Shown in pieces: positions 1 through 30,088 of a stretch of 30,088 nucleotides of DNA. Positions within the stretch are counted from its first letter, which is position 1, and every line of letters begins with the position of its first letter. The translations under genes and the position numbers were made by a program. Below the pieces are notes generated by a model. That model was not told the DNA's origin. It searched no databases and saw only the letters and a list, made by a program, of their open reading frames with translations. The DNA is from a virus, in the IMG/VR virus record IMGVR_UViG_3300024520_000357, positions 1 through 30,088 of that record. The stretch is one strand, 5' to 3'.

Positions 1-126
1 AAGAGAGGGGGCAGGACCGAGGGATCCCACCCCCAACACCTCGAAAGATGTGCGGGGAACCACCCCCACGGGATCATAATACTCTGATTGACGGTGGTGG
101 GCAATAATGCAAAAGGGCAAAAAAAA
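1..126. repeat. 126-bp direct repeat, left copy
   Basis: Bases 1-126 are identical to 29718-29843. The match stops in the A-tract of a terminator (8 A here, 9 A in the other copy), and the flanking genes then differ. The repeat holds GGGATCCC (21-28), two ACCCCCA blocks (29-35 and 62-68) and a candidate minus-strand promoter. The left limit is the window edge, so the true repeat may be longer. It could be a circularisation overlap with a strain variant, a terminal repeat, or an assembly k-mer overlap. Confidence 0.95.
76..104 (-). promoter_or_regulatory. candidate sigma70-like promoter in the repeat (left copy)
   Basis: On the minus strand, TTGCCC (plus 99-104) and TATTAT (plus 76-81) are separated by 17 bp. 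The site lies just beyond the terminator of the 151-363 gene, the same terminator-then-promoter order seen between the small-gene cassettes. On a circular genome it would drive the tail-fibre operon. The -35 match is only partial. Confidence 0.35.
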
Positions 127-141
127 GCCCCGAAGGGCTCG
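119..141 (-). terminator. Rho-independent terminator of the 151-363 gene
   Basis: Read on the minus strand, a GC-rich stem with a TTCG-type loop (GAGCCC..GGGGCT) is followed by eight T. It starts about 10 bases after the TAA of the leftward gene. The same terminator type follows each cassette on this strand. Confidence 0.85.
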
Positions 142-150
142 TTTTAGTCT

Positions 151-363
151 TTACTTTAGAGGCATGTTTAGGGCTTCGTTGTATCCATTCTCAACAAGAA
201 TAATTCGGCAAAACTCAAGTGCCTCTGTGCGGGTGTCGAAGTCTTTATACGCAACGACAAAACCGTTGGCGCATGCGTTCACTCGTACAGAGTATCCAAG
301 CGCGAAATATGCGAGATCTTTAACAGTAGATGGAGCGGAAGGGCGGGTGATTTTGATTTTCAT
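151..363 (-). CDS. small hypothetical protein, 70 aa (cassette 1)
   Basis: Not recognised. The start has a strong CCGAGGA ribosome site six bases upstream, inside the conserved leader found before other small genes. The protein is basic at its N-terminus (MKIKITRPS). Its C-terminal half has a beta-strand-like stretch, then FDTRTEALEF and a helix. Two other small proteins here (4692-4865 and 6744-7055) share a similar pattern of aromatic strand, F-x-(T/S)-x-x-EA and amphipathic helix, so the three may have a common fold. The gene has its own promoter (400-428) and terminator, so it is an independent unit. Function unknown. Confidence 0.7.
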   Translation of the reverse strand: MKIKITRPSAPSTVKDLAYFALGYSVRVNACANGFVVAYKDFDTRTEALEFCRIILVENGYNEALNMPLK

Positions 364-428
364 TTTCTTTCCTCGGTTTAGTGGTTTGTCTCACTCTTAA
401 GTATACCCGAACACAGTAAGAATGTACA
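364..428 (-). promoter_or_regulatory. promoter and conserved leader of cassette 1
   Basis: Minus strand: TGTACA (plus 423-428), 17-bp spacer, TATACT (plus 400-405). The spacer contains the repeated motif CTTACTGTGTTC (plus 409-420). Downstream come the shared leader CAAACCACTAAACCGAGGA (plus 370-388) and the ATG at 363. The element is closely related to those of the next cassettes, so it was probably duplicated or exchanged as a unit. Confidence 0.7.
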
Positions 429-463
429 GGTTTCATTTCATTATCTCCACAATAAACCGGGAC

Positions 464-488
464 AAAAAAAAGCCCCCTTGGGGGCTCG
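464..488 (-). terminator. Rho-independent terminator of the 491-829 gene
   Basis: A perfect 7-bp stem, AGCCCCC TT GGGGGCT (471-486), is followed on the minus strand by eight T. It lies immediately after the stop codon at 491-493. Confidence 0.9.
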
Positions 489-490
489 TT

Positions 491-829
491 TCAGGTTTGG
501 GATTGTAGTTGCTGAAAAGTCTCGAATGATTGTACTGCACTGATATCTTTTTCAAGATTGTAATGATCACATATTGCATTCCATCCTTTCCCGGTCAGAC
601 ATATTGTGTGCTCATCAGGATCTGAATCGTAATCATCAATGCTGATAAGGTCTGCCTTGATCGCATTGCTAACGATCCCGCCTCGGCTGTGTTCAGGGAT
701 CCCGCGAAGTGCTGAAAATGTCCAGATCACTTTTTCAAGTGGATGATTATCAAAACAGAATTCGCTGGTACAAATGTTTAGGATTAGTTTTATTTGATTT
801 TCTGTAAGGTTGGTTATTTCGTTTTTCAT
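491..829 (-). CDS. small hypothetical protein, 112 aa (cassette 2)
   Basis: Not recognised. The start at 829 (MKNEITNL) is chosen because it follows the conserved leader with a CCGGGGAAAA ribosome site; a longer in-frame start upstream would run through the promoter and leader. The protein is acidic, with a DDYDSDPDEH stretch near residues 80-90, and has no membrane segment. The sequence LTENQIKLILNIC and the later LTGKGWNAICDHY look helical. It has its own promoter and terminator. It is probably a phage accessory (moron-like) gene; function unknown. Confidence 0.7.
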   Translation of the reverse strand: MKNEITNLTENQIKLILNICTSEFCFDNHPLEKVIWTFSALRGIPEHSRGGIVSNAIKADLISIDDYDSDPDEHTICLTGKGWNAICDHYNLEKDISAVQSFETFQQLQSQT

Positions 830-899
830 TTTGTTTTCCCCGGTTGGTTTAGTGGTTTGTCTTACCCTTCTATTGTAGCATAACACAGTAAGAATACAA
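830..899 (-). promoter_or_regulatory. promoter and conserved leader of cassette 2
   Basis: Minus strand: TTGTAT (plus 894-899), 16-bp spacer, TACAAT (plus 872-877). The spacer holds CTTACTGTGTTA (plus 881-892). The leader CAAACCACTAAACCAACCGG (plus 839-858) and its flanks match those at 1331-1402 almost base for base. Confidence 0.75.
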
Positions 900-935
900 G
901 AGAATAATGCACTATCTTTCACAATAAACCAGGGC

Positions 936-959
936 AAAAAAAAAGCCCCGAAGGGCTCG
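936..959 (-). terminator. Rho-independent terminator of the 962-1330 gene
   Basis: The hairpin AGCCCC GAA GGGCT (944-957) is followed on the minus strand by a run of nine T. It directly follows the TGA at 962-964. Its sequence is nearly identical to the terminator at 119-141. Confidence 0.9.
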
Positions 960-961
960 TT

Positions 962-1330
962 TCAGGTGATCGAATTCTTCAACTCTCTACGGATGGCAGT
1001 GCCAAGATCATCTGTGGTATCTTCCGATGGTATGAAATGGTGTCCATTCAGTTGATAGTATTGGTTTTGAAAATCACTAACAATCTGACTCTCACACCTT
1101 GCTTTTGCATAGCGGAGCGAGAAAAAGTTTGGTGAGTCAAAGTCACCTTTTTCGTCCCATGTAGTCATAATCAGCACACCATTTTGTCTTACATGCCAGA
1201 CTTTCTTGCTCTTTTGATTCCAGGCTCTGAACGGTTCACCCTCAGAGATGATCGGTGTGATTGTAAATTTCCCACAATCTGATTGTTTTTGGATTCCGTC
1301 TGCTGTTCTGTTGTTGGTCCATTTTAACAT
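962..1330 (-). CDS. small hypothetical protein, 122 aa (cassette 3)
   Basis: Not recognised. The start at 1330 (MLKWTNNRT) sits right after the conserved leader; an earlier in-frame ATG lies inside the promoter and is rejected. The central part is rich in aromatic and basic residues (FRAWNQKSKKVWHVRQNGVLIMTTW), suggesting an antiparallel beta structure of the type seen in small phage host-modulating proteins, but no family is assigned. The C-terminus is hydrophilic and probably helical. It has its own promoter and terminator. Confidence 0.7.
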   Translation of the reverse strand: MLKWTNNRTADGIQKQSDCGKFTITPIISEGEPFRAWNQKSKKVWHVRQNGVLIMTTWDEKGDFDSPNFFSLRYAKARCESQIVSDFQNQYYQLNGHHFIPSEDTTDDLGTAIRRELKNSIT

Positions 1331-1402
1331 TTTGTTTTCCCCGGTTGGTTTAGTGGTTTGTCTCACTCTTCTATTATACATGAACACAGTAAGAATATGC
1401 AA
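1331..1402 (-). promoter_or_regulatory. promoter and conserved leader of cassette 3
   Basis: Minus strand: TTGCAT (plus 1397-1402), 18-bp spacer, perfect TATAAT (plus 1373-1378). The spacer carries CTTACTGTGTTC (plus 1382-1393). The leader (plus 1339-1360) has the same AACCACTAAACCAACCGG core as cassette 2. Confidence 0.8.
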
Positions 1403-1437
1403 GAGAATAATTAATTATCTCCACAATAAACCCGGGC

Positions 1438-1460
1438 AAAAAAAAGGCCCCGAAGGGCTC
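1438..1460 (-). terminator. Rho-independent terminator of the 1464-1718 gene
   Basis: The hairpin GGCCCC GAA GGGCT is followed by eight T on the minus strand. It starts right after the TGA at 1464-1466. Confidence 0.85.
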
Positions 1461-1463
1461 GTT

Positions 1464-1718
1464 TCAGATGCTCAATGCCTTGATATATGAAAGAGCACAA
1501 ACTCCCACGGAATACTGTAGGCTATTCAGTGCGCGAAGTCGTGCATTGTGAAAATCTCCTTTTGTAAAACAAGAGACTGAATCCTGATATGCAAGTGTCG
1601 CACTGCATCGTAATTCTGGCATATATACCGCCACATCTGAACTATTCAGGGTATCGCATTCGATAGCTGCTATTTGCATCACTTCGATAGCCTGAGTTTT
1701 TGTGGTTTCTTTTTTCAT
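1464..1718 (-). CDS. small hypothetical protein, 84 aa (cassette 4)
   Basis: Not recognised. Two in-frame ATGs exist, at 1724 and 1718. The second is preferred because CCGAGGA abuts the first (no spacing) but lies five bases from the second, matching the other leaders. The protein begins MKKETTKTQ, carries five cysteines and is probably mostly helical; the second half (NARLRALNSLQYSVGVCALS) resembles a helical-repeat or four-helix segment. It has its own promoter. No terminator is seen between it and the exonuclease gene upstream, so some read-through transcription is likely. Confidence 0.65.
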   Translation of the reverse strand: MKKETTKTQAIEVMQIAAIECDTLNSSDVAVYMPELRCSATLAYQDSVSCFTKGDFHNARLRALNSLQYSVGVCALSYIKALSI

Positions 1719-1781
1719 TTTCATCCTCGGATTAGTGGTTAATGTCTACTGTCATTATACATGAACACAGTAAGAATACAA
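1719..1781 (-). promoter_or_regulatory. promoter and leader of cassette 4
   Basis: Minus strand: TTGTAT (plus 1776-1781), 16-bp spacer, TATAAT (plus 1754-1759), with CTTACTGTGTTC in the spacer (plus 1763-1774). The leader is shorter than in cassettes 2 and 3 but keeps AACCACTAAT and CCGAGGA. Confidence 0.75.
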
Positions 1782-1800
1782 GAGAATAATTAATTATCTT

Positions 1801-2349
1801 TCAAACACTCACCCGATCCGAAATCAACAAAATCAAATAGTCGTACAGCTTCGCCAAATCATCAACATCTTTCGTCGCTGTGTGGGCTCCTTCTGTTGAC
1901 CAATTCAGATACCCCCGAATAGCATCCATCGAGCAACTATCCCAGCCGGTAACACCCGAAAGTTGATGGGCCAGGGTGCGAGTACAAACCACATTATCAG
2001 GAAATGAAAAAGCCTGATTCTGTTGGTGCATCATGGCGATCAAAAACTTGATGTCAAACTGTGCATTGTGGGCCACGATAGTCCCTGGTGATCGAAGCAC
2101 CTCTGCACATTCTTTCGCAGCTTCGGATTGGCTCAGTCCAGTTTCAGCCCAAACCTCTATATCAAAACCATTGATTACCAGGGCGCGGGGATTGGCTCGA
2201 TATAGATGCTCCGGGTTGACTCTCCAAGTCCATTGACGATCCACTTCTCCATCTTGTCTCCGGAGGATGCAGATCTCTATGATCTCGTGTTTGATTGCTG
2301 ATAGTCCGGTGGTCTCGGTGTCCACAAAATAGATGGGATCGGTGTGCAT
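1801..2349 (-). CDS. DnaQ-like 3'-5' exonuclease (DEDDh type), 182 aa
   Basis: Predicted exonuclease of the DNA polymerase III epsilon / RNase T superfamily. Exo I is FVDTETTGL near residues 8-16, with the metal-binding D and E. Exo II is IVAHNAQFDIKFL in the middle. Exo III is HTATKDVDDLAKL near the C-terminus, giving the H and D of the DEDDh set. The length is normal for a stand-alone domain. The start at 2349 (MHTDPIYF) has AGAGG eight bases upstream. It is transcribed away from the replication initiator gene and is likely used in phage DNA replication or repair, or in degradation of nucleic acid 3' ends. Confidence 0.92.
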   Translation of the reverse strand: MHTDPIYFVDTETTGLSAIKHEIIEICILRRQDGEVDRQWTWRVNPEHLYRANPRALVINGFDIEVWAETGLSQSEAAKECAEVLRSPGTIVAHNAQFDIKFLIAMMHQQNQAFSFPDNVVCTRTLAHQLSGVTGWDSCSMDAIRGYLNWSTEGAHTATKDVDDLAKLYDYLILLISDRVSV

Positions 2350-2370
2350 TTTGGATACCTCTGTGATCAA

Positions 2371-2399
2371 TTGGCTGAACCGTGTTATATTCCTATCAC
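2371..2399 (+). promoter_or_regulatory. candidate rightward early promoter
   Basis: TTGGCT (2371-2376), 17-bp spacer, TATCAC (2394-2399). The spacer contains GAACCGTGTTAT (2377-2388), a member of the motif family in the other phage promoters. It faces the initiator gene across a long leader of about 150 bases. The -10 box is weak. Confidence 0.4.
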
Positions 2400-2507
2400 A
2401 CCCTAACAACCGGAACAATTCCAAACGGTCACCAGTTGACCACAAACAAAAACCCGCTGATCAAAGTCGCAAAACAAGAAATCAACGGGTCAGAATGTCC
2501 ATGTACA

Positions 2508-2524
2508 GTGTAACACATTTACAC
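2508..2524. promoter_or_regulatory. inverted repeat, possible operator before the initiator gene
   Basis: GTGTAA CACAT TTACAC is a perfect dyad with 6-bp arms and a 5-bp centre. It lies 30 bases upstream of the initiator start codon and overlaps sequence resembling the promoter-spacer motif. It could bind a repressor or the initiator itself for autoregulation. No protein can be assigned from sequence. Confidence 0.4.
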
Positions 2525-2554
2525 CTTGGGCACGAACATCACCAAGGAGTCAAA

Positions 2555-3403
2555 ATGTCAAAACCAAAATTCGCCCAAATCACTATTGAAGAGATGGGGC
2601 AACTAATGATTAAGAAGCCCCCAGCCTCAGCGATTGCTGTGTATATCTCTCTTGTCTCCCATGATCTCAGAGGAACCGGATCGGTATTCCCACGGATCAT
2701 CCGAATGGCTGAAAACCTGAAAATCTCAGATCGACAGGTCTATCGTGGATTGGCTTGGTTGAGAGAAAACGGATTTGTAAAACAGGGAAGTTGTAGAAGC
2801 CAGGAACGATTTATCCTTGTTTTGAGACATGACATATCTGACATGGAAACCTGTCAACCCGGACAGGAAAACCTGACAAATGTGACAGGAAACCCTGACA
2901 TATCTGACAAACCTGACATATCTGACAGGGTGGAGGGAAAGGAGCCCTGTCAAGTAGGACAGTCAAACATGACAAATCGGACAATTGAACCTGACATATC
3001 TGACATAAAAACCTGTCAAATCGGACACCATAAAAGAGAAAGAAAAGAAAATGAAGAGACAATTAATTATTCTATAGCCCCGTATCAATTTGTAGAGTCT
3101 CCAAAATCTGAACCCCAGGCATCAATAAAAATAGAAAAGGATTGGATTCCAGAAAAGCCAAAACAGAACGGATCCCCAAAATGCCCGTCCGGAATACCCC
3201 AAGACGTATTCGATTGGGTTCGCGTTTGTTCTCCCGTGGTGGCTACAGCCAAGATCTGCCATTTGACTCCACTGAGAAAGAACCCCGACATTGAGCAGAT
3301 GTTGGAGAAGTACCCACCACCGAAGAACGTGGATCCAAGCTGTCTGCCTCGGTTGGTCAAGTCACCGGGGACAATACAGATCCTGATGAGGTTGATGATA
3401 TGA
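2555..3403 (+). CDS. replication initiator-like winged-helix protein containing the origin, 282 aa
   Basis: The start at 2555 (MSKPKFAQ) follows AAGGAG. Residues 20-85 form a winged-helix domain of the kind found at the N-terminus of phage and plasmid replication initiators: a helical SAIAVYISLVSHD segment, then recognition-helix-like KISDRQVYRGLAWLRENGFV and a wing. Residues about 92-160 are a low-complexity linker (PDISD, TCQ.GQ) forced by iterons in the DNA below. The C-terminal 100 residues are not recognised. The arrangement, an initiator gene with iterons inside it and an AT-rich stretch downstream, parallels lambda gene O. The stop overlaps the next start (ATGA). Function is inferred from architecture. 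Confidence 0.72.
   Translation: MSKPKFAQITIEEMGQLMIKKPPASAIAVYISLVSHDLRGTGSVFPRIIRMAENLKISDRQVYRGLAWLRENGFVKQGSCRSQERFILVLRHDISDMETCQPGQENLTNVTGNPDISDKPDISDRVEGKEPCQVGQSNMTNRTIEPDISDIKTCQIGHHKRERKENEETINYSIAPYQFVESPKSEPQASIKIEKDWIPEKPKQNGSPKCPSGIPQDVFDWVRVCSPVVATAKICHLTPLRKNPDIEQMLEKYPPPKNVDPSCLPRLVKSPGTIQILMRLMI
2830..3027 (+). repeat. nine iterons, dominant 22-bp period (predicted origin of replication)
   Basis: Nine copies of a 14-mer with consensus TGWCAWNNNKGACA start at 2830, 2852, 2874, 2896, 2914, 2948, 2970, 2992 and 3014. Six of the eight steps are exactly 22 bp; the others are 18 and 34. Four copies are identical (TGACATATCTGACA). Because 22 is not a multiple of three, the unit is read in different frames, so the conservation is for DNA, not protein. 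This is a classic iteron signature for initiator binding on one face of the helix. Confidence 0.88.
3028..3077 (+). other. AT-rich stretch beside the iterons (probable DNA unwinding element)
   Basis: Directly after the last iteron the sequence becomes purine- and AT-rich (AAAAGAGAAAGAAAAG) and then contains AATTAATTATTC. An AT-rich segment adjoining iterons is the expected melting site of lambda-type and plasmid origins. The role is inferred from position and composition. Confidence 0.6.
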
Positions 3404-3948
3404 CTACAGATGAGATTCGCGCACTTGCAAAATGCAGCAAAGAAGAGATCCTGATCTGGTTGGCGATTCGTTCAAAACTGGAGATAGGGCACCACGAGAT
3501 CTCAGAGATTACCGGACTTGACGCAAATAGCATCAAACGAGGATCGGCCAGGCTGAAAAGCCGGGGGATGATGAGGACAACAAAGAGAGGAGGCCAACGG
3601 GTCAACACCTACAAAACCAAGATACCCCCATCTCCATCATTGGAGGAAGCCGGGATTTTGGAGATGTTCCTTTCTCTCCACCGTAGATGGTCAGCGGATC
3701 CATTCACAAAATGGTGTGGTTCAACTCGGTGGTTTTCCAGGGCTGCACAACTGCACCGATTCGACGATCCCGCAAAACATGAAAAGGTGAAGCATACTCT
3801 TTCGCTGATTGATCAATGGATGGAGGGCCAACAATCTCTCAGGCTTCTATTTCCTGATTCGATAGTCCCCATTTGGCGCGGTTCGGATTGGATGACTGCA
3901 ATTCCAAGGGTGATCAATGGTGGGCGTATCTGGATTACGACAGGGTGA
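3400..3948 (+). CDS. winged-helix protein, possible replication partner, 182 aa
   Basis: The start overlaps the initiator stop (ATGA), so the two are translationally coupled. Residues 10-65 look like a second winged helix: EILIWLAIRSKLEIG, then HHEISEITGLDANSIKRGSA as the HTH and a basic wing. The C-terminal half (about 80-182) has tryptophan-rich helices (RRWSADPFTKW, TRWFSRAAQL) and no recognised catalytic motif. Position suggests an accessory replication factor, such as a loader or second DNA-binding subunit, but no homology to lambda P or DnaC is visible. It ends exactly against the stop of the convergent small gene at 3949. Confidence 0.6.
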   Translation: MTTDEIRALAKCSKEEILIWLAIRSKLEIGHHEISEITGLDANSIKRGSARLKSRGMMRTTKRGGQRVNTYKTKIPPSPSLEEAGILEMFLSLHRRWSADPFTKWCGSTRWFSRAAQLHRFDDPAKHEKVKHTLSLIDQWMEGQQSLRLLFPDSIVPIWRGSDWMTAIPRVINGGRIWITTG

Positions 3949-4110
3949 TCACTTTTCGGGGCAGTTTTGTACTCGTTCATGGAGGGTGTGGATGATGGGG
4001 ACCATCTCAACCCGGATCTGTCTTAATTCTGACCAAACCAGGATCGCAAGTACGATTGTCGGGGCTTCTTTCATGATGGAGATTATCGTCTGGATCTTAT
4101 CGTCGCCCAT
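3949..4110 (-). CDS. small membrane-associated protein, 53 aa
   Basis: This convergent gene's stop directly abuts the stop of the upstream plus-strand gene (TGA then TCA). It begins MGDDKIQTIIS and has one hydrophobic segment, APTIVLAILVW, followed by a charged amphipathic helix (SELRQIRVEM..LHERV). Single-pass small proteins like this occur near phage holins. A start at 4110 is chosen because GGGGTG lies six bases upstream; an ATG at 4134 would add eight residues. It fills a gap that has no convincing plus-strand gene. It could be a holin accessory or regulatory protein. Confidence 0.5.
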   Translation of the reverse strand: MGDDKIQTIISIMKEAPTIVLAILVWSELRQIRVEMVPIIHTLHERVQNCPEK

Positions 4111-4231
4111 TTTGCACCCCAAGAGATACCCCATGATAACCGGTGGGATCTGGGTGCTGGGTGTTGGTGGCTGTTTTCGGATCTCAGGATAATTCCAATT
4201 TGGGTGTATATTTGTATTTTGGAGGTTTTCG

Positions 4232-4609
4232 ATGATTGATCAATTGCTGGGTTCGCTTTTGGATTACAGCGCCCTGGGGCTCTTTGCCATTTATTTAATT
4301 TATGGGTCCATCCAATCTGCCAAAAAACAAGACAAGATGCTTGCCGACTTCACTGCTGAGTTGGAGGAACTACGAGACCGAAGGGAGAAAGAATTAGCGG
4401 ATCTTCGGGATCGTTACCAGGCAGTGATTGAGGATATAAATTCCCACCGGGATTCTCTCACCGATGGGATTGATCGAAAGTTGAAGGGCGTTTTCGCATC
4501 GCTGAATAAACTGCAATCCACCATCGACCATGTAGCGATCCGGGTGGAGGACATTCGAACAGAGGAGAAGATCCGAAGGGCGGCAGAATTGAGGGGAGGA
4601 GGGGATTGA
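4232..4609 (+). CDS. holin-like membrane protein with coiled coil, 125 aa
   Basis: One N-terminal transmembrane segment (about residues 12-28, YSALGLFAIYLIYGSI) is followed by a long, highly charged coiled coil (LEELRDRREKELADLRDRY, then further heptads to about residue 105) and a basic tail ending in RGGGD. A single membrane span plus a cytoplasmic coiled coil fits small phage membrane proteins annotated as holin-like or spanin-like. There is no lipobox. The start follows GGAGGT (4220-4225). A small membrane gene lies just upstream on the other strand. Function is inferred only from topology. Confidence 0.6.
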   Translation: MIDQLLGSLLDYSALGLFAIYLIYGSIQSAKKQDKMLADFTAELEELRDRREKELADLRDRYQAVIEDINSHRDSLTDGIDRKLKGVFASLNKLQSTIDHVAIRVEDIRTEEKIRRAAELRGGGD

Positions 4610-4628
4610 TTTGGTCTTTGGTGTCGAA

Positions 4629-4656
4629 TTGTTAGCGTACTGTGTGATACTATGAT
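4629..4656 (+). promoter_or_regulatory. sigma70-like promoter with motif in the spacer
   Basis: TTGTTA (4629-4634), 16-bp spacer, TATGAT (4651-4656). The spacer holds GTACTGTGTGAT (4637-4648), related to the motif in the leftward promoters. It drives the small-gene run beginning at 4692. Confidence 0.7.
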
Positions 4657-4691
4657 ACAGTAGAGTATAGAAAGAAACCACCGAGGACAAA

Positions 4692-4865
4692 ATGAAAACA
4701 AGCGAACTTATCAAAGGCCACATCAATCACCCAACTGCAACCAGAAGCGGGGAATGTAGCAGATACACCGATTATTGGAGCGTGTTGGTGATTTGGGAAA
4801 GTGGGGCTCACATACACATGTTCAACACAAAAGCCGAAGCGATCAACTGGATCAAATGGGCATAA
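4692..4865 (+). CDS. small hypothetical protein, 57 aa
   Basis: The ATG is preceded by the conserved leader ACCACCGAGGACAAA. The product begins MKTSELIKGH and ends TKAEAINWIKWA. The second half, YWSVLVIWESGAHIHMF then NTKAEAINWI, has the strand-strand-helix pattern also seen in the proteins at 151-363 and 6744-7055. It has its own promoter at 4629-4656. The short length, strong leader and promoter support a real gene. Function unknown. Confidence 0.65.
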   Translation: MKTSELIKGHINHPTATRSGECSRYTDYWSVLVIWESGAHIHMFNTKAEAINWIKWA

Positions 4866-4872
4866 ACCACCA

Positions 4873-4887
4873 CCCCCCGAAAGGGGG
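4873..4887 (+). promoter_or_regulatory. intergenic GC hairpin without a T-tract
   Basis: CCCCC GAAA GGGGG lies between the stop of the 57-aa gene and the leader of the next gene. No run of T follows, so it is not a normal terminator; it could stabilise an mRNA end or mark a processing site. A similar hairpin sits at 7063-7076 in the same position relative to a leader. Confidence 0.5.
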
Positions 4888-4909
4888 CAAACCAACCGAG
4901 GAACAGAAA

Positions 4910-5119
4910 ATGAAAGAATCACATGGTTATCGAAATAATCCAAACGAAACCGATCAAGAATCAGCAAGAGAGATCGAAGAACTGAACCTGTATTGGTCGG
5001 ATCGCTTTGATCGGATATTTGAAGAGAATCAGAACCTGAAAGAAAAGCTGAAAAGCCGGGATCTAAATATTGCACACTTGACGGATCTCCTTGACCAGAT
5101 CGCAGAGGTGGCATCATGA
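4910..5119 (+). CDS. small coiled-coil protein, 69 aa
   Basis: The start follows the leader ACCAACCGAGGAACAGAAA. The N-terminus is polar (MKESHGYRNNPNETDQ). From about residue 18 it is a strong coiled coil: IEELNLYW, FEENQNLKEKLKSRD, then IAHLTDLLDQIAEV. There is no membrane segment. The stop overlaps the next start (ATGA at 5116). Such short coiled-coil proteins are frequent among phage early genes; function unknown. Confidence 0.65.
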   Translation: MKESHGYRNNPNETDQESAREIEELNLYWSDRFDRIFEENQNLKEKLKSRDLNIAHLTDLLDQIAEVAS

Positions 5120-5385
5120 TCGACAAAACCTTGGATCTGTTGATCTTGATTGAGAAGGCAAAGAAGGCCGCACAGAATATGTGCGATTTTGAGATCGCCT
5201 ATCAACTGTATCAGGTGGAATTGAATGTTCGGTGCGGGACTCCGGACACCACTTGCTGGGCATGTTTTCAGGATCTGCCAGAAGAGAACCAGGCAGAGAA
5301 CCAGGAAGAGAACCCAGAAGAGCACTACCCATCACTTGGGGATTTTGCGGGGTCTCCTCCGAGCTATCCGGGGTTTGATCTTTGA
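5116..5385 (+). CDS. hypothetical protein, 89 aa
   Basis: Not recognised. It is translationally coupled to the preceding gene (ATGA). The N-terminal 40 residues are helical (LDLLILIEKAKKAAQNM). They are followed by three clustered cysteines (CGTPDTTCWAC), a pattern that could bind metal. A low-complexity acidic stretch (EENQAENQEENPEEH) and a Pro/Gly-rich end (GSPPSYPGF) complete it. The acidic repeat comes from a short DNA repeat (GAGAACCAGGAAGAGAACC) and is probably a flexible linker. Confidence 0.55.
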   Translation: MIDKTLDLLILIEKAKKAAQNMCDFEIAYQLYQVELNVRCGTPDTTCWACFQDLPEENQAENQEENPEEHYPSLGDFAGSPPSYPGFDL

Positions 5386-5404
5386 TGCAAATAGGTGAAA
5401 TGAG

Positions 5405-5432
5405 TTGATCAGATTGAACTATATTATAGTAT
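5405..5432 (+). promoter_or_regulatory. candidate promoter for the 5481 gene run
   Basis: TTGATC (5405-5410), 16-bp spacer, TAGTAT (5427-5432), in an AT-rich intergenic stretch. Unlike the other promoters here it lacks the TTACTGTGTT spacer motif. The following leader (AACCAACCCCGAACGAGGG) is a diverged member of the shared leader family. Confidence 0.45.
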
Positions 5433-5480
5433 ACTTATGAGTAGAGGGGAGCTTAACCAACCCCGAACGAGGGAAAGAAA

Positions 5481-5720
5481 ATGAAAATCACCGACCACCA
5501 AATCCAGCTTCTCCAAGATGAAGCAGACCAACACGGAGACAAGGAAACAGCGGCTTTTTGCGAGATTGCACTGTGGGGCAAAATCGATCCAGACTTTACA
5601 TCCGCTGATATTTTTGCTGAGTACAAAAACATGGGAGAAGAAGAGGCGCGGGAATTGTGCGAAGAAATGATTGGATACAATCACCGAGAAGCGGAGTACT
5701 CAAATGGGGAGTGGGAATGA
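5481..5720 (+). CDS. acidic hypothetical protein, 79 aa
   Basis: Not recognised. The ATG follows CGAGGGAAAGAAA. The protein is very acidic and helical, with segments HQIQLLQDEADQHGDKETAAFCEIAL and GEEEARELCEEM; no membrane span. The acid content could suit a DNA mimic or a small regulatory protein, but nothing specific supports either. It is coupled to the next gene by ATGA. Confidence 0.6.
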   Translation: MKITDHQIQLLQDEADQHGDKETAAFCEIALWGKIDPDFTSADIFAEYKNMGEEEARELCEEMIGYNHREAEYSNGEWE

Positions 5721-5935
5721 TTGCGAAAATCAAAGCACTTGAGGATCTGTGGGAAAAAATGAGAATGAGACCAACTCTCCAACCGCGCACACGCCTGAAA
5801 TTTCCCGTGATCTTGGATGGGGTTGAGTACAGATCATCCGGTGAGATTTTCGACGCATTGATGAATCTGAAAAAGCCTACAGAGATCACTGGGAGCCAGG
5901 TCCATGACTGGTTTCGATCTGTGGATCGGGGCTGA
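5717..5935 (+). CDS. hypothetical protein, 72 aa, possible nucleic-acid binder
   Basis: The start is the ATG overlapping the previous stop (MIAKIKALEDLW). The protein is basic in its first half. From residue 28 it reads FPVILDGVEYRSSGEIFDALM, a short beta pair followed by a helix, then TGSQVHDWFRSVDRG, resembling an HTH-like arrangement with a conserved VEYRS entry. The related phrase LDGTEYRL occurs in the 6317-6649 protein. No family is assigned. Confidence 0.55.
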   Translation: MIAKIKALEDLWEKMRMRPTLQPRTRLKFPVILDGVEYRSSGEIFDALMNLKKPTEITGSQVHDWFRSVDRG

Positions 5936-5936
5936 T

Positions 5937-6017
5937 ATGAGTAATCTCTTCTTTTTGTTCCTCTTCGGAATCGGAATGATCGCAATCGGGATCACTTGCG
6001 AGGTGTTCAATGTGTGA
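5937..6017 (+). CDS. 26-aa single-span membrane peptide
   Basis: ATG at 5937, one base after the previous stop. The product is MSNLFFLFLFGIGMIAIGIT followed by CEVFNV, essentially one transmembrane helix. It fills the only gap in an otherwise gapless operon and overlaps the next gene by 8 bases. No clear ribosome site of its own is seen, so expression would depend on coupling. It could be a tiny membrane-active peptide or a chance ORF. Confidence 0.4.
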   Translation: MSNLFFLFLFGIGMIAIGITCEVFNV

Positions 6018-6333
6018 TCTTTCTGCACTGGATCGGTTCCTGTATCGTCTTGGTCTTTTGTACATGGTCGAATACGTGGACGAGAATTACGGACGAGTGA
6101 AAAGATCCGAGTTCTTGGATATGGCGGGATCTACATCTCACAATATGAATATCTGGATGGTTCTGTTCGGTGATGATGAAGTGGAGTATTCACCAGGGGA
6201 TCTCTTCGGGGGTGTTGACCCGGCAAATGATCAATTGTTCCAAACTGCGTTCGATTGTGCGAACGATTCAAACTTGTTTTTTTCGATGCGGGATGCATTT
6301 ATTGAGGGGATTGAAAATGAATTACCATTCTGA
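6010..6333 (+). CDS. acidic hypothetical protein, 107 aa
   Basis: Not recognised. It starts MCDLSALDRFLYRLGLLYMV with AGGTG upstream. It is acidic, rich in aromatic residues and probably alpha-helical; KRSEFLDMAGSTSHNMNIWMVLFGD could be a degenerate HTH-like segment. There is no membrane span or catalytic motif. It overlaps the following gene by 17 bases, as is common in this operon. Confidence 0.55.
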   Translation: MCDLSALDRFLYRLGLLYMVEYVDENYGRVKRSEFLDMAGSTSHNMNIWMVLFGDDEVEYSPGDLFGGVDPANDQLFQTAFDCANDSNLFFSMRDAFIEGIENELPF

Positions 6334-6649
6334 TTTTGTGACCTTGGATGGGACTGAATACCGCTTGACCTCTCACAACGGGGCGCGGTGGTGGATGACT
6401 CCACAGGCGTTTGAGTTTGTAGATGATCGGATCTTGCTTGTGGCCAGGTGCCAAGGTGAGGCCGATTACTGCAAAAATGCCGGGCTGGATCTGTTTTTGG
6501 GGATGAGGAACGGACAGGTGATTGTGAAGTATCAAAGGAAATGGTCGAAGGTTGATTTTGGGCCAGATAATTCCAAATGGATCGAGCAGAGGAATCGAGA
6601 GATTGAGATCCAAAAAGACAAGGAAGCAAGGGCGGCCAGGGCTCGATAA
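6317..6649 (+). CDS. hypothetical protein, 110 aa
   Basis: Not recognised. The start at 6317 (MNYHSDFVTLDG) is the first plausible ATG within the end of the previous gene, with GAGGGG upstream (6304-6309). The N-terminal two thirds look beta-rich (FVTLDGTEYRLT, ARWWMTPQAFEFV, GQVIVKYQRKW). The C-terminus is a highly charged helix (NREIEIQKDKEARAARAR) of the kind that binds nucleic acid or ends a small phage protein. It is the last gene before a new promoter at 6678. Confidence 0.55.
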   Translation: MNYHSDFVTLDGTEYRLTSHNGARWWMTPQAFEFVDDRILLVARCQGEADYCKNAGLDLFLGMRNGQVIVKYQRKWSKVDFGPDNSKWIEQRNREIEIQKDKEARAARAR

Positions 6650-6677
6650 TCTAATTTGCAATTGGCCAAATGAAACC

Positions 6678-6705
6678 TGTACATGTTACCGTGTTATGTT
6701 ATGAT
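6678..6705 (+). promoter_or_regulatory. sigma70-like promoter with motif in the spacer
   Basis: TGTACA (6678-6683), 16-bp spacer, TATGAT (6700-6705). The spacer carries TTACCGTGTTAT (6686-6697). It resembles the leftward cassette promoters and precedes the leader ACCACTAAAACCACCGAGGA. Confidence 0.7.
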
Positions 6706-6743
6706 TGAGTATGGAATTAACCACTAAAACCACCGAGGACAAA

Positions 6744-7055
6744 ATGAAAATCAAAACGGCATTCAGTGCAGCAAGAGAAGGCACATCACAAATGATTTGG
6801 GATCGGGTTGCTGTTGTTGTAGATGAAAACGACGAAGAGATGATGAACAAAAACAAAGCAATCGTGACAGCACATAAAGAAAGCTCCTCTGGATGGTATT
6901 CAAATTCAGACGGAACAAAAACATTTCGGAACACAAAACGTTTTTTCTACTGGGAAGTAATGATCGAGGCTACCGATCCTTCCCTTTCGTTCGGAAAATC
7001 ATTCCGATCCAGAAAAGAAGCAAAAGAATTCATCAAAGATAATCTGTTGAACTAA
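6744..7055 (+). CDS. small hypothetical protein, 103 aa
   Basis: The start at 6744 is chosen because the conserved leader CCGAGGACAAA lies directly upstream; an ATG at 6705 would use the promoter itself as coding sequence. The protein is basic overall. Its C-terminal 45 residues contain RFFYWEVMIEA, then SFRSRKEAKEFIKDNLL, a strand-strand-helix pattern shared with the proteins at 151-363 and 4692-4865. No family is assigned. Confidence 0.6.
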   Translation: MKIKTAFSAAREGTSQMIWDRVAVVVDENDEEMMNKNKAIVTAHKESSSGWYSNSDGTKTFRNTKRFFYWEVMIEATDPSLSFGKSFRSRKEAKEFIKDNLLN

Positions 7056-7062
7056 ACCACCA

Positions 7063-7076
7063 GCCCCTTCGGGGGC
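7063..7076 (+). promoter_or_regulatory. intergenic GC hairpin without a T-tract
   Basis: GCCCC TTC GGGGGC lies directly after the stop of the 103-aa gene and before the leader ACAACCACCGAGGAAG. It has the same placement as the hairpin at 4873-4887. No T-run follows in either case. Confidence 0.5.
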
Positions 7077-7095
7077 ACAACCACCGAGGAAGAAA

Positions 7096-7713
7096 ATGAG
7101 TATTTTAGACACCCTTCGAAAAGGGAATCACGTTTGCAGATTGCAAGGGAAAGAGTTCGTTCTTCTTTCCGGGCTTCTCACTCTTGCCCACGAAAACGGG
7201 TTGGAGTCTCTTGATGCAACAATGATCGAGCATGATCCAGGTGAGAAGGTGGCGGTTTTTCGTTGCCTTGCTTCGGGATCTCGTGGCTCCTTCTCAGGTC
7301 ATGGGGATGCATCACCGGATAATCTCAGCCGTAATATGGTCCCGTCTTACATTCGAATGGCTGAAACAAGATCTATTGCCAGATCTCTCCGGTTTTACTT
7401 GGGGATCGGCATGTGTGCGCGGGATGAGCTGCCCGGCAACATGGGAAACCAGGAACCAGAACCACAACCGAAGCCACAACCAGAACCAGAACCACAACCA
7501 GAACCACAGAATGGGGCACCGATCCATCATTCATCTTGGGAGGAGGATCGAAGAGGGTTCTGTGCTTCTGTTGCCGAGTTCGGTGGATACGATGCGGTTG
7601 CAGCTTGGGCAGAGTCGAACAGCTACGGGAGACCTTCGCACTGGTCAACCAAAAAGAGATCGGTCTTGCTGGATAAGATCAAGTCAGGAAAGATCCAGAT
7701 TATCCCTTTTTGA
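7096..7713 (+). CDS. possible single-strand annealing or recombination protein, 205 aa
   Basis: The start follows ACCGAGGAAGAAA. Residues 18-112 (KEFVLLSGLLTLAHENGLESL ... SYIRMAETRSIARSLRFYLGIGMCARDELPG) recall phage recombination proteins of the Erf/Rad52 type, where a strand-rich region is followed by a helix with an AETR-IARSLR-like motif. A Pro/Glu/Gln linker (PEPQPKPQPEPEP) then joins a C-terminal domain of about 55 residues (FCASVAEFGGYDAVAAWAESN...). The linker-plus-tail layout also fits annealing proteins with a separate interaction domain. The assignment rests on motif resemblance only. Confidence 0.4.
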   Translation: MSILDTLRKGNHVCRLQGKEFVLLSGLLTLAHENGLESLDATMIEHDPGEKVAVFRCLASGSRGSFSGHGDASPDNLSRNMVPSYIRMAETRSIARSLRFYLGIGMCARDELPGNMGNQEPEPQPKPQPEPEPQPEPQNGAPIHHSSWEEDRRGFCASVAEFGGYDAVAAWAESNSYGRPSHWSTKKRSVLLDKIKSGKIQIIPF

Positions 7714-7750
7714 CTAATATGCTATGATCTCCCCTTGTTTGGGGTTGATT

Positions 7751-7999
7751 GTGGCCGATCGCTTTCCTCTGTTCTTGCGGGAACAGATCCGAGAAGGAAT
7801 AACAGCGGAAGAGATCGCGAAAGCGTGCAGATGCCATGTTTCATCGGTGAGGAAGTGGAGCCAGGGGCGAAGATTGCCAAACTTGAATTATGCGCTTGAC
7901 ATCTTCTTTCTTGTCGCAAGCAAAACAGGAAAACCGATCGAGGCGGTGATCGTGGATGGGTTGATAGAAAGAGAGAAAGGACAAACAAAGAAAACGTGA
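7751..7999 (+). CDS. small helix-turn-helix regulator, 82 aa
   Basis: An HTH is clear: REGITAEEIAKACRCHVSSVRKWSQGRRLPN, a helix-turn-helix of XRE/sigma-region-4 type spanning about residues 12-42. The rest is helical with a charged tail (LIEREKGQTKKT). GTG at 7751 is preferred because GGGG lies six bases upstream; an ATG at 7724 lacks a ribosome site. A small hairpin (CCCC TTGTTT GGGG, 7731-7744) could cover that site. It is a candidate for the protein acting on the repeated promoter-spacer motif. Confidence 0.65.
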   Translation: MADRFPLFLREQIREGITAEEIAKACRCHVSSVRKWSQGRRLPNLNYALDIFFLVASKTGKPIEAVIVDGLIEREKGQTKKT

Positions 8000-8024
8000 T
8001 ACAGTAACACAAGGAGAATGACCA

Positions 8025-8252
8025 ATGTTAACCGAGGCAGAAAAGAAGATCATCCGAGCAGGATCCATGGGAGGCAAGCCGAAGCACAACCCCGACGATC
8101 CAGATCGCAGATGTACAACGTCGGTCCGGTTTTCAGCTTCAACGCTTTCAAAACTGGATCGACTCATAAATCAGGACCGAAGCCTATCCAGGGGAGGGAT
8201 CGTTCGTCTTGCTCTGGATCAGTTCCTCCAAAAGATGGAGGTGAAGAAATGA
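8025..8252 (+). CDS. ribbon-helix-helix (CopG/Arc-like) protein, 75 aa
   Basis: The N-terminal 25 residues are basic and flexible (GGKPKHNPDDPDRRC). Residues 30-70 match the ribbon-helix-helix pattern: strand TTSVRFSA, helix STLSKLDRLINQ, turn SLSRGG, helix IVRLALDQFLQKM. Such proteins dimerise and bind DNA through the strand, usually as small repressors. The ATG is eight bases after AAGGAG. GTGATACAGTAACAC at 7996-8010, related to the promoter motif on the other strand, lies just upstream, so the gene may be autoregulated. It is coupled to the next gene by ATGA. Confidence 0.7.
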   Translation: MLTEAEKKIIRAGSMGGKPKHNPDDPDRRCTTSVRFSASTLSKLDRLINQDRSLSRGGIVRLALDQFLQKMEVKK

Positions 8253-8500
8253 AGATCACCCCGATACTTTTGGCGAAGATTACACACAAAATAGCTGTTG
8301 ATGCTACCGAAAAGGGGCGTAATGTCTTCTGGGCTCAGGATGGATCTGCGCGGTTGTTGAAGATCCCGGTTACGAGTGATCAACGGATTCAGGTAAACCC
8401 GGCAGCAAAGAACGGGGGAGGGGATCCCGTGGAATATGAGCGGTACAGCTTGAGAATGAAAGGGGTTACAACTGAATGTTGGATCGAGGTGGCGCGGTGA
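8249..8500 (+). CDS. small hypothetical protein, 83 aa
   Basis: Not recognised. The start overlaps the stop of the ribbon-helix-helix gene (ATGA). The protein begins MKITPILLAKITHKIAVDA and is mainly polar with beta character in its second half (YERYSLRMKGVTTECWIEV). No catalytic motif or membrane span. The longer in-frame reading that extends back to 8018 runs across the ribbon-helix-helix gene and is rejected. Confidence 0.5.
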   Translation: MKITPILLAKITHKIAVDATEKGRNVFWAQDGSARLLKIPVTSDQRIQVNPAAKNGGGDPVEYERYSLRMKGVTTECWIEVAR

Positions 8501-8769
8501 AGCGTTTGGAAGAATACCGCTATTTCAACGCGATCGACAAAAACGGAAATACTTGTAATTTGTTGCTATCTCCGTTTGAGGTTGCACTATCAAAACAGCG
8601 GATCGAGGAATACCCAGAAGTGAGAACATGGAAACCGGATCCGTGGGCTCCACCACAACCAGGCCCAACGCTTCCAAACCCTCCAAGACTTGATCCTCTT
8701 CGGGTCGGTGGTGTCTTCGCTTGTGTTCTGGTTGTCTTGTTTCTGCTCGTTAATTGTGGGTGTGGGTGA
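8497..8769 (+). CDS. hypothetical protein with C-terminal membrane segment, 90 aa
   Basis: The GTG at 8497 overlaps the previous stop (GTGA). An ATG at 8476 would add seven residues. The first 45 residues are charged and helical (KRLEEYRYFN, FEVALSKQRIEEY). A proline-rich segment (DPWAPPQPGPTLPNPPRLDP) follows, then one hydrophobic helix (VGGVFACVLVVLFLLV) and a cysteine-rich end (NCGCG). This tail-anchored topology could serve a membrane-linked early function, but none is known. TGATG links it to the methyltransferase gene. Confidence 0.5.
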   Translation: MKRLEEYRYFNAIDKNGNTCNLLLSPFEVALSKQRIEEYPEVRTWKPDPWAPPQPGPTLPNPPRLDPLRVGGVFACVLVVLFLLVNCGCG

Positions 8770-10421
8770 TGGATACAACATTGGAACCATCGTCATACTT
8801 TACAAAAACATCGGATCTCACACCGTGGGAAAAGAACCCCCGAAAGAATGATCATGCTGTTGATGAGGTGGCGGGATCAATCGAGCGCTTTGGCTTCTCA
8901 TCTCCGATAATCGCAAACCAGGAACTCAGAATAATAGCCGGGCACACCAGGTGGAAGGCAGCGCAAAAACTCGGTCTCGAATATGTGCCCGTTCGGGTTC
9001 TGGATCTCAATGATGCAGAATGTCAACTTCTCGCAATCGCTGACAACAAACTGGGAGAATTGGCCGATTGGGACGATGGGGTTTTGAACGATGTTCTCAA
9101 CCGACTACAGGACGAGGGGAAGGATCTAACCGGGATCGGATTCGATGAAGAGGAACTATCAACCCTATTAGAGCGGATCGACGATACCGAAGAGGTTGAT
9201 AAAGAATTGCCAGAACCCCAGCCGGTTATCGTGGACGTATCCGGAGAGATTCGGCAGGGTGATTGTATCGAGTTGATGAGGCAAATGGAGCCATGCTCGA
9301 TTGATGCCATAATTACCGATCCACCATACGGCATAAATTTCATGGGGAAAGGTTGGGATTGCTCCGTGCCAGGTTTGGAGTGGGCGCGGGAGTGCTTTCG
9401 AGTTCTCAAGCCAGGTGGCCACATTTTGGCATTTGGTGGAACCAGGACGATTCATCGGTTGACATGTGCGATTGAAGATGCACAGTTTGAGATACGCGAC
9501 CAAATTGCATGGATGCAATTCCAAGGCTTCCCAAAATCTCTCAATATATCGAAAAATATCGATGATATGGCGGGGGCGGTTCGGGAGGTTGTGGGGATGG
9601 GAGGCGCGAGGTGTTCCGATCTTGAGGCTGGGAGGCCGTGTAGTCATTCCGAAAGAGAGGAGAGGTCACAATCTGGGGGAACAGTTCACACCATGCGAAC
9701 CAAACCCAAAACCCCAGACGCGATCAAGTGGGACGGGTACGGAACAGGTTTGAAACCCAGCTACGAATTGGCAATACTGGCAAGAAAGCCAATCGAGGAA
9801 AGCACGATCACGAAACAGGTTTTGAAGACGGGAACCGGGGCTTTGAATATTGACGGGTGCAGATTCGCCTATGGTGACCCGTGTTGGGTTGGTCCACAGG
9901 ATGATCCGGGGAATAGGAATAATACACAGGAGAGGTTTTCTCATACTGTTCATTTACCACCCGTTTATTTGGAGTCATCCGATCTGGGAAGATGGCCAGC
10001 AAACATCTATCAATGCCCAAAACCGTCACGAGATGAGCGGGAGCGTGGGTGTGAGGATTTGGAGGCTGTGACAGGTGCCGAGGCTGTAGAACGAAAAGAA
10101 GGATCAGCGGGAAAAGACAACCCAAGAGCGGGAGCAGGTCGAACAGCGGAAACCGTGAAGAACAACCACCCAACGGTCAAACCCTTGGGAGTCATGAAGT
10201 GGCTGTGTAAACTGGTTGGAGGTCAACCGGGATCGGTGATCTTGGATACTTTCAGCGGTTCGGGAACTACAGGCTGTGCTGCTGTTCTCCAAGGCTTCAA
10301 CTTTATCGGTCTGGAAATGGATCCCCGATATGTGGAGATAAGCCGGGCCAGGTTGGCCTATTGGTCAGGAGGTGGTGAAGATTCCGAGGTGGATGATGGG
10401 AAAGGCTGGCAGACCGAGTAA
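8769..10421 (+). CDS. ParB-like domain fused to DNA methyltransferase, 550 aa
   Basis: The start is the ATG overlapping the previous stop (TGATG); a start at 8754 is disfavoured. Residues about 10-95 are ParB/sulfiredoxin-like: NPRKNDHAVDEVAGSIERFG, then IIAGHTRWKAAQKLGL and the trailing LLAIADNKLGE. From about residue 160 a class-beta amino-methyltransferase follows: catalytic DPPYG at residues 184-188 precedes the SAM-binding FSGSGTT at 495. HPTVKPLGVMKWL before motif I is also typical. The enzyme probably methylates an exocyclic amine (N6-adenine or N4-cytosine), likely to protect phage DNA from host restriction. The target site cannot be read from sequence. Confidence 0.92.
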   Translation: MDTTLEPSSYFTKTSDLTPWEKNPRKNDHAVDEVAGSIERFGFSSPIIANQELRIIAGHTRWKAAQKLGLEYVPVRVLDLNDAECQLLAIADNKLGELADWDDGVLNDVLNRLQDEGKDLTGIGFDEEELSTLLERIDDTEEVDKELPEPQPVIVDVSGEIRQGDCIELMRQMEPCSIDAIITDPPYGINFMGKGWDCSVPGLEWARECFRVLKPGGHILAFGGTRTIHRLTCAIEDAQFEIRDQIAWMQFQGFPKSLNISKNIDDMAGAVREVVGMGGARCSDLEAGRPCSHSEREERSQSGGTVHTMRTKPKTPDAIKWDGYGTGLKPSYELAILARKPIEESTITKQVLKTGTGALNIDGCRFAYGDPCWVGPQDDPGNRNNTQERFSHTVHLPPVYLESSDLGRWPANIYQCPKPSRDERERGCEDLEAVTGAEAVERKEGSAGKDNPRAGAGRTAETVKNNHPTVKPLGVMKWLCKLVGGQPGSVILDTFSGSGTTGCAAVLQGFNFIGLEMDPRYVEISRARLAYWSGGGEDSEVDDGKGWQTE

Positions 10422-10842
10422 GTTCAATGCAGACAGAAAAAAGAGGATAATCGAGGCTACGCGAGTAGGTTCTTCTCGCCCAATCAGCGCGGCCTATGCT
10501 GGCATACCCCTTAGAACCCTCCAAGCGTGGATGAGCAGAGGCCGAAGGGATGAGGATCAAAACTCCGAGTATGCCCAATTTGTGCGTGATGTGGATCTTG
10601 CCGAGGCCCAAGGAGCGATCAAGGCTCTCGCATTGATACAGAGTGCGGCTATGAATGGATCTTGGCAGGCTGCGGCATGGTTACTCGAACGTCGCCATGG
10701 TTACAGGCGTGAAATGTCATTGGCTGTCACGGTTGAGGCTGACAGTGAGGTTTTGAGCGTCGATCAACTGATGATGGAAATAGCAGAAGCCGACACGGTG
10801 ATCTCAATGCTATCTGGTCCGGTGGTGGATCTGGATGGATGA
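10396..10842 (+). CDS. terS: putative terminase small subunit, 148 aa
   Basis: It sits directly before the large subunit and overlaps both neighbours. The start at 10396 (MGKAGRPSKF) is six bases from GAGG. The N-terminal third is an HTH: RIIEATRVGSSRPISAAYAG, then IPLRTLQAWMSRGRR, as in small subunits that bind the packaging site. The middle is helical (FVRDVDLAEAQGAIKALALIQ, WQAAAWLLERRHG), as expected for oligomerisation. The C-terminal region should contact the motor. Small-subunit identity rests on position, size and the HTH. Confidence 0.78.
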   Translation: MGKAGRPSKFNADRKKRIIEATRVGSSRPISAAYAGIPLRTLQAWMSRGRRDEDQNSEYAQFVRDVDLAEAQGAIKALALIQSAAMNGSWQAAAWLLERRHGYRREMSLAVTVEADSEVLSVDQLMMEIAEADTVISMLSGPVVDLDG

Positions 10843-12316
10843 CAACCGGGCACGATTATCAAAGGGCTTGGATGCCCGGAAAGCATTACTCAGAAAGGCT
10901 GAAAAGTATCCGCTTTCGGTCGCTCGATTGTGGGAACCGCATTGTTGCCGGTGGGATGGTCTTGGGGCTGAGTCACCGAGGGCGCGTGGGTGTGGGCAAC
11001 CAATGGCTCACATCTCCGGTGGCGTCTTTCGTTGTGATCGGTGCGGGATTGTCGAGCCCAGAACATCTCAGCGGGAGGTTATCCGTACAATCCTTCTTGG
11101 TGGTGATGCTTGCTTGGTCGCGGGTGGGAACCGTGCAGGGAAAACCCAAATGGGAGCACAATTGGTGGTTGCTATCGCGGCGGGATCCGGTGAACATTGG
11201 GTGAGGGATTGGATGGCGTTGAACGACATTCCCCATGCATTGATCCCAGAGAAGCCCTGTACCGTTTGGGTCGGGTCACTCTCTTATGGGGATGGCTTGG
11301 AATACCTCCGTCCGAAACTGGATGAATATCTCCCAAAAGGAACAAAGAGAAGACAATGGGGCGCGAACAATCGAGGTTTAGCTGTATTGCCCAACAATGG
11401 TCGGATCGTTTCAATGTCTTGCGATTCCGGGCGGGAAAAATGGCAGGGTGGATCGCCTTCTGTAGTTTGGCTGGATGAGGAACCAGGGGAGGACATATTT
11501 GATGAATGTATGCTACGGGTTGTTGATGCGAAGGGATGGGTATTGGTTACAGCGACTCCGTTGAAAGGGCTCACCTGGATGCATGATCGCTTTTTGGATA
11601 CTCCACTACCTGGATTCTCAACGGATCGGATCTCCGGGCTCGATAATCCTTATATCAGTTCTCGCAAAATGAAGTCTGCTGTTGCCCATCTTACCGAGGC
11701 ATCACAGAGGTCCCGGTTGTTTGGGGAATTCACATCTCAGGCGGGATTGGTCTATTCTGAATTCTCGCCATCTCTGCACATTCAGTCTGTGGAGATTGGG
11801 GAAGGGTGGGAAAGGCATCGATCTATAGATTTTGGTTCAACCCATCCATTCTGTTGTTTGTTCGTGGCGGTGGCCCCTTCGGGTGCGCTCCGGGCGGATC
11901 CGGTTTTGTATGTCTACCAGGAATTGTATCAAACTGGAATGACGACAATCGAAGCGGGTAGGAAGATCAACGAAATGTCAGGGGATGATGAGTTCTTTTG
12001 GACGGTGTGTGACCCAGCCTCAAAAGATGGCAGACTCACTCTTTCCAGAGAATGCCAGATTCAAAATCGACCAGCCCCCAAACACATGGGATTATTGGAG
12101 ACCATCAACATGGTTCGGGATTTGATGGCCCCAGACAAAGAAGGAAAGCCGGGCATTTTGATCCATCCAGATTGCAAGAATTTAATTCGAGAGTTCAAGC
12201 TATATCGGTGGGATGCTCGTTCCAAGCGTGACATTCCGAAGAAGGAGTCAGATCATGCCTTGGATGCCTTGCGTTATCAATGTGCCCAGTGGGTAAGATA
12301 TAATCGGCATCGGTGA
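10835..12316 (+). CDS. terL: terminase large subunit, 493 aa
   Basis: ATP-driven DNA packaging motor and nuclease. Walker A is GGNRAGKT (97-104) and Walker B VVWLDEE (210-216), with the motif VTATPLKG following at 238-245. The nuclease domain has D332 in RSIDFGSTH, D393 in VCDPASKD and the C-terminal DHALDALRY (473-481). The first 75 residues carry cysteines at 37, 38, 53, 67 and 70 (CC...C...CDRC), a zinc-ribbon-like insertion before the ATPase that is not typical of all large terminases. The ATG overlaps the small-subunit stop by 8 bases. Confidence 0.95.
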   Translation: MDDNRARLSKGLDARKALLRKAEKYPLSVARLWEPHCCRWDGLGAESPRARGCGQPMAHISGGVFRCDRCGIVEPRTSQREVIRTILLGGDACLVAGGNRAGKTQMGAQLVVAIAAGSGEHWVRDWMALNDIPHALIPEKPCTVWVGSLSYGDGLEYLRPKLDEYLPKGTKRRQWGANNRGLAVLPNNGRIVSMSCDSGREKWQGGSPSVVWLDEEPGEDIFDECMLRVVDAKGWVLVTATPLKGLTWMHDRFLDTPLPGFSTDRISGLDNPYISSRKMKSAVAHLTEASQRSRLFGEFTSQAGLVYSEFSPSLHIQSVEIGEGWERHRSIDFGSTHPFCCLFVAVAPSGALRADPVLYVYQELYQTGMTTIEAGRKINEMSGDDEFFWTVCDPASKDGRLTLSRECQIQNRPAPKHMGLLETINMVRDLMAPDKEGKPGILIHPDCKNLIREFKLYRWDARSKRDIPKKESDHALDALRYQCAQWVRYNRHR

Positions 12317-12341
12317 TATACTTTCACAAAAGGGGGCCAAA

Positions 12342-14810
12342 ATGAGCGAAGAGATAACGGGCTATTGGGGCAGATTGTGGGGCGCGGTGATTGGCAAACA
12401 AGGACCGATCCAAGACAAACCAGAAAAGCCAAATCACGGGGCTGCGTGGTCTTCTGCTGGTGGTGTCCGGGCTCCATATTCTCAGTCGAATGCTCTATCG
12501 GCTCTCGGTATCCATGCCTACGTGCACGCAGCGGCCACGAGAGCCAGTCAGGATCTTGCGGCTTTACCGTTGATGCTCATCCGGGGGAAAGGTGAAAACG
12601 AAGAGATCATCCAAAATCACGAGGTTCTTGATCTGTTGGCTCAACCGAGTACGTCCACAAATGGTGAATTGTTTAGAGAACAAGCGACTATAGATCTCAT
12701 GCTTTGCGGGAATGCCTATGTTCTGCTTTTGGGCGCGGGTGAAAAGCCGGTATCCCTTGTTCGTCTCCATCCAGGCGAGACTGAAATTGTGACCACCCCA
12801 GGCGAAGGGCTCTCAGGCTATCAACACAGATCCAGCGGTCAAACGGTAGAGTATCCACCGGATCGCGTGATCCATTTACGCAATAGTACGTACTCTATGG
12901 GACCGAGTTCGTTGTACGGAGTGGGAGCCGTGGAAAGCTTGAAATTCGATTTAGACGCTGATATCAACGCTTCAAAGCTGTGTAGCAGCCAATCAAAACA
13001 GGGTCGTCCTGACATCTTGCTATCACCGGCTGAGGACGGAGATATCTGGCCCAAGGAGACCAGGAAGCAAGTAGCCGAAAGTTACGCAGGGCTTCAAAAA
13101 GCCGGGGGTGCGTTGGTTCTGAGTGGAGCGGTAAAAATGGAGACCTTGAACCTTTCACCCCGAGACATGGAGTACCAAGCGACCCGAAAATACACCCGTG
13201 AATCAATTTCTTCTGTGATGGGCGTTCCTGGTTCGGTGTTGGGTTTGTTGAGTGATGCAAACTACGCCACAAGCAAACAACAAGCGATCCATTATTGGAG
13301 CGTTCAAACCAAACGAGGATCCAAACTTGAAACCCTCTTTACTGCAATAGCGAAGAAGTTCGATCCAGAATTACGGGTAATTCACGACTATTCTGGTGTT
13401 GAGGCTCTGCAATCGGTCAGGACCGAAAGACTTCAACGGGTTCAGATGCACATATTCATGGGGGCAGATCCAGCGGCAGCATACAATGCAGAGGGATTAG
13501 TCCAGCCCACTTCATCGGTTGAGATTGATAACCCCAGCGAAGACAAAACCACCGGAGCCGATGTGGTTGCGCGGTGGTTCGCTCCTTCTGTGGTTCGGGG
13601 AATGTTGCCGGTATCGCTTGACCCATCCAATCCAAGGGAACAGGATGAGGATGAAATAGAACGGGCTATCCTGAATACCCTTGGTGATGGTGCGCCCAAC
13701 TGGATGCGGTATCAAAAAGCACATTTGTGGAGTGATCCAGATCGCCTCCAATCCCGCGAGGGGTACAGGTTCTTAATTGCGCGGTTAGTCGATCCCGATG
13801 ATCCAGAAAATGCAACCCCCGAAAATGGGGATCTGGTGGTATTTCGTGGTCTGTTGAGTCGCTGTGTTGAGGAGTTGAACACCCAGCGAAACGGATTGGC
13901 AGAGGAGCAGAGACAAAAGATCTATTCCAAGATCAAGGAGTATTTTGCGGCTATGTCGTTGAATGCCCCACCTCTCACCGATGTTCTTCTATCGTTTGAC
14001 GAAAAAAAAAAGAGCATAAACAAAATCTCGACTCAAAAAGATCGCCAGTGGTGGACCTGGCTTCGACGGGTACATAATCCAGCGGAAAAAGCACTATATC
14101 GGGCGGTTCGTCGATATATGCTGGGCTCTCTCAAGCGATACGAAAAGCGGATCCGTGAACAAGTCACCGAGTCGAAAAGCGTAGAGATCCATCTTCGAAC
14201 AGTAATGTCGTGGAAAGACCTGATGGGAATTGCTGAGGAAGAAAGGATTTATATCCAAGATGTGGGGCCTACGTTTTTCAGGCATTGGCAAATTGCCGGG
14301 ACGAAACAACTTGAAGAAATCGCCTCAATCGCTGACATTGATCTGACTGTTCCCTTCGCTGATAGAGAAATGGCAAATGTTGCGATGGGATTGGCAGGGT
14401 CATCTATCGCAAAAACAAGCGGGAGCGCGGTGAAGGCCATCATTGAGAATGGATTGGTGGGCGGCTTGTCCATTGAAAACATGGCTGAACAATTGGCGAA
14501 AAGTGGATCAATGTCCATCGGTAGGGCAACCATGATCGCAAGAACCGAGGCAACGCGAGCCGTGAACGGTGCAGCGGTGGACGCTTATCGGGAGGCTGCT
14601 TCTCAGGGCGTGGAGGTAAAAAAAGAATGGATGAGTGCCAGGGATGGAAAAGTAAGACCTGAACATATAGAATTGGACGGGCAAACTCGATATGTAGAAA
14701 ATGATTTTACGACTTTGTCAGGTGACAGTGCAGACGCACCGGGGGGCTTTGGGGTACCTGCACTTGATGTGAATTGTCGGTGTACTGTCAGCCCGAAGGT
14801 GATTCGGTAA
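12342..14810 (+). CDS. portal protein fused to MuF-like head morphogenesis protein, 822 aa
   Basis: Residues 1-400 form an HK97-type portal (HAYVHAAATRASQDLAALPL near the start, later KYTRESISSVMGVPGSVLG), the dodecameric DNA gate of the head. Residues about 450-540 are a separate small domain (MRYQKAHLWSD ... EEQRQKIYSKIKEYFAAM) of a type also seen beside phage head proteases. From about 600 a MuF domain follows, with ARTEATRAVNGAA at 734, WMSARDGKVRPEHIELDGQ at about 763 and a CRC end. The fusion is unusually long; most phages encode portal and MuF separately. The start follows AGGGGG. A single continuous frame shows no break. Confidence 0.93.
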   Translation: MSEEITGYWGRLWGAVIGKQGPIQDKPEKPNHGAAWSSAGGVRAPYSQSNALSALGIHAYVHAAATRASQDLAALPLMLIRGKGENEEIIQNHEVLDLLAQPSTSTNGELFREQATIDLMLCGNAYVLLLGAGEKPVSLVRLHPGETEIVTTPGEGLSGYQHRSSGQTVEYPPDRVIHLRNSTYSMGPSSLYGVGAVESLKFDLDADINASKLCSSQSKQGRPDILLSPAEDGDIWPKETRKQVAESYAGLQKAGGALVLSGAVKMETLNLSPRDMEYQATRKYTRESISSVMGVPGSVLGLLSDANYATSKQQAIHYWSVQTKRGSKLETLFTAIAKKFDPELRVIHDYSGVEALQSVRTERLQRVQMHIFMGADPAAAYNAEGLVQPTSSVEIDNPSEDKTTGADVVARWFAPSVVRGMLPVSLDPSNPREQDEDEIERAILNTLGDGAPNWMRYQKAHLWSDPDRLQSREGYRFLIARLVDPDDPENATPENGDLVVFRGLLSRCVEELNTQRNGLAEEQRQKIYSKIKEYFAAMSLNAPPLTDVLLSFDEKKKSINKISTQKDRQWWTWLRRVHNPAEKALYRAVRRYMLGSLKRYEKRIREQVTESKSVEIHLRTVMSWKDLMGIAEEERIYIQDVGPTFFRHWQIAGTKQLEEIASIADIDLTVPFADREMANVAMGLAGSSIAKTSGSAVKAIIENGLVGGLSIENMAEQLAKSGSMSIGRATMIARTEATRAVNGAAVDAYREAASQGVEVKKEWMSARDGKVRPEHIELDGQTRYVENDFTTLSGDSADAPGGFGVPALDVNCRCTVSPKVIR

Positions 14811-15216
14811 TTTCAGACATAATCACGCGGGTGTGTGGTTCCTCGTTTGGTTCACCATAATTATCAATACAGTACAAAAGACAACATTGACTATCATCTG
14901 CCCAAGCACCACCGGCAGAAAGAGCGTCTTTTACCGTCTTCACAAGGTTGTCCAAATCTGGGCGGGTGACTTTCCAGACCCTATCTATCCCCCGAAGGGC
15001 TTTTGGGCGTTTGTGGACAAATTCGATGTGCAGCGAAACAGGACCAACAAAAGGAGAAAGGCGATGTTGTGCGAAGTGGAAGCTAATTTGTCCAGCGTAT
15101 ATCTCTTTCGCCTCGCGGTACTTTTTGGGGTAAAAAGTCCCCCGTTGGGTCACTCGTGGGCGGGAGCATGGGATTGGTTGTCCCAATATGACGAATTCTG
15201 TCTTTTTTTGGCTCAT
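14788..15216 (-). CDS. rusA: RusA-like Holliday junction resolvase, 142 aa
   Basis: Matches the RusA family: FVILGQPIPCSRPRVT at the N-terminus, then TRPDLDNLVKTVKDALSAGG and WADDSQC, which hold the metal-binding aspartates of this endonuclease. It resolves four-way junctions formed during phage replication and recombination. It lies on the minus strand inside the rightward head operon: its end overlaps the portal/MuF end by 23 bases, and its start is 44 bases from the protease start. That orientation suggests a separately inserted gene with its own, opposite transcription. A weak GGG-type ribosome site precedes the ATG. Confidence 0.93.
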   Translation of the reverse strand: MSQKKTEFVILGQPIPCSRPRVTQRGTFYPKKYREAKEIYAGQISFHFAQHRLSPFVGPVSLHIEFVHKRPKALRGIDRVWKVTRPDLDNLVKTVKDALSAGGAWADDSQCCLLYCIDNYGEPNEEPHTRVIMSEITESPSG

Positions 15217-15260
15217 TTGTTATTTTCCCGGGTTCCTCGAAATATGCTATAAGGTATCCC

Positions 15261-15992
15261 ATGATCAAAAAAGCACTATCAATTGTCAGAAAAGAAGCGT
15301 CCACCAATGAAAGCGGTGGGTTTGTCTCTTTTGTGGCTTCGACGAATACCGAAGACCGATATGGTGATGTGATAGATCAAGCCGGTTGGAATTTGGCCAG
15401 CTACGAAAAAAACCCCGTGGTTTTGCTCAATCATAATCCTATGGCTCTTCCCATCGGGCGCGGTCTCGTTGAAGTTAAAGACGGATCATTGATGATTGAT
15501 GTGGAATTCGACCTTGGAGATCCAACCGGGGCAGAGGTAGCGCGGAAAGCTGATGCGGGTTTTCTCCATTCGGTGTCTGTGGGCTTTCGGGCGATTGAGT
15601 CAACCCCACGATCCAAACTGCCAACCGAACACAAACATAGTGGATCTGATGGTGTGTTCTTTTCTCGATCCGAATTGTTAGAGGTGTCAATCGTGACCAT
15701 TCCAGCCAATCCCGACGCTTCCATATCTGCTCGATCACACGATGACCTTGACGACAGGATCCGATCAATTGTACGGGGCGAGGTTGGCGCGATACCTTCT
15801 CTTCAACTTCGGCATATCTTGGACGTGTCTGAGACTGACGATAGCATCACGATCACATTTTCCAAGCCAATCGAAGAGACCCCAGCGGACGAAGAGATTG
15901 AGGAAGAGATCGAAGAAGAAACCGAGACCATGGATGAGACCGAGGATAAAGATTTTAACCTTGCGGCTTTGGCTGCTTTTTTGAGCCAATAG
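15261..15992 (+). CDS. HK97-type prohead protease, 243 aa
   Basis: The S78/U35-type serine protease that matures the prohead. Its core is residues 1-160: FVASTNTEDRYGDVIDQAGW, catalytic H58 in VLLNHNPMALPIGRG, S106 in LHSVSVGFRAIE, and the closing LLEVSIVTIPANPDA. The last 80 residues form a strongly acidic tail (EEIEEEIEEETETMDETEDKD), as is common where the protease also carries scaffold-like sequence. The ATG follows AAGGTA. It lies directly before the capsid gene. Confidence 0.95.
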   Translation: MIKKALSIVRKEASTNESGGFVSFVASTNTEDRYGDVIDQAGWNLASYEKNPVVLLNHNPMALPIGRGLVEVKDGSLMIDVEFDLGDPTGAEVARKADAGFLHSVSVGFRAIESTPRSKLPTEHKHSGSDGVFFSRSELLEVSIVTIPANPDASISARSHDDLDDRIRSIVRGEVGAIPSLQLRHILDVSETDDSITITFSKPIEETPADEEIEEEIEEETETMDETEDKDFNLAALAAFLSQ

Positions 15993-16004
15993 GAGGCTAT
16001 TCAA

Positions 16005-17471
16005 ATGTCAAACAATCCAGCCGTTGAAGAGGCAAAAAAAGTAATTGCCGGTATCGTCGATCACCAACGGAATTCTCAAAATAGGCTAAATGGCTTCCAA
16101 GCTCAGGTCGATGATTTGAAGGCGGCTCATCGTTCAATGGTCGAGGGCCAAACCAAGACCACACCGATCCCGGTTTCAGGTGGTGATCTTGCTCTCCGTC
16201 GTTTCATTGAAGATGATGGTGGCGTACAGTGGAAAACGGAAACCCGATCCATCAATACTCCGCGTGGGATCGCCAAGGTTGACCAAGAGGGAATTCTTGA
16301 CAGTTCCACCCCGTGCAACGAATGGCATTCTAAATTGATCGACATTGCACAAAAGCGCTCTTTTTGTCGTCTGCTCCAACGCGAGCCATACACCCCAAAG
16401 AGTGACCTTAAATTGTTTTCCCATCTCCAAAAAGCACCGGGCTTTATGCGGGACAGTATTGACAAGGCATTTTCTGACGGTGTTGGCGTCGGTGCCGAGT
16501 GGATCCCAGATGCCTTCGGAACCGATCTTTTTCAAAGTTTCGAAACTCCGCGCAATCTGAAAAGCCTATTCCCAGAGATCTCCATGGATCGAGAGACCAT
16601 GTTGATGCCAAGAATTGATCGTGGTGGTGTTCCTTACATCCGATCCGCTTCCACCGATGCAACAACAAATTACAGCGCCTCCACCGTGGGAACAAGTCAA
16701 GCGACTATCCGCGCTGCGTCTCTCTGTGTGCTTTACAACGTGGATCAAGATGCAGCCGAAGATACCATCATGGCCATCGCTCCGGCCCTGTCAGCCGCCA
16801 TACAGAGCGATTTGCACGACGGATTCGAAGATGCAATGATCAATGGAGATACTCCTGGTACTCAAGATGATTTGGTCAATTGGGATACTCGATCCAGATG
16901 GGGCGGTGGTTCCGTTGCTATGGGCCTTGCAGGGGATCACCGTCGGGCATTTGACGGATTCCGTGAACTTGCTTTTGATCTCGGTGGTGTCAGTGCCAAG
17001 AATTATTCAGCAACAGCGTTTGACTTTGCTTCTCTGATGTCTCTTGTCTCCTCACTTGGTGAATTGAATGGCTCAGATAGAATTCTGATTATGTCTCCAG
17101 AGTTGGTGGTCTCAAACCTGTTGACGCTCACAGAGTGTGTCACGGTCGAAAAATACGGTCCATTGGCGAGTATTCTTACAGGTGAGATTAGCCGAGTGGC
17201 TGGGATCCCCGTGGTTATGTCTCGCTTTATGACTTCCGATCTTGAAGCAACGGGTGTGTTTTTGAATTCTGGATCGAAGAACACAACCGGGATGATCTGT
17301 GTGAGTCGTAACTCTTACCCGATCTTTAACCGTCGTTCTTTGACCATTGAGCAAGATAAGCACGTCCCCAGCGGAACAATCCAGATCGCTGCCACATTGC
17401 GCCAAACCATGGCATCCATGGATAAAGCGGGAACGCGAAATGTTGCTTATGGCTATAATCTTCCGTACTAA
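16005..17471 (+). CDS. HK97-fold major capsid protein, 488 aa
   Basis: Follows the protease by 12 bases with an AGGAGG ribosome site. The first 90 residues are a helical delta/scaffold region (VEEAKKVIAGIVDHQRNSQ ... FQAQVDDLKAAHRSM), expected to be cleaved. The remainder reads as an HK97-fold shell protein, with FGTDLFQSFETPRNLKSLF, MLMPRIDRGGVPYIRSAST, and the later MSPELVVSNLLTL and GIPVVMSRFM. At 488 residues it is rather longer than the common 380-420. Assigned from position, order and fold-typical segments. Confidence 0.9.
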   Translation: MSNNPAVEEAKKVIAGIVDHQRNSQNRLNGFQAQVDDLKAAHRSMVEGQTKTTPIPVSGGDLALRRFIEDDGGVQWKTETRSINTPRGIAKVDQEGILDSSTPCNEWHSKLIDIAQKRSFCRLLQREPYTPKSDLKLFSHLQKAPGFMRDSIDKAFSDGVGVGAEWIPDAFGTDLFQSFETPRNLKSLFPEISMDRETMLMPRIDRGGVPYIRSASTDATTNYSASTVGTSQATIRAASLCVLYNVDQDAAEDTIMAIAPALSAAIQSDLHDGFEDAMINGDTPGTQDDLVNWDTRSRWGGGSVAMGLAGDHRRAFDGFRELAFDLGGVSAKNYSATAFDFASLMSLVSSLGELNGSDRILIMSPELVVSNLLTLTECVTVEKYGPLASILTGEISRVAGIPVVMSRFMTSDLEATGVFLNSGSKNTTGMICVSRNSYPIFNRRSLTIEQDKHVPSGTIQIAATLRQTMASMDKAGTRNVAYGYNLPY

Positions 17472-17493
17472 TCGAGTTGAAGGATGAACGATA

Positions 17494-18096
17494 ATGAGTC
17501 TGGTATCTGCCGTAACTCTTCGGGAGTATTTGCCCGAAGTCCAGGGGACAGGGATAGATGCCGGGCTTACAAGTTTGATTTCGCGGGTAGAAGAGATGAT
17601 AGCGCGGTGGCTGGGGTTCCCTGGTATCTCTCCGGCACTGGACGAAGCCACATTAACCCTTTTCATCGACGGTCCGATCAGTACGAATTCAAACCTTCTA
17701 CAGTTACCAGTGAAACCGCTTGTCAGTGTGGCGAGTGTGCACAGCGACGCAAATTTGGTATTCTCATCAGGGACGGAAATATCGACGGGGAATCTGATAC
17801 TTGATCTCGAGTTGAGCCAGTTAATTATCAAACCAACAGTATCATCCCGTGGTTTTGTCTCTGCTCATCGTGGGAATAAGGTCGTCGCCAATTTTGGGTA
17901 TTCTACCGGATCGCCTCCGGATGATCTCGTTCATGCGATCTGTGTTTGGGCTTCTCAGCTTCAACGCCAAAAACAGACACTCGGCAAACTCTCGATAGGC
18001 CAGCGGGGGAATTCACTAACCCCAGCAAAACCGCAAATGCCCGAAGAGGTGAAAGAGATCCTTCGACCTTTCCGATCTCCATCGGTGCTGATGTGA
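17494..18096 (+). CDS. head-tail connector protein (gp6-like), 200 aa
   Basis: Immediately follows the capsid gene, where the adaptor joining portal to neck is usually found. The N-terminus (SAVTLREYLPEVQGTGIDAGL, then SRVEEMIARWLGFPG) matches the helical start of gp6/gp15-type connectors. The following strands (TLTLFIDGPI, LPVKPLVSVASV) and the helix near ASQLQRQKQTLGKL fit the family. The gene ends GTGCTGATGTGA, which provides the GTG for the next gene. Confidence 0.75.
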   Translation: MSLVSAVTLREYLPEVQGTGIDAGLTSLISRVEEMIARWLGFPGISPALDEATLTLFIDGPISTNSNLLQLPVKPLVSVASVHSDANLVFSSGTEISTGNLILDLELSQLIIKPTVSSRGFVSAHRGNKVVANFGYSTGSPPDDLVHAICVWASQLQRQKQTLGKLSIGQRGNSLTPAKPQMPEEVKEILRPFRSPSVLM

Positions 18097-18518
18097 CGAC
18101 TATATCTTTTCAGGAATTCCAGCAAATTCTATATGACCAACCCAAAAAGATGGAGAAATTCCTGAAAAAGGAGACTGTGTTTTTGATGAGTCGATCGGAA
18201 AGTTACGCCAAAAGATTCGCAACGGGGACAAAAGAAAATCCTCCGCGAGTTTGGACGGGTCGATTGAGATCATCAATAAAGCCAGAAGCATTACCTCATG
18301 GTCAATTCGGTTTTTCGCTTCGTGCGGGAGGTCAGAGCATAGCGGGTCATGTGGGTGTACCTGCTGATGTGGAGTATGCTGCAAGGATTGAATTCGGTGA
18401 TAGTGAATTGAAACCCCGTCTTTTCATGGGTCGGGCAATTCATAAAGTACAAGAAGAGGATCTACCCGAAACCCTCCGACGAGTGGTTAAATTATCACTT
18501 GGTGAGCGGGGGATCTGA
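18093..18518 (+). CDS. HK97 gp10-like head-tail or tail completion protein, 141 aa
   Basis: GTG at 18093 is used because it overlaps the previous stop (GTGA); the longer open frame before it lies inside the connector gene. The protein has the family's hallmarks: RVWTGRLRSSIKPEAL in the centre, then VGVPADVEYAARIEFGDSELKPRLFM, a helix and a basic tail (LRRVVKLSLG). Such proteins form part of the neck or tail completion machinery. The stop overlaps the next start (TGATG). Confidence 0.82.
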   Translation: MTTISFQEFQQILYDQPKKMEKFLKKETVFLMSRSESYAKRFATGTKENPPRVWTGRLRSSIKPEALPHGQFGFSLRAGGQSIAGHVGVPADVEYAARIEFGDSELKPRLFMGRAIHKVQEEDLPETLRRVVKLSLGERGI

Positions 18519-18973
18519 TGCCAGTGATCGAAAACACAGTGATGAACCGGATCAAGGTTGTGATCGCTCAGGATTACACCGCTGGGTTTTCTGGGTATGA
18601 CCTCTCCGGTGCGGGATCTGTGACAGTGGGCGCGGTGGATTTGGCGGGCGTTATTCCATCTGCGAGTGTCGTATTTGTGGACAATATCGAACAACAAGGG
18701 CGATCGCTTGGTCGCTATATGGGCACGATGCGATTTCAGATTTTGGCATTTGCCGGGGGAACTTCGATCAGTGATCGAATCTCTAACAGTCTGGATTTGG
18801 CGGGCGACATATCAAAGGCTATCACTTCGGATCGTTCTCTTGGTTTGAGCGGGACCATAGAAGACGTTTTGATATCAAGGACAGCCTTGGACGGACAAGA
18901 GATGGGGATCCCAGCGGTCGGAATCAGTATGATGGAGCTAAAAGTGACCTTTTCAAACCAGTTTGGAGTCTGA
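18518..18973 (+). CDS. tail terminator-like protein, 151 aa
   Basis: Coupled by TGATG to the gp10-like gene and located in the usual slot of the tail terminator, which caps the tube and joins the head. It starts MPVIENTVMNRIKVVIAQDY, with a long beta-rich centre and a helix (ISDRISNSLDLAGDISKAI). The end (VGISMMELKVTFSNQFGV) suits a terminator-type strand. Detection rests on order and size rather than strong motifs. Confidence 0.65.
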   Translation: MPVIENTVMNRIKVVIAQDYTAGFSGYDLSGAGSVTVGAVDLAGVIPSASVVFVDNIEQQGRSLGRYMGTMRFQILAFAGGTSISDRISNSLDLAGDISKAITSDRSLGLSGTIEDVLISRTALDGQEMGIPAVGISMMELKVTFSNQFGV

Positions 18974-18975
18974 TC

Positions 18976-19737
18976 ATGGGTTGGTATTCGTCAGCATTCA
19001 AACGTCGGATAGCCGTAACAATCGACGCTGTAGGATCTGGATCTGGAGCTGGAGCAATTGACCTTTCTATCGTGGTCCCTTCCAAGTTTGATGCATTTTG
19101 GGCCAACATTCGCTCTGATGGCGTCGATATAGTCGTTACAGATATGAACGGAGATCTGGCAACGTTCAAGAGACAGACATTCCATTATCCAAACAAATTA
19201 CTGACTTTGGAAGTGGATGGGCTGAATATCTCCGACAAAAACAGAATGAACTGTGTTTGGGTATACTTCGACAGCCCCCTACATACAACAGACCTCTCAT
19301 CTGTTTTTACTGTATCGGGTCCATTAACAGGGATCCCCCATCAAGGGGCACCCGGTGGTTTTGTCGTCGTCCCAACCAGGGGAGCAATTGCAAACCAACC
19401 ATTGACCACATTCATCAAAGACCCAACCGAGATCATTGATGTGTGGTTCTCTACGAGTGGGCTTTTTGAACGAAGAGCAACCCCCAGCAATGGACGTAAT
19501 CTTTTTGATGATCCATCATATATTGAGGTCGAAAGCCTAACCTCTGGTGGTGTCAATAGTGCGGCCAGATACATGGAAGACGAAAGCCGTTTTGTGGATG
19601 GATGGGTCAGAATTCGGCTTCAAGCCGGTGATGATGGTTCTGATTACAGTGTTAGATGTATAGTGAAAAGTATCAATTTGAACGTGTATGTTTTATCATG
19701 CCTTGTGAAAGTGCAAAAGCTACTTCCGGAAGCATAA
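18976..19737 (+). CDS. DUF2341-like tail-region protein, 253 aa
   Basis: The N-terminal 110 residues resemble the DUF2341 domain: WYSSAFKRRIAVTIDA, DLSIVVPSKFDAFWANIRSDG and VDIVVTDMNGDLATF, ending with YFDSP. That domain occurs in bacterial surface and adhesion proteins and in some phage structural genes, and is likely a beta-sandwich. The rest is beta-rich with no known motif. It lies between the tail terminator and the tail tube gene, so it is probably a virion component, possibly a decoration of the tail or neck. Confidence 0.6.
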   Translation: MGWYSSAFKRRIAVTIDAVGSGSGAGAIDLSIVVPSKFDAFWANIRSDGVDIVVTDMNGDLATFKRQTFHYPNKLLTLEVDGLNISDKNRMNCVWVYFDSPLHTTDLSSVFTVSGPLTGIPHQGAPGGFVVVPTRGAIANQPLTTFIKDPTEIIDVWFSTSGLFERRATPSNGRNLFDDPSYIEVESLTSGGVNSAARYMEDESRFVDGWVRIRLQAGDDGSDYSVRCIVKSINLNVYVLSCLVKVQKLLPEA

Positions 19738-19749
19738 AAGGAGAACGAG

Positions 19750-20691
19750 ATGGCTATAGAGTTCGGTCGACAGGCCTATATCAAGCTGGGAGCTGAAACA
19801 ACTTGGGGCGTGGCGGCAGGGTCAACCCCTGTTGATAACCGTATCAATTCCAGTTCCCTATCTCGATCACAAGAACGCAATCGTAAAACCCATCTCAGTT
19901 CTTCGGGTGCAGCATTTCAGATCGACTCCTACGATGGATCTGAAATATGCGGTGGATCGATTAGTATGCCAATGCATTTTGAGGGTCAAGGATTGCTCCT
20001 ACAGGCGGCTTTGGGCTCCGTGGCCACCACAGGAACCGGGCCATATACCCACACGTTCACACCGACTTTGACAATTCCATCATTGACGATCAAAAACCAA
20101 CGAGGATCCGGAACATCGGAGGAGTTTTTGGGATGTAAAGTTGCATCCATGAATCTATCTTGTGAGGCTGGCGGTGAGTTGATGGGAAATTTTGAGTTTA
20201 TCGCTAAAACTGCTAACAATAGAGCGGCTGCACTGCCTGCCCCAGGATTTGGTGATGGTCGCGAGGTGTTGCATTTTGAAGCTGGACAATTGCTTTTTGC
20301 GGGTGTGAATTACGATATTCGTTCATTTTCTCTGGACCTAAATAATAGTCAGGAGCGGAGGCAGAACCTCGGAAGTAAGCTCACAGCAGAGCCCCAGCTA
20401 AATGACGTTCGGGAGGTTACCCTGTCAATTGAGGCAGATATGGCAGATGATGTTCTGTATTCGGTACAATTGAACGGGCTAACATCTGACGTTACAATCA
20501 CATTTCTCAACAGTGACTCCGATAGTTTTGAGATCCGGTTGCGGGATGCCTATCTTCGCGAGTATTCCGATGATGTGAACACTTTTGGCGTGATCACCCG
20601 ATCCATGACATTCGTGGGTCAGGGAGTTAGTCCAAATGAAGCACTGGAGATCAAGATCATCAATCAAGATGCATCCGCTGTAGGAAACTGA
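19750..20691 (+). CDS. major tail (tube) protein, 313 aa
   Basis: The position, directly before the tail assembly chaperone pair, is that of the major tail protein. The start follows AAGGAGA. The N-terminus (EFGRQAYIKLGAETTWGVA) matches long-tube proteins of siphophages. SISMPMHFEGQGLLLQAALG and VASMNLSCEAGGELMGNFEF suit a beta-barrel tube, and a repeated beta segment late in the protein (ITFLNSDSDSFEIRLRDAYL) could form an extra surface domain. At 313 residues it is longer than many tube proteins. Confidence 0.82.
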   Translation: MAIEFGRQAYIKLGAETTWGVAAGSTPVDNRINSSSLSRSQERNRKTHLSSSGAAFQIDSYDGSEICGGSISMPMHFEGQGLLLQAALGSVATTGTGPYTHTFTPTLTIPSLTIKNQRGSGTSEEFLGCKVASMNLSCEAGGELMGNFEFIAKTANNRAAALPAPGFGDGREVLHFEAGQLLFAGVNYDIRSFSLDLNNSQERRQNLGSKLTAEPQLNDVREVTLSIEADMADDVLYSVQLNGLTSDVTITFLNSDSDSFEIRLRDAYLREYSDDVNTFGVITRSMTFVGQGVSPNEALEIKIINQDASAVGN

Positions 20692-20714
20692 CAAACTAAA
20701 CCACCGAGGAAAAC
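20692..20714 (+). promoter_or_regulatory. conserved leader before the tail assembly chaperone
   Basis: AAACTAAACCACCGAGGAAA precedes the ATG at 20715. It is the same leader type found before early small genes on both strands, here inside the late tail operon and without a visible promoter. This suggests the leader matters for translation rather than only for early transcription. Confidence 0.6.
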
Positions 20715-21236
20715 ATGAAAGATATACTCCGCGCAATCCAAGAGAGCGCAAAATTCACCCTGTCCATATTTGACGGGGCACTTCAAATTGAGGGGCGCAT
20801 ATTATCACCCGCTGAAACCGAGGCGGCTGGATTGACTTCATCCATGATAGCCACTCAGATGATGGGCAAGAAAGAACAAAGGGGCTTCGCTTCTTTACAG
20901 TCCAGAATTGCAGGTCGGGATTTTGCGGATCTTGAAGAGGGGCTGATCGAAGATCTGATAAAGGCCATGGGGACAATTCGACCCGAAAGCCTGACCAAAA
21001 TGGAGGAAAGCCAGGATCGGCTTTTGATCCAGATCGTGAAAAGGGCGAGCAGTGACGAGGGGAAAACGTGGGAGCGGTTACATCTCGTTTCAGGTGTCGA
21101 TCAACAGGATGCGGATCAAGGTCGGCTATGGGTTGGAATGATCACAAAAGAGGATCGCGGATCTATTCTTGCTCTTGCTCTCTCAGGACATGAGGCGGCT
21201 GTAACGAGATTGGAGATGTTTCGAAACGGATCCTGA
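20715..21236 (+). CDS. tail assembly chaperone, first frame (G-like), 173 aa
   Basis: The gene between the tail tube and tape measure in siphophages normally encodes a chaperone made in short and frameshifted long forms. This product is helical and acidic (ILRAIQESAKFTLSIF, LEEGLIEDLIKAMG, LALSGHEAAVTRLEMF). It ends FRNGS at UCC-UGA, directly beside the second frame. A normal stop yields the short form. Identity is by position and by the overlapping second frame. Confidence 0.75.
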   Translation: MKDILRAIQESAKFTLSIFDGALQIEGRILSPAETEAAGLTSSMIATQMMGKKEQRGFASLQSRIAGRDFADLEEGLIEDLIKAMGTIRPESLTKMEESQDRLLIQIVKRASSDEGKTWERLHLVSGVDQQDADQGRLWVGMITKEDRGSILALALSGHEAAVTRLEMFRNGS

Positions 21237-21441
21237 TTATGTTCATTTGATAGACATAATCGCGAGGTCTTACAATAAACTACCGTCAGAGGTTGCTGGT
21301 TTATCGTGGGAGGATCTTATGTTATCATTGCGGTGTATCCGTTCAAGATCCGACAGAGTAAAAAAAGTCTTGAGGCGAGCGGGTAAAAAGAACCCACCAC
21401 AGTCAACACTTTCAGTTTTTGAACTTGCGGATCTCCTCTGA
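21235..21441 (+). CDS. tail assembly chaperone, second frame (T-like) reached by +1 frameshift
   Basis: This frame lacks an ATG (only TTG at 21247) and a good ribosome site, and is open from 21205. It contains NKLPSEVAGLSWEDLMLSL, the typical T-region phrase of siphophage tail assembly chaperones. The preceding gene ends TCC TGA (21231-21236); slipping +1 there continues with GAT, giving a product of about 241 residues. Frame 0 to frame 1 requires +1 (or -2), not the common -1. The site resembles the +1 CCC-UGA shift of Listeria phage PSA. The exact shift position is inferred, limited to 21205-21236. Confidence 0.72.
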   Translation, partial: DYVHLIDIIARSYNKLPSEVAGLSWEDLMLSLRCIRSRSDRVKKVLRRAGKKNPPQSTLSVFELADLL

Positions 21442-23801
21442 TGCCTTCTACCATCGTCAAATACATATTGGACATTGAGACCGGGAAGTCTCGTGTCGAT
21501 GTTAAAAAGACAGAAAAGGCAGTCGGGGAATTAAATAAGGATCTCAAAAAGACAGAGAAGCAAGCCGATAAATCTGAGAAATCACTCATCAAAATGGGTT
21601 CAGCAAAAACCGCGATTGGGGTTGCTGCGAAAGCGGCCTTGGCTCTTGCTGCTGCTCTTGCTGCTGCATCTGCTGTAGCATTCAAGTTTACAAAAGACAT
21701 AGTTGATGCCACAAATGATCTGAATGATCTTCGAACAAAAACCGGATTGGCGACATCTACAATCCAGGGTTTGGGGTTGGCTTTCCAGGCGAGCGGTCAA
21801 GAGGCCAGCGGGGCGGCAGAGGGTTTATCTCAGCTTCCTGCTAAAATGGCAGAGATGGCCACAGAAGGATCCCGCGCAAATAAAGCGGCTAATAGGCTGG
21901 GGATCTCCTTGGTTGATCTTGAAGGCAATGCCAGATCCAATGATGAGGTATTTAGAGATGTTGTTGGAGCGATCCAGGCGGTGGAGGATCCAAGCCAAAG
22001 AGCAAAAGTGGCTTTTGAGTTGTTGGGTGAAAGTGCGGGACGATTGAACCAGGCGATAGGGGCGGGTGCTGAATTCTCCGCATTTATCGAAATGGCCAAA
22101 AAATTCGGTGTTGATACTGGACCCGAGGCATCAAAGGCAGCGGCTGATTTTCAGTCTGATATTGCATTGCTCAAGTTAGTGTTTGCTGGCACCCGTCAAG
22201 AGATTGGTGAAACGGTGGGGACGGTTGGAGATTTTGGCGGGATCATTCTTCTCGCGAGTACCCAATTGGTATTCCTTCGGGGGGCATTGGATGAGGGCAC
22301 GGTCTTGTTCACTGCCATTGGTGATACCGTTGAATACTTCATTGAAAAATTGGGTGGTTTAACAACCATAATTCTAAACCATACCGTTCCTGGTCTTGGG
22401 ACTTTGTACAACACAATTAAACAAGTCGATGAATTGACAGGTGGAAAGTTAGCAGAGGGTATTGGTGCATTGGGTGATGAGGCCAAGGGCGACTCATTGG
22501 AGTTTTTGGATCTGGCTCGCGGTATTGAGGCAGGGAATAAGGCGGTAGAAGAGTTCCTGAAAACAAGACAGAAACTATTGAATGCCCCAAAGATAAAGAT
22601 TGCAGGGATACCCGGTGGTGGCGGTACAGGTGGCGCGGGTGATGTTGATGCACCAGATACAAGCGGGATCGAGGCTGGTACCAAATTCTTGGATGACTTC
22701 ATAGCAAAGTCCAAAATCGTCACCGAGAAAGACCAACTTGAGGCAACATTCGCAGCGATTGAAGACGAGATCCGAAAGGTAGCGGAAGAAAGCGGGGCTT
22801 TTGTTTTGGGCATGGAGGCTCTTGATATTGCCACGAATGAGTACATGATCTCGGTTGCTGCTGTTAATTTGGAATTAAAGAAACTGGAGGAAAGCAAGGC
22901 GGCAGAGAAGCAAGCCGAAGCATTCGCCAAATTGGGCGACCAAATCACAAGGGCGGGGGATGGTCTTTCGACGTTGTTGACGGGTGATGTTTCCGGATTT
23001 ATGCGCGGGTTGACTCCGAAGATCGAGGAAGGAATAACAAGTGCAATCGGATCCGCTGGTGGCTCTGCTGGTGCGATGGCGATGGTCGCTCCTGTGGTTG
23101 GTGCCATACAATCCGTTTTTGGCGCGGCTGCACAAATTGGTCAAGCTGGATTGATTGATCCAGAAACCGGGGAAAGGGCCACAGATGCACGGGCAAAACA
23201 GTTAGCGGTTGAGAGCGTCGAGGAACGGATCAAAAACCAGGCGCGAGCAATTGAGATCGGAATGAAGGCATTGCCGGATATTTTGATTAAGGTATTGCCG
23301 GGGATCCTTGATGCTTTTGGCTTAATGCTGATTGATGTTCTGGTATCCTTACCCCGTTTATTCGCGGAATCTATGACTTCGGCATTGCAAGACGCCTTAC
23401 CAAGTGTTTTTGGTGATCCAAAGAAAAAGAAGAGCGGGGATGATGTTGATCCATCAGGTGGTTTTAAGGGAATTGCGACATTGATCAATATGCTTGCTGA
23501 TGCAATTAAATCGAGAGAATCGGGTGGGCGGATCCCCTTCGCTGAATCGGGTTTGAGATTTACCGGGCAATCCTCCGGGCTTGCGGTTCTCCATCCGGGG
23601 GAATTCGTGGTTCCCAGAACGGGCCAAGCAGGGCAAGAAGTCCAACGAGATCTCGGTTCTCAATCTGGGGGCGGTGGAATCACGATCAACGTTTCAGGAA
23701 CTATCGTAGAATCCAACGCTATAGACGAGTTGGCCAGGCGCATAGAGAATCGCTTTCTTGCTTTTGGCGGTGGTTCTTCTCCGCTGTTCGGGGGTGCATG
23801 A
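21441..23801 (+). CDS. tape measure protein, 786 aa
   Basis: The largest tail gene, overlapping the chaperone stop (TGATG). The N-terminus is charged and coiled (VKKTEKAVGELNKDLKKTEK), followed by hydrophobic stretches (AAKAALALAAALAAASAVAF at about 56-76; later AMAMVAPVVGAIQSVFGAA and IKVLPGILDAFGLMLIDVLV) that may contact the host membrane. The C-terminus is Gly-rich and polar (GSQSGGGGITINVSG). By the usual rule of about 0.15 nm per residue, the tail would be near 115 nm. A long antisense frame over it is a composition artefact. Confidence 0.93.
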   Translation: MPSTIVKYILDIETGKSRVDVKKTEKAVGELNKDLKKTEKQADKSEKSLIKMGSAKTAIGVAAKAALALAAALAAASAVAFKFTKDIVDATNDLNDLRTKTGLATSTIQGLGLAFQASGQEASGAAEGLSQLPAKMAEMATEGSRANKAANRLGISLVDLEGNARSNDEVFRDVVGAIQAVEDPSQRAKVAFELLGESAGRLNQAIGAGAEFSAFIEMAKKFGVDTGPEASKAAADFQSDIALLKLVFAGTRQEIGETVGTVGDFGGIILLASTQLVFLRGALDEGTVLFTAIGDTVEYFIEKLGGLTTIILNHTVPGLGTLYNTIKQVDELTGGKLAEGIGALGDEAKGDSLEFLDLARGIEAGNKAVEEFLKTRQKLLNAPKIKIAGIPGGGGTGGAGDVDAPDTSGIEAGTKFLDDFIAKSKIVTEKDQLEATFAAIEDEIRKVAEESGAFVLGMEALDIATNEYMISVAAVNLELKKLEESKAAEKQAEAFAKLGDQITRAGDGLSTLLTGDVSGFMRGLTPKIEEGITSAIGSAGGSAGAMAMVAPVVGAIQSVFGAAAQIGQAGLIDPETGERATDARAKQLAVESVEERIKNQARAIEIGMKALPDILIKVLPGILDAFGLMLIDVLVSLPRLFAESMTSALQDALPSVFGDPKKKKSGDDVDPSGGFKGIATLINMLADAIKSRESGGRIPFAESGLRFTGQSSGLAVLHPGEFVVPRTGQAGQEVQRDLGSQSGGGGITINVSGTIVESNAIDELARRIENRFLAFGGGSSPLFGGA

Positions 23802-24637
23802 TGAGCGCGAAATTCTGGTTTTATCCTCAACCCGATGGGAGGCGTTTAATCGAGATTGATCTTGGTGAGGATCTGGGTGAACTATTCTCGGATTGGGACA
23901 TTGATACGGTTGACGGGCGATCCATGGACGGTGGGATCTTTCGGTCTGTTGGTCGTGGGAACGAAAACATCACAATTCAGCGCGATCGGCTTCTTTTAGG
24001 CGAAGAGGTAGGGGCTAAATTATGGGCCATGCAGAACCACTTGGATCGGGGATACAACGTAGCTTTTTCAGCCGATCACACCAAATCCAGCGCGATCCCG
24101 GTAATTGTTGAGCCAACATCCGGACAGAATCAACTAACAATGGGAGCGGATACATTTTCTTCGATGTGGGGCTATCAACCACCATCACCGGGCGAGCGTT
24201 ATGTTTTGATGACTTCCGGGCCAGGCGTAATTACTGAAATGATCAAGGTTGATACGGTAAGTCTAACCAGTACAAGCGGGGGCACGATTGATCCGGTTGA
24301 TGCTGTTGTTTTTTCGTATGACAAGCCGGTTTATCTCAGATGGTGGAGATCGTGGCCCATGTTGAAGAGACCCCAGGCTGATGTAGGGAAAAACATCGTT
24401 ACCAATGAGGGAGGGCGGTTGTGGTCGTTGAATCTGAGATTGACGACAAATAACGCGGGGCTATTCGCTTCTCATCCGGGCGGGACTTTGGAAGAATGGT
24501 CAATGATTACAGGTGCGATAACGGGTGAAAATTTGGTTCCATTTGGTGCAACGCTTGACTCATTCGATGATGGTCCAGAACATGGCGCGGTAAGTCTTGT
24601 CGGTTCTCATCGACCAACATATTTTAACCCAGGTTGA
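23798..24637 (+). CDS. distal tail protein-like structural protein, 279 aa
   Basis: Directly follows the tape measure, overlapping its stop (ATGA), where the distal tail (Dit) component is expected. The first 60 residues are beta-rich (KFWFYPQPDGRRLIEIDLG, IDTVDGRSMDGGIFRSVGRG), and the remainder has strand-like segments with Trp-rich parts (VYLRWWRSWPML). No clear family motif is seen, so the Dit role is inferred from order. A second in-frame ATG at 23801 is equally possible. Confidence 0.6.
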   Translation: MMSAKFWFYPQPDGRRLIEIDLGEDLGELFSDWDIDTVDGRSMDGGIFRSVGRGNENITIQRDRLLLGEEVGAKLWAMQNHLDRGYNVAFSADHTKSSAIPVIVEPTSGQNQLTMGADTFSSMWGYQPPSPGERYVLMTSGPGVITEMIKVDTVSLTSTSGGTIDPVDAVVFSYDKPVYLRWWRSWPMLKRPQADVGKNIVTNEGGRLWSLNLRLTTNNAGLFASHPGGTLEEWSMITGAITGENLVPFGATLDSFDDGPEHGAVSLVGSHRPTYFNPG

Positions 24638-24640
24638 TCC

Positions 24641-26266
24641 GTGGGTTGGTCTGCTGATTTTGTTGCGGGTTTGGGTTCTGGTTCAATCGTACCAGAATTT
24701 GAATTGCGTTTTATCAATGTGAATGGATCTGTCGGTGGTCAAATAACAATTGGATCTTCGGGGTTCTCGAAAGGCGTTTTGAAAGAATCGCTAAAGATAG
24801 ATGATGGGTCTGTACAGGTTCAAGGGACTGCGGTAATTCCTCAACGGTGGGCAGTATCTTTCGGGGCATGGTCGGTTGGTTTAGTCGGTGACATTCGGAG
24901 GATCACACCCTATATTCGACGGGGACAATTTACAGAGTTGTGGTGCAGGTTAAATGGGTTTTCAGGTTTTGAGCGGATCGCCATGGGGTCGCTCGATAGT
25001 TTGTCGGGATCTCGTGGGGTTTGGCGTCTTCGCTTTCGTGATCTGATCTCAGCATTTCAGAATTCATTGGATACTTCAATCGCTGGAACATACGACGACT
25101 TCCAGATTTTCAATCGTGCGGGTATTCTCACAACCACCACCGATGCAATCTGGAATCTGGTTGATACAACAATGTCAGTAGTCACCGCCCTTGATTGGGA
25201 TCTTCCAACGGGTGGACCTGCTCTGATCAAGTGCTACACCAATCACCCAACGAACACAGAATACTTTTTCGCAAAATACACAGGGAAAACATCGGTTTCT
25301 TTTACTGGTGTTCTCGGTCTTGATTATCCAATTGGTAACGTCGCCAAAACCGCTTTGCCTTCTGGATCGACAATTGAGTATTGCCCATGGATTTTGGGTA
25401 GACCATGGGAGATACTTGGTAAAATACTCACATCAACTGGAACGGGCTCAAATGGTGCGTTTGATAAATACCCGAAGCATTGGGGGATTGGTGGACAGGT
25501 CGATAGCTCAATTTTCGACAACAACGACGCATTCCAAAATCGAGGATTGATCAAAAGGTCAGATGGATCTACTCATTATTATTGGAATGATGCTATCGAA
25601 GCACCTTGGGCAAATGGGCTTCGTGATTTTGTTACCTATGCATCAAAGGCAGGTCAGTGGCCAGTTCAAAGGCAGGGTTATATCTCGTGGCGCGGTTGCT
25701 CAGATCCAACGGGTGAAACCATGGGCTATGAACCATTGGTAAAATCGAGGATCAACACAAGCGACATTCACGAGATCCTATCGCATGAATTCTATAATTC
25801 TTCACTTGGGCACCATTACACTTCAACAGCTTCATTGATCAAACCAACATTTTTATCCTTGCCATATACGAAGGTTTCATCCACAGCGAATTTCAGTGCA
25901 AATCGTGTTCCAACTCTCCCGTATTTGAAAGAGATAGAGCGGGATCTTCGACGCCATTATGATGATGGTGAAGAGTATGTCGGGGCAGATGAAAGAGTTT
26001 CCATGACCATGGGCGACATTAACAGGATGAAAGGATGGGATCAATTCGCATCCGAAAAGCTGGTATTGCGGGTATCTCTCAAATTCGCGGTATTGTGCGC
26101 GGGTGATGTGGTGGAGATAACAAGCGGCTTTCTTTCTGGGCTCTTCATGGGACCGGGAAAATCCTACAACGCACAGCGAGCGATGGTTTTGAATTGTTCG
26201 TATGTTATCGGATCTGCGTCGTGTGTTTTACAACTTGGGATCCTGTCAGGAAGGGAAAAAAGATGA
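24641..26266 (+). CDS. tail tip or baseplate-type protein, 541 aa
   Basis: GTG at 24641 follows the previous stop by three bases. The protein is large and beta-rich, in the position of the tail hub, tail-associated or baseplate protein. N-terminal segments such as IVPEFELRFINVNGSVG and VSFGAWSVGLVGDIRRI, followed by LWCRLNGFSGFERIAMG, look like tail-tip beta sandwiches. The C-terminal part has FASEKLVLRVSLKFAVLCAGD, the sort of region that joins the tip to fibres. No enzyme motif is seen. Confidence 0.6.
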   Translation: MGWSADFVAGLGSGSIVPEFELRFINVNGSVGGQITIGSSGFSKGVLKESLKIDDGSVQVQGTAVIPQRWAVSFGAWSVGLVGDIRRITPYIRRGQFTELWCRLNGFSGFERIAMGSLDSLSGSRGVWRLRFRDLISAFQNSLDTSIAGTYDDFQIFNRAGILTTTTDAIWNLVDTTMSVVTALDWDLPTGGPALIKCYTNHPTNTEYFFAKYTGKTSVSFTGVLGLDYPIGNVAKTALPSGSTIEYCPWILGRPWEILGKILTSTGTGSNGAFDKYPKHWGIGGQVDSSIFDNNDAFQNRGLIKRSDGSTHYYWNDAIEAPWANGLRDFVTYASKAGQWPVQRQGYISWRGCSDPTGETMGYEPLVKSRINTSDIHEILSHEFYNSSLGHHYTSTASLIKPTFLSLPYTKVSSTANFSANRVPTLPYLKEIERDLRRHYDDGEEYVGADERVSMTMGDINRMKGWDQFASEKLVLRVSLKFAVLCAGDVVEITSGFLSGLFMGPGKSYNAQRAMVLNCSYVIGSASCVLQLGILSGREKR

Positions 26267-26865
26267 ATCCACCATTGAAACGCATATCAGAAGAGAAGCC
26301 CAAAATCATTGATGAGTTGGAGCGGTTGGACTTTCGGGTTTTTACCGGGTCGGCTTATGATCTGAACATCATCGGGGCGCGGTCACCAAGTAGAGAAGCT
26401 GGTCTATTTGATGATTGGGTTCATGTGGTTTATCGATTGGGTGGAAAATGGTACGAGGAGATGTTCCCATGTTCCACGGATCCCGGTTTGTACTGGTTGG
26501 AAAATCCGATGCGGGTTGCAGGTACGGCTATCATTTGCTCACCCCAGCAAATACGGGCGGGGTATGAATTGGGATCTCACCGGGGGCAATATGAATGTCT
26601 TGTTCCAAGGTTGCCGATCAAGGTGTGGCGGGACAATAATCGAGACTCCATACTTGATACCGATGGTCAGGAGTTTGATGGATATGGCATCCAGATTCAT
26701 CGTGCGAGCAGGTCCGAAACGAGTACGCAAGTTGGCAAATGGTCAGCCGGTTGTGTTGTCATATCGATGGGCTGGTCTCGTTTTATGGAGTTGGTACATC
26801 TGCAAAAACATAATGGCTTCGGTTCGCTGTATACACTGACAATGGTTGATGGTGTCTTTTTGTGA
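26263..26865 (+). CDS. putative lysin or cell-wall enzyme with YkuD-like H...SxGC motif, 200 aa
   Basis: The start at 26263 overlaps the tail-tip stop (ATGA) and follows AGGGAAAA. Near the C-terminus is GIQIHRAS (H146) followed by VGKWSAGCVVIS (S161, G163, C164), the spacing of the His...Ser-x-Gly-Cys catalytic signature of YkuD-type L,D-transpeptidases and related peptidoglycan enzymes. The rest is not recognised, though a DNNRDSILDTDGQEFDG segment precedes the motif. Its place at the end of the tail operon suits a lysin. It could be the phage endolysin or a virion-associated wall enzyme. Confidence 0.6.
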   Translation: MNPPLKRISEEKPKIIDELERLDFRVFTGSAYDLNIIGARSPSREAGLFDDWVHVVYRLGGKWYEEMFPCSTDPGLYWLENPMRVAGTAIICSPQQIRAGYELGSHRGQYECLVPRLPIKVWRDNNRDSILDTDGQEFDGYGIQIHRASRSETSTQVGKWSAGCVVISMGWSRFMELVHLQKHNGFGSLYTLTMVDGVFL

Positions 26866-26900
26866 GTTATGGTTTCTCCTCACCCCAACGAGGACACATA

Positions 26901-27302
26901 ATGCGAATTCCACAAATGAAGATGATCCAGATCACGATCGAGGAGACTATTACCCTATATTCTGAGATCAAAGAAGCAAGATCGGCAGACAGCGACGGTG
27001 GGAGGACTGTAACCAGGGAGGAGGTTTTCCCAATCGTTTTGGGCTTTATTCTTCGGGTGGGTCAACGGATCGAAAAAGCTATTCTTGGCGTTAATTTGTT
27101 GTCCCACTCTGCATCGGTGAAGTGGGATCTTTTGGCTGTAGTCGCTCAAAATCTGGGCGATCTACCTCACGACATAGCCGAGGCCAGGGGTGAGAATACC
27201 CCAGGCGGGGCGCGGGTCACTCGTGCGGAAACGGTTGAGATTATTGGGAATGCCCTACGTACATCAATCCCGAAAATGTGCGATATAGTCCACCGCCAAT
27301 AA
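26901..27302 (+). CDS. hypothetical protein after the lysin candidate, 133 aa
   Basis: The start at 26901 is preferred because CGAGGA lies six bases upstream; a GTG at 26862 overlapping the previous stop would add 13 residues. The protein is helical: IQITIEETITLYSEIKEARSAD, then TREEVFPIVLGFILRVGQRIEKAILGV, which could be a moderately hydrophobic amphipathic segment. There is no second clear membrane span. Following a lysin candidate it could have a lysis role, but this is not supported by motif. It ends at the terminator between convergent operons. Confidence 0.5.
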   Translation: MRIPQMKMIQITIEETITLYSEIKEARSADSDGGRTVTREEVFPIVLGFILRVGQRIEKAILGVNLLSHSASVKWDLLAVVAQNLGDLPHDIAEARGENTPGGARVTRAETVEIIGNALRTSIPKMCDIVHRQ

Positions 27303-27318
27303 TCCCAGGCAAAAAGAA

Positions 27319-27338
27319 GGGGGCTCGAATGAGCCCCC
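27319..27338. terminator. bidirectional Rho-independent terminator
   Basis: A perfect 8-bp stem, GGGGGCTC GAAT GAGCCCCC, lies between the convergent ends of the lysin and fibre operons. T-rich sequence follows on the plus side (ATTTTCTATTTTT), and AAAAAG precedes it, giving a T-run on the minus side. Confidence 0.88.
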
Positions 27339-27372
27339 AGGTGGGATTTTCTATTTTTGATCGATCAAAAGT

Positions 27373-28977
27373 TCAAATGCTGCACAAAACTTCGACCGAA
27401 GACAAAGCAGATATAGATTTTATTTGAACTGTATTTGATCCCTGAGCGCCAGTGCCTTTCTTGACGTCCACCGCGATAAGATTGCCAACACCAGAATAAC
27501 AGGACACATGGACCACAGCTTGTCCGAGATTGTGCGTTATTGTCGTCCAGGTATTGGCCACGAGATTGAGGGTGGTTACAGATCGATGATCATCAATGTC
27601 GATCTTTAGTTTTCCAGCATCAATTTTGAGTCCATCATTTCCACCGGCAAGATCAATAGCAAGAGATCCACCGGTTTTCAGTATTCCGTTTCCACCAGTG
27701 ATCGCGGCTTGGGCTCGTGCATTCGTGAAATACTGATTAGATGAGTTTTCACTCAAATCAGCGGTGCTTTTTCCGTTGAAATCAGTGTTGAAATTGCTGG
27801 ATTTATACGTGGTGACCGAAAGAGTACCTCCAACCTTTGTAATGTCTCCTCCCCCACTGATAGCAGCTTGGGCTCGTGCATTTGTAAAATACTGATTAGA
27901 TGAGTTTTCGCTCAAATCAGCGGTGCTTTTTGCATTAAATGAACTATTGAAATCCGAAGCCTTGAAAGTTGTAACAGATAGAACACCTGTTCCGGAGTTG
28001 TAAGCCAGATCACCCGAAACGGATATACTTGATCTTGCGTTGGCTTGGGTGAATTTACTGACTGAAAATTGACCCGTCCCTGAGTTATAGGCGAGATCTC
28101 CACCGGCAGAGAAAGCGGATCGGGCGTTTGTGTCGGTATACTTGGTAGCCGAAAGAACCCCGGTCCCTGAATTATAAGCGAGATCACCCGAAACGGATAT
28201 ACTTGCTCGTGCATTTGCTTGGGTGAATTTACTGACTGAAAACTGCCCCGTTCCTGAGTTGTAAGCCAGGTCTCCACCAGCCGAAAAAGCGGATCGTGCG
28301 TTTGCGTCTGTATATTTTGTGGAAGAAAGTACCCCAGTTCCTGAATTGTACGCGAGATCACCCGAGACGGATATGCTTGATCTTGCTCTTCCTGTTGTGT
28401 GGTAGAGGTTTGTAGATCCTTCGGTGATCTCATCTGAGTTTGCATCAACGGCCAAGGTAATTTGTCCAGCTGATACGGTCTTGGAGATTCCTGCTCCAGC
28501 CAGCATATCAACGCTAATCGCTCCTGCTCCTGAAATGTTTATTCCTTCTCCATCGGAAAGCTTCGCGACAATCTCAGCCGATGTTAGTCCAGTCTCAATC
28601 GCTACCAGGTTCCCGGCTATTTGATTTCCTGATCCCGGTTGGGTTTTGGTCATGTATGTTTCGGTTCCGCCCGTGGCTCCGGTTAATACAAGTACATCAC
28701 CCTCTTTCAGTCCGTTGGCTTCGGTTTGGTTCGCTGAAAAATAAGCGGCCAAACTTGCAGCGGCTGCATTTACGGTAACAGATGAGATTAAGAGGCTATC
28801 AACCGAAAGCGCACCCGAAGCATTCACAGAAAGCAGATCGCTGGATCCTGCTGCGATGCTTGAGATGTAGCTTAATCCTGCTGCGTCTTGTTTTCGTACT
28901 AGATCATTGTTGTTGCTTGGTGCAGATGCAGCACGGATCGCGCCTTGGAACTCACTAATCGGATGATAATATTTCAT
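27373..28977 (-). CDS. repeat-containing tail fibre protein, 534 aa
   Basis: A virion adhesin candidate. The N-terminus is short and partly helical (MKYYHPISEFQGAIRAAS). The body carries five alternating 29-residue repeats built on DLAYNSGTG, then two 53-residue repeats with STADLSENSSNQYFTNARA. This kind of phrase is common in trimeric fibre shafts, for example in cyanophage and T4-like adhesins. The C-terminus (TTITHNLGQAVVHVSCYSG ... SSVEVLCSI) is a likely receptor-binding tip. The start follows AGGTGTCAAC. It is the last gene of a leftward fibre operon. Confidence 0.88.
   Translation of the reverse strand: MKYYHPISEFQGAIRAASAPSNNNDLVRKQDAAGLSYISSIAAGSSDLLSVNASGALSVDSLLISSVTVNAAAASLAAYFSANQTEANGLKEGDVLVLTGATGGTETYMTKTQPGSGNQIAGNLVAIETGLTSAEIVAKLSDGEGINISGAGAISVDMLAGAGISKTVSAGQITLAVDANSDEITEGSTNLYHTTGRARSSISVSGDLAYNSGTGVLSSTKYTDANARSAFSAGGDLAYNSGTGQFSVSKFTQANARASISVSGDLAYNSGTGVLSATKYTDTNARSAFSAGGDLAYNSGTGQFSVSKFTQANARSSISVSGDLAYNSGTGVLSVTTFKASDFNSSFNAKSTADLSENSSNQYFTNARAQAAISGGGDITKVGGTLSVTTYKSSNFNTDFNGKSTADLSENSSNQYFTNARAQAAITGGNGILKTGGSLAIDLAGGNDGLKIDAGKLKIDIDDHRSVTTLNLVANTWTTITHNLGQAVVHVSCYSGVGNLIAVDVKKGTGAQGSNTVQIKSISALSSVEVLCSI
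27640..28386 (-). repeat. tandem repeats in the tail fibre gene
   Basis: On the minus strand, five 87-bp units alternate in two types (SVSGDLAYNSGTGVL and SAGGDLAYNSGTGQF), spanning about 27960-28386. Two 159-bp units follow, at about 27640-27958; their cores align at exactly 159-bp offset (for example TACTGATTAG at 27731 and 27890). Identity is high at DNA level, so recombination could change shaft length. Unit borders are approximate. Confidence 0.85.
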
Positions 28978-29033
28978 GTTGACACCTATTTTTATGATTT
29001 TGGAAATGTTGGATCTTCTGATCCGGTCTCAAC

Positions 29034-29261
29034 TTATCGCAGATAAATGAATCCTGATAGGGATTGGCTGAAACTGACCAGTATCGTGGATCGGTCGGTG
29101 TATTTTACATCTGCTTGGATTATGTTTCCATCGGAATCGGTGATCAATACTCGGGGTCGGTACTGGAATCCGTGTGTGATCTCTACCTCATCGACAAGTG
29201 CGAAAATGATCTGAGTCTCTTTCAAGGAGGATCCACCGACGAAGACTTGAGCGATCGACAT
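29034..29261 (-). CDS. small fibre-operon protein, 75 aa
   Basis: The ATG overlaps the stop of the upstream gene (TAATG). The protein is beta-rich and includes FALVDEVEITHGFQYRPRVL and VKYTDRSTILVSFSQSLSG, a pattern seen in small phage structural or chaperone-like proteins near fibres. It has no membrane span. A role in fibre assembly or attachment is likely but not shown. Confidence 0.6.
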   Translation of the reverse strand: MSIAQVFVGGSSLKETQIIFALVDEVEITHGFQYRPRVLITDSDGNIIQADVKYTDRSTILVSFSQSLSGFIYLR

Positions 29262-29668
29262 TAGTCTTCCATTGACCAGGTGATCCTGATCTCAGATATG
29301 TCAAGTGTTCCCGTGTTTGTGTGTCCCCATAGATAAATTACATCACCTTGGTCCATTGATACAATTCCATCGACCATGTATATAGCGGTGGATTTTGTTG
29401 ATGTGCTTTCTCCTGTTTCCATCTGTCCAGCGGTGGACGTTATGAGACATTCATCACCACCAGAATCACGGGTGATTTTGATCGTTAGACTGGTTGGTTT
29501 TGGCGTTGCTGATACATTCGTACAATACACCGAGATCAATGAGATTTGACCGACGAAGCGACCCGTTCGAAGAGGAAAGCCGAGATCTAATTGGATGCCC
29601 TTGGTCGGGTCGTAGCTTGATCCAATTCCAGAAGCTCCCGTGGTGGTGGTGGCGTCTTTCATGCTCAT
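29261..29668 (-). CDS. fibre-operon structural protein, 135 aa
   Basis: The start at 29668 is preceded by CACGAGGGAAAAAA, and the candidate promoter lies in the adjacent 126-bp repeat. The protein starts MSMKDATTTTGASGIGSSYD and is low in charge and rich in Thr, Ser and Gly, with beta segments (RFVGQISLISVYCTNVS, LTIKITRDSGGDECLIT). It ends ISEIRITWSMED. It is the first gene of the leftward fibre operon, probably a virion protein that attaches or supports the fibre. Confidence 0.6.
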   Translation of the reverse strand: MSMKDATTTTGASGIGSSYDPTKGIQLDLGFPLRTGRFVGQISLISVYCTNVSATPKPTSLTIKITRDSGGDECLITSTAGQMETGESTSTKSTAIYMVDGIVSMDQGDVIYLWGHTNTGTLDISEIRITWSMED

Positions 29669-29717
29669 TTTTTTCCCTCGTGCTAAATCTTAACACGCCT
29701 TTTCCATATTCCAGAAA

Positions 29718-29843
29718 AAGAGAGGGGGCAGGACCGAGGGATCCCACCCCCAACACCTCGAAAGATGTGCGGGGAACCACCCCCACGGGATCATAATACT
29801 CTGATTGACGGTGGTGGGCAATAATGCAAAAGGGCAAAAAAAA
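29718..29843. repeat. 126-bp direct repeat, right copy
   Basis: Identical to bases 1-126, at an offset of 29717. The two copies diverge after 8 versus 9 A in their terminators. Left of this copy is the start of the fibre operon; right of it lies a gene different from that beside the left copy. If the genome is circular, this repeat is one place seen twice. Confidence 0.95.
29793..29821 (-). promoter_or_regulatory. candidate promoter of the fibre operon
   Basis: Minus strand: TTGCCC (plus 29816-29821), 17-bp spacer, TATTAT (plus 29793-29798), inside the repeat. It would give an untranslated leader of about 120 bases containing a GC-rich stretch (two CCCCC blocks and GGGATCCC) before the 29668 start. 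The site lacks the TTACTGTGTT spacer motif of the early promoters. Confidence 0.4.
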
Positions 29844-29858
29844 AGCCCCCGAAGGGGC
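29836..29858 (-). terminator. Rho-independent terminator of the partial gene at 29883
   Basis: The hairpin GCCCCC GAA GGGGC (29845-29858) is followed by nine T on the minus strand. It is of the same design as the terminators of the small-gene cassettes and of the gene beside the left repeat copy. Confidence 0.85.
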
Positions 29859-29882
29859 GGTGTCAGGCTGAGAAGGGAAAAC

Positions 29883-30088
29883 TCAACTGTTGAACACTCG
29901 GTCTATTTTCTCAAACCGGGCGACCATTTTTTTGAACTTGGCAACGAAAGCCGGGCTGAGGTCCATGGTCCCCATATCTTGGTTTTTGAACCATGCGATC
30001 CATGCGGATCCAGTTGGAGTAACGCCTACAAAGAGGCCAGCGGGGGAGCCAGGGAACATGAATGATGGGGCGACTAATTGACCTTGTG
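29883..30088 (-). CDS. 3' end of an unidentified gene (runs off the window)
   Basis: Only the last 68 codons are in the window. On the minus strand the frame is open from the window edge to TGA at 29883-29885 and ends MVARFEKIDRVFNS. It includes SFMFPGSPAGLFVGVTPTG and WIAWFKNQDMGTMDLSP. It is not recognised and differs from the gene beside the left repeat copy. The nearby terminator of the cassette type suggests an accessory gene of the same leftward series, present in only some genomes or located beyond the window. A plus-strand ORF across the same bases is judged a shadow. Confidence 0.55.
   Translation of the reverse strand, partial: QGQLVAPSFMFPGSPAGLFVGVTPTGSAWIAWFKNQDMGTMDLSPAFVAKFKKMVARFEKIDRVFNS

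Follow-up and report, generated by a model that had tools for sequence, protein, structure and literature searches.

The question raised by this locus is why a phage replication initiator gene should carry, in the middle of its coding sequence, a short DNA word repeated ten times at mostly regular spacing. The gene lies in a virus record of 30,088 bases (IMG/VR IMGVR_UViG_3300024520_000357), the whole of which was analyzed and is referred to here as the window, and in which genes of a tailed phage are present (terminase, portal with a Mu F-like part, head protease, tape measure and minor tail protein). The features around the repeats are as follows.

Within 1801-2445 (scanned as 1804-2352), leftward: exonuclease gene.
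2353-2554: intergenic region from which the leftward exonuclease gene and the initiator gene diverge.
2555-3403, + strand: initiator gene, 282 aa, with HTH_36 at aa 24-75, the array-encoded linker and a C-terminal helical domain at aa ~208-282.
2830-3027, + strand: array of ten iterons, each with a 14-bp core TGWCAWNNNKGACA, spaced for the most part at 22 bp and with imperfect dyad symmetry; the iteron unit consensus is approximately GGNAAACM-TGWCAWATCKGACA.
2896-2927, + strand: central dense cluster, in which the half-site TGACA occurs four times, exactly every 9 bp (2896, 2905, 2914 and 2923).
3028-3079, + strand: AT-rich, purine-rich tract directly 3' of the last iteron, a candidate DNA-unwinding element.
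3400-3948, + strand: second gene, 182 aa, joined to the initiator gene by an ATGA overlap (4 bp).

Strict matches to TGWCAWNNNKGACA were found on the + strand at 2830, 2852, 2874, 2896, 2905, 2914, 2948, 2970, 2992 and 3014, that is, 275-472 bp inside the initiator gene. An earlier, sequence-only reading of this DNA had described the array correctly but counted nine iterons; there are ten strict copies, the core at 2905 overlapping each neighboring core by 5 bases. The steps between cores are 22, 22, 22, 9, 9, 34, 22, 22 and 22 bp, which agrees with the dominant 22-bp period proposed in that reading (six of nine steps), and the 34-bp step separates the dense 9-bp cluster from the next core. 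When one mismatch to TGWCAWNNNKGACA was allowed, the window contained 16 matches against 5.55 expected, a number reached in none of 100 shuffles, and the three of these 16 that lie outside the array are no more than chance would give. Dyad symmetry is centered on the iteron, where 99 of 162 pairs match, compared with 70 and 78 at the spacer centers and 17-58 at other offsets (counted over nine sites each in the window and the relative described below, without the overlapping core at 2905 and its counterpart). Most cores are preceded by AAAC, the four letters being present in 13, 12, 13 and 15, respectively, of 16 units from the window and the relative (excluding 2905, 2914 and the matching units of the relative). 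Relative to the helical phase kept by the 22-bp steps, those of 9 and 34 bp would be out of register, and the 52 bp from 2896 to 2948 would come near five helical turns.

Relative to the gene, the ten cores lie in frames 2, 0, 1, 2, 2, 2, 0, 1, 2 and 0. A step of 22 bp is, as had been claimed from the letters of the DNA, out of frame with the codons; the iteron word therefore passes through all three reading frames, and this single word is translated as DISD, CQxGQ or (L/M)TNxT. Permutation of synonymous codons with the protein kept (n = 5000) yielded a mean of 1.3 cores and a maximum of 6 vs. the 10 observed, while codons drawn from the usage of eight other window genes (n = 5000) yielded a mean of 0.4 and a maximum of 4. 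These analyses bear on the possibility that the array is a peptide repeat of the protein, with the DNA repetition as a by-product. PDISD does recur, and the same 14-mer, TGACATATCTGACA, is present in another viral contig (L057, 2520-2700) within a 78-bp whole-codon repeat of two copies, in a gene that we read as tail-fiber-like and that provides a useful negative control. In the initiator gene, however, the word yields three unrelated peptides in three frames, shuffles that preserve the protein destroy the repeats, and codon changes in the array are mostly nonsynonymous while the motif letters stay. The peptide repeat was rejected by the frame analysis, and we regard it as almost certainly the wrong explanation.

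A relative of the initiator with 71% protein identity was identified on a 25.5-kb contig (L002); no further relatives were found in the viral contigs or genome contigs searched, nor did tblastn against phage records give any, with E limits of 1 for the full-length protein and 10 for its HTH part. An exact scan of viral contigs for TGACATATCTGACA returned at least 120 stretches; among 123 sequences, only the window, its duplicate L001 and the contig with the relative (L002, L076) had more than two strict copies per 300 bp. HTH_36 was matched in one of the 50 contigs searched among the 120 bearing TGACATATCTGACA, and this match was below the cut-off.

The relative's array consists of ten sites (seven strict and three with one mismatch) at identical steps of 22, 22, 22, 9, 9, 34, 22, 22 and 22 bp, and positions 2830-3027 align to it without gaps. 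Differences between the two phages affect 5 of 100 motif letters, as against 28 of the 98 array positions outside the motif (Fisher p 6e-6), a contrast that comes from one pair of phages and that recombination or repair between repeats could mimic or add to. Of the third codon positions, 2 of 33 differ among motif letters, 10 of 33 in the rest of the array and 41 of 91 in the part of the gene that precedes it, the first and last of these contrasting at p 3e-5. Changed codons are synonymous or nonsynonymous in a ratio of 37:10 before the array (91 codons) and 7:18 within it (67 codons), so that amino acid changes outnumber silent ones in the very stretch where the motif letters are kept. Judged from these two aligned sequences, the array is under constraint acting on the DNA, with a weaker constraint on the amino acids. 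The linker peptide is partly kept (49 of 67 array-encoded residues are the same), as is entailed by the kept DNA, and much of the AT-rich tract aligned unchanged. Thus the earlier proposal that the repeat is kept at the DNA level is borne out in this relative, and the comparison with related phages that it had called for gave, in the sole relative found, repeats with exact spacing rather than a linker kept without its 22-bp repeats. The encoded peptide, which it had described as a filler linker, consists of residues that are predicted to be disordered (92-158), and 18 of 25 changed codons in the array alter the amino acid.

A minisatellite that is selfish or was made by slippage, and that a dispensable linker would tolerate, would likewise be compatible with predicted disorder and with codon changes that mostly alter the amino acid. 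Such a minisatellite fits poorly with spacing that is kept base for base although the third positions before the array have diverged to the extent given above, and with non-motif array positions that diverge more than the motif letters; we consider it extremely improbable.

The run of AT-rich sequence that had been noticed after the array is among the most extreme in the window: positions 3027-3076 have 22% GC, tied with seven others for the lowest value among 30,038 overlapping 50-bp stretches. These seven equally AT-rich stretches all lie in 783-1805, in or beside repeated cassettes. In addition, purines make up 86% of 3029-3063; 0.07% of 35-bp stretches are at least as purine-rich. An AT-rich region adjoining the array is part of the layout of an in-gene iteron origin, as are regular repeats in the initiator's own gene that are conserved at the DNA level, here in one relative.

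The initiator was matched by PF13730 (HTH_36) at residues 24-75 with E 4e-6 (26.9 bits vs. a cut-off of 25) and by PHROG 270, "replication initiation protein," with E 1.5e-5. Pfam gave HTH_36 and a weak HTH_11 only, with no match to PF04492 (Phage_rep_O), and searches of Pfam and PHROG matched neither a DnaB_2 (DnaD-like) or Phg_2220_C C-terminus in the initiator nor a DnaC-like loader downstream. By these profile matches the protein is an initiator of the HTH_36/PHROG 270 type and not of the lambda O family. An AlphaFold model built from two sequences shows a winged-helix-like N-terminus at modest confidence (10-residue means of 49-71 over residues 11-80), an unstructured stretch with pLDDT under 50 at residues 77-207, within which the array-encoded residues fall, and, from residue 211 on, a C-terminus of helices whose 10-residue means are 59-82. 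Foldseek against PDB returned nothing under E 0.1 (winged-helix regulators appeared at E 0.11 or worse), the best sequence match among solved structures had E 0.42, and a further fold search gave a best E of 0.008 with TM by query length of at most 0.26 among the best 50 matches listed. The fold searches on the model point to a winged helix or HTH and to nothing beyond that.

To place the array among initiators of this type, we assembled comparators from a tblastn search with TP901-1 Rep, which matched 383 phage records, the best 60 of which, TP901-1 included, were listed. The 27 comparators comprise 24 of the other 59 listed records together with TP901-1, lambda and one staphylococcal plasmid; they were chosen for spread and for an N-terminal match, with none that matched just the C-terminal part of TP901-1 Rep, and they are not independent, as phiSLT and 55-3 have the same array and several of the staphylococcal and streptococcal phages are kin. 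Periodicity was scanned in the first 900 bp against 60 shuffles, using a measure chosen after inspection of the comparator repeats, and offsets were counted from the annotated start, from the open-frame start if unannotated or, for ten comparators, from the base aligned to residue 1 of TP901-1. An earlier measure, based on 8-mer pairs out of the codon frame, was exceeded by none of 300 codon permutations in four of 20 genes (the window's initiator, its relative, lambda O and Wheelbite); it misses most comparators because their repeats step by whole codons, and the periodicity measure was used for that reason.

A periodic array that beat all 60 shuffles was detected in 21 of the 27 comparators (13 of 17 plus 8 of 10), the six failures being VanLee, AWGoat, two Helicobacter prophages, Ranunculus and Tank. 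By itself the shuffle test is lenient: of the 150 control genes, 15 scored above every one of 40 shuffles. At z of at least 6, however, 20 of the 27 comparators remained, all 20 beginning 290-421 bp into the HTH reading frame (lambda had z 5.3), compared with four of 150 other phage reading frames used as controls, none of which started at 250-440. In the window, the best periodic stretch has an offset of 267-355, directly behind the HTH domain. The same arrangement, an HTH at residues 24-76 with a periodic array directly behind it, is shared by TP901-1 Rep, phiSLT, phinm1 and Enterococcus fHoEfm07, and the origin of TP901-1 we take to be in-gene. Pfam placed HTH_36 at residues 24-76 in 7 of 10 comparators scanned, all seven below the cut-off, and at 54-104 in VanLee, above it, with no HTH_36 match in lambda O and Javan570. 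Arrays of HTH_36/PHROG 270 comparators are often palindromic and commonly have an AT-rich stretch after them. As a separate observation, the Firmicute phages L137 (1579-1634), L139 (1579-1638), L133 (1564-1618) and L131 (1560-1606) have, after the iterons, repeats of the ACTAATAAT or ACTAAATAAT type with units of 15 bp, which are reminiscent of DnaA-trio-like unwinding elements.

The window's array also differs from those of the comparators. The commonest period among the 20 arrays is 15 bp (11 arrays), with two more at 30 bp and the rest at 16, 29, 31, 33 or 34 bp, whereas it is 22 bp here, and a DnaB_2 or Phg_2220_C C-terminus, present in four of 10 comparators scanned, is absent here. In eight comparators (the streptococcal phages Javan117, Javan570, Javan119, Javan636, phiARI0826b, GBSInt11.1 and IPP66, and the staphylococcal PT1-4) the HTH frame stops 339-384 bp in, with the array straddling or following the stop, and a separate gene annotated as DnaD follows in Javan117, Javan119 and Javan636. 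Of the 12 arrays inside a long gene, 11 have a period divisible by three, the exception being phiCD418 at 16 bp, as do three of the eight at or beyond a stop, although these samples are small and related; this is a possible sign that, where an array is translated, the codon frame shapes it as well as DNA binding. With its 22-bp in-gene period, the window groups with phiCD418 and lambda on the unusual, out-of-codon side.

The comparators also inform two readings in which the array serves DNA binding of another kind. The sites could be operators at which the initiator regulates transcription of its own gene or of neighboring genes: it is a DNA-binding protein with many candidate sites in its own gene, and 22-bp repeats near the rep promoter of pSK639 have been taken to suggest autoregulation, so far not demonstrated (PMC5703833). 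Yet the sites lie well inside the gene, no match to the iteron with one mismatch or none is present in the upstream intergenic region at 2353-2554, an origin better accounts for ten sites with so extreme an AT-rich tract behind them, and comparators are annotated replication initiators beside DnaC-like loaders or helicases (among these, VanLee and AWGoat showed no array), so that we judge operators unlikely. A partition (centromere-like) or packaging site located in the gene by chance is very unlikely. Plasmid centromeres can be iteron arrays, and the phage encodes a ParB_N-methyltransferase fusion at 8754-10421; this fusion, however, is encoded 5.7 kb away, no ParA match was found among the 30 ORFs scanned, and the array is located where HTH_36-type initiators have theirs.

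Further scans and side observations concern the surroundings of the locus. Rfam and tRNA scans of the window gave no match, and a scan of 1700-4300 found five promoter-like stretches vs. 4.5 by chance and no terminators. GATC occurs 385 times in the window against 318 expected under a trinucleotide model and ~117 by a flat four-letter count, with no occurrence in 2822-3090, and CTAG occurs once against 26 expected. An inverted repeat at 2452-2490 in the divergent intergenic region (ACCCGCTGAT / ATCAACGGGT) has 9 of 10 pairs with arms 19 bases apart; in the relative, by an alignment read by eye, both arms are changed and the pairing is kept. A cassette is repeated between the leftward genes at 102-500, 822-971, 1323-1473 and 1706-1803, which we read as a hairpin-like GC stretch with a + strand poly-A run, a promoter-like stretch and a leader to the start codon. 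A leader similar to that of the cassette, CCGAGGACAAAATGAAAA, is found on the + strand at 4675-4698 and 6727-6750, and parts of the repeated cassettes and leaders match the relative. An exact 126-bp direct repeat lies near both window ends (1-126 = 29718-29843), beyond which the copies diverge. Because a single region of the relative matches both end copies and spans the window's ends, the map, as far as sequence can indicate, is probably circular or circularly permuted; the last 245 bases of the window may be an assembly branch or real sequence beyond a true repeat.

Two lines of origin evidence were set aside. A GC-skew minimum, a sign that the sequence-only reading had proposed to look for, is present near 2251-2750; it coincides with a switch in gene direction, however, and therefore says little, and GC skew was rejected as origin evidence for this confounding. 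Opening driven by DnaA was rejected because the window contains no match to a DnaA-box consensus.

Taken together, these results suggest that the array is very probably the phage's replication origin, built into the disordered-linker part of its initiator gene, at which the initiator would bind, the tract would open and helicase would be recruited. The layout itself is already known. Ori lambda sits in the middle of gene O (PMC7466680), where O dimers are described as binding the in-gene iterons and the adjoining AT-rich tract as opening (PMC7466680, PMC6022878, PMC5043065). This phage shares with lambda O/ori an N-terminal DNA-binding domain, in-gene dyad iterons out of codon frame in a linker region, an AT-rich tract 3' of the array and a next gene that overlaps by 4 bp (P over O in lambda). 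The parallel with lambda drawn in the earlier reading therefore stands for the layout and fails for the protein family: lambda O matches PF04492 at 6e-36, a family to which the initiator has no match. Lambda has four iterons at 20, 24 and 23 bp in place of ten at mostly 22 bp plus a 9-bp cluster, and the iteron sequence here is, as had been stated, the phage's own and differs from lambda's.

A similar layout, with the origin between N-terminal DNA-binding and C-terminal domains, is described for the RepA_N protein of pSK41 and the chimeric Rep of pPR9. The pSK41 origin lies mid-rep and the linker that it encodes is dispensable in trans, and pPR9 has a pfam13730 HTH-containing N-terminus with its own origin region in that place, in a mini-replicon that replicates (PMC5703833). 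These are staphylococcal plasmids, pSK41 with four Rep boxes, and the likeness is one of layout taken from descriptions; they support the mechanism for this kind of system and not for this phage in particular. What is new here is the 22-bp array in three frames, the 9-bp cluster and the pairing with an HTH_36 protein and a second gene.

By analogy with ori lambda, a sequence of binding, stacking, opening and recruitment can be proposed. The N-terminal HTH_36 winged helix, probably as a dimer, would bind the iterons, which are 14-18 bp long and roughly palindromic; initiator complexes 22 bp apart would sit on nearly the same side of the helix and stack; the stacked complex would strain and open the AT-rich, purine-rich tract at 3028-3079; and the C-terminal domain would recruit host helicase, possibly together with the protein encoded by the overlapping second gene. 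We infer binding, melting, helicase recruitment and origin activity of the array from these features, and we count against simple stacking that the 9- and 34-bp steps break the 22-bp helical phase. No helicase or loader was recognized among 30 ORFs scanned, 10 of these with Pfam too. The second gene occupies the place where several comparators have a DnaC-like loader or helicase, its product is modeled as a winged helix with low-confidence helices, and at the level of a guess it could be a candidate partner for helicase recruitment; its relatives were limited to one protein (L123, 79% identical, on the same contig as the initiator's relative) plus one match at E 2.

On balance we favor, with less assurance than the origin itself, a rule common to phage initiators of the HTH_36 type: the origin would follow the DNA-binding domain whether translated or not, domain and origin would move as one cassette onto varied C-terminal recruiters, and a translated repeat would usually step by whole codons, with this phage's lineage having a 22-bp three-frame step. 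We found no statement of such a rule for HTH_36 phages in titles and abstract openings among the matches listed from the openly available literature. For mycobacterial RepA phages, ori sequences are described as presumably being inside or beside repA (PMC7157519).

For an uncultured phage with one relative found, these results provide a candidate origin and initiator that can be checked. The simple rule of searching directly behind the HTH_36 domain could be applied to the 383 phage records with TP901-1-Rep-like proteins, and phages whose HTH frame ends before the array seem to offer a natural check on the view of the linker peptide as filler. More generally, one DNA word read in three frames represents a clean case of selection at the DNA level inside a coding sequence.

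Follow-up and report, generated by a model that had tools for sequence, protein, structure and literature searches.

Where, and by what kind of event, are two small overlapping reading frames in the tail gene region of an uncultured virus joined into one protein? The window, by which we mean the whole 30,088-base virus record analysed here, has a siphophage-type gene order: terminase, portal protein with a Mu F domain, protease, tail tube, the two overlapping frames and tape measure (Table 1). The downstream, T-like frame is in +1 relation to the upstream, G-like gene and is open from 21205 to a TGA at 21439-21441, with its upstream side closed by a stop. The first-pass annotation had described the G-like open reading frame at 20715-21236, the +1 T-like frame with its NKLPSEVAGLSWEDL core, the 32-base overlap and a fusion of roughly 241 residues; re-reading of the sequence bears out each of these, and the predicted fusion has 241 residues. 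The overlap ends in GGA TCC TGA, such that UCC is the last sense codon before UGA, and it was there that the annotation placed a +1 shift. The pair itself and the direction of the shift agree with the layout and with the relatives described below, but the UCC-UGA site does not.

Table 1. Coordinates in the window of the tail genes and of the sequence elements discussed in the text.
Feature	Position	Strand	Evidence or remark
Tail tube protein gene	19750..20691	+	Phage_tube_2 (PF18906), E 9.8e-36; phrog_290, E 4.6e-39
Probable G-like tail assembly chaperone, 0 frame, 173 aa (ATG 20715, TGA end)	20715..21236	+	ORF; kept in 63 non-redundant relatives; assignment from gene order and from the overlap of two frames
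Weakened distal SD-like element, GAGGCGG (AAGGAGG in most relatives), about 20 nt before UUU	21192..21198	+	GGAGG at -30..-15 in 48/63; apparent nucleotide-level selection
Overlap in which the shift must occur, CGAGATTGGAGATGTTTCGAAACGGATCCTGA, 32 bases	21205..21236	+	+1-frame stop just before 21205; 0-frame stop 21234-21236
Nonconserved proximal GGAG, at a prfB-like spacing of 3 nt from UUU	21212..21215	+	Sequence
Putative shift site UUU_CGA	21219..21224	+	UUU_C here in 61/63 relatives; no other codon re-pairs fully; no third-base change on the tree
T-like segment that follows the predicted shift (ETDPDYVHL...ADLL, stop)	21223..21441	+	Aligned in 35 relatives; starting F and D invariant
UCC UGA, site proposed earlier; here 0-frame end only	21231..21236	+	Confined to window
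Tape measure protein gene	21441..23801	+	phrog_2276, E 4.2e-17; PF10145, E 9.3e-9

Two small overlapping genes between tail tube and tape measure are a feature of the G/GT layout, known from lambda-type phages, where a programmed frameshift yields the fusion. The pair is very probably a G/GT tail assembly chaperone, an assignment that rests on gene order and layout because neither protein has a Pfam or PHROG match and because AlphaFold models of G and T, built separately (pLDDT 77 and 79, respectively), gave no PDB fold match at E <= 0.001. Tail assembly chaperones are highly diverged between phages, and a missing similarity match is therefore not decisive. Close relatives, 73-85% identical in G, keep both frames as protein, which makes the layout more than chance.

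The terminase of the window is common to all 13 related records tested, most of them near 30 kb, with full-length matches that are 48-60% identical. In one related contig (G011, which carries locus L063) the terminase gene is split across both contig ends, at 6-701 and 28788-29669, which suggests that the contig is a whole genome of about 30 kb closed into a circle. No cultured relatives were found in the phage collection with G or T as query, and the terminase query of that collection returned matches of about 25% only; the tape measure query of viral contigs returned no relatives, and no prophage copies of the locus were found in the bacterial genomes scanned. In the window, one gene has an endolysin-like match (E 1e-7) and there is a weak match to an Rz-like spanin (E 0.0019), which suggests a bacterial host, and the clade of about sixty phages is probably one of bacterial phages. 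The window also encodes an N6/N4 DNA methylase fused to a ParB N-terminal domain (8754-10421) and, on the minus strand (27373-28977), a tandem-repeat protein of 534 aa (ANARSSISVSGDLAYNSGTGVLS and variants) that may be a tail fibre and for which Pfam gave a marginal BfiI_DBD match and nothing else.

Relatives of the locus were gathered from viral contigs with G and T profiles and collapsed at 93% DNA identity over 300 bases, which left a non-redundant set of 63 loci, window included, with G identity down to about 34%; these sequences are metagenomic and partly non-independent. A further locus, L145, was left out, as it lies too close to a contig end; at that edge (positions 37-60) a 0-frame TAA stands 12-15 bases before UUU_CGC, which may be an assembly error or a broken copy. 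T is in frame +1 to G in all 63 non-redundant loci long enough to test. The -1 frame, considered as a route to T, is never open through T in the relatives, and none of them uses it; relatives with -1 slippery sites were what the first-pass annotation had named as evidence that would count against its proposal.

Comparison of these loci places the shift 12 bases upstream of UCC, in the same overlap, at a UUU_C that occupies one fixed place (21219-21222 in the window); the only exceptions are UUU_U in L051 and GUU_U in L056. The codon that follows is of the CGN type in 48 of the 63 relatives, with a tally of CGC 29, CGU 13, CGA 6 (the window included), CCA 5, CUC 4 and CUG 2, and one each of CAC, CUU, UGU and UGA. 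A 0-frame stop lies 2-5 codons past UUU in all relatives except L056. When the stretch in which a shift is possible is defined as the intersection of all relatives' upstream +1-frame stops and 0-frame stops, the P-site codons possible in every relative run from -3 to 0, with UUU at 0. Full re-pairing after a +1 slip is available at UUU in 62 of 63 relatives and in a single relative at each of -3, -2 and -1; among G codons in general, 4.6% are able to re-pair fully.

The protein alignments single out the same codon. Among 34 aligned relatives, the 0 frame shows F at 100% and R at 74%, then no conservation, and the +1 frame read from UUU shows F at 100% and D at the fourth residue at 100%, even though roughly half of the 0-frame genes have ended by that point. 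Judged from these alignments, protein conservation leaves the G frame and enters the T frame precisely at UUU. The nucleotides of the codon are also constrained. Parsimony counts on a 61-tip FastTree tree give 0 changes for the third base of UUU, against 8-17 for other well-kept twofold codons of G, 12 for the second invariant Phe codon, 16 for the A-site third base and 9-16 for the E-site bases. One twofold codon departs from this pattern, a Glu codon (GAG) inside the SD-like element, with 2 changes. Phe is in any case encoded mostly by TTT in these genes (162 of 215 codons), and the test thus rests on the contrast with other sites. When the relatives are grouped into 31 clusters below 75% identity, UUU_C is found in 30 and UUU_CG in 22. 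A conserved arginine in G could account for part of the CGN preference. CGG is found in the A site of 0 of the 48 UUU_CGN relatives, versus 101 of 430 CGN codons elsewhere in G, an absence that we do not press because the T residue may matter. RNAalifold on 23 relatives predicted no pairs around the site, and neither the window nor two related contigs yielded phage tRNAs that might affect the slip.

A second conserved element, a Shine-Dalgarno (SD)-like AAGGAGG or GGAGG, lies farther upstream in most relatives, about 20 nt ahead of UUU. Across the 31 diverse clusters, the longest match to the SD consensus averages 6.10, compared with 4.18 +/- 0.23 under synonymous codon resampling; 0 of 5000 resampled sets reach 6.10, and the SD-like window is the best of the gene. 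The amino acid at codon -9 varies among relatives (K, E, G, R, S, T, Q, M), and its third base, when GAG follows, is nearly always G outside the GGA group. These patterns are those of an element under nucleotide-level selection in the clade. Close to the slip site, a match of 4 or more is found in only 3 of 62 loci. SD spacing in known shifts is 3 nt in prfB and about 10-14 nt in dnaX; the spacing of about 20 nt seen here falls outside both and is, to our knowledge, longer than in any known case. A two-part bacterial +1 signal, in which AAGGAGG about 20 nt upstream of UUU_CGN would use the 16S rRNA anti-SD to modulate the slip, is a tentative proposal that we regard as somewhat less probable than its negation.

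The earlier placement of the shift at UCC-UGA, with the stop codon assisting, draws on the fact that the 0 frame of the window ends in UCC UGA with the T frame directly after it, and on the UCC_U shift of eukaryotic antizyme (PMC3498833). It would yield the fusion peptide NGSDYVHLIDIIAR. However, UCC-UGA is found in none of the relatives examined, so the NCC-UGA motif whose conservation the annotation had proposed checking is confined to the window. Four close relatives are enough to reject it as the conserved site: L002/L003 and L004/L016 carry UCC UAA instead, and in L007 the stop is read as UUU CGC AAG UGA, with a UCC only after it. In L095-type relatives, which read UUU CGC UGA, the 0-frame stop comes too early for a slip on UCC. 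Re-pairing from UCC to CCU would also leave a first-position mismatch, with 2 of 3 positions paired, and a slip there leaves unexplained the conserved +1-frame residues F-x-x-D ahead of UCC. We consider this site very improbable. The parallel drawn with Listeria phage PSA does not extend to this gene pair: the CCC_UGA shift of PSA is in the major tail gene tsh and its second shift in the capsid gene (PMC5009743), not in a G-T chaperone.

A -2 slip at or near UUU reaches the same frame as a +1 slip, and such a shift is known in the tail genes of phage Mu (PMC5009743); the fusion would then carry one extra Phe (LEMFFETDPDYVHL..., LEMFFETDPDYVHLIDIIAR). The codon onto which tRNA-Phe would have to move backward is drawn from the E site, which is variable (UCC, ACC, GGG, AGC, ACG, AAC, AUG and others), and since the bases for backward re-pairing vary, a -2 slip is disfavoured and has only a slight chance of being correct. 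Separate initiation of T at an internal codon, for instance TTG 21247, the other outcome that the annotation had named as contrary to its proposal, seems about as improbable as a slip on UCC. The TTG exists, and the same codon is ATG in 17 relatives and TTG in 8, but in the remaining 38 of 63 it is not a start codon, conserved T-frame residues lie upstream of it, and a start codon at -17..-9, the usual distance after the SD-like element, is found in 6 of 62 loci only.

The reading that we strongly favour is that the second chaperone is made by a +1 shift at UUU-CGA, through a slip of tRNA-Phe that gives a GT fusion. The two frames, their +1 relation and the site come from comparative sequence; we infer that the slippage is ribosomal rather than transcriptional, +1 rather than -2, and of low efficiency. 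Most ribosomes would read G through to the stop at 21234. In a minority, tRNA-Phe would move one base forward from UUU (21219-21221) to UUC (21220-21222) while it occupies the P site and the arginine codon CGA stands in the A site, with perfect re-pairing and one base skipped; a CGN codon in the A site may give time for the slip, and in most relatives the upstream SD-like element is a candidate modulator of it. Reading would then continue as GAA ACG GAU CCU GAU... into the 241-residue GT fusion, with the expected join ...TRLEMF-ETDPDYVHLIDIIAR..., also written ...RLEMF-ETDPDYVHLIDI... (LEMF-ETDPDYVHL), and the predicted junction peptide LEMFETDPDYVHLIDIIAR. By analogy with lambda, G would be the binding partner of the tape measure and GT would bring in the tail tube, giving the fusion a role in joining the two.

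The putative UUU_CGN +1 signal in these phages is a further case of an already known motif. The motif serves influenza PA-X as its +1 site; mass spectrometry has established the junction there at UCC_UUU_CGU, and the same P-site model is favoured (PMC3498833). With that class, which includes influenza A PA-X, plant amalgaviruses, fijiviruses and chronic bee paralysis virus, the phage clade shares the UUU_C P site, the CGN A site and the +1 direction; neither has a conserved RNA structure that has been found, and the exact PA-X nine-mer is present in four relatives (L026, L039, L040 and L041). In contrast to these RNA viruses of eukaryotes, the clade consists of tailed phages, most with a stop 2-5 codons on and an SD-like element upstream. 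The closest precedent is the HF1 group of haloarchaeal viruses, in which TTT-CGC was remarked at the chaperone junction in six genomes, without experiment (PMC7230728). The HF2 sequence reads AAG TTT CGC AGA TAG at this junction. These viruses are archaeal myoviruses without an SD-like AAGGAGG at the same distance, and the HF2 G protein has no detectable similarity to that of the window. UUU_CGN in the chaperone of a bacterial phage was not reported in the literature searched, which covers the field in part.

Other programmed shifts share single aspects of this signal. Tailed phages use -1, -2 or +1 shifts (PMC5009743); in lambda and most phages a slippery run serves for a -1 shift, whereas the present clade would shift +1 on UUU_C. 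PSA also makes a +1 slip in its structural region, but at a proline codon and not in a chaperone gene (PMC5009743). Bacterial prfB (RF2) likewise uses a +1 slip, and the GGAG of the window, 3 nt before UUU, recalls its spacing. However, prfB has a stop in the A site, whereas nearly all of the phages have a sense codon there, most with the SD-like element about 20 nt away. The full prfB layout (SD, 3 nt, NUU, UGA) is seen as AGG GGG UUG GUU UGA in L056 (3440-3475) and in the near copies L058 and L059, and its presence in three contigs makes a sequencing error unlikely. These three lack the distal SD-like element and UUU, and their candidate slip is GUU_U or GGG_U; the layout is confined to them, the window having the proximal GGAG only, with CGA in the A site.

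The 2012 paper that defined UUU_CGN described a class active in eukaryotes and left its cellular use open; archaeal viruses joined the class later, by way of a remark. Current frameshift prediction tools have no forward-shift motif beyond short runs (PMC10885494). The clade offers natural variants of the A site (CGC, CGU, CGA, CUN, CCA, CAC and UGU) for probing the role of that codon, and its SD-like element opens a direct test of anti-SD effects at long spacing. That UUU_C has been kept while its surroundings changed suggests that this slip originated in viruses of very different kinds.
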